DNA of 64,000 nt from Eleftheria terrae (GTDB lineage Bacteria > Pseudomonadota > Gammaproteobacteria > Burkholderiales > Burkholderiaceae_C). Shown piece after piece: positions 1 through 64,000 of the stretch. The DNA is taken from contig NZ_CP106951.1 of NCBI RefSeq assembly GCF_030419005.1, positions 1,240,001 to 1,304,000 of the forward strand, read 5' to 3'. Within the stretch, counting starts at the first letter, position 1, and each line of letters opens with the position of its first letter. The notes beneath the pieces were generated by a model. It was not told the DNA's origin. It saw only the letters and a list, made by a program, of their open reading frames with translations, and ran no database searches. The position numbers and the translations under genes are program-made.

Positions 1-1864
1 GGAAGGCCTTCTTGAAGGGTTTGCGCTCGCGACCGTCGCTGATGTAGTCGTTGACGTCCACGCCACCGCGGCGCAGGGCCTCGGCATACTCGCCGCGCGT
101 CAAGGCCTGCACGACGGCGTCGGGCGTGCGGTACTTGAGGTAGCTGGGACTGCGCTCGTAGTCGTAGCGCATACCGAGGTTGAGCGTCAGGTGGGCATTG
201 AGGTCCCAGTCGTCCTGCACGTACACGCCGATCTGGGTGTTGCGCGAACGCGCGCCGCCGTTGGCCGAGCCGGGCAGCACGGTGCCGGCCTTGAGCTTGT
301 AGGGATTGGGATCGCCATTGGCGACGTCGATGTAGTACTGCGGGTTGTACGGTTGCTGTTCGCGCGCGTCGACTTCGATCGACTTCAGCTTCACCCCCAT
401 CTTCACCACGTGGCGGCCATGTCCCTGCAGGTCGGTGAGCGTCAGATCATCCTGCAGCGCCCAGCCCTTCTGGCCCTTGCGCTGGTAGTCTTCGCCGCCG
501 CCCACGTTGAGCACCGACTGCTCGTTGGTGAACTCGCCCTGGTCGTTCAGGCTGCGCGTGGTGAAATGGAATCCCGGACCCCGATGGGCGGCCACCGGGT
601 TCCAGTAGGACCGTTCATAGCTCAGCCGGGCCTCGTTGACCCAGGCATCCGCGGTGTACTGGTGCTTCAGGGCCAGCCGGGTCTCGTCGTTGTTCTTGTG
701 GGTCGACCACGGCTCGCTGTTCTGCTGCTTCAGGTTGGTGGTCTCGCGCTCGTCCCGGTACTTGAAGGACAGCTCGACCTGCTGGGCATCGTCCAGCGCC
801 CAGTCGAGCTTGGCGAACAGGAGGTCTTCCTTGAAAGGCACGCTCACCGGCCCCACCAGCCCGTGGTACTGGCGCGGCAGGTCGGCCAGCGAACGGCCGG
901 CGCCGACCTCCACCGTCTGCGGATCGCGGTTGTCCTTGCGCTCGTAGGCCATGAAGTAGTGCAGCTTGTCCTTCACGATGGGTCCGCCCAGCGTCAGGCC
1001 GTACTGGGTCTGCCTGCTGTCGACCTTCTCGCCGGACTTCTTCTCGGGCGGGGTCGAGGCGCGCCAGCTGCCGCGCGTGTGGTCGACGAACACCTCGCCC
1101 TGGAAGCGGTTGGTGCCGGACTTGGTGACGGCGCTGATGGCGGCGCTGGTCACCTGGTCGTACTCGGCCTTGTAGTTCTGCGTCAGCACCTGGTATTCGC
1201 TGATGGCCGATTGCGGGAAGGGATTGCCGCGGCTGGAGTCCTGGCCGCTGATGCCGCCCTGGGTCACGTAGTTCTTCTGGCTCACGCCGTCGATGAACAC
1301 GTTCACGCCGCTGGAGCGCTGCGCGCCCCCCTGCAGCCGGGTGCTGCCTTCGTCCGCGGTGGTGAAGCTGACGCCGGGTGCGAGCTCGGCAAAGCTCAGG
1401 AAGTTGCGCGTCACCTGCGGCAGCCGCTCCATCTGCCGCGGCGTCACATAGGTGCCGACCTCCGATGTCTTGTTGTCCACCAGCCGGGAGCCGGTCACGA
1501 CCACCGCCTGCAGCGACACCTGCGACTGCGCCGTGGGACCCAGGTCGAGGGCCAGCACCTGCCCCACCCGAAGCTCAACCTGTTGCACTGTCCCGGGAAA
1601 ACCCTCACCCCGTGCCTCGATGCGGTACTCCCCCGGCCCCAGCCCGGTGAGCACGTAGCTGCCGTCACTGCGGCTGGTGGTGCGGGTGGCCTGGCCGGTG
1701 GCCACCCGGGTGGCGGTGACCGTGACCTGGGCCCGCGGCTGGCCCTCGGCCCGCACCACGCCGCGCACCGTGGCGCTGCTGACCTGGGCCACCGCGCCGG
1801 CGGCCGCACATACCAGCGCGGCGGCGGCCAGCGCACGCACTTGGAAACGGGTGTTGTCTCTCAC
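1..1864 (-). CDS. TonB-dependent receptor, Oar-like (3' end outside window)
   Basis: Outer-membrane TonB-dependent receptor. The first 621 codons are present and the C-terminal barrel runs off the left edge. I place the start at GTG 1864: the frame is closed upstream by TAG, and GGAG lies just before the start. A signal peptide with an Ala-rich core and an AVAQ-like cleavage site (about residue 28) is followed by a carboxypeptidase-regulatory-like beta-sandwich (about 30-110). The plug follows, with a VVVTGSR segment, and then the barrel. Oar-type receptors of this architecture take up large ligands or oligosaccharides. The nearby GH3 enzyme, LacI regulator and sugar ABC operon make a carbohydrate ligand plausible, but this is inference. 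No LacI-type operator was seen upstream. Confidence 0.88.
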   Translation of the reverse strand, partial: MRDNTRFQVRALAAAALVCAAAGAVAQVSSATVRGVVRAEGQPRAQVTVTATRVATGQATRTTSRSDGSYVLTGLGPGEYRIEARGEGFPGTVQQVELRVGQVLALDLGPTAQSQVSLQAVVVTGSRLVDNKTSEVGTYVTPRQMERLPQVTRNFLSFAELAPGVSFTTADEGSTRLQGGAQRSSGVNVFIDGVSQKNYVTQGGISGQDSSRGNPFPQSAISEYQVLTQNYKAEYDQVTSAAISAVTKSGTNRFQGEVFVDHTRGSWRASTPPEKKSGEKVDSRQTQYGLTLGGPIVKDKLHYFMAYERKDNRDPQTVEVGAGRSLADLPRQYHGLVGPVSVPFKEDLLFAKLDWALDDAQQVELSFKYRDERETTNLKQQNSEPWSTHKNNDETRLALKHQYTADAWVNEARLSYERSYWNPVAAHRGPGFHFTTRSLNDQGEFTNEQSVLNVGGGEDYQRKGQKGWALQDDLTLTDLQGHGRHVVKMGVKLKSIEVDAREQQPYNPQYYIDVANGDPNPYKLKAGTVLPGSANGGARSRNTQIGVYVQDDWDLNAHLTLNLGMRYDYERSPSYLKYRTPDAVVQALTRGEYAEALRRGGVDVNDYISDGRERKPFKKAF

Positions 1865-2181
1865 ACTCCAGCCTTTCTAGATCCCGCCCACCCCCTGCTT
1901 TCGGGCATGCTAGGAGCCGCTCACCGCCGACGGCGTTACCTTGTGTTCAGCGCTGTTCCCGATGCAACAGTGGCCAGGCCGCGTGCCGCTGCAGGCCCTG
2001 CCGCAGTGCCCTCCTGCTGTGCCGCTCCTGCTGTGAAGCTCAGGCTGTGCCGCTCCTGTTGGGCCAAGCCGCACGCCACGGTGCGCGCCGTGCCGCGAGC
2101 CTGTCACGCGGCAGTGCTACGCTGCAAGGCGCCGGTGCGGCCCCTGCTGCCGCCCTCCGGCACCATCCGCTGGAGGTCCGT
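1865..2181. other. Intergenic region with a 15-bp direct repeat
   Basis: This divergent spacer lies between the TonB receptor and the 68-aa gene. GCTGTGCCGCTCCTG occurs at 2016-2030 and again at 2044-2058, 28 bp apart. No convincing promoter or operator was recognised. Longer open frames here are composition artefacts. Confidence 0.5.
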
Positions 2182-2388
2182 GTGTTGAACAATCCCGAGA
2201 TCACTCAGGTGGCCGACGATGGCCTGCGCTATCACAGCAAGGCCGGTGGCTCCCCGTTCCGCGGGATGGGCCAGTTGCGCTCGTGTTTTCTGTGCGGCCG
2301 CCACCGCAGCGCCGCGGCCTTGATGTCGCGCCGCCTGCTGGGGCGTGTGGAGAAGGTCTGCCAGCCGCGCTGCGGCACGGCCGGCTGA
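2182..2388 (+). CDS. Small four-cysteine protein (68 aa), GTG start
   Basis: Short gene starting at GTG 2182 (or the adjacent TTG 2185), with a strong Shine-Dalgarno GGAGG at 2172-2176. The protein has a CFLC pair near residue 36 and a CQPRC pair near the C-terminus, separated by a basic stretch rich in Arg. This CxxC...CxxxC spacing suggests a small zinc-ribbon or treble-clef-like fold. There is no signal peptide or membrane segment, so it should be cytoplasmic. It ends 20 bp before the M15 peptidase and is probably cotranscribed with it. I do not know its function. The ribosome-binding site, the Cys spacing and the sensible amino-acid composition in this frame make it real rather than a G+C artefact. 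Confidence 0.62.
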   Translation: MLNNPEITQVADDGLRYHSKAGGSPFRGMGQLRSCFLCGRHRSAAALMSRRLLGRVEKVCQPRCGTAG

Positions 2389-2408
2389 AGCCGCCGCCTG
2401 CCACCACC

Positions 2409-2957
2409 ATGACGCTGGCCGAGCAGTTGCAGGCCATTGCCGAGGAGCTCGGCTTCTCGCCGCAGCTGCCGGCGCTGCGCGGGCTGCAGGTGTGCCCGGA
2501 AGCCACCGAGCTCGAGGTGGTCGAGCGCGGCGACGACGGCCGCGAGCACCGGCTGCTACCGGCCGCGGCACAGGCCTGGCGACGCATGAAGGCCGCCGCG
2601 CGCGATGACGGCATCGAGCTGCAGCTGGTATCGGCCTTCCGCAGCATCGACCGCCAGGCACAGATCTTCCGGCGCAAGCTGGCGGCAGGCGCCAGCATTG
2701 AAGCGGTGTTGCGGGTCAACGCACCGCCCGGCTACAGCGAACACCATGGTGGCTGCGCGGTCGACCTCGGCACGCCAGGCAGCAGGCCCTTACAGGAGGC
2801 CTTCGAGCAGACGCCGGCCTTCGGCTGGCTGTGCCGCCATGCCGGACGCTTCGGCTTCTGCTTGTCCTATCCACGCGGCCATGCCGGCGGCTACGACTAC
2901 GAGCCGTGGCACTGGTGCTACCACGGCGAGGCCGAGCGTCAGCCGCCGTCCGGCTGA
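2409..2957 (+). CDS. M15-family D-alanyl-D-alanine carboxypeptidase (VanY-like)
   Basis: Predicted zinc carboxypeptidase of 182 aa that trims D-Ala from peptidoglycan peptides. The VanY/M15B signature is visible: a SAFRS motif at 75-79, the zinc ligands His112 and Asp119 in SEHHGGCAVD, and Glu165 and His168 in the EPWHW motif. An in-frame open region extends upstream to 2283, but conserved sequence begins at ATG 2409, 20 bp after the preceding small gene. No clear signal peptide is seen, so it may be cytoplasmic and act on recycled muropeptides, or it may be exported by another route. Its 3' end overlaps the convergent DHH gene by 19 bp. Confidence 0.82.
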   Translation: MTLAEQLQAIAEELGFSPQLPALRGLQVCPEATELEVVERGDDGREHRLLPAAAQAWRRMKAAARDDGIELQLVSAFRSIDRQAQIFRRKLAAGASIEAVLRVNAPPGYSEHHGGCAVDLGTPGSRPLQEAFEQTPAFGWLCRHAGRFGFCLSYPRGHAGGYDYEPWHWCYHGEAERQPPSG

Positions 2958-3865
2958 GCGCGGGGCACGGCTTCGAACACGCCGGACAGCAGCTCCGGCA
3001 GCCGCTGCACTTCCATCACGAAGCCGGTGGCGTTGCGGTGGCCGCCGCCGCCCATGCTTTCGGCCAGCGGGATGGTGTCGAACTCGCCCACCGAGCGCAG
3101 GCCCACCTTGACCTTGCCGCTGCTGGCGATGTTCCACAGCAGCGCAAAGCTGCCGCAGCGCTCGGCCAGCAGGTTGCCGATGTCGCTGTGGAAGGCGCCC
3201 GGGGCGTTCACCATCAGGCCGTCGGCACCGTTGAAGCGAATCGGCAGCGCGGCCGACGCGATCTCCTGCGCCAGGCGCTGGAACTTCTCGTCCATGGCCC
3301 GGCCGCGCTCGATGAAGGCAGCCACCTGCAGGGGCGTGAAGGCGGCGATCTCCGACCAACGCGCGAAGTCCTGCGGCTCCATGTCGAGCGCGGCGAGGAA
3401 GGCGCGGCTCTCCGGGAACTCCCACTTCCAGATGTCGCGGTCCTCGATGTAGCGCACCAGGTCGGGCAGCGGCGCGTCGGCGCAGAAGAACTCCCAGGCC
3501 AGCCGGGCGCCCGACTTCTTCATGTCGAAATGAATGGCGCCGCAGCGGCAGCGGAAGCCGCCCAGCTTGTCGGCCGCGCTCTTGTGGTGGTCGAGCATCA
3601 CCAGCTTGGCCGCCTGCGCATCGAGCCGCAGCATGACCTCCAGCGGGAAGGAGAAGTCGAGGATGTAGACCGCACGGCCAGTCACGTCCGGCGGCTCCTG
3701 GCGGTGCTCGAAGCCGAGGAACTCGGCCTGGCCGCCGAAGAACCGCCAGGCGGCCAGCGCGGCACCGAAGCCGTCGGGGCAACGGCCGTGGTAGATGATC
3801 AGGGGCGCGGGGTCTTGGCGGTCCGGCACCGCCGGCACTGCGAGGGAATGGCTGTACTGCTTCAT
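2939..3865 (-). CDS. DHH-family phosphoesterase
   Basis: Protein of 308 aa from the DHH/DHHA1 superfamily, whose members are manganese-dependent phosphodiesterases acting on nanoRNA, cyclic dinucleotides or pyrophosphate. Visible motifs are HGRCPDGFGAA (metal-binding Asp31), LDHHKSA (Asp92-His93-His94), an IEDRDIW segment, and near the C-terminus the GGGGHRNATGF substrate-binding motif of DHHA1. I use ATG 3865 because upstream in-frame starts would run into the hemolysin-III gene. It lies 32 bp downstream of that gene on the same strand and may be cotranscribed. The exact substrate cannot be read from sequence. Confidence 0.85.
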   Translation of the reverse strand: MKQYSHSLAVPAVPDRQDPAPLIIYHGRCPDGFGAALAAWRFFGGQAEFLGFEHRQEPPDVTGRAVYILDFSFPLEVMLRLDAQAAKLVMLDHHKSAADKLGGFRCRCGAIHFDMKKSGARLAWEFFCADAPLPDLVRYIEDRDIWKWEFPESRAFLAALDMEPQDFARWSEIAAFTPLQVAAFIERGRAMDEKFQRLAQEIASAALPIRFNGADGLMVNAPGAFHSDIGNLLAERCGSFALLWNIASSGKVKVGLRSVGEFDTIPLAESMGGGGHRNATGFVMEVQRLPELLSGVFEAVPRAQPDGG

Positions 3866-3897
3866 GTGCCCATGGTAGCGGGCCGCAGCCGCTGGCT

Positions 3898-4512
3898 CTA
3901 GCCCACGAAGTTGAGCACCGCCACATAGTGGCAAGCGCTGCCACCCAGCACGAAGAGGTGCCAGATGCCATGTGCATGGCGCCACGCTTCGCTCTTCGCA
4001 TAGAAGATGACACCGACGCTGTAGAGCAGGCCCCCGGCCACCACCCAGGCCAGCCCTTCGGCGGCCAGCCGCTCCAGCAGGGGCACCGCGGCCGGCACCA
4101 CCAGCCAGCCCATCATCAGGTAGAGCGGCACCCAGGGCTCGGAGTCGCGGCCCTTGCGCACTTCGATGACGATTCCCAGCAGTGCGAGCGACCAGACGGC
4201 GGCGAACAGCGTCCAGCCCCAGGGTCCGCGCAGCGTCACCAGGGTGAAGGGAGTGTAGGTGCCGGCGATGAGCAGGAAGATGGCGCAGTGGTCGGCCTTG
4301 GCCAGCAGCGACTTGATGCGCCCGCGCACGCTGTGGTAGAGGGTCGATGCCGCGTAGAGGATCACCATGGTCGCGGCGAACACGCTGAAGCTCGCCAGCT
4401 TCCAGACGTCCCCCTGCCGGGCCGCCGCGTCGACAAGCACCACCGCACCGGCCGAGGCCAGGGCAAAGCCCGCGAGATGGGTCCAGCTGTTGAATCGTTC
4501 GCCGTGATACAT
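3898..4512 (-). CDS. Hemolysin III / PAQR-type membrane protein
   Basis: Integral inner-membrane protein of 204 aa with about seven hydrophobic helices, the normal size for the HlyIII (YqfA/TrhA, PAQR-like) family. Family hallmarks are the TLYHS motif after helix 2, DHCAIFLLIAGTYTPF in helix 3, and the C-terminal HGIWHLFVLGGSACHY. Together their histidines form the buried metal site. TrhA proteins affect membrane energetics, and the old haemolysin name reflects a Bacillus cereus protein. The start at ATG 4512 matches the family N-terminus (a HGERFNSWTH box). A longer in-frame extension to 4794 reads through the tandem repeat and is not protein-like. Confidence 0.88.
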   Translation of the reverse strand: MYHGERFNSWTHLAGFALASAGAVVLVDAAARQGDVWKLASFSVFAATMVILYAASTLYHSVRGRIKSLLAKADHCAIFLLIAGTYTPFTLVTLRGPWGWTLFAAVWSLALLGIVIEVRKGRDSEPWVPLYLMMGWLVVPAAVPLLERLAAEGLAWVVAGGLLYSVGVIFYAKSEAWRHAHGIWHLFVLGGSACHYVAVLNFVG

Positions 4513-4746
4513 GACCGCTCCAGAACGCAAGAAGGAAGACGGGGATGGCACCGGTTTCGACACCGGTGCACGGACATTACGCCGCGCCCTGCCGTCCCGA
4601 CATCCCCAATACGCAGGAATCCCGCAGGCATCCCTCCTCCTTTGGAAGGATTCCCGCCCCGGCGCAGGATGCATGGTTTCGATGAAGAACATCTGAACCG
4701 ACGTCAAAGAAGGCCGAAGCAAACCGCGCGCCGGTGCCAGGTCATC

Positions 4747-4830
4747 GGCCATCAGGTAGCGGCCATCAGGTAGCGGCCATCGGGTAGCGGCCATCGGGTA
4801 GCGGCCATCGGGTAGCGGCCATCGGGTAGC
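4747..4830. repeat. 14-bp tandem repeat, six copies
   Basis: The unit GGCCATCRGGTAGC repeats perfectly in length at 4747, 4761, 4775, 4789, 4803 and 4817. The first two copies carry A, the other four G, at the variable position, and a degenerate seventh unit (GGACAGC) follows. The array lies between the hemolysin-III start and the stop of the RES toxin, just downstream of the toxin. Fourteen is not a multiple of three, so it is not a coding repeat. It could vary in copy number by slippage. Confidence 0.93.
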
Positions 4831-4851
4831 GGACAGCGCCCTGCCCGCGGC

Positions 4852-5487
4852 TCAGCCCTCCTCGGCCAGCACCTGCTGCAGCAACGCCGGCGTGAGGGAG
4901 CGCGGGCGGCCCACCAGCTGCAGCGCCGCGCGGGCCGGCTCGAAGACAGCGACGTTCAGGCAGGGGCTGTTGCGGTGGAAGGAGCGGTAGGCAATGCCGG
5001 CCACCGGCCCGAAGCGGTGGGGATGCCGCTGCAGCAGCGTCCAGATGCGCAGCGACACCCGTTGCCAGTGCGCGTAGTGGCTGCGCTGGCTGTCGGGGCA
5101 ACGAAAGAGCTGGGCGTTGTTCAGCGTGTCGAGGTACACCAGCAACAGGCTCTTGCGCGCCGCCAGGGTGCACAGGCGGCCGGGCGGCAGGGGGTCGCTG
5201 ACCTGCAGCCGGTCACTGTCACGCGCCTGCACCAGCCGCCGGGCCTCGATGCACACGCCGAGCCGGCTGCTGCCGGTATAGAGCACGCCGTAGCGCTCCT
5301 TGTGGCCCGCCGGCGGGTCGAGCCGGCCATCTCGCCAGGCAGGCGGTGCGGGCTCCAAGGGGGCGGCACCCGGCCGGCACACACGGTGCAGCCGGGTGCC
5401 GGCGGGCAGGCCCAGCAGGTCGACCCGGCCGCGGCCCAGCCAGCCTTGGGCGTCGAGCAGCGAGCGGGCGTCGAAGGCGGGGCTCAT
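4852..5487 (-). CDS. RES-domain toxin (NAD+-degrading)
   Basis: Protein of 211 aa with the RES fold. Known RES toxins cleave NAD+ by phosphorolysis or hydrolysis, halting growth unless neutralised. Candidate catalytic residues are Arg65 (ERYGVLY), Tyr70, Glu81 (VCIEARR) and a C-terminal Ser169 (AYRSFHRNS), in the order and spacing of the family. The gene starts inside the stop codon of the upstream antitoxin (ATGA overlap at 5484-5487), so the two are translationally coupled, antitoxin first. A 14-bp tandem array begins 21 bp after its stop. Whether the enzyme is active cannot be seen; all expected residues are present. Confidence 0.72.
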   Translation of the reverse strand: MSPAFDARSLLDAQGWLGRGRVDLLGLPAGTRLHRVCRPGAAPLEPAPPAWRDGRLDPPAGHKERYGVLYTGSSRLGVCIEARRLVQARDSDRLQVSDPLPPGRLCTLAARKSLLLVYLDTLNNAQLFRCPDSQRSHYAHWQRVSLRIWTLLQRHPHRFGPVAGIAYRSFHRNSPCLNVAVFEPARAALQLVGRPRSLTPALLQQVLAEEG

Positions 5488-6212
5488 GCGGCGAGGTCGG
5501 CCAGGTAGGCGCGCGCGGCCTCCAGCACCGCCTTCTGCCGGCGGGGGCCGGTGCCGGCCAGCAGGTGCTGCTGGACTTCGTCGAGCTGCGCGGCGCGCAA
5601 AGCCTTGGCCGCCAGCACCTCGGCCGGCGACAAGCCGGCCAACTGGGGATCGGCCGCCTGGACGAAGCTCCAGAGCAAGGGCTCCATGCCACGTTCGCGG
5701 AACAGCTGCACCAACGCAGGCACCGCGCGGGGCGGCACCGCGAGTTCGAACTGGAAGCAAGGCAGCCGCACGCCACGCGCGCTGCCGGAGGGCCGGATGG
5801 CCATCAGCCGGCCCTGCGCCAGGCGCTCCTGCACTTGCGGCAGGGGCGCCTGCAGGCGGCCGGCGGCTTCCCGTGCCGACACCGACTCCAACAGCCGCAG
5901 CGGCGCTTCCGGCAGTGGCGTGGCAGCGGCCGGGCGGGCGCGGGCCGACCGGCTGCGGGAGGCCGGCAAGGCCTGCGCCAAGGCGGCGGCCAGTGCTTGT
6001 GCCCGGCGGTCACGGTGGTGCTGGGCGGCCTGCTGCCAGTCCTCGACGCAGGCGCGCAGCACTGCACGGCCGGGGGCGTCGAGGCGGCGGTGCAGCTGGC
6101 GTGCGAAGTCGGCGATGAGGGTCGCGTCGCGGCTGTCCACCACGGGCAGCGGCCCGGACGTGGCGCGCTTGCGGCCGGGCGCAGGCGGGGCAGCGGGAGA
6201 GGCAAGCTTCAC
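5484..6212 (-). CDS. Antitoxin of RES module (Xre/MbcA/ParS-like C-terminal domain)
   Basis: Protein of 242 aa encoded directly upstream of and overlapping the RES gene. Residues 111-139 resemble a helix-turn-helix (SAREAAGRL...VQERLAQGRL). The part around 150-200, with LPCFQFE, LLWSF and DPQLAGLSPAEVL, resembles the toxin-binding region (DUF2384-like) of RES-partner antitoxins. The first 100 residues are Ala/Arg/Pro-rich and longer than in typical partners (about 120-160 aa). The expected role is to bind and block the RES enzyme and repress the operon. The assignment rests mainly on operon context and the C-terminal motif. Confidence 0.62.
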   Translation of the reverse strand: MKLASPAAPPAPGRKRATSGPLPVVDSRDATLIADFARQLHRRLDAPGRAVLRACVEDWQQAAQHHRDRRAQALAAALAQALPASRSRSARARPAAATPLPEAPLRLLESVSAREAAGRLQAPLPQVQERLAQGRLMAIRPSGSARGVRLPCFQFELAVPPRAVPALVQLFRERGMEPLLWSFVQAADPQLAGLSPAEVLAAKALRAAQLDEVQQHLLAGTGPRRQKAVLEAARAYLADLAA

Positions 6213-6403
6213 GAGCAGGACGGCTCAGGCCGTGGAATCCAGGGTCGGTCCAGTCTAGCGCTGCCGCCGCCACCCAGGGTGGCAGCCGCGGGACCGGGTC
6301 CAGCTTCCGCGCGCCCTCGGGCGGCAGCACCGCGACGGCTCCTGCCACCCTGGCGGCCTCCGCCGCCAGCGTGACGCGCAGGGCGAGCACGAAGCCCCGG
6401 TCC

Positions 6404-7438
6404 TCATCTCACCCGCGCCGTGGTCTCCCGCACCACCAGGCTCAGCTGCGGCACCTGCACGGTCACCGGCTGGCCATCCATCAACTGCAGCAGCGCCCGG
6501 GCCGCCAGCTGGCCGACCTCGAACATCGGCTGGCGCACGGTTGTCAGCGGTGGTGTGGTGAAGACCGAGGCAGGCAGGTCGTCCAGGCCGATCAGCGACA
6601 CATCATCCGGCACCCGCACGCCGCGCCGGTAGAGTGCCAGCCGCGCGCCATACGCGGTCTGGTCATTGGCTGCAAACACGGCGCTGAAGCTGCGACCACT
6701 GTCGAGCAGCCGGTTCATGGCAAGCAGCCCGCCGGTCTCGCTGAAATTGCCCTGCACCAGCAGGTGCTTGTCGGGCCGCAGGCCGAATTCCTGCAAGGCA
6801 CGGCGCCAGCCTGCCACCCGCTCGACGGTGTCCATGCTGTGCGCCGGACCCTGAATGTGTGCAATTTCGCGGTGGCCCAGCTCCAGCAGATGCCGCGTGG
6901 CCAGGTAGCCGCCGGCCTCGTTGTCCAGCCGCAGCCCCCAGGCCCTGCCTGACTGGAGGGCGCGACCGGTGAGCACGATCGGCACATCTTCGGCCAGCTT
7001 CAGCAGCTGCGCATCGTCAAGGCTGCCGACCAGCACGATGACCCCGTCCACCTGGCGCGCGATCAAGCGGCGGATGCGGTCCGCCTCTTCGGCGGGGTTC
7101 CAGTGCACGCTGCCCACCAGCGGCTCGTAGCCGCTGCCCTGCAGGGCCGATTCCACCCCCAGCACGGTCTCGGTGAAGAAGGGGCTGTTGACGTCCTGCG
7201 TCAGCACGCCCACGGTCATCGAGCGGCCCCGCTTGAGGCTGCGGGCCAGCAGGTTGGGCTTGAAGTCGAGCCGCGCGATGGCGGCCTCGATCGCCTCGCG
7301 CTTGGCTGGCGAGACCGGCGTGGCCCCACTGAGGAAGCGCGATACGGTGGCCACCGACACGCCCGCGGCACGCGCCACCTCCACCGTGGTGACAGCAGCG
7401 GCGGTGGGGGGCTTGCGGCGCGGGGCTCTGGCGTTCAT
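6404..7438 (-). CDS. LacI-family transcriptional regulator
   Basis: Repressor-type regulator of 344 aa. The N-terminal LacI helix-turn-helix covers about residues 17-65, with VEVARAAGVSVATVSRFLSG, and the hinge follows. The rest is a periplasmic-binding-protein-like sugar sensor (LTQDVNSPFF, FAANDQTAYGA, LIGLDDLP). The start is ATG 7438; the HTH begins 16 residues later, normal for the family. The upstream gene on the same strand is the GH3 glucosidase, whose promoter has a perfect LacI-type palindrome (10656-10669). The likely role is sugar-responsive control of that enzyme. The effector is unknown. Confidence 0.9.
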   Translation of the reverse strand: MNARAPRRKPPTAAAVTTVEVARAAGVSVATVSRFLSGATPVSPAKREAIEAAIARLDFKPNLLARSLKRGRSMTVGVLTQDVNSPFFTETVLGVESALQGSGYEPLVGSVHWNPAEEADRIRRLIARQVDGVIVLVGSLDDAQLLKLAEDVPIVLTGRALQSGRAWGLRLDNEAGGYLATRHLLELGHREIAHIQGPAHSMDTVERVAGWRRALQEFGLRPDKHLLVQGNFSETGGLLAMNRLLDSGRSFSAVFAANDQTAYGARLALYRRGVRVPDDVSLIGLDDLPASVFTTPPLTTVRQPMFEVGQLAARALLQLMDGQPVTVQVPQLSLVVRETTARVR

Positions 7439-7867
7439 GGGCAGCTCGGTGCCGCGCGATTGTATCGATGGGCCCGGCAGTCGAGAGGCGGCCGTCGTGC
7501 GAGCGATGGCCGCCCTGCCCTCGACGCTCATGGCGGTTGCGGGCGAACCGTCGCCGTTTGCGAGAACCGCCCGGTTCGCGGCGAAAGCGGAACTCGGCCG
7601 GCTGGCGACCACGATGGCGCCCCCGAGCGCGTCCCGCTTGAGCCGCGAATAGGCCGAACACATGCGCGTGGAGGCGACCGGACAGCCTGCGGCCCGCCCG
7701 CAGGCTGTCCGGCTTCCGGCTGAGCATCGGGCTGCGGCAGGTGGAGCCGGCCCCTGCCGGTGCCTGCCGGTGGTCGCCGGCGCGTGCTCCTGCGCCGCTG
7801 TTCCCGCCGGGAAGCAGGCCGGCGTGCCGGGCCCTTCGCAAGGCCCTTGCGCCGGCCCCTCAGCCGC
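7439..7867. other. Intergenic region between GH3 and lacI-type genes
   Basis: 429 bp with no supported gene. It holds the 15-bp-stem hairpin at 7678-7712. The remainder is G+C-rich with no recognisable operator or promoter. Confidence 0.5.
7678..7712 (-). terminator. Strong 15-bp hairpin after GH3 gene
   Basis: Perfect inverted repeat: arms 7678-7692 and 7698-7712 with a CCCGC loop. It lies 156 bp downstream of the GH3 stop on the transcribed strand. No T-tract follows, so it may stabilise the 3' end or assist Rho-dependent termination rather than act as a classic intrinsic terminator. Confidence 0.5.
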
Positions 7868-10576
<2,709 letters not shown>

Positions 10577-10641
10577 TTGTCATCCTCCATGGTTGTCGGG
10601 GCGCCGTGCCGACCGCCGCAGCGGCCGCCACGCGCCCGCAC

Positions 10642-10670
10642 ACCATAAAGAATCGTGTAAACGTTTACAA
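10642..10670 (-). promoter_or_regulatory. GH3 promoter (-35 TTGTAA, -10 TATGGT)
   Basis: Reading the minus strand, TTGTAA (10665-10670) and TATGGT (10642-10647) are separated by exactly 17 bp. The -10 lies 65 bp upstream of the GH3 start codon. The LacI-type operator 10656-10669 overlaps the -35 box and spacer, the classic arrangement for repression by occlusion. The surrounding stretch is markedly A+T-richer than the genome. Confidence 0.55.
10656..10669. promoter_or_regulatory. LacI-family operator, perfect 14-bp palindrome
   Basis: TGTAAACGTTTACA is a perfect palindrome with the central CG typical of LacI/GalR-family operators, and it fits the cre-like consensus TGWAANCGNTNWCA. It overlaps the GH3 promoter. 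A weaker copy, TGAAGACGTTTCCA (10733-10746), lies 77 bp away centre to centre inside the 3' end of the neighbouring regulator gene. Confidence 0.78.
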
Positions 10671-10690
10671 GCACTTTGTTGAACGAGACA

Positions 10691-11521
10691 TTAACTTTCT
10701 AGCTGAACGGTTATCTTCTGATGAGAAACGTGTGAAGACGTTTCCATCGCGAGCCTTCCTGGAAGGGCGGGCGAGCGGCGCTGCGCTCGCCCGCTGCCCG
10801 GGCCCGGCACATGGTCGGCGGGGTCGGGGCGGCCGGCGGTGGCGGGCGCTTCGTCCAGGTCGAGCCGGTAGCCCACCGCATAGGCGGCCTGGATGCGCAC
10901 GCCCCGTATCCCTTCGCTGGCGAGCTTGCGGCGAAGCTTGTACACATGCTGCTCGATGGTGCGCTTGCAGACGTCGACCGAACGTCCCCACACCTGGGCG
11001 CCCAGGGCCGGCAGGCTGACCACGCGGCCGGCGTTGGCGAACAGGGTCCACGCCAGCGCGAACTCGCGGCCGGTGAGGCAGACCTCCACGCCCTCGCCGG
11101 CCAGCACCTGGGTCTTGGCATCGAGCACGAAGCCGGCCGTGCACAGGCGGCGCTGTCCACCGGCGTTGCGACGCAGCAGCACATGCGCGTGAAGTCGAGA
11201 CACCAGCTCCGCTGCGCCGGACTGCATGTTGGCGTAGTCGCTGGCGCCGTGCTGGAGCGCGCTGGCCACCCCGGCGCCGCCCAGCCCACCGGCCACGATG
11301 CGCGGCAGGCCGGCCGCCCCCTGCATCTGCAGCATGCACAGCCACAGCGAGGTCTGCTCTTCATCGTCTTCGAGCACCACCGCATCGAAGTCTTCGCGGC
11401 GCAGGGCGCCCAACAGGGCCTGGACATCGGTGAACGCCGCGGCCTGCATGCCGGCCTGCTGCAGCGCTTCGGTGACCAGGAGATGCGAGAGGCGTCGACC
11501 GAACAGCAGTGCGATCTTCAT
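10691..11521 (-). CDS. OmpR-like regulator with degenerate receiver domain
   Basis: Protein of 276 aa with an N-terminal receiver-like domain (1-115) and a C-terminal OmpR/PhoB winged helix. The winged helix shows LTGREFALAWTLFANAG, VWGRSVDVCKRTIEQHVYKLRRKL and GYRLDLDE. The receiver lacks the usual N-terminal acidic pair (LLFGRRL instead of a VDDD-like segment), and the conserved Lys of the K-P turn is replaced (DYANM). Only Asp52/Asp53 remain as possible acceptors, so phosphorylation-dependent switching is doubtful. ATG 11521 is preceded by GGAGG. No kinase gene adjoins it. A ~45-residue low-complexity tail extends into the GH3 upstream region and contains the second operator-like site. Confidence 0.8.
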   Translation of the reverse strand: MKIALLFGRRLSHLLVTEALQQAGMQAAAFTDVQALLGALRREDFDAVVLEDDEEQTSLWLCMLQMQGAAGLPRIVAGGLGGAGVASALQHGASDYANMQSGAAELVSRLHAHVLLRRNAGGQRRLCTAGFVLDAKTQVLAGEGVEVCLTGREFALAWTLFANAGRVVSLPALGAQVWGRSVDVCKRTIEQHVYKLRRKLASEGIRGVRIQAAYAVGYRLDLDEAPATAGRPDPADHVPGPGSGRAQRRSPALPGRLAMETSSHVSHQKITVQLES

Positions 11522-11751
11522 GCTGCCTCCCGTGGCAGACCGTGCTGGCCATGGCGCCTGGAGGCAGTGGGCAATTGGCGGCCGGCCGTATCCATCCTGC
11601 AATCGAACTTCGGCATGCTGGGCTCCCGTGTTGATGTACCCGTTAAGGAACTCCCACTTCGCCGAGGTTCCCACCAAAGAGGGTACAGATTAGGGGGGTA
11701 TGAACCAGGGGTTGACCCGTCTGCCGCGACGCGGCCGGCGCCTGCTCCCGG

Positions 11752-12297
11752 CTACGGCCTGCCGTGTACCGCGTAAAGGGCGCTGAAATCCACCCGGGCC
11801 TGCCGGCCGGCATGCGTGGCATCGCAGGGCAGCCCTGGCGCGGCCCCGCCGGAGGACTGCAGGGTGACGATGGCGGTCACCGACGCCAGCCTGCCGGTGG
11901 CCGACACCTGCCGCACCGGCAGGACGGCCCCCGGCTGCAGCACCCCGGGCCCGGATGCGACCCGCACGAGGCTGCCGTCCGCCCATTGGAACGTCGGCCC
12001 CGCGTGCAGGGTGCCGACGGTCGCGCCCTGCTCGTTGAAGAGCACCGCCTCGGGCGCCAGCACCGTCCAGCCATGGCCTGCGGGGCGCCCCCGGCATTCA
12101 TAGATGAGCACGCCGCCCGCCTGCAGTCTCAGCATGGGTACCGCATCGGCGGGCAGGGCCGGCCCGTCGGCCGCCCGCGCGCCGAAGGTGGCCGCCGCGA
12201 GGCACAGCGTGCGCAAGCGCCGGCCGGCCCCGCCCCGGGCAAGCGTCCCGGCAAGGCGGCAACAGGCAGGGGGCCGGCCAGCAAGGTCCAACATCAT
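11752..12297 (-). CDS. DUF3455 domain protein, exported
   Basis: Protein of 181 aa matching DUF3455: YECRGR...HGWTVLAPEAVLFNEQG, LHAGPTFQWADGS, and a C-terminal GGAAPGLPCD plus VDFSALYAV block. Function is unknown; members are usually secreted proteins of bacteria and fungi. Residues 1-45 are basic then hydrophobic and end in GARAAD, consistent with a signal peptide. Tandem ATG codons lie at 12297 and 12294, with GGGAG just upstream. It is divergent from the sigma54-type response regulator. The 230 bp downstream, before the OmpR-like gene, contain no other gene. Confidence 0.75.
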   Translation of the reverse strand: MMLDLAGRPPACCRLAGTLARGGAGRRLRTLCLAAATFGARAADGPALPADAVPMLRLQAGGVLIYECRGRPAGHGWTVLAPEAVLFNEQGATVGTLHAGPTFQWADGSLVRVASGPGVLQPGAVLPVRQVSATGRLASVTAIVTLQSSGGAAPGLPCDATHAGRQARVDFSALYAVHGRP

Positions 12298-12494
12298 GCA
12301 CTCCCGCAGAGCAGCGCCCGCCCCGGACGCCCCGCCCGGCAGCAGCGCCGTACCGGCCTTAGTGACGGCAGCCGCTGGAGTGTTCACGGCCAGTGCCCGC
12401 GGCGGTGTATCGGGATGCAAGAGCAGGCAGCGACACCCACTGCGTCCTGATAATGAGCCGCACCTTCACAGCTGCGAGCCCGCAAGGCGTGTCC

Positions 12495-13895
12495 ATGCCC
12501 CACCCCATCGGCCCCGCCCCTTCCCTGCCCGACCCTGCGCCGCTGGCTCCGCCGGCCGGCTGCCATGTCATGCTGGTGGAGGACGACAAGGACTTCTCGC
12601 GCATCCTCTCCGAGTCCTTGTCGGTGCATGGCTTCCGGGTCTCGCTGTTTCGCCAGCCCCGCGAGGCGGTGGCACGGCTGACGCTGCTGCAGCCGGATGC
12701 GGTACTCACCGACATGATGATGCCCGGCATGTCGGGCCTCGACGTGCTGGCGGAATGCCGGGCCCTGGACCCCGGCCTGCCGGTGGTGGTGCTGAGTGCG
12801 CGCGGCAACATCCCGATGGCGATCGACGCCATCCGCAACGGCGCCTACGACTTCCTCGAGAAGCCGTTTCCGATCGAGAAGCTGGTCACCCTGCTCGGCC
12901 GGGCGGTGCAGCAGCGCCGCCTCGCCAGCGAGAACCGGGCGCTCAAGGGCCGGCTGGCCGAGGCGCTGGGCATCGCCTCGGTGATCCGTGGCGACAGCAC
13001 CCCGGTGCGGGAGCTGCGCGAAGCGATCCTGCGCATCGCCCCGGCACCGGTGGACGTGCTGGTGCTCGGCGAGACGGGCACCGGCAAGGAACTGGTGGCC
13101 CGCTCGCTGCACCAGTTCGGCACCCGCAAGGGCAACTTCGTGGCGATCAACTGTGCCGCGATACCCGAGGCCTTGTTCGAGAGCGAGCTGTTCGGCCACG
13201 AGGCCGGGGCCTACACCGGAGCCACCAAGGCACGCATCGGCAAGATCGAGTTCGCCAGCGGCGGCACGCTCTTCCTCGACGAGATCGAGGCGATGCCGCT
13301 GCACCTGCAGGCCAAGCTGCTGCGGGTGTTGCAGGAACGCCAGGTGGAACGGCTCGGCTCCAACCAGCCCATCCCGGTCGACCTGCGGGTGGTGGCCGCC
13401 ACCAAGGTGGACCTGAAGGCCCTGAGCGACCAGGGCGGCTTCCGGCTCGACCTGGTCTACCGCCTCAGCGTGGCGCCGCTGCGCAACCCGCCGCTGCGCG
13501 AGCGGCGCGACGACATCCCGGCCTTGTTCGCCCACTTCCTGCAGGAAGCGGCACAACGCTTCGACCAGCCGGTGGCGAGCCCGCAGCCCGAGCTGATGCA
13601 ACGGCTGCTTGGCTACGAGTGGCCCGGCAACGTCAGGGAGCTGCGCAATGTGGCCGAGCAGGTGCAGCTGGGCATCGCGCCCTCGCTCGGCGCCTGCGCG
13701 GCCGCCGCCGAGGGCGAGCGCCTGCTCGACCAGACGCTCGCCTCGGTCGAGAAGGGGCTGATCGAAGACGCGCTGCGCCGCCACGGCGGCTCGGCCAGCG
13801 AGGCCTGCAAGGCACTGGGCATCAACTATTCGGCGCTCTACCGCAAGATGAAGGCGCACAACATCGACCTGGCCCGCTTCCGCCGCAGCGCCTGA
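12495..13895 (+). CDS. Sigma54-dependent response regulator (DctD/NtrC family)
   Basis: Activator of sigma54 promoters, 466 aa from ATG 12495 (AAGG upstream; an in-frame ATG at 12453 lacks a ribosome site). The receiver domain covers 22-140 with phospho-acceptor Asp73 (VLTDMMMPG). The AAA+ domain (165-400) has Walker A GETGTGKE at 192-199, the sigma54-contact loop GAYTGA at 238-243 (Tyr for the commoner Phe), and Walker B GGTLFLDE at 256-263. A C-terminal Fis-type helix-turn-helix (SEACKALGINYSALYRKMK) binds DNA. The following kinase gene is its evident partner. The architecture equals DctD, but the ligand controlled here need not be dicarboxylate. Confidence 0.93.
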   Translation: MPHPIGPAPSLPDPAPLAPPAGCHVMLVEDDKDFSRILSESLSVHGFRVSLFRQPREAVARLTLLQPDAVLTDMMMPGMSGLDVLAECRALDPGLPVVVLSARGNIPMAIDAIRNGAYDFLEKPFPIEKLVTLLGRAVQQRRLASENRALKGRLAEALGIASVIRGDSTPVRELREAILRIAPAPVDVLVLGETGTGKELVARSLHQFGTRKGNFVAINCAAIPEALFESELFGHEAGAYTGATKARIGKIEFASGGTLFLDEIEAMPLHLQAKLLRVLQERQVERLGSNQPIPVDLRVVAATKVDLKALSDQGGFRLDLVYRLSVAPLRNPPLRERRDDIPALFAHFLQEAAQRFDQPVASPQPELMQRLLGYEWPGNVRELRNVAEQVQLGIAPSLGACAAAAEGERLLDQTLASVEKGLIEDALRRHGGSASEACKALGINYSALYRKMKAHNIDLARFRRSA

Positions 13896-14020
13896 ACGGC
13901 CGCCGCACGACCCTACACCTCATAACAATCGGCCGGCAGGCCGCACCTAACATCGCTGCGCGCCGACAAGGAGAGCCGGTTGGCCGAAACGGCGCCATCG
14001 CAGCAAAGGGAGGTGAGCGG

Positions 14021-16006
14021 ATGACGAAGTGGATCCGCGCGCGCGTCGGGCGCCCGGCGCGCTACAAGGTGCTGATCCTGCTGGGCGTGTTGCTGGTGCT
14101 GGGGGCCGCGCACTACGCCATCCTGGTGCGCTCGCAGGAACACATCATCGAGCATGAGGCGGTCCGTGTTGCCGAGATCGTGGCGAGCCAGGCCCTGGTG
14201 GCGCGCAGCGTGTACTCCCGCGAGGTGGTGGCCAAGCTGGCCGGCGACGGCTTCGGCAGCACGCCGGACTACAAGGTCCACCCCGGCTTCGCGCCCATTC
14301 CGGCCCAGTTCCTCAAGTATGTGGGCCGCGACATCACCCGGCACAACAGCGGCCTCTACAGCTACCGGCCGCTGAGCCGCTGGAACCTCGAGGCCAGCCA
14401 GGGCCTGCGCGACGACTTCCAGCGCTGGGCCTGGCAGCAGCTGCAGGCGCAGGACCGGCCCGACCCGCCGCGGCCCATCGAATGGAAGCCGGCCTGGCGC
14501 TTCGAGACGCTCGGCGGCCGCCGCACCCTGCGCTACATGCGGGCCGACCCCGCCTCCGAGCAAGGCTGCGTTGCCTGCCACAACGGCATGGAGCGCCTGC
14601 CGGAGGTGCTGGCCCGCCGGGTGTCGGACGGCGTCGAGCAAGGCCGTGTCTTCAAGCTGCACCAGCTGCTGGGTGCGGTGGAGGTGCATGTGCCGGTGGA
14701 CCGGGTCGATGCGCTGGCCGAGTCGCAGGCCCACCTGACGCTGCTGTTCGTGCTGGCGACGTCCTTCGCCGGCGTGATGCTGGTGGGCTACTGGCTGTGG
14801 CGCGATGCGCGCAGCGCACGGCGCAGCGCCGACCACACCCATGCCGCGCTGTCGCTGCGGGCCAGCGCCATGCAGAGCGCGCTGGGCAATGCCGGTGAGG
14901 CGGTGAAGCTGGCGCTGCAGGCACTGGCCGCAGCGCGCCGCTGGCGGCTGCCACGCCACATGGCGGCCGCCCACGAATGCCTCGGCGACATCCGCCATGG
15001 CCAGGGTCGCGAAGACCGCGCCCTGGTGCATTGGCAGCGTTCGATGGCGGGTTTCGAAGACGGTGGCATGCCGGAGGAGGCACGCCGGCTGTGCCAGAAG
15101 CTGCTGCAGGCCTGTGATCGCCTGGGCCTGCCGGAGCCGGCCGCGCGCTGGCGCAGGCATGCCCAGGCCCTGGCCGAGCGTGCGCAAGGCAGTGCAGTGG
15201 AGCGCCGCGTGCGCCAGCTGACTGCAGAACTCGACATGGAGGAAGAGCGCAGGCGCAATGCCGAAGCGGCCTTCCACACCGGCAAGATGGCGGCACTGGG
15301 TCGCATGGTGGCCGGCGTCAACCATGAAGTGAAGCGCCCGCTGGCCAGCATGCGCATGCTGGCGGAGCTGAGCGATACCCTGCTGCAGCGCGGCGAGACC
15401 GAGCGTGTGCGCCGCAACCTGCATGACCTGGTGCAGCTGGCCGACCAATTGACGGAGCTCACCCGCTCGCTGGAGGACTTCGCGCGCAAGCAGCCCTACC
15501 ACCCGCTGCCCGAGCGCCTGCGCGACTGCCTGCGGCAGGCGCTGCGGGTGCTGGAGCCGCAGCTGCATGGTGGCACGCACCGGGTGCTGGTCCATGGCAA
15601 CGATGCCTGGGCCCTGGTGGATGCGCAGCGGGTGCGGCTGATCCTGGTGAACCTGCTCAGCAATGCGATCGAGGCGACCGCCGGCGCGGCCGACCGCCGC
15701 ATCCACGTCTCGCTGCGCGACAAGGACAGCCGGTCGGTGCTGGTGCGGGTGCGCGACCATGGGCCGGGCTTGAATGCCGAGGCCCAGGCGCACCTGTTCG
15801 AGATCTTCGTGACCACCAAGGCGGCCGGCCAGGGGCTGGGCATGGGGCTGGCACTCTCCGCCAAGCTCGCCCGCGAGATGGGGGGCGAGCTGAGCGGGCG
15901 CAACCATCCCGACGGTGGTGCGGAGTTCACCTTGCGCTTGCCGCGCGCACAGCCGGACGCGCGACCCGAGGCCGTGCCGCCGCAGCCCGGCGGCCAGGGC
16001 GACTGA
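14021..16006 (+). CDS. DctB-like sensor kinase with haem-motif DUF3365 sensor
   Basis: Membrane histidine kinase of 661 aa, start preceded by AGGGAGGTGAG. TM1 is about 16-36. A periplasmic DUF3365/Tll0287-like domain (40-225) contains a covalent-haem motif CVACH (Cys183, Cys186, His187). TM2 is about 239-260. A helical, TPR-like segment follows (275-390, with AHECLGDIRHGQG), then a coiled coil and the kinase core. The core has His435 in NHEVKRPLASM, an N-box LVNLLSNAIEA and a GLGMGLALS glycine box. The HExxxPL phosphosite is of the DctB/NtrB-like HisKA type, fitting the NtrC-type partner 125 bp upstream. The input is probably redox, NO or another haem ligand (inference). Confidence 0.88.
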   Translation: MTKWIRARVGRPARYKVLILLGVLLVLGAAHYAILVRSQEHIIEHEAVRVAEIVASQALVARSVYSREVVAKLAGDGFGSTPDYKVHPGFAPIPAQFLKYVGRDITRHNSGLYSYRPLSRWNLEASQGLRDDFQRWAWQQLQAQDRPDPPRPIEWKPAWRFETLGGRRTLRYMRADPASEQGCVACHNGMERLPEVLARRVSDGVEQGRVFKLHQLLGAVEVHVPVDRVDALAESQAHLTLLFVLATSFAGVMLVGYWLWRDARSARRSADHTHAALSLRASAMQSALGNAGEAVKLALQALAAARRWRLPRHMAAAHECLGDIRHGQGREDRALVHWQRSMAGFEDGGMPEEARRLCQKLLQACDRLGLPEPAARWRRHAQALAERAQGSAVERRVRQLTAELDMEEERRRNAEAAFHTGKMAALGRMVAGVNHEVKRPLASMRMLAELSDTLLQRGETERVRRNLHDLVQLADQLTELTRSLEDFARKQPYHPLPERLRDCLRQALRVLEPQLHGGTHRVLVHGNDAWALVDAQRVRLILVNLLSNAIEATAGAADRRIHVSLRDKDSRSVLVRVRDHGPGLNAEAQAHLFEIFVTTKAAGQGLGMGLALSAKLAREMGGELSGRNHPDGGAEFTLRLPRAQPDARPEAVPPQPGGQGD

Positions 16007-16019
16007 GCGCAGCGACGCC

Positions 16020-16589
16020 TCAGGCAGCCTGCAGGGCCAGGCCGTCCTGCGACAGCTGGTGGCGCAGGATGGAGCGCGCCCGCGAGACGCGGCTGCGCAC
16101 CGTGCCCACCGGCACCGCAAACGCCTCGGCCGCCTCGCCGTAGGAATTGTCGTCCAGCGTCACATAGAGCAAGGTCTCGCGCATCTCCTGTGGCAGCTGC
16201 CCGAGGTGGCGCTGCAGCATGGTGATGCATTGCTGTGCATCCAGCTGATCCAGGGGGTCCGCATGCTGCGCGGGGTGCTCGGCCAGCACCTCCTCGCCGT
16301 CGAACTGGTAGCGGCGGCGTGGCGAGCGCGACAGGTAGTTGCGCGTCAGGTTGAGGGCGATGCTGTAAACCCAGGTATGGATCTCGGAGTCGCCGCGGAA
16401 GTCCTGGTACGACTGCAGCGCCTCGGTGAAGGCCTGCTGGGCGATCTCGGCGGCATCGTCTGCGTCGCGCACACGGGCCAGCACGAAGTGGTAGAGCCGC
16501 TGGTAGCGTTGTGCGAACAGGGAGCCGAGCAATTCATTGCGGCGGCAGCGGCAGGAGGGATCGTCTTCACGGCGGCGAGCGGTGGTCAT
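16020..16589 (-). CDS. ECF-type RNA polymerase sigma factor
   Basis: Sigma factor of 189 aa with only regions 2 and 4. Region 2 is about 25-85 (LYHFVLARVRDADDAAEIAQQAF, DSEIHTWVYSIALNLTRNYL). Region 4 is about 125-178 (LPQEMRETLLYVTLDDNSYGEAAEAFAVPVGTVRSRVSRAR, of which the GTVRSRVSRAR helix recognises the -35). It directs polymerase to a small regulon. No anti-sigma gene adjoins it: downstream is the convergent kinase (14 bp away), upstream the unrelated sugar operon. A Cys pair in the N-terminal CRCRRN segment is unusual. An IR CAGCCC-G-GGGCTG lies upstream at 16616-16628. Confidence 0.88.
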   Translation of the reverse strand: MTTARRREDDPSCRCRRNELLGSLFAQRYQRLYHFVLARVRDADDAAEIAQQAFTEALQSYQDFRGDSEIHTWVYSIALNLTRNYLSRSPRRRYQFDGEEVLAEHPAQHADPLDQLDAQQCITMLQRHLGQLPQEMRETLLYVTLDDNSYGEAAEAFAVPVGTVRSRVSRARSILRHQLSQDGLALQAA

Positions 16590-16811
16590 GCGTCAGGTCT
16601 TTCCAAGGTCGCTGGCAGCCCGGGGCTGCTGTCCGGAGGCCCGACCGGCAACCATCGGCTGCGGCAGGGCGGCTTGAGACGGACCTTAGCGAAGCCCGTA
16701 CCAGGCCACCGCGAGCGCTTGAAGTCGTTGATCCACAACCGCTTTTTCCCGCAGGGTGGCGGGCACCCGGTGCCGCACCTGGCACGGATGCAAGCGGCGC
16801 CGGTCGGGAAT

Positions 16812-16827
16812 CTTTCATTTTTGAAAG
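16812..16827. terminator. Hairpin downstream of sugar operon
   Basis: CTTTCA-TTTT-TGAAAG forms a 6-bp stem with a four-base loop, 32 bp after the Gfo/Idh stop codon. It is A+T-rich against its surroundings. It is a weak candidate terminator for the operon that ends here. Confidence 0.35.
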
Positions 16828-16858
16828 GTCGCGCCCGGCCGGACGTCGGCTCCCGTGC

Positions 16859-18010
16859 TCACTCCCAGAAGGTCCACTTCTGCGCCGAGCGCGACGATTC
16901 GACGGTCTTCTCGATGAACCACACGCCACGCGCCCCGTCCTGCACCGTCGGGTGATCGGCCTCCCACGCCACAGGAATGCGGCCCTCGCGCCTGGCCTGG
17001 ATGGCTTCGGCCACGCCGATGTAGACATTGGCAAAGGCCTCGATGAAGGCCTCGGGATGGCCTGCTGGCAAGCGGGTCGCGCGGCGTGCCGCTTCATGCA
17101 ACCAGGGCGAGCCGCGGGTGAACAGCTGGCGCGGCCCGTCGGCCGGGCACAGCAGCAGCTGGTTCGGCTCTTCCTGGCGCCAGCTCAGGGAGCCTTCGCT
17201 GCCGAACACGCGCAGGCTCAGGTCGTTCTCGCAGCCGGCCGCCACCTGCGTCGCCATCAAGACGCCGCAGGCGCCGCTGCTGTAGCGCAGCAGCAGGTTG
17301 CCGTCGTCCTCCAGCCGACGGCCCGGCACAAAGGTGCTGAGGTCGGCGCACACCGCTTCGATCTCCAGCCCGGTGACCGTGGCCACCAGGTTCTCGGCAT
17401 GCGAGCCGATGTCCCCGATCGCCCCCGCCCGCCCGCTGCGCTCCGGGTCGGTGCGCCAGCCGGCCTGCTTGTTGCCGCTGCGCTCCACGTCGCGCGCCAG
17501 CCAGCCCTGGTTGTACTCGACCACTACCTTGCGCACCTCGCCGATGGCACCGCCCTGCACCAGCGCCCTGGCCTGGCGCACCATCGGGTAGCCGGTGTAG
17601 TTGTAGGTGACGCCAAACACAGTGCCCTCGCGCTCGCACAGCGCCACCAGGTGCCGGGCCTGCTCGCTGTTGTTGGCCAGCGGCTTGTCGCACACCACAT
17701 GGAAACCGGCTTCGGTGAAGGCGCGTGCCACCGGGTAGTGCAGGTGGTTGGGGGTCACGATGCAGACCAGGTCGATGCGCTCGCCGGGCGGGCGGGCGAT
17801 TTCGTCCTCCAGCAGGTCCTGCCAGCAGCCGTGGTTGCGGTCGTCCGGCAGCCCCAGGTCGCGGCCGGAGGCACGTGCCTTCTCGGGGTCGGAGGACAAG
17901 GCGCCGGCCACCAGCTGCCAGCGGCCGTCCAGGGCCAGGGCCTGGCGGTGCACCGCGCCAATGAAGGCGTCGCGGCCGCCGCCCACCATCGCATAACGTA
18001 GCGCTTGCAC
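16859..18010 (-). CDS. Gfo/Idh/MocA-family sugar dehydrogenase
   Basis: NAD(P)-dependent oxidoreductase of 383 aa, last gene of the sugar operon. The Rossmann fold starts at once ([13 protein letters not shown]). The catalytic CDKPLANN motif, with the family's EKP-type lysine, is near residue 115. The C-terminal alpha/beta domain contains DIGSHAENL, carrying the conserved Asp/His pair of inositol and sugar dehydrogenases. It should oxidise a hydroxyl of the imported sugar or cyclitol, or its keto derivative. It lies 9 bp from the isomerase/epimerase gene upstream, and the two probably work in sequence. The exact substrate is not readable. Confidence 0.88.
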
Positions 18011-18019
18011 GGCGGCTCC

Positions 18020-19033
18020 TCAGCGTCGGGTGTCGAAGGCGGCGTCGAAGGCCCGGCCGGCGCTCGGGAAGTCGAGCCGGCGGCAGTACGCCGCGCTCTC
18101 GGTGGCACCGTGCACGCGGTCCATGCGGCTGTCTTCCCACTCCACGCTGAGCGGGCCGGCATAGCCGATGTCGTTGAGTGCGACGATGATGGACTCGAAG
18201 TCCACCCTGCCGCGCCCGACGCTGCGGAAGTCCCAGTAGCGCCGCGGGTCGCCGAAACTGGTGTGGCCGCCGAAGACCCCCACCGTCCCGTCGCCACGGT
18301 CCCACCAGACGTCCTTCATGTGGGCGTTGTGGATGCGGTCTGGAAAGCTGCGGATGAACTTCACATAGTCCACTCCCTGGTAGGCGAAATGGCTGGGATC
18401 GAAGTTGAAGCCGAAGCGCCGGTGGCCGCCCACCGCCTGCAGCGCGCGCTGGCTGCTGGCGATGTCGAAGGCAATCTCGATGGGGTGCACCTCCAGCGCA
18501 AAGTTGACGCCGTGGGCGTCGAAGGCATCGAGGATGGGCAGCCAGCGCTCGGCAAAGTCGGCGTAGCCAGCATCCCAATAGGCCTGCGAGGTCGGCGGGA
18601 AGCCGTACACCGCATGCCAGATCGATGAGCCGGTGAAGCCGGTGAAGCCGGTGACCGTCTTCACCCCGAAGCGGGCCGCCGCAGCCGCGGTGTCCTGCAT
18701 CTCGCGGGCGGCACGCCGCCGCACGCCTTCAGGATCGCCGTCGCCCCACAGCCGCTCGGGGAGGATGGCCCGGTGGCGCTCGTCGATGCGGTCACACACC
18801 GCCTGCCCCACCAGGTGGTTGCTGAGTGCCCAGCACTGCAGGCCGTGCGACTCCAGCAGCGCCCGCTGACGCTGCACGTAGTCGTCCGACGCGAGCGCCT
18901 GCTGCACATCGAAATGGTCGCCCGCGCAGGCGAGCTCCAGCCCGTCGTAGCCCATGCGCTTGGCCAGCGGGGCCAGCTCGCGCAGCGGCAGGTCGGCCCA
19001 CTGGCCGGTGAAGAGTGCGATCGGTCGTGCCAT
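18020..19033 (-). CDS. Sugar phosphate isomerase/epimerase (TIM barrel, xylose-isomerase-like)
   Basis: Protein of 337 aa of the AP-endonuclease-2/IolE-like TIM-barrel family. Visible features are [17 protein letters not shown] near the N-terminus, the metal-ligand segment [11 protein letters not shown] (Glu), [30 protein letters not shown], and a C-terminal [11 protein letters not shown]. These supply the Glu/Asp/His ligands of a divalent metal. The reaction is probably isomerisation, epimerisation or dehydration of a keto-sugar or inosose made by the adjacent dehydrogenase. It is part of the ROK-ABC operon, 19 bp after the binding-protein gene. Confidence 0.86.
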
Positions 19034-19052
19034 GGAGACTCCTTGGAGGGGC

Positions 19053-20009
19053 TCAGAAGGGCGAATCGGGGAAGTAGAACTGCCGCGCGTTCTCCTGGGT
19101 GATGAGCACCGAGGGAATGATGGTGGTGGACGGCAGCTTCTCGCCCTTCAGCCTGGCCTCGGCAGTGAGCTTGATGGCGTCGTAGATGAACTTGGGCGAG
19201 TAGGACACGTTGGCCTGGATGAGCGGGTCGCCGTCGATCAGCCGCTTCACCATGCCCTTGGCCCCCGCGCCGCCGAAGACCAGGCGGATGTCGCGCCGCT
19301 GGGCCTGCTCGATGGCGCGCAGCACGCCGACCGCCATGTCGTCGTCTGCGGCCCAGACGGCGTCGATCTGCTTGAAGCGGGTCAGGTAGTCCTGCATCAC
19401 CTTGAAGGCATCGTCGCGGTTCCAGTTGGCGTACTTCGCGTCCAGCAACTTCAGTTCCGGGTGCTGCTTGAGCACGCTGTTGAAGGCGTCCATGCGCTCG
19501 TTGTCGAGCGTGGTGGGGATGCCGCGCAGCGCCACGAGGTTACCCTTGCCTTCCAGGCGGCGGGCGATGTACTCGGCCGGCAGCTTGCCGAAGGCGGTGT
19601 TGTCGCCGGCCACGTAGGCGTCTTGCGCGCTGCTGTCGGTCAGCCCGCGGTCGACCACCGTCACATAGACTCCCTTGCGCTTCACCTGGGCCACGGGCTG
19701 CGTCAACGCGGCGGACTCGAAGGGGAAGATCACCAGCGCCCGGATCTTGTTGACGGTGAGCATGTCCTGCAGCTGGTTGGCCTGCTCCGGCGCGCCGCCG
19801 GCGGTCTTGACGATGATGCGCAGGCCGGGATGCTGCTGTTCGAGCTCCTTCTTGGCCTGCTGGGCCCACCAGACGATGCCGCCCGTGAAGCCATGGGTGG
19901 CCGCGGGAATCGCCACGCCCAGGGTCAGCTTGGACTGCGCGAGCACGGGCCCGCAGGTGGCGGCCAGGGCGATGGCGCCGGCCGAGAGAAGACGCTGGAT
20001 GAACTTCAT
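19053..20009 (-). CDS. Sugar ABC transporter, periplasmic binding protein
   Basis: Ribose/galactose-type (periplasmic-binding-protein 4) solute receptor of 318 aa. The N-terminal signal peptide has a hydrophobic core and a VLAQ cleavage site at about residue 25. The mature part shows the type-I fold: [65 protein letters not shown]. It captures the sugar in the periplasm and delivers it to the permease. The gene order receptor-permease-ATPase is reversed relative to rbs, because the ATPase comes first here. The ligand is undetermined. Confidence 0.9.
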
Positions 20010-20048
20010 GGGCTTGTCTCCGTTATGGGTGCAGCGAGAATGCGGCCT

Positions 20049-21059
20049 TCAGCGTCGCCCGCGCTGCAGGAAGGCGACCAGGATGATGGCAAAGCCCTGC
20101 ACCGCCGCGTTCAGGTACACGCTGATCAGGCTGGTGAGGTTGAGGATGTTGCTGATCACTGAAAGCAACACGGCGCCGATCACGGTGCCGGTGATGCTGC
20201 CGCTGCCGCCCTTGAGCGCCGTGCCGCCGACGATGACCGCGGCGATCGCCTCCAGCTCCCACAGCAGCCCGGTGGTCGGCGAGGCCGAGCCCAGCCGTGG
20301 CACGTAGAGCAAGGTGGCGATGCCCACGCAGCTGCCCAGCAGCACATAGGTGAGGACCTTGACCCGGTCCACGTCCACTGCCGCATAGCGGGCCACCTGC
20401 TCGTTGGAGCCGATGGCCTGCACATAGCGCCCATAGGCCGTGCGGTTGAGGATGAGGCCGCCGAGCAGCGCCACGGCCAGGAACACCCACACCGGCACCG
20501 GCACGCCCAGCAGGCTCGCGTAGTACACCGGGCTGTAGGCGTCCGACAGCGCGAGGTCGAGCGTCAGGGCGCCGCCATCGGAGAAGTAGGTGAGGTAGGC
20601 GCGGAAGATGCCCAGCGTGCCGAGCGTGACGATGAAGGGCTCGATGCGCCCCTTGGTGATCAGCAGCCCGTGCGCCAGGCCGAACAGCGCCCCAAGCAGC
20701 AAGGCGAACGCCATGCCGAGGGCCACCACCGCCAGCGGCGAAGCCAGCGCCGGCGCCAGCTTGTTCATCAGCAGGATCATGCTGCCGGCGATCAGGGCGG
20801 CCATCGAGCCGACCGACAGGTCGATGCCGCCGCAGATGATCACGAAGCACATGCCGACCGCGATGATGCCGATGAAGGCGGTACGGGTCAGCACGTTCAT
20901 GGCGTTGTCCAGCGAGGCGAAGTCGCTGTTGAGGGCAGCGCCTGCAACGCACAGCAGCGCCAGGCCGAGCAGCGGCCCCAGCGCGTGCAGCCGCGCAAGC
21001 GCCCGGCCGGCCCGGCCCGGGGCGCCGGCGGCACGATGGTCAGCGAGTTCCGGTGGCAT
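20049..21059 (-). CDS. Sugar ABC transporter permease (RbsC-like)
   Basis: Inner-membrane permease of 336 aa, BPD_transp_2 family, with about eight to ten hydrophobic helices. Typical segments are [66 protein letters not shown] (the cytoplasmic EAA-like loop) and a C-terminal [16 protein letters not shown]. The start at 21059 lies 20 bp inside the 3' end of the ATPase gene, so translation is probably coupled. It forms the homodimeric channel for the sugar. Confidence 0.93.
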
Positions 21060-22542
21060 GGGCGATCAGCTCCTCTTCGCTCAACGATTCGGCTCCCAGC
21101 GTGGCCTGCAGCCGGCCGGCACGCATCACGCAGACGCGGTGGCACAGGCCGATGAGCTCCATCAGCTCGGACGACACGACCACGACGGCACGGCCTTCCC
21201 GCGCCAGCCGCTGGATCAGGAAATAGATGTCGCGCTTGGCACCCACGTCCACGCCACGGGTCGGCTCGTCCAGCACGACCACCCGGGGGTCGGGGTGCAG
21301 CACCCGGGCCAGGGCCAGCTTCTGCTGGTTGCCGCCGGACAGCGCGCCGGCATGCACCGTGAGGGCACGGGTGCGAATGCCGAATTCGTCGACCGCGCGC
21401 TGCAGCGCGCGCTGCTCGGCCGGCAGGTCGAGCAGCGGCCTTGCATAGCGTTGCAGGGCCATCAGCGTGAGGTTCTCGCGCAGGCCAAGGCTCAGGTGCA
21501 GGCCGCGGCCCTTGCGGTCCTCGCTCAGGTAGGTCAGGCCGCTGGCGGCGGCGGCGCGCGGATCGCGGAAGCGCACCCGCCGGCCCTGCAGCTCCACCTG
21601 GCCGGCCGAGATCGGCCGCAGGCCCACCAGGGCCTCGAACAGCTCGGTGCGGCCGGCACCCACCAGGCCGGCGAAGCCCAGGATCTCGCCGCCGCGCACT
21701 TCGAAATCGATGCCCTCGGCCCAGCCTGGCACACCGAGTCCCGACACCTTCAGCAGGGCAGGCGCGGCAGCCGCCTCCCGGGGCAAGGGCTCGCGCGGCG
21801 GAAACAGGTCGCTCAGCTCGCGGCCCACCATCAGGCGCGCCATCTCCTGGCGGCTCAGCGCCGGGGTGGGCACCCGCGTCACGAAGCGGCCGTCGCGCAT
21901 CACCAGCACCTCGTCGGTGATGCGCTCGACCTCGTCGAGCTTGTGCGAGATGTAGAGCACCGTACGGCCTTCCCGGCGCAGCCGGTCGATCAGCCCGAAC
22001 AAGCGCTCGGTCTCCGACGGCGTGAGGGTGGCGGTCGGCTCGTCCATGATCAGCACGCGCGCCTGACGCGACAGCGCCTTGGCGATTTCCACCAGTTGCT
22101 TCTCGGCGACGATGAGGCGGTGCACCGGTGTGTCGGGGTCGCGTGCCAGCCCGACCATCTCGAGCACCGCCGCGGTCTCGCGCCGCATGGCGGCATCGTC
22201 GAGCCAGCAGCCGCGCCGCAGCTCATGGCCCAGGAAGACGTTCTGCGCGATGCTGAGGTGCTCCGCCAGGTTGAACTCCTGGTGGATCAGCACGATGCCC
22301 AGCGCCTCCGCTTCCCGCGGGCCCGCCAGGCGCAGGGGCCGGCCGTCGAGCCGCAGCGTGCCGCTGCTCGGCGCCTCGTAGCCTGCCAGGATCTTCATCA
22401 GCGTGGACTTGCCGGCGCCGTTCTCGCCCAGCAGCCCGTAGACGCGCCCCGGCGCCAGCTCGAAGCTCACGCCGTGCAGCACCGCCACCGCACCAAATGC
22501 CTTGGCAATGGCGTCGAAAGCGATGTGCGGCGTGGTGCTCAC
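21040..22542 (-). CDS. Sugar ABC transporter ATP-binding protein (RbsA/XylG-like, two domains)
   Basis: Energising subunit of 500 aa with two fused ATPase domains. Domain 1 has Walker [10 protein letters not shown] and Walker [12 protein letters not shown]. Domain 2 has the degenerate P-loop [10 protein letters not shown], the LSGGNQQK signature and [13 protein letters not shown]. This is the standard layout for RbsA/MglA/XylG carbohydrate importers. The GTG start (22542) overlaps the stop of the ROK gene by four bases (GTGA), so regulator and transporter are translationally coupled. Confidence 0.94.
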
Positions 22543-23744
22543 CGCCCTCTCCCCCGGCGATGCAGGCGCAGTGTTTCCTGCAGGGCCAGCACGCCAGCGC
22601 CCGACAGGCCGGCACGCTCACCGAGCGGCGCGTACTCGATCTGCAGGTGGCGGGTGGACAGCGCCAGCGAGCGCTGGTAGATGCTCTGCCGGATCGAGGC
22701 CAGGTACAGCGGGCCGATGCGCGCCAGCCCACCGCCAATGAAGATGTGCGAAGGATTGAAGAAGTTCACCAGCGAGGCCAGCATGCGCCCCAGCAGCTGC
22801 CCGCTGCGCTGGATGATGGCATTGGCCGCCACGTCGCCCGAGCGGCTGGCCTGGGCCACGTCCTCGGGCGTCAGCGTGCCCTGTGCTTGCAGGCGCTCGG
22901 CCAGCATGGCGCTCTCGCCGGCGCGCGCCGCCTCCATCGCCATGCGGGCCAGCGCCGGGCCGGCGGCCATCACCTCCACGCAGCCGAGGTTGCCGCAGTG
23001 GCAGCGCGGGCCGTCATGGTCGACGCAGATGTGGCCGACGTCGCCGGCGGAGCCCTCGGCGCCACGGTAGACCTCGCCGTGGCAGACGATGCCGCAGCCA
23101 ATGCCGGTGCCGGCCTTGATCACCAGGAAATCGCTGAGCCGTCGCTGAAGGCGGCCCAGCTCGCCGAGGGCCATCAGGTTCACATCGTTGTCGATGAAGG
23201 CCGGGGCGCGGTAGTCCTCGCGCAGGTATTCGCGGATCGAAAAACCTTCCCAGCCCGGCATCAGCGGCGGGTTGACCAGCAAGCCGCTGTCGAATTCCAC
23301 CGGCCCGGGCACGCCCATGCCGATGCCGATGACCTGCGAGGCACTGGCGCCCGCCTGCTGCAGCAGCTGGCGCAGCAGGATGCGCACGCGCGACACCGTC
23401 ACGCCGGGGCCAGCCCGCACGTCGGCCGCCTCGCTGTGGTACGCCAGCACCGTCAGGTCCGGCGCCATCACGGCCAGCGCGAGGCTGGTGGCACCGAGGT
23501 CGATGGCCAGCAGGACGCCCATGCGATGGGCCAGCCGCAGCAGCTCGGGCCGCCGGCCGCCGGTGGAGGGCTGTGGGCCGACCTCCTCCAGCAGGCCGCG
23601 CTCCACCAGGGCGGCGACCGCCGCATTGGCCTTGCTCTTCGAGAAGTCCGCCTGCCCCGCCAATTCATGACGTGAAGCGCCTCCGGACCAGAACACGGTC
23701 TCGAGAACGCGAAACTCGGCAGGCGAGAGATCGTCCCAATCCAT
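22539..23744 (-). CDS. ROK-family transcriptional regulator
   Basis: NagC/XylR-type repressor of 401 aa and first gene of the sugar operon. A winged helix (about 8-60, HELAGQADFSKSKANAAVAALVERGLLEE) precedes a ROK sugar-kinase-like fold with DLGATSLALAV, GIGMGVPGPVEFD, IDNDVNLMALGE and KAGTGIGCGI. The zinc cluster CHCGNLGCVEV is complete, as required for ROK folding. ATG 23744 is preceded by AGGAG. It probably represses the operon until the sugar or its phosphate binds. Perfect inverted repeats at 23804-23821 and 23834-23843 upstream are candidate sites for autoregulation. Confidence 0.92.
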   Translation of the reverse strand: MDWDDLSPAEFRVLETVFWSGGASRHELAGQADFSKSKANAAVAALVERGLLEEVGPQPSTGGRRPELLRLAHRMGVLLAIDLGATSLALAVMAPDLTVLAYHSEAADVRAGPGVTVSRVRILLRQLLQQAGASASQVIGIGMGVPGPVEFDSGLLVNPPLMPGWEGFSIREYLREDYRAPAFIDNDVNLMALGELGRLQRRLSDFLVIKAGTGIGCGIVCHGEVYRGAEGSAGDVGHICVDHDGPRCHCGNLGCVEVMAAGPALARMAMEAARAGESAMLAERLQAQGTLTPEDVAQASRSGDVAANAIIQRSGQLLGRMLASLVNFFNPSHIFIGGGLARIGPLYLASIRQSIYQRSLALSTRHLQIEYAPLGERAGLSGAGVLALQETLRLHRRGRGR

Positions 23745-23803
23745 CAAGCGGGTCTCCTGAACCCGGCCCGTCTTGCAGCGGACCGTGGCGAAGCAGATGC
23801 TAG

Positions 23804-23821
23804 GCAGCCGACTTCGGCTGC
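23804..23821. promoter_or_regulatory. Candidate ROK operator (8-2-8 inverted repeat)
   Basis: GCAGCCGA-CT-TCGGCTGC is a perfect 18-bp inverted repeat, 60 bp upstream of the ROK start codon. A second perfect palindrome, TTTGGCCAAA (23834-23843), lies 13 bp further upstream. They sit where the operon's promoter should be. Assignment to the ROK protein is inference. Confidence 0.5.
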
Positions 23822-23903
23822 TCAAGACTGATGTTTGGCCAAATACTGGCCGAAGTGGGACGATGATGCCGCAAGCCGGCGACCCGAGGGCCGCCTGCCG
23901 GCG

Positions 23904-24347
23904 TCAGGGCTGCAAGGAGGAGGCTGCCGGCTGCACCGGCGCCGGGGCGACGGGCGCCGCGGCGGGCAGTTCCCGGGTCACGGTTTCCTTGTAGATGCCG
24001 CCGGCCTCCACGCTGCCGCGGGCGGTGCCCTCACCACGCACGCGGGCCTGGCAATCTGCGCGGTCGGCCTGCGGCAGGGCGTCGCAGCGGGCCATGGCGT
24101 TGCGCTGGTATTGCGTGTTGGCGCCATCGAGTTGCCCACGACGCGCCTCCTCGCGTGCGGCGCCGGCTTCCTTCAAGCAGGTGGCCCGGTCCTGGTGCGA
24201 CCAGCCGCTCTCGCAGGCGGCCCGCTCGGCGCGATAGCGCTCCTGCGACGAGGGTGGCGGATCAGCGGCCCACACCGGGGCAGCTGCAACGAGTGCGCCG
24301 GCAGCAGCCAGGGCGAGGCGGCGGGGCAAGGAAAGACAGGCGTTCAT
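23904..24347 (-). CDS. Hypothetical secreted cysteine-containing protein
   Basis: Protein of 147 aa with an N-terminal signal peptide (basic start, Ala-rich core, VWAAD cleavage near residue 28). The mature protein is charged and helical, with Cys in ERAACESGW, ATCLKEAGAAREEARRGQL, MARCDALP and DCQARVRGEG, so two disulphides are possible in the periplasm. The C-terminus is Ala/Pro-rich. Similar small periplasmic proteins are common in Burkholderiales without known function. It ends 160 bp upstream of the ROK start on the same strand and probably has its own promoter. Confidence 0.72.
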   Translation of the reverse strand: MNACLSLPRRLALAAAGALVAAAPVWAADPPPSSQERYRAERAACESGWSHQDRATCLKEAGAAREEARRGQLDGANTQYQRNAMARCDALPQADRADCQARVRGEGTARGSVEAGGIYKETVTRELPAAAPVAPAPVQPAASSLQP

Positions 24348-24531
24348 GCAAAGCTCCTGGTCGTTTTGGCTCGCACCAGTCTAGGGTGGCACGAGCCGCC
24401 GCCCTGTCGGACGGCCACCAGGCTGTCGTCCGCCAACGCCGACCGGCTGTAGGACGCTCCTGACAGGCCCGGCCCGCGCTCACCGCGCCGCCCGCGAGAG
24501 CGCGCCGGTCTGCAGGCCTGCTGCGCAGCCG

Positions 24532-27327
24532 CTACCCGCGAATCTCCTGCCCGCCGCCCAGCAGGTGCGCAATGACGGCCAGCAAGCGCGGGATCGCGAC
24601 CGGCTTCACCAGGTGCTCGTCAAACCGGGCCTCGAGGGCACGCGCCCGGTCCGGCTCGCGGCCGTAGCCGGTGAGCGCCACCAGCCGCAGACCGGCCAGG
24701 CCCGGGTCGGCGCGCAAGGTACTGGCCAGCTGGTAGCCGTCGATGCCGGGCAGGCCGATGTCGAGCACCGCCACCTGCGCGTCGAAGGACCGCAGCACCT
24801 GGAGGGCGGCGCCCGCATCTGCCGCGGTCTTCACCTGGTGGCCTGCATCGCCGAGCACAAGGGCCAGCGAATTGGCCGCATCCAGGTTGTCGTCGACGAT
24901 CAGGATGCGGGCGCGCGGGGCATCGGGCACTGCCGCCGCCGGCGTCGTTGCCTCGTTCGTGCCCGCCGGCGGGCCGGCCCCCAGCAGCGGCAGGCGCACG
25001 ACGAACCGGCTGCCGCGGCCGGGCCCCTCGCTGCTGGCGCTCACCGTGCCGCCATGCATGGCCACCAGCGTGCGAACGATGGCCAGCCCCAGCCCGAGCC
25101 CGCCGGCACGCCGGTCGAGCGCCTGGCCGCCCTGCACGAACAGCTCGAACACATGCGGCAGCAGTTGCGCCGGGATGCCGCTGCCCTCGTCTTCCACCGC
25201 CAGCTCCGCCTGGCCGGCAGCTGCGCTGAGGCGCAGCGTGATGCGGCCGTCCGCTGGCGTGAACTTGAGCGCGTTCGTCAGCAGGTTGCACACCACCTGC
25301 ACCAGGCGTACCGGGTCGCCCTCGACGCGCACCGGCTGCGCCGGCAGCGCGAGCTCCACCGGCCTGGCGCGGTCCTTCCCGGCCGGCTCCACCAGTTCCA
25401 TTGCGCGCTCCACCACGGCCTGCAGCTCCAGCGGCGCCAGCTCCAGCTGCACCTTGCCGCGGGTGATGCGGGAAACGTCCAGCAAGTCGTCCACCAGGCG
25501 GGACAGATGGGCCACCTGCCGCTCGATCACGCCGCGCTCGAAGGTGTGGTGCCCTTCGTCGCGCCGCGCCATCAGGTGCAGCGCGGTGGTGATGGGGGCC
25601 AGCGGGTTGCGCAATTCGTGTCCGAGCATGGCAAGGAATTCGTCCTTTGCGCGGTTGGCCGTCTCGGCCTGCTCGCGAGCCGCTTCGGCGTCGGCATAGA
25701 GCCGCGCGTTGTCCAGCGCCAGCGCCGCGCGCCGCGCGAGCTCGGCGATCAGCGCACGGTCGTCGCGGCTCAGCGCGCGCCCGGACTCGGCTTGCACGGC
25801 TCCCAGCGCACCGATGATGCGGCCACGCGCCACCAGGGGCACCACAAAATGGGCCCGCATGCCGAGCCCCCGGGCGAACTCGCGAAACTGCGGATCGTCG
25901 ATCGCCTCGAGGTCCTCGGGCGAGTCGAACTGCGCATGGTGGGCGCTTCCGGTCGCCACCGCCCAGGCCAGCGTGCCAGGGGTGCCCGATCCGCCGCGCC
26001 ACCGGAGGCCGAGTTCCACCGCCTGCCGGCTGCGCTCGGCATCGGCGTGGTAGGCCAGGGCTCGCTGCAGGCCGCCCTCGGCATCCAGCAGGTCGATGCA
26101 GCACCAGTCCACGATGGCCGGCACCATCACCGATGCAACGGCCTGCAAGGTGGTGCGCGACTCCAGCGAATTCGACAGTTCGCTGCCCGAGGACGCGAGT
26201 AGCTCGAGGCGGCCGCGGGCCTGCTCGGCCGCGGCACGAGCTGAGCGCTCGGCACCGAGCAGGCGTTCACGCTCGGCTTCACTGCGCGCGCGCTGGCTGG
26301 CCGAGGCGCCGAGCGCATCGGCCACCGACTGCACCTCCAGGATGTCGCTGGCGGGCAGTTGCGGCAGCTCGCCTCGGCCCACCGCGAGCGCCGCCAGGCG
26401 CAGCTCGTCGATCGGGCCACTGATGCGGCGCGCCGCGGCGAGGGCCAGTGCCACGCCCAGTACCAGCGACAGCAGGAAGCCACCGCCATAGGTCGCGAGC
26501 GCCCGCGTGGCCTCGGCCTCGACCGCCGCTGTCGGCCGGCCGACAGCCACCGTCCAGCCGGTCGCCGGTGACCGCACGTAGGCGGTGTAGACCCGGTCGC
26601 CCTCGGTTGCCCGCGTGACGCCCACGCCTTCGTCGGCCGGCGAGGCGAGCAGCTGGGCCAGGGTGGGCGACGGCGGCCGGCCCACCGTCTGGTCCAGGCT
26701 GCGCGAGCGCGCCACCCGGGCATTGCGGTCATCGAACACCGCCACCACACCGTCGGGCGGCACCTTCTGGGCCTGCACCACGGCCAGGAAGCTTGCCGGT
26801 TTGAGCACCCCGGTCAGCACATAGCGCAGCCGCCCCTCTCGGCGTACCGGCACGCGCACCGGCACGCCCCACTCCCCGCGCGGCCCGACCGCCAGGCGGC
26901 CCACCGACGGCCGGCCGCTGCGCACCACCTGCAGCAGGCTGTCCGGCTCCACCACCTGGCGCGGCATGCCGTGGCCGCCCGGGTAGCCGGTGTGCACCAG
27001 CACGCGGCCCTCCACGTCGCTCAGGATCAGGTTGCGCCAGTCCGGCAGGCTGGCTATCGCCCGGCGGGCCTGCCCGTCGTAAGCGGCCGGATCGCCGGCA
27101 TCCAGCAGCGGCGAAGCCGACAGCGCCTCCAGCACGGCAATGTTGCGCCGCAGCTCCGCGTCCACCGCGCTGGCCAGCGCCCGGGTGACGTCCAAGGTGG
27201 CCTGCTGGGCCTGGTGGCGCTGCTCTTTCACCAGCGCCACGAGGGCCGCCCCGGAGCCGAGTGCGAGCGGAAAGATGCCGGCCACCGCGAGCAGCAGCAG
27301 GCGTTGTTGCAGCGGAACGGTGCGCAT
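24532..27327 (-). CDS. Hybrid sensor histidine kinase (dCache-HAMP-GAF-HisKA-HATPase-REC)
   Basis: Membrane kinase of 931 aa. TM1 is about 10-30. A periplasmic dCache-like region (35-280) contains DWRNLILSDVEGRVLVHTG and YVLTGVLKPASF. TM2 is about 280-300, followed by a HAMP-like stretch (AARRISGPIDELRLAALAVGRGEL). A GAF domain (about 370-530) has VVPLVARGRIIGALGAVQ. HisKA carries His570 in GHELRNPLAP; the ATPase has NLLTNALKFTP and GLGLGLAIV. The C-terminal receiver has acceptor Asp856 in VLDIGLPGIDGYQLA. It is divergent from the second hybrid kinase at 27609, with a 281-bp shared control region. The signal is unknown; Cache domains usually bind small organic molecules. Confidence 0.9.
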   Translation of the reverse strand: MRTVPLQQRLLLLAVAGIFPLALGSGAALVALVKEQRHQAQQATLDVTRALASAVDAELRRNIAVLEALSASPLLDAGDPAAYDGQARRAIASLPDWRNLILSDVEGRVLVHTGYPGGHGMPRQVVEPDSLLQVVRSGRPSVGRLAVGPRGEWGVPVRVPVRREGRLRYVLTGVLKPASFLAVVQAQKVPPDGVVAVFDDRNARVARSRSLDQTVGRPPSPTLAQLLASPADEGVGVTRATEGDRVYTAYVRSPATGWTVAVGRPTAAVEAEATRALATYGGGFLLSLVLGVALALAAARRISGPIDELRLAALAVGRGELPQLPASDILEVQSVADALGASASQRARSEAERERLLGAERSARAAAEQARGRLELLASSGSELSNSLESRTTLQAVASVMVPAIVDWCCIDLLDAEGGLQRALAYHADAERSRQAVELGLRWRGGSGTPGTLAWAVATGSAHHAQFDSPEDLEAIDDPQFREFARGLGMRAHFVVPLVARGRIIGALGAVQAESGRALSRDDRALIAELARRAALALDNARLYADAEAAREQAETANRAKDEFLAMLGHELRNPLAPITTALHLMARRDEGHHTFERGVIERQVAHLSRLVDDLLDVSRITRGKVQLELAPLELQAVVERAMELVEPAGKDRARPVELALPAQPVRVEGDPVRLVQVVCNLLTNALKFTPADGRITLRLSAAAGQAELAVEDEGSGIPAQLLPHVFELFVQGGQALDRRAGGLGLGLAIVRTLVAMHGGTVSASSEGPGRGSRFVVRLPLLGAGPPAGTNEATTPAAAVPDAPRARILIVDDNLDAANSLALVLGDAGHQVKTAADAGAALQVLRSFDAQVAVLDIGLPGIDGYQLASTLRADPGLAGLRLVALTGYGREPDRARALEARFDEHLVKPVAIPRLLAVIAHLLGGGQEIRG

Positions 27328-27521
27328 CCGGAGTGCGGCCGCCGCGCGCGGGTGGCCAGAGGTGTCGAAGCCGGTGAGTCTAGCCTGCGCCCCGAGAGGC
27401 CGCAGGGCGTGTTTGCGCGGGGGCGGCCAGCGAGAGCCCGCAGAAGAGCAGGACTGCTATTTGCTACGCAGGCACGCCAGCTTCTCTGGGGAGTCCGGAC
27501 AGCCACCACACTGCATCTTCC

Positions 27522-27552
27522 TTTTACAAATCGAGCACCGCTGACTGTAAAA
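27522..27552. promoter_or_regulatory. Inverted repeat between divergent kinases
   Basis: TTTTACA (27522-27528) and TGTAAAA (27546-27552) form a perfect 7-bp inverted repeat with a 17-bp spacer. It lies in the only A+T-rich patch between the two divergent hybrid kinase genes, 57 bp before the second. It is a candidate regulator site; no family assigned. Confidence 0.4.
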
Positions 27553-27608
27553 ATCGCCGCACTTGCCGCCGGCGACCCTGCCGGGAGCCGTCCTCCGACC
27601 CACTTGCC

Positions 27609-30600
27609 ATGCCCATTGAACACACTCGACACGCCCTCCTCTATCTGCTGATCGCCGGCATTGCCGCCGGCATTTTTGCGGTGGACGCCGTCACGCAGCT
27701 CGGCGTCACCGAGTGGATGCTCTATCTGGTGCCCGTGGCCCTCTGCCTGTTCCAGCCGCGCCCGGGAGTGCCGCTGGCGACAGCTGCTGCCTCGACCGTG
27801 CTGACCGTGGCAGGCTGGCTCATTTCGCCGGCCGGAGTGTCAGCGCAACTGGCGCTCATCAACCGCTCGGTCGGGATGGCTGCCATGTGGGTGGTGGGCC
27901 TGCTGGTGGCCCGGGTGCTGCGCGTGCGGCAAGCCGAGCAGGCACAAATGTGGGTCAACGGCGGTGAAACGATCGTGGCGCAGGCGCTGGTGGGCGAGCA
28001 AAGCCGCACCGAGGTGGCCGACAACGCGCTGGCCACCCTGGCCCGCTATGTCGGTGCCCAGGTGGGCGTGCTGTACCGGCTGGAAGGCCAGGTGCTGGTA
28101 CGCACCGGCGCCTTCGCCTGCGATCCAGCGCAGGGTCCGCCCGAGCGCCTGGAGCTCGGGCATGGCCTGGCCGGCCAAGCGGCACGTGAAGAGCAGCCTC
28201 AGCTGGTGGAACATCTGCCCGAGCATTACCTGCGGGTGGCATCAGCGCTCGGCCATGGGGCTCCGCGTGCCGTGCTGCTGCTGCCGATCCGCCACAGCCG
28301 CCACACCCTGGGCGTGCTGGAGCTGGGTTTCGTGACGCCGCCGCCAGCGCGGCAGTCGCTGCTCGCGCTGGCCAACGCCGTGGGCGATCCGATCGCCCAG
28401 GCCTTGCGCTCCGCGGCCTACCGCGAACGCCTGGTGGAGTTGCTGGAGGAAACACAGCGACAGAGCGAGGAGCTGCAGGCCCAGCAGGAGGAACTGCGGG
28501 TGTCCAACGAGGAGCTCGAAGCGCAGGCCCGGGCGCTGCAGGACTCCCAGGCCCGCCTGGAGCTGCAGCAGACCGAGCTGGAGCAGAGCAATGTGCTGCT
28601 GGAGGAGCAGACCCAGCGGCTGGAGCGCCAGAAGGAGGACTTGCTGGTGGTCCAGCGCGCCCTGCAGCTGAACGCCGAGCAACTGGAAGCGGCCAACCGG
28701 CACAAGTCGGAGTTCCTGGCCAACATGTCCCACGAGCTGCGCACGCCGCTCAACAGCGCGCTGATCCTGTCCAAGCTGCTGGCCGACAACAAGGAAGGCA
28801 CGCTCACCCAGGAGCAGGTGCGCTACGCCACCTCGGTGCATGCAGCCAACAACGACCTGCTCACGCTCATCAACGACATCCTCGACCTCTCCCGCATCGA
28901 GGCCGGCCATGTCGAGGTGCATGCCGAGGCGCTGCAGCTCGATGGCCTGCTGCAACGGCTGAAGGACACCTTCATGCCGATCGCCGAGGAAAAGTCGCTG
29001 CGCTTCGGCGTGGAGGTGGCGCGCAACGCGCCGTCCGCCTTGCTGACCGACGGGCAGCGCGTGCTGCAGGTGCTGAAGAACCTGTTGTCCAATGCCTTCA
29101 AGTTCACCGCGCAGGGCGAGGTCACCCTGACGGTGTCGTCGGCCGGCCCCGGCCGCGTCGCGTTTGCCGTGCGCGACAGCGGCATCGGCATTCCCGAGCA
29201 CCAGCACGAGGTCATCTTCGAGGCCTTCCGTCAGGCGGACGGCTCCACCAGCCGCAAGTACGGCGGCACCGGCCTGGGCCTGTCGATATCCAAGGAGCTG
29301 GCCGAGCTGCTGGGCGGCCGCATCCTGCTCGACAGCGCGCCCGGCCAGGGCAGCACCTTCACCCTCGAACTCCCGGTGCAATGGCAGCCGGCGGCATCCG
29401 CACCCAAAGCGCCCGCCCCCCACCCGGCACCGGCAGCGGCCGTGGTCACGGCGGTGGTGGCGCCGCCGGTGCCGGCGCCCTTGCCTGCCGTTGCACGCCA
29501 GCAGCCGGCCGACCCGCCCCTGGCGCCCATTCCTCCGCCGGCCTTCGACGACGACCGCAGCCGTCGTTCGCGGCCACAGCGGCTCATCCTGGTCATCGAG
29601 GACGACGCCCGCTTCTCCCGCGTGCTCTATGACCTGGCCCATGAGCAGGACTTCGATTGCGTGGTGGCCAACAACGGCGCAGAAGGCCTGCGCCTGGCAC
29701 GCGAGCTGCAACCGAGCGGCATCCTGCTCGACATCGGCCTGCCCGACCAGTCGGGGCTGGGCGTGCTGGAGCAGCTCAAGCGCGATTCGTCCACCCGTCA
29801 CCTGCCGGTGCACATGGTGTCGCTGCACGACCGCGCCCACACGGCGCTCGAGCTGGGCGCCATCGGCTATGCACTGAAGCCGGTCGGGCGCGAGCAGTTG
29901 CTGGGAGCGCTGGCCAAGATCGAGGACAAGCTCCGGCAGCAAGTGCGGCAGGTGTTGGTGGTGGAAGACGATGCGCAGTTGCGCGACAACATCGGCCTGC
30001 TGCTTGGCAGCGACCAGGCCCGCATCACCGCGGTGGGCACCGTGCAGGATGCGCTGGCGCAGCTGTCGGCGCAGACCTTCGACTGCATGGTGACCGACCT
30101 GTCGCTGCCGGACGGCTCGGGCTTCGAGCTGTTGGAGCAGATGGCCGAGGGCGGCGACTACGCCTTCCCGCCCGTGATCGTCTACACCGGCCGCACCCTC
30201 ACCAGCGACGAGGAACAGCGCCTGCGCCGCTACTCGCGCTCCATCATCATCAAGGGCGCCCGCTCGCCGGACCGCCTGCTCGACGAGGTCACCCTGTTCC
30301 TGCACAGCGTGGAGTCGGCCCTGCCACCCGACCATCAGCGGCTGCTCAAGCAGGCGCGTCAGCGCGACGTGGTGCTGGACGGCCGCACCATCCTGCTGGC
30401 CGAGGACGATGTGCGCAACGTCTACGCGCTCTCCAGCGTGCTGGAGCCGCTGGGTGCCACCCTGGCCATCGCCCGCAACGGCCGCGAGGCGCTGCAGCGC
30501 CTGGACGCCGATGGCGCCAACATCGACCTGGTGCTGATGGACATCATGATGCCGGAGATGGACGGGCTGACCGCGATCCGCGAGCTGAGGACCCGCCCGC

Positions 30601-30752
30601 AACTGGCCAAGCTGCCGGTGATCGCCCTCACCGCCAAGGCCATGCCCGAGGACCGGCTGCGCTGCCTGGAGGCCGGCGCCGACGACTACATCTCCAAGCC
30701 CATCGACGTGGACCGGCTCGTTTCGCTGTGTCGCGTCTGGGTCCGCAAGTGA
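27609..30752 (+). CDS. Hybrid histidine kinase with three receiver domains
   Basis: Protein of 1047 aa. Three or four N-terminal membrane helices (about 8-100) precede a GAF domain (about 115-270). A long Glu/Gln-rich coiled coil follows (275-355, repeating ELQAQQEELRVSNEELEAQ-like heptads). The kinase core has His375 in NMSHELRTPLNSA, the N-box NLLSNAFKFT and GGTGLGLSIS. After an Ala/Pro linker come three receivers with acceptors Asp708 (LLDIGLPDQSG), Asp830 (VTDLSLPDGSG) and Asp978 (LMDIMMPEMDG). The cheR-, cheB- and REC-kinase genes follow within a few bases. This arrangement is known for kinases modulated by their own CheR/CheB pair. Confidence 0.92.
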   Translation: MPIEHTRHALLYLLIAGIAAGIFAVDAVTQLGVTEWMLYLVPVALCLFQPRPGVPLATAAASTVLTVAGWLISPAGVSAQLALINRSVGMAAMWVVGLLVARVLRVRQAEQAQMWVNGGETIVAQALVGEQSRTEVADNALATLARYVGAQVGVLYRLEGQVLVRTGAFACDPAQGPPERLELGHGLAGQAAREEQPQLVEHLPEHYLRVASALGHGAPRAVLLLPIRHSRHTLGVLELGFVTPPPARQSLLALANAVGDPIAQALRSAAYRERLVELLEETQRQSEELQAQQEELRVSNEELEAQARALQDSQARLELQQTELEQSNVLLEEQTQRLERQKEDLLVVQRALQLNAEQLEAANRHKSEFLANMSHELRTPLNSALILSKLLADNKEGTLTQEQVRYATSVHAANNDLLTLINDILDLSRIEAGHVEVHAEALQLDGLLQRLKDTFMPIAEEKSLRFGVEVARNAPSALLTDGQRVLQVLKNLLSNAFKFTAQGEVTLTVSSAGPGRVAFAVRDSGIGIPEHQHEVIFEAFRQADGSTSRKYGGTGLGLSISKELAELLGGRILLDSAPGQGSTFTLELPVQWQPAASAPKAPAPHPAPAAAVVTAVVAPPVPAPLPAVARQQPADPPLAPIPPPAFDDDRSRRSRPQRLILVIEDDARFSRVLYDLAHEQDFDCVVANNGAEGLRLARELQPSGILLDIGLPDQSGLGVLEQLKRDSSTRHLPVHMVSLHDRAHTALELGAIGYALKPVGREQLLGALAKIEDKLRQQVRQVLVVEDDAQLRDNIGLLLGSDQARITAVGTVQDALAQLSAQTFDCMVTDLSLPDGSGFELLEQMAEGGDYAFPPVIVYTGRTLTSDEEQRLRRYSRSIIIKGARSPDRLLDEVTLFLHSVESALPPDHQRLLKQARQRDVVLDGRTILLAEDDVRNVYALSSVLEPLGATLAIARNGREALQRLDADGANIDLVLMDIMMPEMDGLTAIRELRTRPQLAKLPVIALTAKAMPEDRLRCLEAGADDYISKPIDVDRLVSLCRVWVRK

Positions 30753-30762
30753 GGCCGGCCGC

Positions 30763-31596
30763 ATGGTGCAGGAAGAAGACGATCCGCGGCTGTTCGACAT
30801 TGGCATCCAGCTGCTGCTGCAGGGCATCTACCTGACCTACCAGCACGACTTCCGCGACTACGCGGTGGCCTCGCTGCGCCGGCGGGTGCGCCAGGCGATG
30901 GACCGCTTCGGCTGCAGCCGGCTGTCGCAGCTGCAGGAGCGGCTGCTGCACGAGCCGGAGGTGTTTGCGCAGGCGCTGCAGTACTTCACCGTGCAGATGA
31001 GCGACTTCTTCCGCGACCCCGACTACTTCCGCGCGCTGCGCGAGGAGGTGGTGCCGGTGCTCAAGACCTATCCTTCGGTGAAGGTGTGGGTGGCCGGCTG
31101 CAGCAGCGGCGAAGAGCTGTGGTCGCTGGCCATCCTCTTTCACGAGGAAGGCCTGCTGCCACGCACCGTTTTCTATGCCACCGACATCAATCCCGAGGCG
31201 CTGCGACAGGCCGAGGCCGGCGTGTATCCGCTGGACCGGGTGGCACAGTTCAGCACGAACTACCGCCTGGCCGGCGGCAAGCAGTCGCTGAGCGACTACT
31301 ATGTGTGTGCCTACGACGCCGCCGCCTTCGATCGCAAGCTGCGGGCGCAGGTGGTGTTCGCCGACCACAGCCTGGCAACCGACCACGTCTTCTCGGAGGT
31401 GCACCTGGTGTCCTGCCGCAACGTGCTCATCTACTTCAACCGCAGCCTGCAGGAGCGTGCCATTGGTCTGTTCCGCGAGGCACTGGTGCGGCGCGGCTTC
31501 CTCGGCCTCGGCTCCCGCGAGACGCTGCGCTTCACCTCGCACGAGTCGGCCTTCGACGAGCTGCTGCCGCAGCAACGCATCTACCGGCTGCGCTGA
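30763..31596 (+). CDS. CheR-type protein methyltransferase
   Basis: SAM-dependent methyltransferase of 277 aa. The N-terminal helical CheR domain (about 8-80) is followed by the catalytic domain with the SAM-binding WVAGCSSGEELWSLAI, the acidic ATDINPEAL, and CRNVLIYFN. This is the full CheR set, with Ser for the usual Thr in the CSTGEE motif. CheR enzymes methylate glutamates of receptors. Here no chemoreceptor is nearby, so the coiled coil of the neighbouring kinase is a plausible target. It begins 10 bp after the kinase gene and 4 bp before cheB. Confidence 0.9.
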   Translation: MVQEEDDPRLFDIGIQLLLQGIYLTYQHDFRDYAVASLRRRVRQAMDRFGCSRLSQLQERLLHEPEVFAQALQYFTVQMSDFFRDPDYFRALREEVVPVLKTYPSVKVWVAGCSSGEELWSLAILFHEEGLLPRTVFYATDINPEALRQAEAGVYPLDRVAQFSTNYRLAGGKQSLSDYYVCAYDAAAFDRKLRAQVVFADHSLATDHVFSEVHLVSCRNVLIYFNRSLQERAIGLFREALVRRGFLGLGSRETLRFTSHESAFDELLPQQRIYRLR

Positions 31597-31600
31597 CGCC

Positions 31601-32221
31601 ATGAGCCACCCTCCCCTGCGCCTGCCCACCGGCATCGAGGCGGTCGTCATCGGCGCCTCCGCCGGCGGCATCGAGGCGGTGAGCCAGTTGCTGGCCGCCC
31701 TGCCCGCCGGCTTCGGCGCGCCGGTGCTGCTGGTGCTGCACATCCAATCCGGCCGGCCAAGCCGGCTGGCGCCGCTGTTCGGCGCACGCTGTGCGCTGCC
31801 GGTGAACGAGCCGGAGGACAAGGAGCCGCTGAAAGCCGCCAGCGTCTATGTGGCGCCGCCCGACTACCATCTGCTGGTGGAGCCGCCCGGCATCGTGGCG
31901 CTGTCCATCGATGCGCCGGTGCACTATTCGCGGCCGGCCATCGACCCGTTGTTCGAATCGGCCGCCGTGGTCTACGGCCCGGCCCTGCTGGCCATCCTGC
32001 TGACCGGCGCGAGCAGCGACGGCAGCCTCGGCCTGCGTACGGTGCGCCGTGCCGGCGGCTGCGCCTGGGTGCAGGACCCGGCCACTGCGGTGGCCAGCAC
32101 GATGCCGCGCTCTGCCCTCGAGCTGGCCGGGGCCGACGCCATCCTCACCATTGACGAAACGGCCCGTGCGCTGGCGGCCTTGTCGCCGACGCTTCGGGCC
32201 ACACAATTGCCTAGCACTTGA
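31601..32221 (+). CDS. CheB-type methylesterase (no receiver domain)
   Basis: Stand-alone CheB catalytic domain of 206 aa. Catalytic Ser is in GASAGGIEAV (about residue 19), with a following LLVLHIQSGRPSR block (catalytic His about 47). Near the C-terminus LLTGASSDGSLGL supplies the catalytic Asp. It should remove methyl groups added by the adjacent CheR. The lack of an N-terminal receiver means it is not controlled by CheA-type phosphorylation in cis; receivers on the neighbouring kinases could substitute. It ends 3 bp before the next start codon. Confidence 0.9.
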   Translation: MSHPPLRLPTGIEAVVIGASAGGIEAVSQLLAALPAGFGAPVLLVLHIQSGRPSRLAPLFGARCALPVNEPEDKEPLKAASVYVAPPDYHLLVEPPGIVALSIDAPVHYSRPAIDPLFESAAVVYGPALLAILLTGASSDGSLGLRTVRRAGGCAWVQDPATAVASTMPRSALELAGADAILTIDETARALAALSPTLRATQLPST

Positions 32222-32223
32222 TC

Positions 32224-33384
32224 ATGAATGCACATCAGACGCGGGTCCTCGTTGTCGACGACGTGGAGCAGAACCTCACCGCGATGGAAGCCCTGCTGGC
32301 CCGCCCCGGACTGCAGGTGCTCAAGGCGCGCAGCGGCCCTGACGCGCTCGAGCTGCTGCTGGTGCACGAAGTGGCGGTGGCACTGGTCGACGTGCGCATG
32401 CCCGGCATGGACGGCTTCGAGCTCGCCGAGCTGATGCGCGGCGCCCCGCGCACCCGGCATGTGCCGCTGATCTTCCTGACGGCGGCGCCGCAGGACCAGC
32501 AGCGCTCCTTCCGCGGCTACGAGGCGGGCGCGGTGGACTTCCTGCACAAGCCGGTGGACGCCCAGGTGATCCTCAGCAAGGTGAATGTCTTCGTCGAGCT
32601 CGACGCGCAGAAGCGCCAGCTCGCCAAGCAAATGGAAGAGCTGAAGCAGGCGCTTCAGATCAACGAGATGTTCACCGCCGTGCTGAGCCACGACCTGCGC
32701 ACACCGCTGTCGGCCGTGCGGCTGGGCGCCGAGCTGCTGCTGCGCCTGAGCACCGACGAAACGGCCAAGGCGGCTGCGGCGCGCATCAAGTCCAGCGGCG
32801 CGCGCATGTCGCGCATGATCGAGCAGTTGCTGGACGTCTCGCGCCTGCGTTCCGGCGCCATGCGACTGCGTTGCCAGTCGGCGAGCCTCGCCGAGGTGTG
32901 CTCCCAGATTGCAGCCGAGTTCGTCGAGAACCCAAGGCAGGCGCGGCTGCGCGTGGAAGTGATCGGCGACATGCAGGGCAGCTTCGATATCGACCGCATG
33001 TCGCAGGTGCTGTCCAACCTGATCGGCAACGCGCTCGAGCATGGCGATCCCGAGGGCGAGGTGGTCGTGACGCTGGACGGCCGCGAGGAAGAGTCGCTGC
33101 AGGTGCGCGTCAACAACCCCGGCGCCATTCCCGCCGAGGTGCTGGATATGGTGTTCGAGCCTTTCCGCGGCGGCAACGAAGCGGCAGCCGGCCTCGGCCT
33201 GGGGCTCTACATCGTGGACCAGTTCGTCAAGGCGCATCGCGGTACGGTGCGCGCCAGCTCCAGCACCGAGCGCGGCACCTCGGTGCTCATCAGCATCCCA
33301 CGCGACGGCATTGCCGCCTGCGCGCTCGAGAACGCGCCGCCACCGCTGCCGCAGCTGAACGTTCCGCCCTCGCTCTTCAGTTGA
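32224..33384 (+). CDS. Response regulator-histidine kinase fusion
   Basis: Soluble protein of 386 aa. The receiver (1-120) has the acidic pair VVDDVE, Asp56 in LVDVRMPGMDG and Lys near 106 (FLHKPVD). A short coiled coil leads to a HisKA domain with His156 in LSHDLRTPLSAVR, then the ATPase (NLIGNALEHG, GLGLGLYIVDQF). No DNA-binding domain. REC-HK fusions of this kind receive phosphate from a membrane hybrid kinase and pass it on. ATG 32224 follows the cheB stop at once, so it is the fourth gene of the operon. Confidence 0.92.
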   Translation: MNAHQTRVLVVDDVEQNLTAMEALLARPGLQVLKARSGPDALELLLVHEVAVALVDVRMPGMDGFELAELMRGAPRTRHVPLIFLTAAPQDQQRSFRGYEAGAVDFLHKPVDAQVILSKVNVFVELDAQKRQLAKQMEELKQALQINEMFTAVLSHDLRTPLSAVRLGAELLLRLSTDETAKAAAARIKSSGARMSRMIEQLLDVSRLRSGAMRLRCQSASLAEVCSQIAAEFVENPRQARLRVEVIGDMQGSFDIDRMSQVLSNLIGNALEHGDPEGEVVVTLDGREEESLQVRVNNPGAIPAEVLDMVFEPFRGGNEAAAGLGLGLYIVDQFVKAHRGTVRASSSTERGTSVLISIPRDGIAACALENAPPPLPQLNVPPSLFS

Positions 33385-33551
33385 GCCACGGCCGGCAGCT
33401 TTTACCGGTCGCCGCAAGTTTTGCCGCTGACTGCAGCGCCTGCCGCAGGGCGGCAGGCGGCACCCCGAGCACCGGTGCCGGGCCTGTTGGTTGCCGGAAC
33501 CCGGCTCGGGGCCCCAAGCGGGCCGGTCTCATGAGCCGACGGGAGAGTGCC

Positions 33552-34088
33552 ATGTCACATGTGCTGGTGGGCGTGTTCGAGGACGGCGCTGAAGCGCGCC
33601 AGACGCGCGAGGATCTGATCCGCAGCGGCTTTGCCGAGGACGCGATCCGGCTCCTCGATTCGCGAACCGGCGCCGCCGACGCCGACCGCAGCGACACCGA
33701 GGCCCCGGGCCACGCGGTGGCCGAGACGGTCGGCGACATCTTCCGCTCGCTGTTCGGCCACAGCGAGCACGGCGACCTCTACAGCGACGCGGTCGAGCGC
33801 GGCAGCCTGGTGCTCACCGTGCGGGCCGACACCGAACGCGCCTGTGGCATTGCCCTGGACATCCTGCATCGCCGCCAGGCGGTGGACATCCATGTGCGCA
33901 ACGAGCAGCGGGCTCCGCGCCGAGCAGCCGGCGCAGGCGAGCCAGGCCGCGCGCACGACCTCGACGAACGAGTGGTCGGCGACATCCCCGTGCTGGGCGA
34001 GGCGCCGGCCGACGGCAGCCCGCTGCCCCCTCCCGGCACCGGGCGGGCCGGCATGCAGGCCATGGGCCGCAAGCCGGCCGGGCGCTGA
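33552..34088 (+). CDS. General stress protein (YflT/17M-like)
   Basis: Cytoplasmic protein of 178 aa. The first ~110 residues match the heat-induced stress protein YflT domain: HVLVGVFEDGAEARQTREDLIRSGF at the N-terminus, then an acidic helix and GSLVLTVRADTE. The remainder is a polar, Gly/Pro-rich tail ending in basic residues. ATG 33552 has GGGAGAG just upstream. It lies 167 bp after the signalling operon and may be one of its targets, which is a guess from position. The biochemical role of the family is unknown. Confidence 0.7.
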   Translation: MSHVLVGVFEDGAEARQTREDLIRSGFAEDAIRLLDSRTGAADADRSDTEAPGHAVAETVGDIFRSLFGHSEHGDLYSDAVERGSLVLTVRADTERACGIALDILHRRQAVDIHVRNEQRAPRRAAGAGEPGRAHDLDERVVGDIPVLGEAPADGSPLPPPGTGRAGMQAMGRKPAGR

Positions 34089-34139
34089 GTCCGCCGCCCC
34101 CTCACCCGCTGCAGCGCTGCGGGCTCCCGACCCAAACAG

Positions 34140-34163
34140 AAAGGCCGGCAAGCGCCGGCCTTT
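34140..34163. terminator. Bidirectional intrinsic terminator
   Basis: AAAGGCCGGC-AAGC-GCCGGCCTTT, a perfect 10-bp stem with a tetraloop, lies between the convergent stress-protein and ppa genes. The A/T ends give short U-tracts in both directions. Confidence 0.85.
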
Positions 34164-34187
34164 GCATGCAGGGGTGGGCTGCCTTGC

Positions 34188-34727
34188 TTATTTCTTGCCG
34201 GACTTGGCGAAGTTCGCGATGCCGGCGCGCACTTCCTCGATGGCCGACTCGGTGCCTTCCCAGCCCTTCACCTTCACCCACTTGCCGGGCTCCAGGTCCT
34301 TGTAGTGCTCGAAGAAGTGCTGGATGCGGTGCAGGTGCAGCTCGTTCATGTCTTCGGGCTTCTGCCAGTGCTTGTAGATCGGCAGGATCTTGTCGATGGG
34401 CACGGCCAGCAGCTTGGAGTCGCCGCCTGCCTCGTCTTCCATCTTCAGGATGCCGATCGGGCGGCAGGTCACCACCACGCCGGGGATCAGCGGGAAGGGC
34501 GTGATCACCAGCACGTCCACCGGGTCGCCGTCGTCAGCCAGGGTCTGGGGGATGTAGCCGTAGTTGCACGGGTAGTGCATCGCCGTGCCCATGAAGCGGT
34601 CGACGAACAGGGCGCCGCTGTCCTCGTCGACTTCGTACTTGATCGGGTCGGCGTTCATCGGGATCTCGATGATCACGTTGAACTGCTCGGGCGCCTTGGC
34701 GCCGGGGGTGACGTTGTGAAGGCTCAT
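34188..34727 (-). CDS. ppa: Inorganic pyrophosphatase (soluble, family I)
   Basis: Cytoplasmic family-I pyrophosphatase of 179 aa that hydrolyses PPi to phosphate with Mg2+. Typical sequence: FNVIIEIPMNADPIKYEVDEDSGALFVDRF at the substrate end, HYPCNYGYIPQTL, and the metal-binding DDGDPVDVLV. C-terminally KHWQKPEDMNELHLHRIQHFFEHYK. Length is normal. It is divergent from the membrane H+-pyrophosphatase gene, so both routes of PPi disposal are encoded side by side with a shared 239-bp control region. Confidence 0.96.
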   Translation of the reverse strand: MSLHNVTPGAKAPEQFNVIIEIPMNADPIKYEVDEDSGALFVDRFMGTAMHYPCNYGYIPQTLADDGDPVDVLVITPFPLIPGVVVTCRPIGILKMEDEAGGDSKLLAVPIDKILPIYKHWQKPEDMNELHLHRIQHFFEHYKDLEPGKWVKVKGWEGTESAIEEVRAGIANFAKSGKK

Positions 34728-34966
34728 GGTGCTGCTGCTTGGGTTGCAGGGGGAAAACCCGCAGTGTAGCGGCTCCTTACCGTCCGGCGAACGCGGCCCG
34801 GGCAGCGACTTGGTGCGCAACTGTGTCCAGCAGCAGGGGGCCACGCGTGGCCGGCATTGCGGGGGTCACGTGCTTCCCGTAGCATCGGCTCGCGACCGGG
34901 CAGCAGACCCAGGCGCGTTGCTCATTTCCGCTAGATATTGTTCATCTCTAGGAAGGAGACCGCCTC

Positions 34967-37162
<2,196 letters not shown>

Positions 37163-37240
37163 ACTGGTTGAACTGAAGCGTCGTCACGGCAAGCCCGCCC
37201 GGGCCTGCCGACCTGCGAAGGCGCCCGAGGAGCACCGAGG

Positions 37241-37277
37241 GCGCCGGGAGGCCGCTTGGGAGCGGCCCTCTCGGCGC
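37241..37277. terminator. Long hairpin between convergent hppA and lpdA
   Basis: GCGCCG (37241-37246) pairs with CGGCGC (37272-37277), continuing through a bulged middle into GGCCGCT-TGGG-AGCGGCC (37250-37267). In total this is an almost perfect 16-bp stem. It lies 78 bp after hppA and 8 bp after lpdA, without a T-tract. It probably serves 3'-end formation for both. Confidence 0.55.
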
Positions 37278-37284
37278 GCGCAGT

Positions 37285-39078
37285 TCATCGCCGGGGCGGC
37301 GGAACGTCGGTGCAGGTGCCGTGGGCGATCTCGGCGGCCATGCCGATGCTTTCGCCCAGCGTCGGATGCGGATGGATGGTCTTGCCGATGTCCACCTCGT
37401 CGGCGCCCATCTCGATGGCCAGCGCCACCTCGCCGATCATGTCGCCCGCATGCGTGCCGACGATGCCGCCGCCGACGATGCGGTGCGTTTCCTCGTCGAA
37501 CAGCAGCTTGGTGTAGCCCTCGTCGCGGCCGTTGGCGATGGCGCGTCCCGAGGCCGTCCACGGGAACAGGCCTTTCTTGACCTTGCGGCCCTCAGCGCGG
37601 GCCTGGTCCTCGGTCAGGCCCACCCAGGCTACCTCGGGGTCGGTGTAGGCCACGCTCGGAATCACGCGGGCATCGAAGGCCACCTTCTCGCCGGCGGCCG
37701 CCTCGGCCGCCACATGGGCCTCGTGCACCGCCTTGTGCGCCAGCATCGGCTGGCCCACCACGTCGCCAATGGCGAAGATGTGCGGCACATTGGTGCGCAT
37801 CTGGATGTCCACCGGGATGAAGCCGCGCTCATTGACGACCACGCCGGCCTTGTCGGCGCCGATCTTCTTGCCGTTGGGCGTGCGGCCCACCGCCTGCAGC
37901 ACCAGGTCGTAGACCTGCGGTTCCTTCGGCGCGCCCTCGCCCTCGAAGCTCACGCGGATGCCCTCGGCGGTGGCTTCGGCACCCACCGTCTTGGTCTTCA
38001 GCATGATGTTGTCGAAGCGCGGCGCGTTCATCTTCTGCCACACCTTCACCAGGTCGCGGTCGGCGCCCTGCATCAGGCCGTCGAGCATCTCCACCACGTC
38101 CAGGCGGGCACCCAGCGTCGAGTAGACGGTGCCCATCTCCAGGCCGATGATGCCGCCGCCGACGATCAGCATGCGCTTGGGCGTGCCACGCAGCTGCAGC
38201 GCGCCGGTGGAGTCGACGATGCGTTCGTCCTGCGGCAGGAAGGGCAGGCGCACCGCCTGCGAGCCGGCCGCGATGATGGCCTGCTTGAAACGGATGGTCT
38301 GCGTCTTGCCGGTCTTCTCCGACCCTTCGCCGGTCGTCTCCTCGACCTGCACATGGTGCGGATCGACGAAGCTGCCATAGCCGCGCACGATGGTCACCTT
38401 GCGCATCTTGGCCATGGCCGCCAGCCCGCCGGTGAGCTTGCCCACCACCTTGGCCTTGTGGGCCCGCAGCTTGTCGAGGTCGACCGTCGGCGCGCCGAAG
38501 GCCACCCCGAGATCGGCGAAGTGCTTCACCTCGTCCATCACCGCCGCCACGTGCAGCAGCGCCTTGGACGGGATGCAGCCGACGTTCAGGCAGACACCGC
38601 CGAGCGTCGCGTAGCGCTCGACCAGCACCACCTTCATGCCCAGGTCGGCGGCGCGGAAGGCGGCTGAATAGCCGCCCGGGCCGGCGCCGAGCACGAGCAT
38701 GTCGCACTCCAGGTCGACCCCACCGGAGTAGCTGCCGGCCGCCGGTGCGGCTGCCGGGGCCGGGCCGGGCGCAGGGGCCGCGACCGGAGCCGGGCCAGGT
38801 GCCGCAGCCGCCGTGGCGGGAGCCGGCGCGCCGGCGGCATCCGCCGCCTCCAGCGTCAGCACCACCGAGCCCTGGTTGACGACGTCGCCCACCTTGAGCT
38901 TCAGCTCCTTCACCACCCCCGCATGCGAGGACGGGATTTCCATCGAGGCCTTGTCGCTCTCGACGGTGATGAGGCTCTGGTCGGCCTTGACGGTGTCGCC
39001 CGGCTGCACCAGCACCTCGATGACGGCCACGTCCTTGAAGTCCCCGATGTCGGGCACCTTGATGTCGATCACTGCCAC
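37285..39078 (-). CDS. lpdA: Dihydrolipoyl dehydrogenase (E3) with N-terminal lipoyl domain
   Basis: E3 of the pyruvate dehydrogenase complex, 597 aa: reoxidises dihydrolipoyl groups with FAD and NAD+. A lipoyl domain (1-78, Lys43 in ESDKASMEIPS) and an Ala/Pro linker (80-118) precede the flavoenzyme. The flavoenzyme has GAGPGGYSAA, the redox disulphide Cys163/Cys168 in GGVCLNVGCIPSK, an NAD fold GGGIIGLEMGT, and the C-terminal IHPHPTLGE with the active-site His/Glu. The extra lipoyl domain on E3 is a known feature of beta- and some other proteobacteria. The start is GTG 39078. Last gene of the aceE-aceF-lpdA operon. Confidence 0.96.
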   Translation of the reverse strand: MAVIDIKVPDIGDFKDVAVIEVLVQPGDTVKADQSLITVESDKASMEIPSSHAGVVKELKLKVGDVVNQGSVVLTLEAADAAGAPAPATAAAAPGPAPVAAPAPGPAPAAAPAAGSYSGGVDLECDMLVLGAGPGGYSAAFRAADLGMKVVLVERYATLGGVCLNVGCIPSKALLHVAAVMDEVKHFADLGVAFGAPTVDLDKLRAHKAKVVGKLTGGLAAMAKMRKVTIVRGYGSFVDPHHVQVEETTGEGSEKTGKTQTIRFKQAIIAAGSQAVRLPFLPQDERIVDSTGALQLRGTPKRMLIVGGGIIGLEMGTVYSTLGARLDVVEMLDGLMQGADRDLVKVWQKMNAPRFDNIMLKTKTVGAEATAEGIRVSFEGEGAPKEPQVYDLVLQAVGRTPNGKKIGADKAGVVVNERGFIPVDIQMRTNVPHIFAIGDVVGQPMLAHKAVHEAHVAAEAAAGEKVAFDARVIPSVAYTDPEVAWVGLTEDQARAEGRKVKKGLFPWTASGRAIANGRDEGYTKLLFDEETHRIVGGGIVGTHAGDMIGEVALAIEMGADEVDIGKTIHPHPTLGESIGMAAEIAHGTCTDVPPPRR

Positions 39079-39088
39079 GGGCGGCTCC

Positions 39089-40795
39089 TTACAGCATCAC
39101 GCGGCGGAAGTCCGCCAGCACATTGGCCAGGTAGGTGTTGAAGCGGGCGGCGGAGGCGCCGTCGATCACGCGGTGGTCCCAGCTCAAGCTCAGCGGCAGG
39201 ATCAGGCGCGGCTGGAAGGCCTTGCCGTCCCACACCGGCTTCATGCTCGACTTGCAGACGCCCAGGATGGCCACCTCGGGCGCATTGATGATGGGCGTGA
39301 AGTAGGTCCCGCCGATGCCGCCGAGCGAGGAGATGGAGAAGCAGCCGCCGGTCATGTCGGCCGGACCCAGCTTGCCGTCGCGCGCCTTGGCGGCCAGCTC
39401 GCTCATTTCCTTGGCGATGGCGACGATGCCTTTCTTGTCGGCATCGCGGATCACCGGCACCACCAGCCCGTTGGGTGTGTCGGCCGCGAAGCCGATGTGG
39501 AAGTACTGCTTGAGCACCAGCTGCTCGCCGTCCAGCGAGGCGTTGAACTCGGGGAACTTCTTCAGCGCCGCCACGCAGGCCTTGATCAGGAAGGCCAGCA
39601 TCGTCACCTTGACGCCCGACTTCTCGTACTCCTTGTTGAGCTGCACCCGGAAGGCTTCCAGCTCGGTGATGTCGGCATCCTCGTGGTTGGTGACGTGCGG
39701 AATCATCACCCAGTTGCGATGCAGGTTCGCGCCCGAGATCTTCTTGATGCGCGACAGGTCCCTGCGCTCGACCGGGCCGAACTTGGTGAAGTCGACCTGC
39801 GGCCACGGCAGCAGGCCCGGCAACGAACCGCCCGCCCCAGCCGCGGCCGCCGCGGGCGCCTTGGCCTTCTGCGCCTGGGTCTGCACGGCGCCGGCCATCA
39901 CGCCCTTGACGAAGCCCTGCACGTCTTCCTGGGTGATGCGGCCCTTGGGACCGCTGCCCGGCACCTCGGCCAACGGCACGCCGAGCTCGCGCGCGAGCTT
40001 TCGGATGCTGGGCGAGGCATGCGGCAGCTTGCCCTGCGGCGCGCTCGGCTCATGCGCCGGCAGCGCCGCGGTGGGCACCACCCGCTCGACCGGCGCGCTG
40101 GCGAGCTCGGCCGGGCTGGCCGCGGCGGCCGGCGCCGGTGCAGCGGCCGCGGCCGGCGCCGCCACGGGCGTGGGCGCTGCAGCCGCGGCCGGCGCGCCGC
40201 CGGCCGCCTCGACCACGGCGATCAGGCTGCCCTTGCTGACCTTGTCGCCCAGCTTGACCTTCAGCTCCTTCACCACACCAGCGTGCGAGGACGGGATCTC
40301 CATCGAGGCCTTGTCGCTCTCCACCGTGATCAGGCTCTGCTCGGCCTTGATCGTGTCGCCCGGCTGCACCAGCACCTCGATCACCGCCACTTCGTCGAAG
40401 TCGCCGATGTCGGGCACGGTGATGTCCACCGGGCCGGCACTGGCGGCTGGCGCCGATACCGGCGCTGCCGCCGCGGCCTGCGTGGCCGGCGCGGGCGCGG
40501 GCGCCGCAGCAGCAGGCGCGGGCGCTGCAGCCACCGGAGCCGGGGCGGCCGCAGCACCTTCGGCGTCCACCACCAGCAGCACGCTGCCCTGGTTGATCTT
40601 GTCGCCGAGCTTGACCTTCATTTCCTTGACGACGCCGGCCTGCGTGGAGGGAATCTCCATCGACGCCTTGTCGCTCTCCACCGTCACCAGGCTCTGCTCG
40701 ACCTTGATGGTGTCACCCACCTTGACCAGCACCTCGATGACCTCGACATCCTTGAAGTCCCCGATGTCGGGAACCGTCACTTCGACCAATGCCAT
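39089..40795 (-). CDS. aceF: Dihydrolipoamide acetyltransferase (E2), two lipoyl domains
   Basis: Core E2 of pyruvate dehydrogenase, 568 aa, transferring acetyl groups from lipoyl arms to CoA. Two lipoyl domains (about 1-78, Lys43; and about 120-200), each with ESDKASMEIPS, are joined by Ala/Pro-rich swinging linkers. A peripheral-subunit-binding domain (PSIRKLARELGVPLAEV, GPKGRITQEDV) follows at about 265-300. The catalytic domain ends with SLSWDHRVIDGASAARF, carrying the His-Asp pair. Its stop is 10 bp before lpdA, and it lies 101 bp after aceE. Confidence 0.97.
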   Translation of the reverse strand: MALVEVTVPDIGDFKDVEVIEVLVKVGDTIKVEQSLVTVESDKASMEIPSTQAGVVKEMKVKLGDKINQGSVLLVVDAEGAAAAPAPVAAAPAPAAAAPAPAPATQAAAAAPVSAPAASAGPVDITVPDIGDFDEVAVIEVLVQPGDTIKAEQSLITVESDKASMEIPSSHAGVVKELKVKLGDKVSKGSLIAVVEAAGGAPAAAAAPTPVAAPAAAAAPAPAAAASPAELASAPVERVVPTAALPAHEPSAPQGKLPHASPSIRKLARELGVPLAEVPGSGPKGRITQEDVQGFVKGVMAGAVQTQAQKAKAPAAAAAGAGGSLPGLLPWPQVDFTKFGPVERRDLSRIKKISGANLHRNWVMIPHVTNHEDADITELEAFRVQLNKEYEKSGVKVTMLAFLIKACVAALKKFPEFNASLDGEQLVLKQYFHIGFAADTPNGLVVPVIRDADKKGIVAIAKEMSELAAKARDGKLGPADMTGGCFSISSLGGIGGTYFTPIINAPEVAILGVCKSSMKPVWDGKAFQPRLILPLSLSWDHRVIDGASAARFNTYLANVLADFRRVML

Positions 40796-40896
40796 GTTCT
40801 TGTCACTCCTGATCGGCGTCCGCGCACGGCCGCGCCGCCCCGGCCTGGCGGGGACGGCGCGGCCCAGTGGCTAGCGCGGCGGACGCACAAGTCCGC

Positions 40897-43599
40897 TCAT
40901 GCGTAGAGGGGGTTCACCTTGTCGGCCTGGATGCCGTACTTCCGGATCGCTTCGGCCACCTTGGAAGCAGGCAGCGTGCCGTCTTCCGACAGCGCCTTCA
41001 GCGCCGCGACCACGATGTAGTGGCGGTTGACCTCGAAGTGCTCGCGCAGGCGCGAGCGGAAGTCGCTGCGGCCGAAGCCGTCGGTGCCCAGCACCTTGTA
41101 GGTCCGGCCCTTCGGGATGAAGGGGCGGATCTGCTCGGCATAGCTCTTCATGTAGTCGGTGGAGGCAATCACCGGGCCGTTGTGCGGCTGCAGCTGCTGC
41201 GTCACGAAGGCCACGCGCGGCGTCTCGGTCGGGTGCAGCAGGTTCCAGCGCTCCACGTCCTGGCCGTCGCGGCCCAGCTCGTTGAAGCTCGGGCAGCTCC
41301 AGACATTGGCCGCCACGCCCCAGTCCTGCTCCAGCAGCTGCTTGGCGAAGATCGATTCGCGCAGGATCGTGCCGGAGCCCAGCAGGTTCACGCGCGGCGT
41401 CTTCTTGGCGCCTTCCTCCAGCAGGTACATGCCCTTGATGATCTGCTCTTCGGTGCCCGGCTTGAGGCCCGGGTGCGGGTAGTTCTCGTTGAGCAGGGTG
41501 ATGTAGTAGAAGACGTTGTCCTGCTGCTCCACCATGCGCTTGAGGCCGTGCTGCATGATCACCGCCACCTCGTGCGCGAAGGTCGGGTCGTAGCTGACGC
41601 AGTTCGGGATGGTGCCGGCCAGGATGTGGCTGTGGCCGTCCTCGTGCTGCAGGCCTTCGCCGTTCAGCGTGGTGCGCCCCGAGGTGCCGCCCAGCAGGAA
41701 GCCGCGCGCCTGCATGTCGCCCGCCGCCCAGGCCAGGTCGCCGATGCGCTGGAAGCCGAACATCGAGTAGTACACATAGAAGGGAATCATCACGCGGTTG
41801 TTCGTCGAGTACGACGTGGCCGCGGCGATCCAGGAGGCCATGCCGCCGGCCTCGTTGATGCCTTCCTGCAGGATCTGGCCGTCCTGCGCCTCGCGGTAGT
41901 ACATCACCTGGTCCTTGTCGACCGGGGTGTACTTCTGGCCGTCCTGGCTGTAGATGCCGATCTGGCGGAACAGGCCTTCCATGCCGAAGGTGCGTGCCTC
42001 GTCGACCAGGATGGGCACCACGCGCGGGCCCAGGTTCTTGTCGCGCAGCAGCGCGGTCAGGAAGCGCACGTAGGCCTGGGTGGTGGAGATCTCGCGGCCT
42101 TCGGCGGTCGGCTCCAGCACGGCCTGGAAGGCACTCAGCTCGGGCACCGGCAGTTGCTCGTCGGCCTTGGCGCGGCGCTGGGGCAGGTAGCCGCCCAGTG
42201 CCTTGCGGCGCTCATGCAGGTAGCGCATCTCGGGCGTGTCGTCGGCCGGCTTGTAGAACGGCAGCTCGGCCAGCTTGTCGTCCGGGATGGGGATGTTGAA
42301 GCGGTCGCGGAAGGCGCGGATGTCGTCGTCCGTCAGCTTCTTGGTCTGGTGGGCGGTGTTCTTGCCTTCGCCGCTCTTGCCCATGCCGAAGCCCTTGACG
42401 GTCTTCACCAGCAGCACGGTGGGCTGGCCCTTGTGGTTGACCGCGCGGTGGTAGGCCGCATAGACCTTCTGCGGGTCGTGGCCGCCACGCTGCAGGCGCC
42501 AGATGTCGTCGTCGCTCATCTTGGCGACCATCTCCAGCGCCTTGGGATGGCGGCCGAAGAAGTTCTTGCGCACGAAGGCGCCGTCATTGGCCTTGCAAGC
42601 CTGGTAGTCGCCGTCGACCATGTCCATCATGATCTGGCGCAGGATGCCGTCCTTGTCGCGCGCCAGCAGCGGGTCCCAGTAGCTGCCCCACAGCAGCTTG
42701 ATGACGTTCCAGCCCGCGCCGCGGAACTCGCCTTCCAGTTCCTGCACGATCTTGCCGTTGCCGCGCACCGGGCCGTCCAGGCGCTGCAGGTTGCAGTTGA
42801 TGACGAAGATCAGGTTGTCCAGCTTCTCGCGCGCGGCCACACCGATGGCGCCCAGCGATTCCGGCTCGTCCATCTCGCCGTCGCCGCAGAAGACCCAGAC
42901 CTTGCGGTTGGAGGTGTCGGCGATGCCGCGGGCATGCAGGTACTTCAGGAAACGCGCCTGGTAGATCCCCATCAGCGGGCCCAGGCCCATCGAGACGGTG
43001 GGGAACTGCCAGAAGTCGGGCATCAGCTTCGGGTGCGGATAGCTCGACAGGCCCTTGCCTTGCACTTCCTGGCGGAAGTTCAGCAGCTGCTCTTCGCTGA
43101 TGCGGCCTTCCATGTAGGCGCGGGCATAGATGCCGGGCGAGGAGTGGCCCTGGATGTACAGCAGGTCGCCGCCGTGGCCTTCATGCTCGGCATGCCAGAA
43201 ATGGTTGAAGCCGGCGCCGAACATGGTCGCCACCGACGCAAACGAGGAAATGTGACCGCCCAGGTCACCGCCGTCGGCCGGATTCAGGCGGTTGGCCCGC
43301 ACCACCATCGCCATCGCGTTCCAGCGCATGTAGGCCCGCAGGCGCTCCTCGATGTCGAGGTTGCCCGGGCAGCGTTCCTCGTCCTCGGGCTCGATGGTGT
43401 TCACGTAGCCGGTGGTGGCCGAGAACGGCATGTCGATGCCGGACTGGCGCGCATGCTCGAGCAGCTGCTCCAGCAGGTAGTGACCGCGCTGGCGGCCTTC
43501 GGACTCAATGACGGCCGACAGGGCGTCGAGCCACTCCCGGGTCTCTTGTGCGTCGGCATCGTTGGCCGCACCGCCAAACGAATGGGGGACTGCAGACAT
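40897..43599 (-). CDS. aceE: Pyruvate dehydrogenase E1 component (homodimeric)
   Basis: Thiamine-diphosphate E1 of 900 aa, full family length, which decarboxylates pyruvate and acetylates E2 lipoyl groups. Seen are the N-terminal ERGHYLLEQLLEHAR..TGYVNTI region that contacts E2, GDGEMDEPESLG with the ThDP/Mg2+ GDG motif, VINCNLQRLDGPVRGN, SWIAAATSYSTNN and the C-terminal GTDGFGRSDFRSRLREHFEVN. First gene of the operon; its 5' region of 218 bp is shared with the divergent FixL-like kinase gene and contains the palindrome at 43769-43780. Confidence 0.97.
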   Translation of the reverse strand: MSAVPHSFGGAANDADAQETREWLDALSAVIESEGRQRGHYLLEQLLEHARQSGIDMPFSATTGYVNTIEPEDEERCPGNLDIEERLRAYMRWNAMAMVVRANRLNPADGGDLGGHISSFASVATMFGAGFNHFWHAEHEGHGGDLLYIQGHSSPGIYARAYMEGRISEEQLLNFRQEVQGKGLSSYPHPKLMPDFWQFPTVSMGLGPLMGIYQARFLKYLHARGIADTSNRKVWVFCGDGEMDEPESLGAIGVAAREKLDNLIFVINCNLQRLDGPVRGNGKIVQELEGEFRGAGWNVIKLLWGSYWDPLLARDKDGILRQIMMDMVDGDYQACKANDGAFVRKNFFGRHPKALEMVAKMSDDDIWRLQRGGHDPQKVYAAYHRAVNHKGQPTVLLVKTVKGFGMGKSGEGKNTAHQTKKLTDDDIRAFRDRFNIPIPDDKLAELPFYKPADDTPEMRYLHERRKALGGYLPQRRAKADEQLPVPELSAFQAVLEPTAEGREISTTQAYVRFLTALLRDKNLGPRVVPILVDEARTFGMEGLFRQIGIYSQDGQKYTPVDKDQVMYYREAQDGQILQEGINEAGGMASWIAAATSYSTNNRVMIPFYVYYSMFGFQRIGDLAWAAGDMQARGFLLGGTSGRTTLNGEGLQHEDGHSHILAGTIPNCVSYDPTFAHEVAVIMQHGLKRMVEQQDNVFYYITLLNENYPHPGLKPGTEEQIIKGMYLLEEGAKKTPRVNLLGSGTILRESIFAKQLLEQDWGVAANVWSCPSFNELGRDGQDVERWNLLHPTETPRVAFVTQQLQPHNGPVIASTDYMKSYAEQIRPFIPKGRTYKVLGTDGFGRSDFRSRLREHFEVNRHYIVVAALKALSEDGTLPASKVAEAIRKYGIQADKVNPLYA

Positions 43600-43768
43600 T
43601 GGGTGTCTCCTCTAGGGGTCGGTAGAGCTTGCTCGGCTCCTCGCGCCTGGCTGCGCCCCGGCTGGCGGACGCGCGTACGGGCTCTCAGTGTGAGCAGTGC
43701 GCGAGTGTGTCATAGGACCAGGGGTTTTTCAAATAGTGCGAACGCATTGCACATCATGAAATCAAGGG

Positions 43769-43780
43769 GCACGATCGTGC
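43769..43780. promoter_or_regulatory. 12-bp palindrome between aceE and sensor kinase
   Basis: GCACGATCGTGC is a perfect palindrome, 37 bp upstream of the kinase start and 169 bp upstream of aceE. The region just left of it is unusually A+T-rich for this genome and is the likely divergent promoter zone. The binding protein is unknown; the FixJ-like product is a candidate. Confidence 0.4.
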
Positions 43781-43817
43781 ATTTCCGGCCCGGGCAAAGG
43801 CTCGATAATCCGCCCAT

Positions 43818-46352
43818 ATGCCAGCCGTTCCCAGTGATTTCCGCCCCAGCACCCATGAGCTCCCGCCCCGCTCGCGACGCCTGTTCGGCAAGTGGTGGCG
43901 GCGCCAGTCGCCGGCCCGCCAGGACCGCTTCGCGACGCTGGGCCCGCTGGTCTCGGTCTTGCTCTTTTTGGCGGCCATCATCGCGGCCTTCTGGTACCTG
44001 CGCTCCGAGGAACTGGAACGTGAGCATGAATCCGTCAAGCGCGACACCGAGGTCACGCAGCAGCAGATCCGCCTGCGGCTGATCGAGAACCAGGAGCAGC
44101 TGGTGCGCATTGCCCGGGAGATCACCACCCGGGCGATCGACCAGGATGAGTTCCTCGGCCAGGCCAGCACCTTCACCCGCGAGCGACCCGAAGTGGTCAG
44201 CCTGACCTGGCTGGCCAGCAACCGCACGCCCGCCGCCAGCTACCTCTCGCCCAGCCACACCTTCAACGGCAGCCGCTACAGCGAGGCGCCCGTGGCTCCG
44301 CCGGCCGCCGCCGGCACGGTCACCAAAAGCGAGCCGGAATGGGCCTTCGAGGCGGCGCGCGACCTGCGCCAGCCGGTCTACTCGCGCACCTACACCACGG
44401 TCAACGGCCAGCATGTGTTCCAGGTGCAGGTGCCCTTGATCGACCGCAGCGCCTTCGCCGGCACGGTGGTGGCCGAGTACTCGGTGGAAGCCTTGCTGCG
44501 CTACTTCGTGCCGACCGAGGTGGCGAACCGCCACGGCATGATCCTGATGGACGCCAACGACCGGGTGCTGGCCAGCACCACCTCCCGCGGCATGCTGAAG
44601 AACAGCGAGCGGCCATCGATCTTCCACGACATCCCGGTGGCGCCGGTCGGCAACGGCCTGATCCTGCGCGGGCTGGGCTACCGCACCTCGATCGGGTTGA
44701 TCAGCAACACCCTGTTCTGGATGGTGGCGGCGCTCAGCGTGCTGACGGTGTGGATGCTGCTCGGCACCTGGCGCCACATGCGCCGGCGCCTGCAGGTGCA
44801 AAGCGCGCTGGTGGCCGAGACGAACTTCCGCCGCGCGATGGAGAACTCCATGCTGACCGGCATGCGGGCGATGGACATGGAAGGCCGCATCACCTATGTC
44901 AACGCGGCCTACTGCTCGATGACCGGCTTCTCCGAGGCCGAGCTGATCGGCAAGCTGCCGCCCTTCCCCCACTGGCCGCCCGACCGCATGGAGGAAAACC
45001 GCCGGCTGTTCGAGCAGGAGCTGCAGGGCCGCAGCCCGGCCGGCGGCATCGAGGTGAAGGTGATGCGCAAGGACGGCACCACCTTCGACGCCCGCATGTA
45101 CGTGTCGCCGCTGGTCGACGCCAAGGGCCACCAGACCGGCTGGATGACCTCGATGACCAACATCACCGAGGCCAAGCGCATCCGCGACCAGCTCTCCGCC
45201 TCGCACGAGCGCTTCACCACCGTGCTGGAGGGGCTGGAAGCAGCGGTGTCGGTGCTCTCCGTGCAGCAGGGCGAGCTGCTGTTCGCCAACCGCTCCTACC
45301 GCCTCTGGTTCGGCGCTGACGCGCGCGGCCACGCCTCGCTCGCCGGCGAGCACGGCGACGACAGCCTGCCGCCCCAGCCCGACGGCGACGACAGCGTGGA
45401 CAACCTCAGCGGCCTGCCCACGCAGGAGCTGACCGAGGCGGGCTCCGACCCGCGCGAGGTCTACATCGAGTCGCTCGACAAATGGTTCGACGTGCGGGCC
45501 CGCTACCTGCAATGGACCGATGGCCGGCTGGCACAGATGCTGATCGCGACCGACGTCACCGCCCGCCGCCGTGCCGAGGAGCAGGCCGCGCAGCAGGCCG
45601 AGAAGGCGCAGGTGACCAGCCGTCTGGTGACGATGGGGGAAATGGCGTCCTCGGTGGCCCACGAGCTGAACCAGCCGTTGGCGGCCATCACCAACTACTG
45701 CAACGGCATCATCTCGCGGGTCAAGGCCAACACCATCGAGACGCCCGACCTGCTGGCCGTGCTCGAGAAGACCTCCAAGCAGGCCCAGCGGGCCGGCCAG
45801 ATCATCCACCGCATCCGCGCCTTCGTGAAGCGCAGCGAACCGCAGCGCCAGCCGGCGCAGGCGCGCGAGATCGTCGAGGACGCGGTGGAGCTGGCGATGA
45901 TCGAGCTGCGGCGCCGCAACGTCGGCATCCACACCTACGTGGCGCAGCGGCTGCCGCTGCTGATGGTGGACCCGATCCTGATCGAGCAGGTGCTGCTCAA
46001 CCTGCTGAAGAACGCCGCCGAGGCGATCGACAACGCCAAGCTGCCGCCCTCGCGCCGCAACCTGGAGCTGCGCGTCATCCCGCGCCACACCCCCGAGGAA
46101 GGCGGCGTGATCGAGTTCAGCGTCACCGACAGCGGCCCCGGGCTCAAGGAAGAAGTGCTCGGCCGGATGTACGAGGCGTTCTTCTCGACCAAGTCCGATG
46201 GCCTGGGCATCGGCCTCAGCCTGTGCCGCTCCATCGTGGAATCGCACCGCGGCAGGATCCGTGCCGAGAACTTATACAATGGCCCGAGCGTGGTCGGTTG
46301 CCGGTTCTCGTTCACGTTGCCGGTGGAGACCACCCCTTCCGCTAACCATTGA
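43818..46352 (+). CDS. PAS-domain sensor histidine kinase (FixL-like core)
   Basis: Membrane kinase of 844 aa. TM1 is about 45-65. A large periplasmic sensor (65-290) follows, with TM2 about 295-320. A PAS domain (about 335-460, MEGRITYVNAAYCSMTGFSEAEL, GTTFDARMYVSPL) and a second PAS-like region (465-580) lead to the kinase. The kinase has His615 in SSVAHELNQPLAAITNYCNG, N-box NLLKNAAEAID and GLGIGLSLCRSI. The HELNQPL phosphosite is the FixL/DctB type and pairs with the FixJ-like regulator 11 bp downstream. The location opposite aceE suggests a link to central carbon or redox control, which is inference. Confidence 0.92.
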   Translation: MPAVPSDFRPSTHELPPRSRRLFGKWWRRQSPARQDRFATLGPLVSVLLFLAAIIAAFWYLRSEELEREHESVKRDTEVTQQQIRLRLIENQEQLVRIAREITTRAIDQDEFLGQASTFTRERPEVVSLTWLASNRTPAASYLSPSHTFNGSRYSEAPVAPPAAAGTVTKSEPEWAFEAARDLRQPVYSRTYTTVNGQHVFQVQVPLIDRSAFAGTVVAEYSVEALLRYFVPTEVANRHGMILMDANDRVLASTTSRGMLKNSERPSIFHDIPVAPVGNGLILRGLGYRTSIGLISNTLFWMVAALSVLTVWMLLGTWRHMRRRLQVQSALVAETNFRRAMENSMLTGMRAMDMEGRITYVNAAYCSMTGFSEAELIGKLPPFPHWPPDRMEENRRLFEQELQGRSPAGGIEVKVMRKDGTTFDARMYVSPLVDAKGHQTGWMTSMTNITEAKRIRDQLSASHERFTTVLEGLEAAVSVLSVQQGELLFANRSYRLWFGADARGHASLAGEHGDDSLPPQPDGDDSVDNLSGLPTQELTEAGSDPREVYIESLDKWFDVRARYLQWTDGRLAQMLIATDVTARRRAEEQAAQQAEKAQVTSRLVTMGEMASSVAHELNQPLAAITNYCNGIISRVKANTIETPDLLAVLEKTSKQAQRAGQIIHRIRAFVKRSEPQRQPAQAREIVEDAVELAMIELRRRNVGIHTYVAQRLPLLMVDPILIEQVLLNLLKNAAEAIDNAKLPPSRRNLELRVIPRHTPEEGGVIEFSVTDSGPGLKEEVLGRMYEAFFSTKSDGLGIGLSLCRSIVESHRGRIRAENLYNGPSVVGCRFSFTLPVETTPSANH

Positions 46353-46363
46353 AGAACCCGCCC

Positions 46364-46987
46364 ATGAGCTTGATCCCCAAGAAAGGCACCGTCTATGTCG
46401 TCGATGACGACGAAGCGGTTCGCGATTCACTGCAGTGGTTGCTGGAAGGCAAGGACTACCGCGTCAAGTGCTTCGACTCCTCCGAGTCCTTCCTGTCGCG
46501 CTTCGACCCCCGGGAAGTGGCCTGCCTGATCGCCGACATCCGCATGGACGGCATGAGCGGGCTGGAGCTGCAGGACCGCCTGCTGGAGCGCAAGTCGCCG
46601 CTGCCCATCGTCTTCATCACCGGCCATGGCGACGTGCCAATGGCGGTCAGCACGATGAAAAAGGGCGCGATGGACTTCATCGAAAAGCCATTCAAGGAAG
46701 AGGAGCTGGTCTCCTTGGTCGAGCGCATGCTGGACCAGGCCCGCTCGCTGTTCTCGCAACAGCAGGAAGCGGCCAGCCGCGACGCGCTGCTGTCGCGCCT
46801 GACCACCCGCGAGGCCCAGGTGCTCGACCGCATCGTGGCCGGCCGGCTGAACAAGCAGATCGCCGACGACCTGGGCATCAGCATCAAGACGGTGGAGGCG
46901 CACCGCGCCAACATCATGGAAAAGCTCAACGCGAACACGGTCGCCGACCTGTTGAAGATCGCGCTCGGTGCCCAGGCCAAGGCCTGA
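46364..46987 (+). CDS. FixJ/LuxR-type response regulator
   Basis: Response regulator of 207 aa: receiver (about 8-125) with the acidic [11 protein letters not shown], Asp58 in [12 protein letters not shown] and [11 protein letters not shown]. The LuxR/GerE helix-turn-helix follows ([43 protein letters not shown]). It is the partner of the PAS kinase immediately upstream. The C-terminal DNA-binding helix is complete. An intrinsic terminator follows 18 bp after the stop, so the pair forms its own unit separate from folD. Confidence 0.94.
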
Positions 46988-47005
46988 GGCTCGCACCCAG
47001 CCCGG

Positions 47006-47030
47006 GGCCGCTCTTGCCAGCGGCCTTTTT
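47006..47030 (+). terminator. Intrinsic terminator after FixJ-like gene
   Basis: GGCCGCT-CTTGCC-AGCGGCC forms a 7-bp stem followed by TTTTT, 18 bp after the stop codon. Confidence 0.9.
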
Positions 47031-47057
47031 CATTTCCGAACGAGAGGAATCCGCCCC

Positions 47058-47933
47058 ATGACCGCCCGACTCATCGATGGCAACGCACTGTCCCGGCAGA
47101 TGCGCGCCGAGATCGCCCAACGTGCCGCCGCCCTCGGCCAGGGCGGCACCCGCCCCGGACTGGCGGTGATCCTGGTCGGCGACGACCCGGCCAGCCAGGT
47201 CTATGTGCGCAACAAGGTCAAGGCCTGCGGCGAGGCTGGTTTCCATTCGGTGCTGGAGAAGTACGAGGCCACCCTCACCGAGGCCGAGCTGCTCAGCCGC
47301 ATCGAGGCGCTCAACGACGACCCCGCCATCCACGGCATCCTGGTGCAGATGCCGCTGCCCAAGCACATCGATCCGCAGAAGGTCATCGCCACCATCTCCA
47401 CCCGCAAGGATGTCGACGGCTACTCGGTGCAGAGTGCCGGCGAACTGCTGGCCGGCCTGCCCGGCCTGCGCCCCTGCACGCCCTACGGCTGCATGAAGCT
47501 GATCGAGAGCATCGGCTACGACCTGCGCGGCAAGCATGCGGTGGTGATCGGCCGCAGCAACACAGTGGGCAAGCCGATGGCGCTGCTGCTGCTGCAGGCC
47601 AATGCCACGGTCACGGTGTGCCACAGCGCCACGCCGGACCTGGCACGCCACACACGGGAGGCCGATGTCATCGTTGCCGCGGTCGGCCGGCGCAACACCG
47701 TCACCCGCGAGATGGTGAAGCCCGGCGCGGTGGTCATCGATGTGGGCATGAACCGCGATGACGAGGGCAAGCTCTGTGGCGACGTCGACTTCGACGGCGT
47801 GTCGCCGGTGGCCGGCGCCCTCACCCCGGTGCCGGGCGGCGTCGGGCCGATGACGATCACGATGCTGTTGTTCAATACGCTGGAAGCGGCCGAAGCCGCT
47901 GCAGGCCAGCCGGGCGTGGGCGCCGGGAAATGA
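47058..47933 (+). CDS. folD: Bifunctional methylene-THF dehydrogenase/cyclohydrolase
   Basis: FolD of 291 aa interconverts 5,10-methylene-, methenyl- and 10-formyl-tetrahydrofolate with NADP+. Family motifs are the catalytic Tyr/Lys in [12 protein letters not shown] (Y-x3-K), [33 protein letters not shown] and the Rossmann [15 protein letters not shown]-terminally [13 protein letters not shown] and [13 protein letters not shown] 47058 has GAGAGGAA upstream. Length is normal and it is monocistronic by the flanking hairpins. Confidence 0.96.
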
Positions 47934-48013
47934 CCACCGTGATAAACGTGGTCAATCCGTTGCTCAACATCGATTGAGCGTCTGCGCCACTACCATGACT
48001 GCCTGATCTACCG

Positions 48014-48035
48014 GGTTCGCCTTGCGGGGCGAACC
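48014..48035 (+). other. Hairpin in folD-peptidase spacer
   Basis: GGTTCGCC-TTGCGG-GGCGAACC is a perfect 8-bp stem in the 165-bp spacer, 63 bp before the peptidase start. A second short stem (GACCAC/GTGGTC, 47932-47953) overlaps the folD stop. Termination or 5'-leader structure are both possible. Confidence 0.4.
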
Positions 48036-48098
48036 TCCTGCCGTCGCTGAAGTGCTTGCCGCCAGCCCCCGAGCGGCCCTCACCGTTACCGAGAGCCT

Positions 48099-50126
48099 AT
48101 GAACCCCTTGCTCGACGCCACCGACCTTCCCCGTTTCTCCGACATCCGCCCGGAGCATGTCAGCCCGGCCATCGACGCACTGCTGCAGGAGGCCGAGGCC
48201 GCTCTGGAGCGGGTGGTGAGCGAGGCGGTGCCGCCCGAGTACGACGCCATTTCGGCGGTGCTGGACGTGGCGACAGAGCGGCTGGGACGGGCCTGGGGCG
48301 CGGTGGGCCACCTCAATGCGGTGGCCGACAGCCCGGAGCTGCGGGCGGCCTACAACGAAAACCTGCCCAAGGTGACCGAGTTCTACACCCGCCTCGGCGC
48401 CGACGAGCGGCTCTACGCCAAATACAAGGCGCTGGCGGCCAGCCCGCAGGCCGCCAGCCTCAGTGCACCGCGCCGCAAGGCCTTGTCGAACGCGATGCGC
48501 GACTTCGTGCTGTCCGGCGCCGAGCTGCAGGGTGAGGCCAAGGAGCGCTTCGCCGCGATCCAGGAACGGCAGGCCGAGGTGGCGCAGAAGTTCTCCGAGC
48601 ATGTGCTGGACGCCACCGACAGCTTCGCCCACTACGCGAGCGAGGAAGAGCTGGACGGCGTGCCGGACGACGCCAAGCAGGCCGCCCGCGCGGCCGCCGA
48701 GCGCGACGGCAAGCCGGGCTACAAGATCACGCTGCAGTTCCCCAGCTATTTCCCGGTGATGCAGTACGGCAGCCACCGGCCGCTGCGCGAGAAGCTCTAC
48801 ACCGCCTACGCCACCCGCGCCTCCGAGCTGGGCGCGCCTGAACACGACAACTCGGCGCTGATGAGCGAGCTGCTGGCGCTGCGCCAGGAAGAGGCGCGGC
48901 TGCTCGGCTACCGCAGCTTCGCCGAGGTCTCGCTGGTGCCCAAGATGGCGGAATCACCCGAGCAGGTCACCGGCTTCCTGCGCGATCTGGCGCGCCGCGC
49001 CCGCCCGCATGCCGAGAAAGACCTGGCCGAGCTGCGCGAGTTCGCACGCAGCGAGCTGGGCATGGGCGAGTTGGCCGCCTGGGACCTGGCTTATGTCTCG
49101 GAGAAGCTGAAGGAGAAGCGCTACGCCTTCAGCGACCAGGAGGTGAAGCAGTACTTCACCGAGCCGAAGGTGCTGGAAGGCCTGTTCAGGATCGTCGAGA
49201 CGCTGTTCGAGGTGGCGATCCGCCCGGACACGGCGCCGGTCTGGCATCCGAGCGTGCGCTTCTTCCGCATCGAACGCCAAGGCCGCCTGGTGGGCCAGTT
49301 CTACCTCGACCCCTATGCCCGGCCCGGCAAGCGCTCCGGCGCCTGGATGGACGACGTGCGTGGCCGCTGGGCACGGCCGGACCGTGAAGGCGACGGCCGC
49401 CTGCAGACACCGGTGGCCCAGCTGGTGTGCAACTTCGCAGAGGGCGTCGGCGGCAAGCCGGCGCTGCTGACGCACGACAACGTGATCACCCTGTTCCACG
49501 AATTCGGCCACGGCCTGCACCACCTGCTGACGCAGGTGGAGGACATCGGCGTGGCCGGCATTTCCGGCGTCGAATGGGACGCCGTCGAACTGCCCAGCCA
49601 GTTCATGGAGAACTTCTGCTGGGAGTGGGAGGTGCTCAAGCACATGACCGCCCATGTCGACAGCGGCGAGCCGCTGCCGCGCGAGCTGTTCGACAAGATG
49701 ATCGCCGCCAAGAACTTCCAGAGCGGCATGCAGACGCTGCGCCAGATCGAGTTCGCGCTGTTCGACATGCGGCTGCATGCCGAGCCGGGCAGCGAGCAGC
49801 GCATCCAGTCCGTCATCGACGAGGTGCGGCGCGAGGTGGCGGTGCTGATTCCGCCGGCCTTCAACCGCATGCAGCACAGCTTTTCGCACATCTTTGCCGG
49901 CGGCTATGCGGCCGGCTACTACAGCTACAAGTGGGCCGAGGTGCTGTCCGCCGACGCCTACGGCGCGTTCGAGGAAGCGGGCGTGCTCGATGTGGCGACC
50001 GGCCGCCGCTACCGGGAAGCCATCCTGGAGGTCGGTGGCAGCCGTCCGGCGGAAGAAAGTTTCAAAGCATTTCGCGGTCGGGAGCCAAACATCGACGCCC
50101 TGTTACGCCACCAGGGCATGGCCTGA
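48099..50126 (+). CDS. prlC: M3-family oligopeptidase A
   Basis: Cytoplasmic zinc metallopeptidase of 675 aa, full length for OpdA/PrlC, which degrades short peptides including cleaved signal peptides. The HExxH site is His467-Glu468...His471 in TLFHEFGHGLHHLL, and the third ligand Glu lies about 26 residues on in GVEWDAVELPSQFMENF. C-terminal AGGYAAGYYSYKWAEVLSADAY is characteristic. The gene starts PLLDATDLPRFSDIRPEHV, the conserved N-terminus. The 40-bp gap to the glutaredoxin-like gene suggests cotranscription. Confidence 0.94.
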   Translation: MNPLLDATDLPRFSDIRPEHVSPAIDALLQEAEAALERVVSEAVPPEYDAISAVLDVATERLGRAWGAVGHLNAVADSPELRAAYNENLPKVTEFYTRLGADERLYAKYKALAASPQAASLSAPRRKALSNAMRDFVLSGAELQGEAKERFAAIQERQAEVAQKFSEHVLDATDSFAHYASEEELDGVPDDAKQAARAAAERDGKPGYKITLQFPSYFPVMQYGSHRPLREKLYTAYATRASELGAPEHDNSALMSELLALRQEEARLLGYRSFAEVSLVPKMAESPEQVTGFLRDLARRARPHAEKDLAELREFARSELGMGELAAWDLAYVSEKLKEKRYAFSDQEVKQYFTEPKVLEGLFRIVETLFEVAIRPDTAPVWHPSVRFFRIERQGRLVGQFYLDPYARPGKRSGAWMDDVRGRWARPDREGDGRLQTPVAQLVCNFAEGVGGKPALLTHDNVITLFHEFGHGLHHLLTQVEDIGVAGISGVEWDAVELPSQFMENFCWEWEVLKHMTAHVDSGEPLPRELFDKMIAAKNFQSGMQTLRQIEFALFDMRLHAEPGSEQRIQSVIDEVRREVAVLIPPAFNRMQHSFSHIFAGGYAAGYYSYKWAEVLSADAYGAFEEAGVLDVATGRRYREAILEVGGSRPAEESFKAFRGREPNIDALLRHQGMA

Positions 50127-50166
50127 TAGCATCGCGGGCTTCGCACCAGGCGAAAGGAAAATCGTC

Positions 50167-50796
50167 ATGTCTCGGATCGCGCGTTGGGCACTGCCGCTGT
50201 GCCTGCTGGCCATGGGGCCGGCGCACGCCTTGTACAAGGTGATCGGCCCCGACGGCAAGGTCAGCTACACCGACCGGCCGCCTGCCGAAACCACCAAGGT
50301 TCAACCCCTGAGCGCGTCCGGCACGCCGGCACCCGCCGGCCCCGGCCTGCCCTATGAGCTGCGTCAGGTGGCAAACCGCTTCCCGGTCACGCTCTACACG
50401 ACCCGCGACTGCCCCGGTTGCGACAGCGGCCGTGCGCTGCTGCGCCAGCGGGGGGTGCCGTATACCGAGAAAACCGTCACGTCCGACCAGGACATCCGCG
50501 CCTTCAACCGCCTGAGCGGTGGCACCGACCTGCCGATGCTGCAGGTCGGTGGCCAGCAGATCCGCGGGTTCTCGGTTCAGGAATGGGGGTCCTACCTCGA
50601 CACCGCCGGTTATCCGAAACAGTCGACGCTGCCGGCCAGCTACCAGTTCGCCGCGCCGAGCCCGCTGGTGGCAGTGGCACCACCGCCGGCGCCCGGTACC
50701 GCGGCGCCGGCCGCAGGCAGCGCACCGGCGGCAGGCACCGCACCGGCCGCGCCGCCACCGGCCGCCGGCAATGCGCCGCCGGGCTTCAAGTTCTGA
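50167..50796 (+). CDS. Periplasmic DUF4124-glutaredoxin fusion protein
   Basis: Protein of 209 aa. A signal peptide (AHAL cleavage near residue 21) is followed by a DUF4124 segment (LYKVIGPDGKVSYTDRPP). A glutaredoxin fold (about 70-150) has a CPGC redox motif at Cys82/Cys85 and the cis-Pro segment TDLPMLQVGGQQIRGF. The last ~50 residues are an Ala/Pro-rich low-complexity tail. A glutaredoxin in the oxidising periplasm would act as a thiol-disulphide oxidoreductase, not with cytosolic glutathione reductase. The partner is unknown. An intrinsic terminator follows. Confidence 0.85.
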   Translation: MSRIARWALPLCLLAMGPAHALYKVIGPDGKVSYTDRPPAETTKVQPLSASGTPAPAGPGLPYELRQVANRFPVTLYTTRDCPGCDSGRALLRQRGVPYTEKTVTSDQDIRAFNRLSGGTDLPMLQVGGQQIRGFSVQEWGSYLDTAGYPKQSTLPASYQFAAPSPLVAVAPPPAPGTAAPAAGSAPAAGTAPAAPPPAAGNAPPGFKF

Positions 50797-50821
50797 GCTG
50801 GCCAGCCGGCCGGCTGTGCAC

Positions 50822-50845
50822 AAGGCCGCCTGAGGGCGGCTTTTT
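50822..50845 (+). terminator. Intrinsic terminator after glutaredoxin-like gene
   Basis: GCCGCC-TGAG-GGCGGC stem (50825-50840) followed by TTTTT. Flanking AA bases upstream also allow use from the convergent rpiA side. Confidence 0.88.
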
Positions 50846-50877
50846 CATGCCGGTTTCGCCGCAGCGCTGCGGCCGGC

Positions 50878-51537
50878 TCAGAACTCGAGCTTGCGCACCC
50901 CCTCGGGCGTGCCCAGCAGGCACACGCTGGCCTTGTTGCGAGCGAAGATGCCAACGGTGACGACACCGGGCCACTGGTTGATTTCGGCTTCCAACGCAGC
51001 CGGGTCGGTGATGGACAGGCCCTTCACGTCGAGGATCACGTTGCCGTTGTCGGTCACCACCCCTTCCCGAAGGCGCGGCTCGCCACCCAGGGCGCGCAAG
51101 CGCCGCTCGATCTGGCCGGCGGCCATCGGGATCACTTCGACCGGCAGCGCGAAGCCGCCCAGGGTGTCCACCAGCTTCGAGGCGTCGGCGATGCAGACGA
51201 ACCGCTCGGCGATGTCCGCCACGATCTTCTCGCGGGTAAGGGCCGCGCCGCCGCCCTTGATCATGTGGCCGCCGCGGTCGATCTCGTCGGCCCCGTCGAT
51301 GTACACCGGCACCGATTCGACGGTGTTCGGGTCGAGCACCTTGATGCCGAGCGCCTGCATGCGCTCGGTGCTCTTCTGCGAGCTGGAAACCGCGCCTGCA
51401 ATGCGGTCCTTGATCTTGGCCAGCTCGTCGATGAAGCAGTTCACCGTCGAGCCGGTGCCCACCCCCACCACGGTGCCGGGCACCACGTAATCGATCGCCG
51501 CGCGGCCCACCAGGGCCTTGAGTTCATCCTGGGTCAT
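50878..51537 (-). CDS. rpiA: Ribose-5-phosphate isomerase A
   Basis: Enzyme of 219 aa that interconverts ribose-5-phosphate and ribulose-5-phosphate in the pentose phosphate pathway. Family motifs are [16 protein letters not shown], the catalytic [21 protein letters not shown] and the C-terminal [19 protein letters not shown]. Length and start ([14 protein letters not shown]) match the family. It is divergent from pyrD with a 106-bp spacer, and convergent with the glutaredoxin-like gene. Confidence 0.96.
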
Positions 51538-51643
51538 GACTTGAAGGCGTGGACCGCCCCCGGTTTGAGACAATGGCCGGATTATCCCAAGACCGGCGCG
51601 CTGTTCACACCCGGACACATCCAGCGCCCTGCACTTCCTCGAC

Positions 51644-52681
51644 ATGGCCCTGCTCCCCTACGCCCTCGCCCGCCCTTTCCTGTTCGGACTCGACCCGGAA
51701 CATGCGCATGAAGTCACGCTCGGCACCCTGGCGCGCGTGCAACGCACGCCGCTCGCCTGCCTGTACGGCCAGCCGAGGGTGGATGACCCGGTGAGCGTGG
51801 CCGGGCTGCGGTTCCCCAACCGGGTTGGCCTGGCAGCCGGGCTGGACAAGAACGGCCGTTGCATCGACGGGCTGGCGGCCATGGGCTTCGGCTTCATCGA
51901 GGTCGGCACCGTGACGCCCAAGGCCCAGCCAGGCAACCCCAAGCCGCGCATGTTCCGCCTGCCGCAGGCCGACGCGCTGATCAACCGCCTGGGCTTCAAC
52001 AACGACGGGCTCGACGCCTTCATCGCCAACGTGCGGCAGGCGCGCTTCCGTGGCCAGGGCGGCATCCTGGGGCTCAACATCGGCAAGAACGCCGCCACCC
52101 CGATCGAACGGGCGGTGGACGACTACCTGCTCGGGCTGGAAGGCGTCTATCCGCATGCCGACTACGTCACGGTCAACATCTCCTCGCCCAACACCAAGAA
52201 CCTGCGAGCGCTGCAATCGGACGAGGCGCTCGACGGGCTGCTGGGCGCCATTGCAGAGCGCCGCGAGGCGCTGGCCGCGGCGCAGGGCCGGCGGGTGCCG
52301 GTGTTCGTGAAGATCGCACCCGACCTCGACGACGGCCAGGTCCAGGTGATCGCCCAGACCCTGCAGAAGAACCGCATCGATGGCGTGATCGCCACCAACA
52401 CCACCATCGCCCGCGACGCGGTCCAGCACCTGCCGCACGGCGGCGAAATCGGGGGGCTGAGTGGGCGGCCGGTGTTCGAGGCCAGCAACCGCGTGATCCG
52501 CCAGTTGCGTGCGGCCCTCGGGGCCGGCTATCCCATCATCGGCGTTGGCGGCGTGATGAGCGGCGACGATGCGCGTGCCAAGCTCTCCGCCGGCGCCGAC
52601 CTGGTGCAGATCTACACCGGCTTGATTTACCGCGGCCCGGCACTGGTGCGCGAGGCGGCGCTCGCCCTGCGGCGAGGTTGA
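51644..52681 (+). CDS. pyrD: Dihydroorotate dehydrogenase (quinone), class 2
   Basis: Membrane-associated FMN enzyme of 345 aa that oxidises dihydroorotate to orotate, passing electrons to ubiquinone. The class-2 N-terminal helix ([21 protein letters not shown]) is present. The barrel shows [30 protein letters not shown] and [14 protein letters not shown] with the catalytic Ser, and FMN phosphate-binding [12 protein letters not shown] near the end. It is convergent with the FAD oxidoreductase 58 bp downstream. Confidence 0.96.
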
Positions 52682-52739
52682 GGCGGCCAGCATGCCGGCC
52701 GGCGGCGTGATGCTGCCGGCGCGGCCGAACACCTGCAGG

Positions 52740-53861
52740 TCAGCCTGCGGCGAGCAGCTCGGCCACCGCATCGCCCAGCGCCAGTGAGGCCGTCAGGCCC
52801 GGCGACTCAATGCCGAAGAGGTTGACCAGGCCCGCCACGCCGTGCTCGGCCGGGCCCTGGATCAGGAAGTCACAGGCCGGCTCGCCGGGCGCCTGGATCT
52901 TGGGCCGGATACCGCTGTAGGCCGGCTGCAGCGCGCCGTCCGCCAGGGCCGGCCAGTAGCGGCGGATTTCAGCATAGAACCGCTCGGCCCGGCCGGGGTC
53001 GACCCGGTAGTCGAGCCGACCGTCGGCATCCGGCTGCACCCACTCCACGTCCGGCCCGAAGCGCGCCTGGCCGGCCAGGTCCAGCGTGAGGTGCACCCCG
53101 AGCCCGGCGGCTTCCGGCACCGGGTAGACCAGGTGCGAGAAAGGCGCCCGGCCACCCAGAGCGTAGTAGTTGCCCTTGGCAAAGTAGGCCTGCGGCACGG
53201 CGGAGGGCGGCAGCCCTTCGATGCGCCGCCCCAGGGCCGGCGCCCATAGCCCCGCGGCGTTGACCAGGCAGCGCGCGCCCAGCTCCATCGGCGCCTCGCC
53301 ACCCACTTCGAGCACCAGGCCGGGCCCGCCCGGCCGCACCCGCTGCACCGGCGAGGCCAGAGCCACTGCGCCGCCGGCAGCTTCGATGTCGCCGGACAGC
53401 GCCAACATCAGGCCATGGGTGTCCACGATGCCCGTGGAGGGTGACAACACGGCCGCCACGCAGGCAAGCGCCGGTTCCAGCTCGGCCGCCTCGGCGGCTG
53501 ACAGCAGCCGCAGGTCTTGCACCCCGTTGGCCGCTGCCTGCGCCATCAGGCGCTGCAGCTGCGGCCGCTGCGCCTCGGCACTCGCCACCACCAGCTTGCC
53601 GCAGCGACGGTGCTCCACGCCGCGCCGGGCGCAGTAGTCGTACAGCCTCGCCTTGCCTGCCACGCACAAGCGTGCCTTCCACGACCCTGCCGGGTAGTAG
53701 AGCCCGGCATGGATCACCTCGCTGTTGCGCGAGCTGGTGCCGGTGCCGATGGCGGTCTCGCTCTCCAGCACCACCGTCTCCAGACCCCGCTGCACCAGCG
53801 AGCGCGCCACCGCCAGGCCCACCACTCCGGCGCCGACCACCACTGCATCGACCTGATCCAT
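52740..53861 (-). CDS. FAD-dependent oxidoreductase (LhgO/DAO family)
   Basis: Flavoprotein of 373 aa with an N-terminal dinucleotide fold ([21 protein letters not shown]), [24 protein letters not shown], and a C-terminal [23 protein letters not shown]. This pattern matches the L-2-hydroxyglutarate oxidase/dehydrogenase branch of the DAO superfamily, in which the [11 protein letters not shown] segment is typical. The reaction is likely oxidation of an L-2-hydroxyacid. It starts 10 bp after the stop of the amidohydrolase gene, so the two are probably cotranscribed. Confidence 0.85.
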
Positions 53862-53871
53862 CGCCGTCCCT

Positions 53872-54723
53872 TCAGCAGGCCCGCGGGTCGAGCCCGACCA
53901 GGCCCGCCACCAAGTCCTTCAACACCTGCTTCAAGCGGGCATGCCCAGGCAGGAGGGCCAGGCTCTGCTCGTCCATGTAGAGGCGGCGGTTGATCTCCAG
54001 CTGCACCGAATGGCGGCCATGCGCCGGGTCACCGTAGCGCCGCACCAGTTCGACGCCCTTGTAGGGATGGTTCACATCCACCGCATAGCCGCGGGCCCGC
54101 AGGAACTCGGCGATCCATCGGGTCAGCGCCGGGGCGGCGCTGGTGCCATCGCGATCGCCGACGACGAAGTCGGCATGCACCAGGCCCGGAAACTCGGTGG
54201 CATGGGAGGCGCTCACCGACGGCATCGAATGGCAGTTGATGTGGATGACGTAGCCGTGCGCGGCATGCGCCTGATCGATAGCCTGGGCGACGGCGGCATG
54301 GTAGGGGCGCCAGCAGCGCTCGATGCGCTGGCTGACCTCCGCCGCGCTCAGCTTGCGGTCGTAGATCGGCACGCCTTCGTCGGTCAGGCGCCAGACCAGG
54401 CCCTTGCCGAGACGCACCTTGGAGCCCGCCTCCACCGGGTGCGGCCAGGGCTCGTCCAGTAGCTCCGGGTCGAACTCGCTGAGCGCGCGGTTGGCATCCA
54501 GGTAGCTGCGCGGGAAATGCGCCTCGATCCAGGCCACGCCGAGCGCCGGCGCGAAGTCGTAGAGCTTCTCGACGTGGGTGTCTTCCGCCCGGCGCAGCAC
54601 CGTCAGGTCGCAGGCGGGGCGGAAATCGTCGGGATACCAGGTGCCGCTGTGCGGCGAATCGAGCACCACCGCGGTGGTGCCCGGCGAGCTGGAGACGTAT
54701 CGCATCCTGGCATTGTGGTGCAT
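53872..54723 (-). CDS. N-formylglutamate amidohydrolase family protein
   Basis: Hydrolase of about 283 aa in the HutG2/N-formylglutamate deformylase family. Motifs: [13 protein letters not shown] near the N-terminus, [14 protein letters not shown], a [13 protein letters not shown] block with metal-ligand His residues, and [32 protein letters not shown]. The known reaction is N-formyl-L-glutamate to glutamate plus formate, the last step of a histidine pathway; no other hut gene is visible, so another N-acyl substrate is possible. The start is uncertain (ATG 54723 or 54705); I prefer 54723 with GGTGAGG upstream. Confidence 0.8.
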
Positions 54724-54809
54724 TGCCTCACCATCGGCATGTGGCAAGCACGGATGGCGTCCACTGCACGGCCTCGGACGCCGGGTGCCGTCCGGCAGCC
54801 GCGCCGGCC

Positions 54810-55556
54810 TCAGGGCTGCGTCAGCGTCATCAGGATGTCGGCGTACCAGGCCGAGTTCAGGCCGAGTGCCTCGTCCTGCGCGAGGTCGCGGTCACCCATG
54901 TCCATGCGCGACGAATGAATGCCGAGCAGCGCCCACGGCAGCGGGTCGTCGCTGCTTCCGGATGCGGCCTTTCTCATCACCACGGGGGCACCGCTGGTGC
55001 CCCGGTGGGTCCGGGCGTCGGTGAGGAAATAGCCCTGCCCCTGGAAACGCACCCCGAACGAGGACGCGACGCAGGCCAGCCGCACCACCGGGAGGCGGTG
55101 CAGCGTGTCATGGAAGCCAAGGGGAAAGCCCACCACCAGCAGCGGCGTGCCCACCTCGATCGACGACAGCGTGCCCAGCAGGTGGGCCGGGGTGAAGCAA
55201 TGCAGGACGGCGTGCTGGGGCAAGGCACGCTGGTCCAGCTCGATGACGGCCACGTCCACCTCGCCACCGGTGTCCTGCGCCTGGCGCCAGATGCTCTGCC
55301 CGTCGCGATACAGGAGGATGGAGAAGGTGGTGACCTGCGTCAGGTCGACGGCGTCGGTGTGGAGGTCCAGTTCGAGCCGATCCGGATGGTGCCCGCTCTT
55401 GGCATCGGCCAGTACATGCCGGCTCGTGACCAGGTAGAGCCGGTCGTCACGCTTGAAGAAGAAGCCGCTCGCGCTGCTGCTGCTCTGCTGCCCCTGGAAG
55501 GTCGCCACCCGCACCGACGTGAGCAGGATCGTCTCGACGGTGCGGCGCACGCTCAT
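54810..55556 (-). CDS. Cytosolic trypsin-like serine protease
   Basis: S1/trypsin-like peptidase of 248 aa with a complete triad: His47 (VTSRHVLAD), Asp101 (GEVDVAVIELD) and Ser188 (HRGTSGAPVV). There is no signal peptide or transmembrane helix and no PDZ domain, unlike DegP-type proteases, so it should act in the cytoplasm. It overlaps the preceding 88-aa gene by four bases (ATGA), and a 74-aa gene lies just before that. Solitary cytosolic trypsin-like proteases with small partner genes are known from predicted conflict or effector systems; that role here is inference. Confidence 0.8.
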   Translation of the reverse strand: MSVRRTVETILLTSVRVATFQGQQSSSSASGFFFKRDDRLYLVTSRHVLADAKSGHHPDRLELDLHTDAVDLTQVTTFSILLYRDGQSIWRQAQDTGGEVDVAVIELDQRALPQHAVLHCFTPAHLLGTLSSIEVGTPLLVVGFPLGFHDTLHRLPVVRLACVASSFGVRFQGQGYFLTDARTHRGTSGAPVVMRKAASGSSDDPLPWALLGIHSSRMDMGDRDLAQDEALGLNSAWYADILMTLTQP

Positions 55557-55819
55557 TGCCGGTCGGCTCCGGCTTGGTCATCGATGATGGCCAGGGTGCG
55601 CCGGACGTCGCGCTCGAAGGCGGCGATGGTGTGCTCGGAGATGGGCGCATGCAGCATGACCGTCCTCGCCACCTCGGTGTGGGCGTCGAAGGCCAGGCCG
55701 AGTTCACAGCGCATCTGTGCCGGCAGCACTTGTGCGAGTGCCGACGCGAACGCCTGCAGCGCCAACAGGCTGCCCTTGAGTTCGCAGATGCGTTCGGTCG
55801 CCTCCCCGAGGTTGTTCAT
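55553..55819 (-). CDS. Small protein coupled to trypsin-like protease
   Basis: Helical protein of 88 aa, function not recognised. The first half (EATERICELKGSLLALQAFASALAQVLP) is an amphipathic helix-forming stretch; the second half is charged. Two ATG codons (55822 and 55819) follow GGAGG; the second has better spacing. Its TGA overlaps the protease ATG, so the two proteins are likely made in fixed ratio. A partner, adaptor or inhibitor role for the protease is a reasonable guess only. Confidence 0.65.
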   Translation of the reverse strand: MNNLGEATERICELKGSLLALQAFASALAQVLPAQMRCELGLAFDAHTEVARTVMLHAPISEHTIAAFERDVRRTLAIIDDQAGADRQ

Positions 55820-55871
55820 CATCGCCCTCCACAGCGGGCTTCGACGAGCCGGCCCCCGGCCCTGGGAAGGG

Positions 55872-56096
55872 TCATGCGAGGCGAGCCGTGAGCTGCCTGC
55901 ACATGTTCTCGCCGACAGTGGTGAGCTTGAGCCCGCCACCGCACCACTCGAGCCATTTGAGCGCCACATAGTCTTCGAGATAGCCTTCCGGCACATCGGC
56001 AGCCCGGCGACGCTTGAGCATGTCGACGGCCGAGAGCAGGCCATCGCGCAACTCTTCCCGGCGCAAGGGCGGGGTCAGAGACAGGGGTCTACGCAT
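55872..56096 (-). CDS. Small protein, first gene of protease cassette
   Basis: Protein of 74 aa, function not recognised. It has an N-terminal basic segment, a helical middle (REELRDGLLSAVDMLKRRRAADVPEGYLEDYVALKWLEW) and a C-terminal LTTVGENMCRQL that resembles a short winged-helix end. The DNA- or protein-binding role is therefore open. I choose ATG 56096 with AAGGA upstream; an in-frame ATG at 56111 would add five residues. It is 52 bp ahead of the 88-aa gene on the same strand. Confidence 0.6.
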   Translation of the reverse strand: MRRPLSLTPPLRREELRDGLLSAVDMLKRRRAADVPEGYLEDYVALKWLEWCGGGLKLTTVGENMCRQLTARLA

Positions 56097-56111
56097 GATG
56101 TGTTCCTTCAT

Positions 56112-56608
56112 GGGCCCACCATACCACCTGCTGCTGCCGAGAATGTCCCCTTGCTGGAGGGTTGCCCCCCGGCCCGCCACACGACGCCCTGGCCCGCACC
56201 TTTCCGGCCCTGCGCATCCGAAGCGCCGGCTGGCCGGGCACATCGAGGCTGCGCGCGGTGCGCCGGCCTGCGACCAAGCCGGCGCGTGGGCATCACCAAG
56301 CACCGCGGGCCCGGCCGCCCGGTGGGCGGCACGCCTGGAAAAATAAAAGGCTTTCCAAATGCAGGGCCGAGTGTTAGGGTCGGCCTGCTCTTCCCGCAGT
56401 TCGCCCCCGGCGACGCAAAGGGCATGCCCCGCTGGCCCTGCATTGCACTGCGCATGCTGCGCCGCGCCCGGGCCGTCAATCGGCGGCCCCTCTCCAACCC
56501 AGGCCGCCCCTCCTTCGGTCTCGGATCGCGTCCCTTTCCGGGCCGATCAGGCAGCGACCCCGCCAGGCGCTGCGGCCCTACCTCCAACACCGTGCAAAGG
56601 CTTCGCCC
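56112..56608. other. Intergenic region upstream of fasciclin gene
   Basis: About 500 bp with no supported gene. It contains an A+T-rich patch with the inverted repeat TGGAAA (56336-56341) / TTTCCA (56352-56357), spacer 10 bp, the most promoter-like spot. Several open frames here have a composition typical of noncoding G+C-rich DNA. Confidence 0.45.
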
Positions 56609-57181
56609 GTGGTGTTGCCAGCTCTCACCGAGGGCTCCTTTCAGAGAAAACATTTGTCGTCCTCCCTGTTCTTCCCGTCACGGGACAAAACGCTGCCGCC
56701 GATCGCCGCAGCCACCGATGATTCCGCCAGCGACCTGCTGGCGCACGTGCGGCGCAGTCATCTCCTGCAGCTGTTTGCCGCACTGCTACAGCCCACCCAA
56801 CTGGCAGCCACCTTGGCCAGCCCCGGCCCGTTCACCTTGTTCGCCCCCTGCAATGCGGCATTCGCCGCACTGCCGCGCGAGTTCCTGCGCGCGATGATGG
56901 CCGACCCGAGGATGGCCGCGGCCATCCTCTCGCACCATGTGAGCCCGGATGTGCTGCAGGCGGGGGATCTCGGCCGCTGCCGGGTGCGCACACTGCGCGG
57001 CGACCGCGTCTGCACCTTCGCCGAAAGCAGCGGCCCTCGCTATGGGGCCGGGCGCATCACGGCACCCAGCGTCAACGCCCGCAACGGGGTGCTCCACATT
57101 CTTTCGGAAGTGATCATTCCCGAGGGACTCGGCCTGCATCGGCGATCAGCCGGGAAGCCAGCCGCCGTGGCACATGCGTGA
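56609..57181 (+). CDS. Fasciclin (FAS1) domain protein
   Basis: Single FAS1 domain protein, up to 190 aa. The H1 box FTLFAPCNAAFAALP and the H2-like VLHILSEVIIPEG bracket the fold, with ILSHHVSPDVLQAGDL between. No ATG precedes the domain: the candidates are GTG 56609 and TTG 56654, neither with a strong ribosome site. No typical signal peptide is visible, although bacterial FAS1 proteins are usually exported adhesins. A Cys replaces the usual Thr after FAP in the H1 box. The start and localisation are uncertain; the domain itself is clear. Confidence 0.72.
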   Translation: MVLPALTEGSFQRKHLSSSLFFPSRDKTLPPIAAATDDSASDLLAHVRRSHLLQLFAALLQPTQLAATLASPGPFTLFAPCNAAFAALPREFLRAMMADPRMAAAILSHHVSPDVLQAGDLGRCRVRTLRGDRVCTFAESSGPRYGAGRITAPSVNARNGVLHILSEVIIPEGLGLHRRSAGKPAAVAHA

Positions 57182-57187
57182 TCACAG

Positions 57188-57216
57188 GCGAGAGGCCATG
57201 CGGGCCGGCCTCTCGC
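57188..57216. terminator. Hairpin between convergent fasciclin and epimerase genes
   Basis: GCGAGAGGCC (57188-57197) pairs perfectly with GGCCTCTCGC (57207-57216) across a 9-base loop, 6 bp after the fasciclin stop. No T-tract. Confidence 0.55.
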
Positions 57217-57264
57217 GCCGGCGAGCCGCCGGCGCTGGTGGCGCCACTGCCATGCAGGGCGAGG

Positions 57265-58299
57265 CTAGGCCGTCTGCGGCACCCGCTGGATGTACTCGCC
57301 GACCGAGATCTCCAGCCCCTGCGTGAGCGAGTAGGCCGGCTGGTAGCCCAGCACACGGCGCGCCTTGGAGATGTCGGCCAGGGCATGTCGCAGTTGCACC
57401 GCCTCGGCTTCCTCGTATTGCGGCGTGGTGATGCGCAGGCCCGCATGCTCGCGCCCCAAGGCCTGGGCGATCAGGGCGTGCAGCTGGTTCAAGGTGGTGC
57501 GCTCGCCGGCTGCGATGTTGAAGACCTGGTTGATCACCTCGGGGTGCTCGGACAAGGCCGCCTGCAGCGTGCCCTGGACGATGTTGCCGATGTAGCAGAA
57601 GTCGCGCGAGGATTCGCCGTCGCCTTCGATCACGCAACGGCGGCCCAGCCACATGTCGCGGGTCCAGCGCGGGATCAGGCGGGCGCAGCTGCCGTCGGCA
57701 TGCTCGCCCTGGCGCGGGCCGAACACCTCGAAGTAGCGCAGCCCCACGGTCTCGATGCCATAGCAGCGCGAGAACACGTCGGCATACAGCTCGTTGACGT
57801 ACTTGCTCACCGCCGCCGGCGTCTGCAGTCGGCCCATGCGCTCCTCGGTGGCTGGCACCGCGGCCGCATCACCATAAGCGGTGCTCGACGCGGCATAGAC
57901 GAAGCGACGCACATCGCAGGCACAGGCTGCCGTCAGCAGGTTGACGAAGGATGTCGCATTGGCGCGGTGAGCCCCGAGCGGATCGCGGATGGACCAGGGT
58001 GCGGCGTCGATGCCGGCCTGATGCAGCACCACTTCGACGCCGGTGCACAGCTCGTGGCAGATGTCAGGATCGGCCAAGTCGGCCTGCACGAAGCGATGCA
58101 GCGACCAGGCCGCCTCGCCCACCGCCTGCCGCACGCTGTTCAGCGTGGCGCGGCTGCCGGTGGAGAAGTTGTCGATGCTGGTGACGCGCTGGCCCGCGCG
58201 CAGCAAGGCCTCCAGCAGGTGTGAACCAATGAAGCCGGCACTGCCGGTGAGCAGCCAATGGCGCTGCCCCTGCGCCAGCCGGCCACGCACACTACGCAT
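57265..58299 (-). CDS. WbpP/TviC-like NAD-dependent epimerase lacking catalytic Tyr
   Basis: Extended SDR of 344 aa closely resembling UDP-GlcNAc 4-epimerases WbpP/TviC. It has an NAD fold (LLTGSAGFIGSHLLEALL), ASSTAYGD, SKYVNELYADVFSRCYG, LRYFEVFGPRQGEHADG, and EGDGESSRDFCYIGNIVQ. The catalytic motif normally reads P-Y-A-V-T/S-K; here it is P-A-A-V-S-K, with Ala162 in place of the Tyr, although Lys166 and Ser/Thr138-140 remain. The codon is GCG, so several bases differ from Tyr. Either an inactive or repurposed enzyme results. It is separated by 533 bp from the divergent megasynthase gene and may belong to that cluster. Confidence 0.85.
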   Translation of the reverse strand: MRSVRGRLAQGQRHWLLTGSAGFIGSHLLEALLRAGQRVTSIDNFSTGSRATLNSVRQAVGEAAWSLHRFVQADLADPDICHELCTGVEVVLHQAGIDAAPWSIRDPLGAHRANATSFVNLLTAACACDVRRFVYAASSTAYGDAAAVPATEERMGRLQTPAAVSKYVNELYADVFSRCYGIETVGLRYFEVFGPRQGEHADGSCARLIPRWTRDMWLGRRCVIEGDGESSRDFCYIGNIVQGTLQAALSEHPEVINQVFNIAAGERTTLNQLHALIAQALGREHAGLRITTPQYEEAEAVQLRHALADISKARRVLGYQPAYSLTQGLEISVGEYIQRVPQTA

Positions 58300-58832
58300 C
58301 ACCACCCCCAGCACCGGACAGGCTCCGGCAGGCGCAGCCTGGCCGCGCCAATGCGGCCGGGCGACGGCCCAGCCACGGCAAAGGCAGCCGTGCGCGCTGC
58401 AGTAAATAACAGGCGAAGTGGTCCAAGATGTCGGGGGAATGAAACGCCGGAGCGAGGCCGCAACGACAGCACCGCAGCAGAGGCAAGCAGAACAGGGCCC
58501 CGGCAGAAGCGGCAGTGGCTGACGAGTATCGGCAATGTGCACAGGCCCAGCACTCACCTATTTGAGGGGGCGCCGCATCAGGCGCTGAAAGCCCTGCGTC
58601 AGCCCAGCACCCATGCGCTTCCCGGCGCTCCGGGGTGGCGGGGCGGTGGCCAGGAGGAGTACCGACTCACTCATTCAGGGGGCCCCCTGAGGGAAACCCC
58701 GCACCCATAATCCCGCGACATCCTCCGCCCCACCCCTTTCAGGCTGGTGGGGCGGCACGACTTTTGGCGCCGCGGCAAGCCCCGGCGCGCCAGCCTGCGG
58801 GCTGAACCTGCATGCGATGGAGAAGCACCACA
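58300..58832. other. Divergent intergenic region upstream of megasynthase
   Basis: 533 bp with no convincing gene. It carries the 16-bp palindrome at 58675-58690 and a -10-like CATAAT at 58706-58711 without a clear -35. An open frame on the plus strand (58258-58710) has low-complexity composition and was not called. Confidence 0.5.
58675..58690. promoter_or_regulatory. 16-bp perfect palindrome before NRPS-PKS
   Basis: TCAGGGGGCCCCCTGA is perfectly self-complementary, 143 bp upstream of the megasynthase ATG and 16 bp before a CATAAT element. It is a candidate operator for a cluster regulator not present in the window. Confidence 0.45.
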
Positions 58833-61800
58833 ATGCGCGATGACGGACACAGGGCAGAGCCCGGCAGCGCGGTCAATGACCCGGCACCGCCGCCCCTGGG
58901 CCACTGGCTCCGGCGGGCAGCCCGGCATGCGCCCGGACAGGCTGCACTGGAGTCACCGGACGGCACCCTGGACTATGCGGCCCTGCTCGATGCGGTGACT
59001 GCTTTGGCCGGCCGCCTGCAGGCCGCCGGCATCAGGCCGGGCGAGCGCGTGGCGATTGCGGCGACCCGTTCTGCCCACACCATCGTGGCCATCCTGGCCG
59101 CGGTCGAAGCCGGCATCGGCTATGTGCCGCTCGACCTGGCCTACCCCGGCGATCGCCTGCAGGCCATGCTGCAGGACGCGCAACCACGTGCGGTCCTTGG
59201 CGAGCCGGCCACGCTGGCCCGGCTGCAAGCGCTGACCGGCGACTTTCCGACCCTGGAACACCCGGCCCCCCGCAGCGAGCTGCCGCATGCGGCCGAGGCC
59301 GACCTGGCCTACGTGCTCTTCACCTCCGGCTCCACCGGCCGGCCGAAGGGCGTCGCCATGGGCGCCGGACCGCTGCGCCACCTGGTGGCCTGGCATGCCG
59401 CGCACGAGCGGCTCGGGCTGCCGGCGCGCACGCTGCAGTTCGCACCGCTGTCCTTCGATGTGCACTTCCAGGAGATCTTCTCGACGCTGGCCTGCGCCGG
59501 CACGCTGGTGCTGCTGCCCGAGGCCGAGCGACGCGATCCGCAGCGCCTGCACCAGGCCCTGCTCACAGGACGCGTACAGCGGCTGTTCCTGCCGTACGTG
59601 GCGTTGCAGATGCTGGCCGAGGCCGCCCGCGGACAGCCGCCGCTGGCGCTGCTCGACGTGGTGAGCGCCGGCGAGCAGCTGCAGGTGACGCCCGCCATCC
59701 GCGCGCTGTTCGAGCAGCTGCCGCAGGCGGTGCTGCACAACCACTACGGGCCCACCGAAAGCCATGTGGTCACCGCCTTCGAGCTGTGCGGCAGCGCCCG
59801 CGACTGGCCCGAGATTCCGCCCATCGGCCGACCTCTGCCACATGTGCGGCTGGCGCTGCGGCATCCGGAGACGCTGGCGCCCGAGAGCGGCGACAGCGGC
59901 GAGCTGCTGCTGGGCGGCCAGACGCTGGCTCACGGCTACCTGGGCCGGCCTGAACTCACCGCCGAGCGCTTCCGCAATGACCTGGCCGGACTGCAGGGCC
60001 GCTGGTACCTGGCCGGCGACCTGGTGCGTCGCGACGCCGACGGTGTCTATACCTACCTGGGCCGTGCCGACCAGCAACTGAAGGTCGACGGCTTTCGCAT
60101 CGAGCCTGGCGAGATCGAGCTGGCGCTGATGCGCCACCCCCAGGTGCGGGACGCGGTGGTGACGGCGCCCGAGCTGCCCGGCGTCGGCCGCCAGCTGGTG
60201 GCGCATGTGGTGCCCCGCGACGGCGCGGAGGCCGACATGCTGCCGGCCACGCTGCGCCAGCACCTGCGCGGCTGCCTGCCCGAGTACATGGTGCCGGTGC
60301 GCTATCTGACGCTCGAACGCCTGCCCATGACGCCCAGCGGCAAGATCGATCGTCGCGGCCTGCCGCTGCCGCAGGCAGAGGCCCCGGCCGGCAGCGCCGC
60401 CGACCTGCCCGCGCTGGTGCGCGCCCTGTGGCAGGACCTGCTGGGGCTGGCCCACATCGACGACGAATCGAACCTCTTCGAGCTGGGCGCCAAGTCGCTG
60501 CTGGTGCTGCGTTTCGTGACGCGGCTGCGCGAGCACGGTGTGGACCACCTCGCCGTTGCCGACGTCTATGACCGCCCGACCCTGGCCGGGCTGTGCCGCG
60601 GCGCGCAGGGCGTCGGCCGACGCCGGGCCGGGGCCGGTCGTCCGGCCTCGCCGGGCGGCGGCATCGCCATCGTCGGCATGGCAGTGCGGGCGGCGGAGGC
60701 GAGCGATCTCGACACCTTCTGGCAGCAGCTGGTCGAGCAACGCGAAGGCATCCGCCACTTCAGGCCGGAGGAGCTCGATCCTTCGGTGCCCGAGGCCCTG
60801 CGCCGGCGGCCGAACTTCGTCGCCGCACGTGGCGTGCTGCAGGATGCCGACCGCTTCGACGCGGCCTTCTTCGGCATCTCGGCACGCGAAGCGAGCGTGC
60901 TCGACCCGCAGCAGCGCCTCTTCCTCGAACTCTGCTGGAGCGCGCTGGAGCATGCCGGCATCGACCCGCGACAGGGCGACGCGCGGGTGGGCGTCTACGC
61001 CGGCGTGGCCAACAACAGCTACATCACCGCGCTGCGCGCCGAGAACCCGGAGCTGGCGCAGCAGTTCGGCGAGTTCGCCACCATGCTGGCCAGCGAGAAG
61101 GACTATGTCGCCACCCGGGTGGCCAACCGGCTGAACCTGACCGGGCCGGCCGTCAGCGTGCACACCGCCTGCTCCACCGGGCTGGTGGCGGTGGCCCAGG
61201 CCTGGCACGCGCTGGCCGACGGCCAGGCCGACGTGGCGCTGGCCGGCGGCGCCACCGTCATCGTGCCGCAGGCGGGCGGCTACCTGCATGTGGAAGGCGG
61301 CATGGAATCCGCCGACGGGCATTGCCGGCCCTTTGACGCGGAGGCCAGCGGCACCGTCTTCGGCAGCGGCGGCGCGGTGGTGGTGCTCAAGCGCCTGGAA
61401 GATGCGCTGGCCGAAGGCGACACCATCTACGGCGTGATCCGCGGTGTCGGTCTGAACAACGACGGTGGCGACAAGGCCAGCTTCACCGCGCCCAGCGTCG
61501 GCGGCCAGGCGGCGGCCATCCGGATGGCGCTCGATCATGCCGGCGTGAGCGCGCGCAGCATCGGCTACGTGGAGGCGCATGGCACCGGCACCGCGCTGGG
61601 CGACCCGATCGAGATTGCCGCCCTCACCCGCGCCTGGCGGCCGGATACCGCCGACTCACAGTACTGCGGCATCGGTTCGCTGAAGAGCAACCTCGGCCAC
61701 ACGATCGCCGCGGCCGGCGTGCTCGGCCTGGTGAAGGCCACGCTGTCCCTGCACCACGAAGCCATTCCGGCCACCCTGCATTTCCGGCGGCCGAACCCCG

Positions 61801-64000
61801 AGATCGACTTCGCCGCGACGCCCTTCCACGTCATCGCCGCCCACACGCCGTGGCCGCGTGGCGAGCAGCCGCGCCGGGCCGCGGTGAGCTCCTTCGGCGT
61901 CGGCGGCACCAATGCGCACCTGGTGATCGAGGAAGCCCCGCCTGCCGCCCCCAGCGCCGAGGCCGCCGGCCCGTTCCTGCTGCCGCTGTCGGCCCGGACA
62001 CGCGAGGCTGCGTTGCAGCGTGCGGCCGACCTGGCCCGCCATCTCGAAGCGCATCCCGGGCTGTCGCTGGCCGACGTGGCCAGCACACTCATGCGTGGCC
62101 GCCAGCCGATGGCGCAGCGCCTGGCCGTCGTTGCACGCGATCGGTCGGACGCGGTCGATGCGCTGCGGGCCTTGCGCCACACCACGGCGGCCCAGGGCCG
62201 TCCGCGGCTGGTCTACCTGTTCCCGGGCCAGGGTGCCCAGCATCCCGGCATGGCGCGCGGCCTGTACGACGAGATACCGGCCTTCCGCGAGGCACTCGAC
62301 CGCTGCCTGGCGCTGGCCGAGCCGCACCTGGGCAGCGACTTCAAAGCCTGGCTGGTGACGGCGGCTCCCGACGACAGCGCGGTCGCCGAGCGCCTGGCCG
62401 AGACCCGCCATGCCCAAGTGGCGCTGTTCTGCATGTCGTATGCGCTGGCGGCCTGGCTGGACACGCTGGGAGTCAAGCCCCAGGCCCTGATCGGCCACAG
62501 CGTCGGCGAATACGCCGCGGCTTGCCAGGCCGGCGTCTTCTCGCTCGCCGATGCAATGACGGCCGTCATCTCGCGCGGCCAGGCGATGTTCGAGCAGCCC
62601 CCCGGCGCGATGCTGGCGGTGCGTGCGGCCGGTGACACCGTGCGCGCCCTGCTGCCTGAAGGCGTGGAGATCGCCGGCGAGAACGCGCCGTCGCTCACCG
62701 TGGTGGCTGGCAGCTTCGACGCCATCGACGCCTTCGCGCGCCAGCTCGAGGCGCAGGATATCGGCAGCACCCGGCTGCGGGTCTCGCATGCCTTCCACAG
62801 TGCCGCCATGGAAGGGGCCCTGCCCCAGGTGGCGGCGGCCCTGCAGCCGCTGGTGCTGCGGGCGCCGCGCCTGCCGGTGTATTCCTGCGTCAGCGGAGCG
62901 CCGCTGCAGGCGCACGAAGCCACCGACCCTCACTACTGGGCCCGCCAGGTCCGCGCCAGCGTGCAGTTCAGCCGCGCGGTGCAAGCCGAGCTGGCCCAGG
63001 ACAGCGAGACCGTCTTCGTCGAAGTCGGTCCCGGCCAGGCATTGACCGCGCTGCTGCGCCAGCACCGCACGGCAGGCCAGGCGGTGCCTCGCATCGTGCC
63101 TCTGCTCGGCCCGGCCCAGGCGCCGGGTGATGCGGCCGTCAATGCGCTGGCCGGCCTGGGTGCCCTGTGGTGTGCCGGCGCGGAGCTGGCCTGGCCGGTG
63201 GCCGCCAGTGCCCGCCGCGTCGCGCTGCCGACCTACCCCTTCGCCGGCGAGCGCCACTGGTTCGCGCGCCGGCCCCTTGCACAGGCCGCCCTCGCGGTCT
63301 CCGCCGGCGGTGCCACAAGCGCCGCCGCCCCTTCTTCTTTGCCCCCAGCCGAGGCTGCCACGACCATGAGCCGACTCCCCCGCCTAGCCCAGGAACTCAC
63401 GCGCATCCTCAGCGATGTGTCCGGACTGGCCGCCGATGAGATGAGCCCGGGCGCCAGCTTCGTCGACCAGGGCCTGGACTCGCTCTCGCTGACCCAGGCA
63501 ACGTTGGAGCTGGAGCGGGTGTTCGGCCTCAAGCTGCGCTTCCGCCGCCTGCTCGAGGACCTGGACACGGTCGACAAGCTGGCCGGCTTCCTCGACGCCG
63601 AGCTGCCGGCCGACCGCTTCGCACCGGCGGCCCCGGCCGCTCCCGTTGCCGCGCCGGCCCCGGCCGGCGAGCCGACGGCCACAGCGGTCGCCAATGCCTC
63701 GCCGGTCCTGCCGCAGGCTGCCCTGCCGGTGATGCAGCTGGCCGTCGGGCCGGGCCAGCCGGGCGCGGCCAGCGGGCTGCAACTGGTGATCCAGCAGCAA
63801 ATGCAGCTGATGTCCCAGCAGCTCGCCGTGCTGGCCGGTCAGCCACTGGCCGGTGCAGCGGTGCCGGCCATGGCGCCAGCGGCCCTGCCCGCGCCGGTGG
63901 CCGGGCCGGCGCCTGCCGCCACCGCAGGCGCCGCCCCCGCAGCCACTGCAAACGAGCCGGCCCAGCCGTCCATCAAGGCCTTGGTGGAAAAGCCCTTCGG
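58833..64000 (+). CDS. Hybrid NRPS-PKS megasynthase, A(Pro)-PCP-KS-AT-ACP-... (3' end outside window)
   Basis: The first 1722 codons of an assembly-line enzyme. Adenylation domain (about 20-510): VLFTSGSTGRPKG, NHYGPTESHVV, PSGKIDRR; its specificity residues read D-V-Q-F-V-A-H-V-V-K, one change from a known proline code (DVQFIAHVVK). PCP: GAKSL, Ser about 554. Ketosynthase (610-1040): TACSTG with Cys about 778, EAHGTGT, KSNLGHT. Acyltransferase (about 1125-1420): GHSVG Ser about 1222 and HAFH, the malonyl-type motif. ACP: GLDSLS, Ser about 1550. An Ala/Pro linker with a Gln-rich helix follows. No condensation domain precedes A, so this is a starter module. Start at ATG 58833, GGAG upstream. 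Confidence 0.95.
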   Translation, partial: MRDDGHRAEPGSAVNDPAPPPLGHWLRRAARHAPGQAALESPDGTLDYAALLDAVTALAGRLQAAGIRPGERVAIAATRSAHTIVAILAAVEAGIGYVPLDLAYPGDRLQAMLQDAQPRAVLGEPATLARLQALTGDFPTLEHPAPRSELPHAAEADLAYVLFTSGSTGRPKGVAMGAGPLRHLVAWHAAHERLGLPARTLQFAPLSFDVHFQEIFSTLACAGTLVLLPEAERRDPQRLHQALLTGRVQRLFLPYVALQMLAEAARGQPPLALLDVVSAGEQLQVTPAIRALFEQLPQAVLHNHYGPTESHVVTAFELCGSARDWPEIPPIGRPLPHVRLALRHPETLAPESGDSGELLLGGQTLAHGYLGRPELTAERFRNDLAGLQGRWYLAGDLVRRDADGVYTYLGRADQQLKVDGFRIEPGEIELALMRHPQVRDAVVTAPELPGVGRQLVAHVVPRDGAEADMLPATLRQHLRGCLPEYMVPVRYLTLERLPMTPSGKIDRRGLPLPQAEAPAGSAADLPALVRALWQDLLGLAHIDDESNLFELGAKSLLVLRFVTRLREHGVDHLAVADVYDRPTLAGLCRGAQGVGRRRAGAGRPASPGGGIAIVGMAVRAAEASDLDTFWQQLVEQREGIRHFRPEELDPSVPEALRRRPNFVAARGVLQDADRFDAAFFGISAREASVLDPQQRLFLELCWSALEHAGIDPRQGDARVGVYAGVANNSYITALRAENPELAQQFGEFATMLASEKDYVATRVANRLNLTGPAVSVHTACSTGLVAVAQAWHALADGQADVALAGGATVIVPQAGGYLHVEGGMESADGHCRPFDAEASGTVFGSGGAVVVLKRLEDALAEGDTIYGVIRGVGLNNDGGDKASFTAPSVGGQAAAIRMALDHAGVSARSIGYVEAHGTGTALGDPIEIAALTRAWRPDTADSQYCGIGSLKSNLGHTIAAAGVLGLVKATLSLHHEAIPATLHFRRPNPEIDFAATPFHVIAAHTPWPRGEQPRRAAVSSFGVGGTNAHLVIEEAPPAAPSAEAAGPFLLPLSARTREAALQRAADLARHLEAHPGLSLADVASTLMRGRQPMAQRLAVVARDRSDAVDALRALRHTTAAQGRPRLVYLFPGQGAQHPGMARGLYDEIPAFREALDRCLALAEPHLGSDFKAWLVTAAPDDSAVAERLAETRHAQVALFCMSYALAAWLDTLGVKPQALIGHSVGEYAAACQAGVFSLADAMTAVISRGQAMFEQPPGAMLAVRAAGDTVRALLPEGVEIAGENAPSLTVVAGSFDAIDAFARQLEAQDIGSTRLRVSHAFHSAAMEGALPQVAAALQPLVLRAPRLPVYSCVSGAPLQAHEATDPHYWARQVRASVQFSRAVQAELAQDSETVFVEVGPGQALTALLRQHRTAGQAVPRIVPLLGPAQAPGDAAVNALAGLGALWCAGAELAWPVAASARRVALPTYPFAGERHWFARRPLAQAALAVSAGGATSAAAPSSLPPAEAATTMSRLPRLAQELTRILSDVSGLAADEMSPGASFVDQGLDSLSLTQATLELERVFGLKLRFRRLLEDLDTVDKLAGFLDAELPADRFAPAAPAAPVAAPAPAGEPTATAVANASPVLPQAALPVMQLAVGPGQPGAASGLQLVIQQQMQLMSQQLAVLAGQPLAGAAVPAMAPAALPAPVAGPAPAATAGAAPAATANEPAQPSIKALVEKPF

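Follow-up and report, generated by a model that had tools for sequence, protein, structure and literature searches.

What does the hybrid NRPS/PKS whose gene begins close to the end of the window (the whole stretch of 64,000 nucleotides analysed, lying at G000:C2:1240001-1304000 in a four-contig genome of 7.03 Mb) assemble, and what is its product used for? An initial annotation of the window had described a proline-primed starter protein. On the sequence comparisons presented below, we lean somewhat towards a short, MycA-like hybrid NRPS/PKS primed with proline, whose product would probably serve or decorate an exopolysaccharide.

Gene and domain organization of the NRPS/PKS

The NRPS/PKS frame lies on the forward strand and starts at ATG 58812 or at ATG 58833, the latter preceded by the sequence GGAGAAG. 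It runs past the window edge, which corresponds to residue ~1729 (residues are counted from ATG 58812), and in the flanking genome it reaches position 71990 in window-extended coordinates (G000:C2:1298812-1311990; L007:813-13991), encoding 4,392 residues. The features of the locus are listed in Table 1.

Table 1. Features of the NRPS/PKS locus. Coordinates marked "extended" continue the numbering of the window into the flanking genome.
Feature	Coordinates	Strand	Evidence
TviC-like UDP-sugar C4 epimerase, divergent upstream neighbour	57265..58557	-	score below TviC cut-off
5' 39% of the NRPS/PKS gene	58812..64000	+	ORF and flanking genome
A1 adenylation domain, code DVQFVAHVVK (proline)	58902..60365	+	Pfam, code reading, published Pro codes
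PCP1 (LGAKSL)	60384..60593	+	Pfam and motif
KS with Cys-His-His	60654..61940	+	Pfam and motifs
AT, GHSVG and HAFH	62199..63131	+	Pfam and motifs
ACP (GLDSL)	63384..63599	+	Pfam and motif
Ala/Pro- and Gln-rich linker leading to the aminotransferase domain	63600..64000	+	sequence, Pfam
hyd2	71987-72802 extended		profile/sequence scan
hyd1	72799-73686 extended		profile/sequence scan
Sfp/HetI-type PPTase	73816-74697 extended		
Polysaccharide deacetylase	75002-76198 extended		
GT4	76235-77368 extended		
Flippase-like protein	77467-79005 extended		by eye

In the window part of the protein, Pfam matches far over the cut-offs were obtained for AMP-binding, AMP-binding_C, ketoacyl-synt N and C, Acyl_transf_1 and two PP-binding domains, and Pfam found no condensation domain before A1 in this part. 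Together with the active-site motifs of A1 (TSGSTG 171, PSGKIDR 508), PCP1 (LGAKSL 558), KS (ACS 786, HGTGT 923, KSNLGH 958), AT (GHSVG 1228, HAFH 1326) and ACP (GLDSL 1554), these matches confirm the order A-PCP-KS-AT-ACP without a leading C domain, as initially annotated. The HAFH reported there for the AT, which we take to be the malonyl-type motif, was thus recovered, and the Gln-rich stretch and KALVEKPFG at the window end are both present. The prediction that this linker precedes a PLP-dependent aminotransferase was borne out, since the next domain (AMT, residues ~1735-2196, beyond the window, with a TYGK motif at residue 2019) is a class-III aminotransferase of the MycA type. Its Pfam match has a value of 1.1e-45, and its best PDB matches, 6kfu (9.3e-113) and 6kfm (3.6e-112), are MycA of mycosubtilin synthase.

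Extension past position 64000, a check named beforehand, uncovered the further biosynthetic domains AMT-C-A-PCP-C-(eroded A)-PCP. Pfam assigns to the full 4,392-residue protein three AMP-binding, two Condensation and four PP-binding domains, one KS, one AT and one class-III aminotransferase stretch; neither a KR nor a TE was found among the matches. The full order is A1(Pro)-PCP1-KS-AT-ACP-AMT-C1-A2(Gly)-PCP2-C2-A3*(eroded)-PCP3, in which the C1 motif is SHLVFDG, with the first His replaced, and the C2 motif is HHMVWDG. The glycine module, the eroded A3, the hydrolase pair and the exopolysaccharide setting described below go beyond the initial annotation.

Adenylation domain codes

Placing the ten specificity positions, which we take from the GrsA numbering, on A1 gave the same ten-letter code as had been read before, DVQFVAHVVK. 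In the table of PMC9113097, DVQYVAHVVK, DVQYIAHVVK and DVQFVAQVVK are assigned to proline, so that the code of A1 is indeed one conservative change (F/Y) from a known proline code, DVQYVAHVVK. A1 therefore combines the two features of a proline starter, having no C domain upstream and carrying a proline code. A2 reads DILQLGMVW(K), a glycine code, with positions 299 and 331 read by position and not by automatic columns; relatives read DIL.LGMVW, and the near code DILQLGMIWK is assigned to glycine in PMC12283262. A3 has no TSGSTG and shares 24% identity with A2 over 299 residues.

For the analysis of starters in other species, 84,980 species genomes were scanned for the AMT and the best 80 loci were taken, more being present. 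A starter A domain in cis was found in 61 of these 80 loci, the remaining 19 either lacking an in-frame A domain or being cut. The A domain comes first in 60/61 (G007, outside this set, begins with C), a strict proline-like pattern is present in 42/61, and DVQFMAQVVK alone accounts for 22/61; many Bacteroidota starters are Pro-like. Among the 19/61 starters outside the strict pattern, one is unreadable, five are near variants (DVHFMAQVVK, DVQIISQVVK, and DVQIFSQVVK in three) and the others are divergent, presumably including Val-, Thr- and Gln-like codes. Judged by these predicted codes, the six-domain starter is of general use, mostly in combination with proline-like codes.

The NRPS/PKS family and its terminal module

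An AMT tree of 89 rows contains a proteobacterial clade of 30 rows (support 100/100) with members from Sphaerotilaceae, a Comamonadaceae MAG, a Rhodocyclaceae MAG, a Nevskiaceae MAG, Lysobacteraceae, Rhodanobacteraceae and unplaced MAGs; the Bacteroidota AMTs form a separate clade. The assignment of our NRPS/PKS to this proteobacterial family on sequence grounds is new and well supported, and literature searches found no report of the proline-primed NRPS/PKS family. Removal of the duplicates G060 (=G002) and G061 (=G003) from 28 genomes left 26 family genomes. At 65-89% identity, the AMT ranks with the best conserved domains across the family. G007, from the same genus as our organism, departs from the common plan: a C domain precedes a glycine-code starter, and the search pattern for the AMT lysine had no match. 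DSRFMGEVVK is the code of the second NRPS of G076 and of the starter of G080, and the A2 code of G063 begins with DM.. in place of DILQ. A second NRPS gene is present at the locus in G001 and G008, with an extra module whose code is DAWQ[IV]GFDAK.

The C-terminus of our protein ends in a C domain, a degenerate A domain and a T domain, the C and T motifs being kept. The third A domain is likewise eroded or undetected in G003, G006, G007, G063, G072 and G074, is absent from the C-T endings of the Lysobacteraceae G064, G070, G071 and G079, is divided over two frames in G001, and is intact with a Gly code in G002, G008, G062 and G065-G069. Its erosion in separate AMT lineages (our organism with G006, G003, G063, G072 and G074) suggests that A3 is dispensable.

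Neighbouring genes and the hydrolase pair

The divergent TviC-like protein, a predicted nucleotide-sugar enzyme, would fit a polysaccharide setting, and a homologue occurs somewhere in 11/23 family regions. Farther downstream than the genes of Table 1 lie a P450, glycosyltransferases and a Wzy_C protein. About 30-39 kb beyond the end of the NRPS follow genes of the XrtA type that score over NCBIfam cut-offs, for an ATPase, a tyrosine kinase, chain length, export and a priming transferase. The models whose curated cut-offs are exceeded by the neighbouring exopolysaccharide (EPS) genes are TIGR03007, 03013, 03015, 03018 and 03027. One of the genes (L009:4169-6253; extended 102168-104252, - strand) encodes a 694-residue fusion of a TIGR03015 ATPase (1-267) with a UDP-GlcNAc 2-epimerase (PF02350, 369-675). 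Three similar-looking proteins are also encoded near the polysaccharide genes (extended 82546-84693, 84635-86422 and 99806-101695, - strand); Pfam recognizes a right-handed beta-helix in two of them and none in the third, and two have Pro-rich PAPTPP repeats.

Two predicted hydrolases directly follow the NRPS/PKS. Among 25 family regions (G077 not included), hyd1 comes after the NRPS in 21, preceded by hyd2 in 20 of them (G075 has hyd1 only); the pair lies ~12-16 kb off on the other strand in G076 and G080, and was not found at the search threshold in G070 and G064. The scores of hyd1 and hyd2 are under the curated cut-offs of TIGR03100 (70.4 vs 168.45 bits) and TIGR03101 (93.6 vs 202.75 bits), respectively. 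The motif G-x-C-S-[GA] is present in 22/22 distinct hyd1 proteins, and Cys114, Asp266 and His267 are invariant in 26/26 rows (24 NRPS loci and two XrtA cassettes). In a structure model of hyd1 (pLDDT 89.8, pTM 0.86), Cys114 is located at a strand-helix elbow between strand 107-113 and helix 115-126, and we predict that this invariant Cys is the nucleophile. The corresponding position of hyd2 is Arg in 15/20 and Gly in 5/20 distinct proteins, and the nucleophile has thus been lost. In a Hydrogenophaga MAG (L151/L152), two NRPS clusters face each other, each with its own hydrolase pair.

Co-occurrence with exopolysaccharide genes

A matrix polysaccharide is a setting in which NRPS/PKS products are seldom placed. 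Exactly one TIGR03007 chain-length gene over the cut-off is present in each of the 26/26 family genomes, and in 17/26 it is on the contig of the AMT, 9.1-60.8 kb away (distances by subtraction). The gene occurs in 108/399 genomes (27%) of our organism's own order, a baseline drawn from this order only, to which the Lysobacteraceae and Rhodanobacteraceae members do not belong; the AMT itself exceeds the threshold in 1/399 of these genomes, our own. Among 60 genomes (our own and relatives), in which family membership was defined by an AMT identity of at least 69%, TIGR03007 was detected in 7/7 family members and 13/53 others (one-sided chance ~2e-4), counts that are not independent, as all seven family genomes belong to one genus. 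More distant AMTs (45-52%) are present in 4/53 of the others, with TIGR03007 ~9 kb away in G013, on another contig in G044 and G056, and absent in G024.

The linkage was observed across Sphaerotilaceae, a Rhodocyclaceae MAG, Lysobacteraceae and Rhodanobacteraceae, with differing gene orders. Aquimonas (G064), which is not among the 17 linked genomes, has a priming sugar transferase homologue ~8 kb upstream (L025). Queries for core EPS genes had no match around the NRPS in G063, G065-G069, G072 and G074, where TIGR03007 is on another contig; these eight unlinked genomes fall within one 9-row AMT subclade (96/90). An exosortase over the XrtA cut-off was found in 0/26 family genomes; weaker matches (E<=1e-10) occur in 15/26, the only one in our own genome being 3.3 Mb off on the contig. 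In G067:C25 and G074:C27, from two of the eight unlinked genomes, a sub-cut-off exosortase-like match lies at a distance of ~50 and ~40 kb, respectively, from the AMT. In Aquabacterium commune (L144), NRPS-hyd2-hyd1 are followed by a Cupin_8 protein and a GDSL-like protein that scores under the Pfam cut-off, with methyltransferase-like and PPTase-like proteins recognized by eye and no polysaccharide core gene adjoining.

Canonical TIGR03100 proteins over the cut-off are present in 9/60 genomes, all nine with TIGR03007 and none among the seven family genomes. Of five such canonical regions, three from NRPS-less relatives (L165, L166 and L168) were inspected, and in all three a putative adenylating ligase is oriented divergently from hydrolase 2 and hydrolase 1; in two of these three an 83-residue carrier was recognized by eye between the ligase and the hydrolases. 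From this gene order, we read the NRPS/PKS as taking the place of the ligase and carrier. We know of no explanation of the role of this cassette in exosortase-A polysaccharide loci, and propose that it may make carrier-bound acyl groups for the polysaccharide. The sequence comparisons make a good case for a functional tie of the assembly line to the exopolysaccharide, on which we are evenly divided.

Comparison with known systems

The closest precedent is MycA of mycosubtilin synthase, with BmyA and ItuA of the iturin family, whose order is similar: adenylating loader-carrier-KS-carrier-AMT-C-A-PCP. The KS-(AT)-ACP-AMT block in cis, with an AMT homologous to that of MycA, is present in our protein. 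In place of a fatty-acyl-AMP ligase, the loading position is taken by an A domain for amino acids, whose code is a proline code. MycA is described as loading a free fatty acid and receiving malonate from the separate transacylase FenF, whereas our protein would load proline through an A domain, has a cis AT and a Gly as next residue, and would make a short chain. That our protein follows the MycA plan in a proline-primed form, with a proline A domain replacing the fatty-acyl ligase, is a reading that we hold with considerable confidence.

The terminal module resembles that of the glidonin synthetase GdnB of S. brevitalea DSM 7029, C13-A*-T13-TE, which also has a terminal C, a partial A and a T domain; the section of PMC10587159 on this module shows by mutagenesis and in vitro assay that C13-A*-T13 takes free putrescine. 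In contrast to GdnB, our protein has no cis TE, and discrete hydrolases come next. With the XrtA polysaccharide loci it shares the hydrolase 2/1 homologues, in the same order after a carrier, and EPS genes over cut-offs; it differs in that a 4,392-residue assembly line replaces a putative single acyl-CoA ligase and small carrier, in that its hydrolases are under the TIGR03101/TIGR03100 cut-offs, and in that no exosortase exceeds the XrtA cut-off. The Bacteroidota relatives (e.g. Mucilaginibacter L071) have the same six-domain starter, A-T-KS-AT-T-AMT, but in two proteins, the second being C-A-T-TE with a cis Ser-thioesterase, plus a PPTase. No match to the hydrolase pair was found in the Bacteroidota loci. 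The Bacteroidota relatives examined have an ordinary Ser thioesterase at their end, which makes a free product likely there. Literature searches found no report of these two-protein lines. Of these lines (L071, in which the domains were scanned, L062, L067, L081 and others), several lie beside sugar-transferase (PF02397 in L071) or glycosyltransferase genes.

Proposed assembly line and alternative explanations

A1 would load L-Pro onto PCP1, and the KS would then elongate the prolyl unit, using malonate supplied by the cis AT, so that 3-oxo-3-(pyrrolidin-2-yl)propanoyl-ACP is formed. The PLP-dependent AMT would turn the ketone into an amine, no KR having been found, and C1-A2-PCP2 would add glycine (code DILQLGMVWK). 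Each of these steps is supported by the domain sequences. The resulting vicinal diamine, 3-amino-3-(pyrrolidin-2-yl)propanoyl-Gly, may then pass to C2-(eroded A3)-PCP3, and we infer that its release is aided by two separate proteins, the alpha/beta hydrolase hyd1 with its Cys nucleophile and the nucleophile-less hyd2, which would replace a cis thioesterase. The expected product would be 3-amino-3-(pyrrolidin-2-yl)propanoyl-glycine or a derivative. Gene order and co-occurrence suggest that it is joined to the Wzx/Wzy-type exopolysaccharide encoded at the same locus, or used together with it, and that the NRPS/PKS may be an elaborate form of the cassette found in exosortase-A polysaccharide loci, which consists of ligase, carrier, hydrolase 2 and hydrolase 1. 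Covalent decoration, in which C2 or the Cys-nucleophile hydrolase would transfer the proline-derived vicinal-diamine aminoacyl-glycine to the polysaccharide or to an amino-sugar precursor, is a specific version that we consider rather unlikely; if true, the ligase/carrier/hydrolase cassette of XrtA loci, which is simpler, would represent this process in its minimal form. On the proposed reading, a conserved assembly line can be assigned a monomer, predicted to be a proline-derived vicinal diamine, and a matrix-polysaccharide setting.

The same chemistry could also yield a free, diffusible product, such as a signal, an alkaloid or a diamine dipeptide; the proximity of the polysaccharide genes would then come only from a shared variable, matrix-related region. 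We give this a substantial but minor share of our confidence: it is favoured by the eight of 26 genomes without a visible polysaccharide link, by the cis Ser-thioesterase of the Bacteroidota relatives examined, and by the A. commune cluster, whose own PPTase-like, Cupin_8 and GDSL-like genes suit a free metabolite, but the co-occurrence of TIGR03007 in 26/26 genomes against 27% in the own order, the linkage across four families with different gene orders, and the relationship of the hydrolase pair to that of XrtA-type loci argue against it. Compatible with the preferred exopolysaccharide reading is a terminal variant that we rate as plausible, though short of probable, in which C2 releases the chain as an amide via a free amine (a polyamine or amino sugar) and A3 and PCP3 are structural only, as in the glidonin C13-A*-T13, which joins free putrescine (PMC10587159, in the part on this module) and comes from DSM 7029, a host of the orthologue. 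The C2 motif and the PCP3 Ser are kept though the A3 motifs are lost, and the A-less C-T ending recurs in Lysobacteraceae; however, in the several relatives with an intact Gly-code third A, C2 would be a normal elongation domain, and loading of PCP3 in trans is equally possible.

Two further explanations concern the assembly line itself. Before it is aminated, the prolyl beta-ketothioester might cyclise by itself, forming a pyrrolizidine-dione or a tetramate, with the AMT and later modules little or not used. A secondary amine can attack a thioester, and the free one here is positioned to do so, but our protein keeps the AMT Lys as well as intact motifs in the C, A2 and PCP domains downstream, and the AMT is highly conserved in the family, which makes this very improbable. 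That the megasynthase is decaying and non-functional hardly deserves credence: the erosion of A3 would agree with it, but the 4,392 codons are stop-free, the remaining motifs are intact, and the same erosion recurs in relatives that retain the rest.

Orthologue in Schlegelella brevitalea DSM 7029

The proposal is testable, as the tractable S. brevitalea DSM 7029 (G006) has an orthologous NRPS at about 3,726,050-3,739,050 (stop to stop). The BGC deletions in the list given in PMC8302735 leave this orthologue out, and no named product for it was found in the literature sections consulted. NRPS/PKS domains are also present in this strain at 2,677,295-2,694,602, the glidobactin stretch of PMC8302735.
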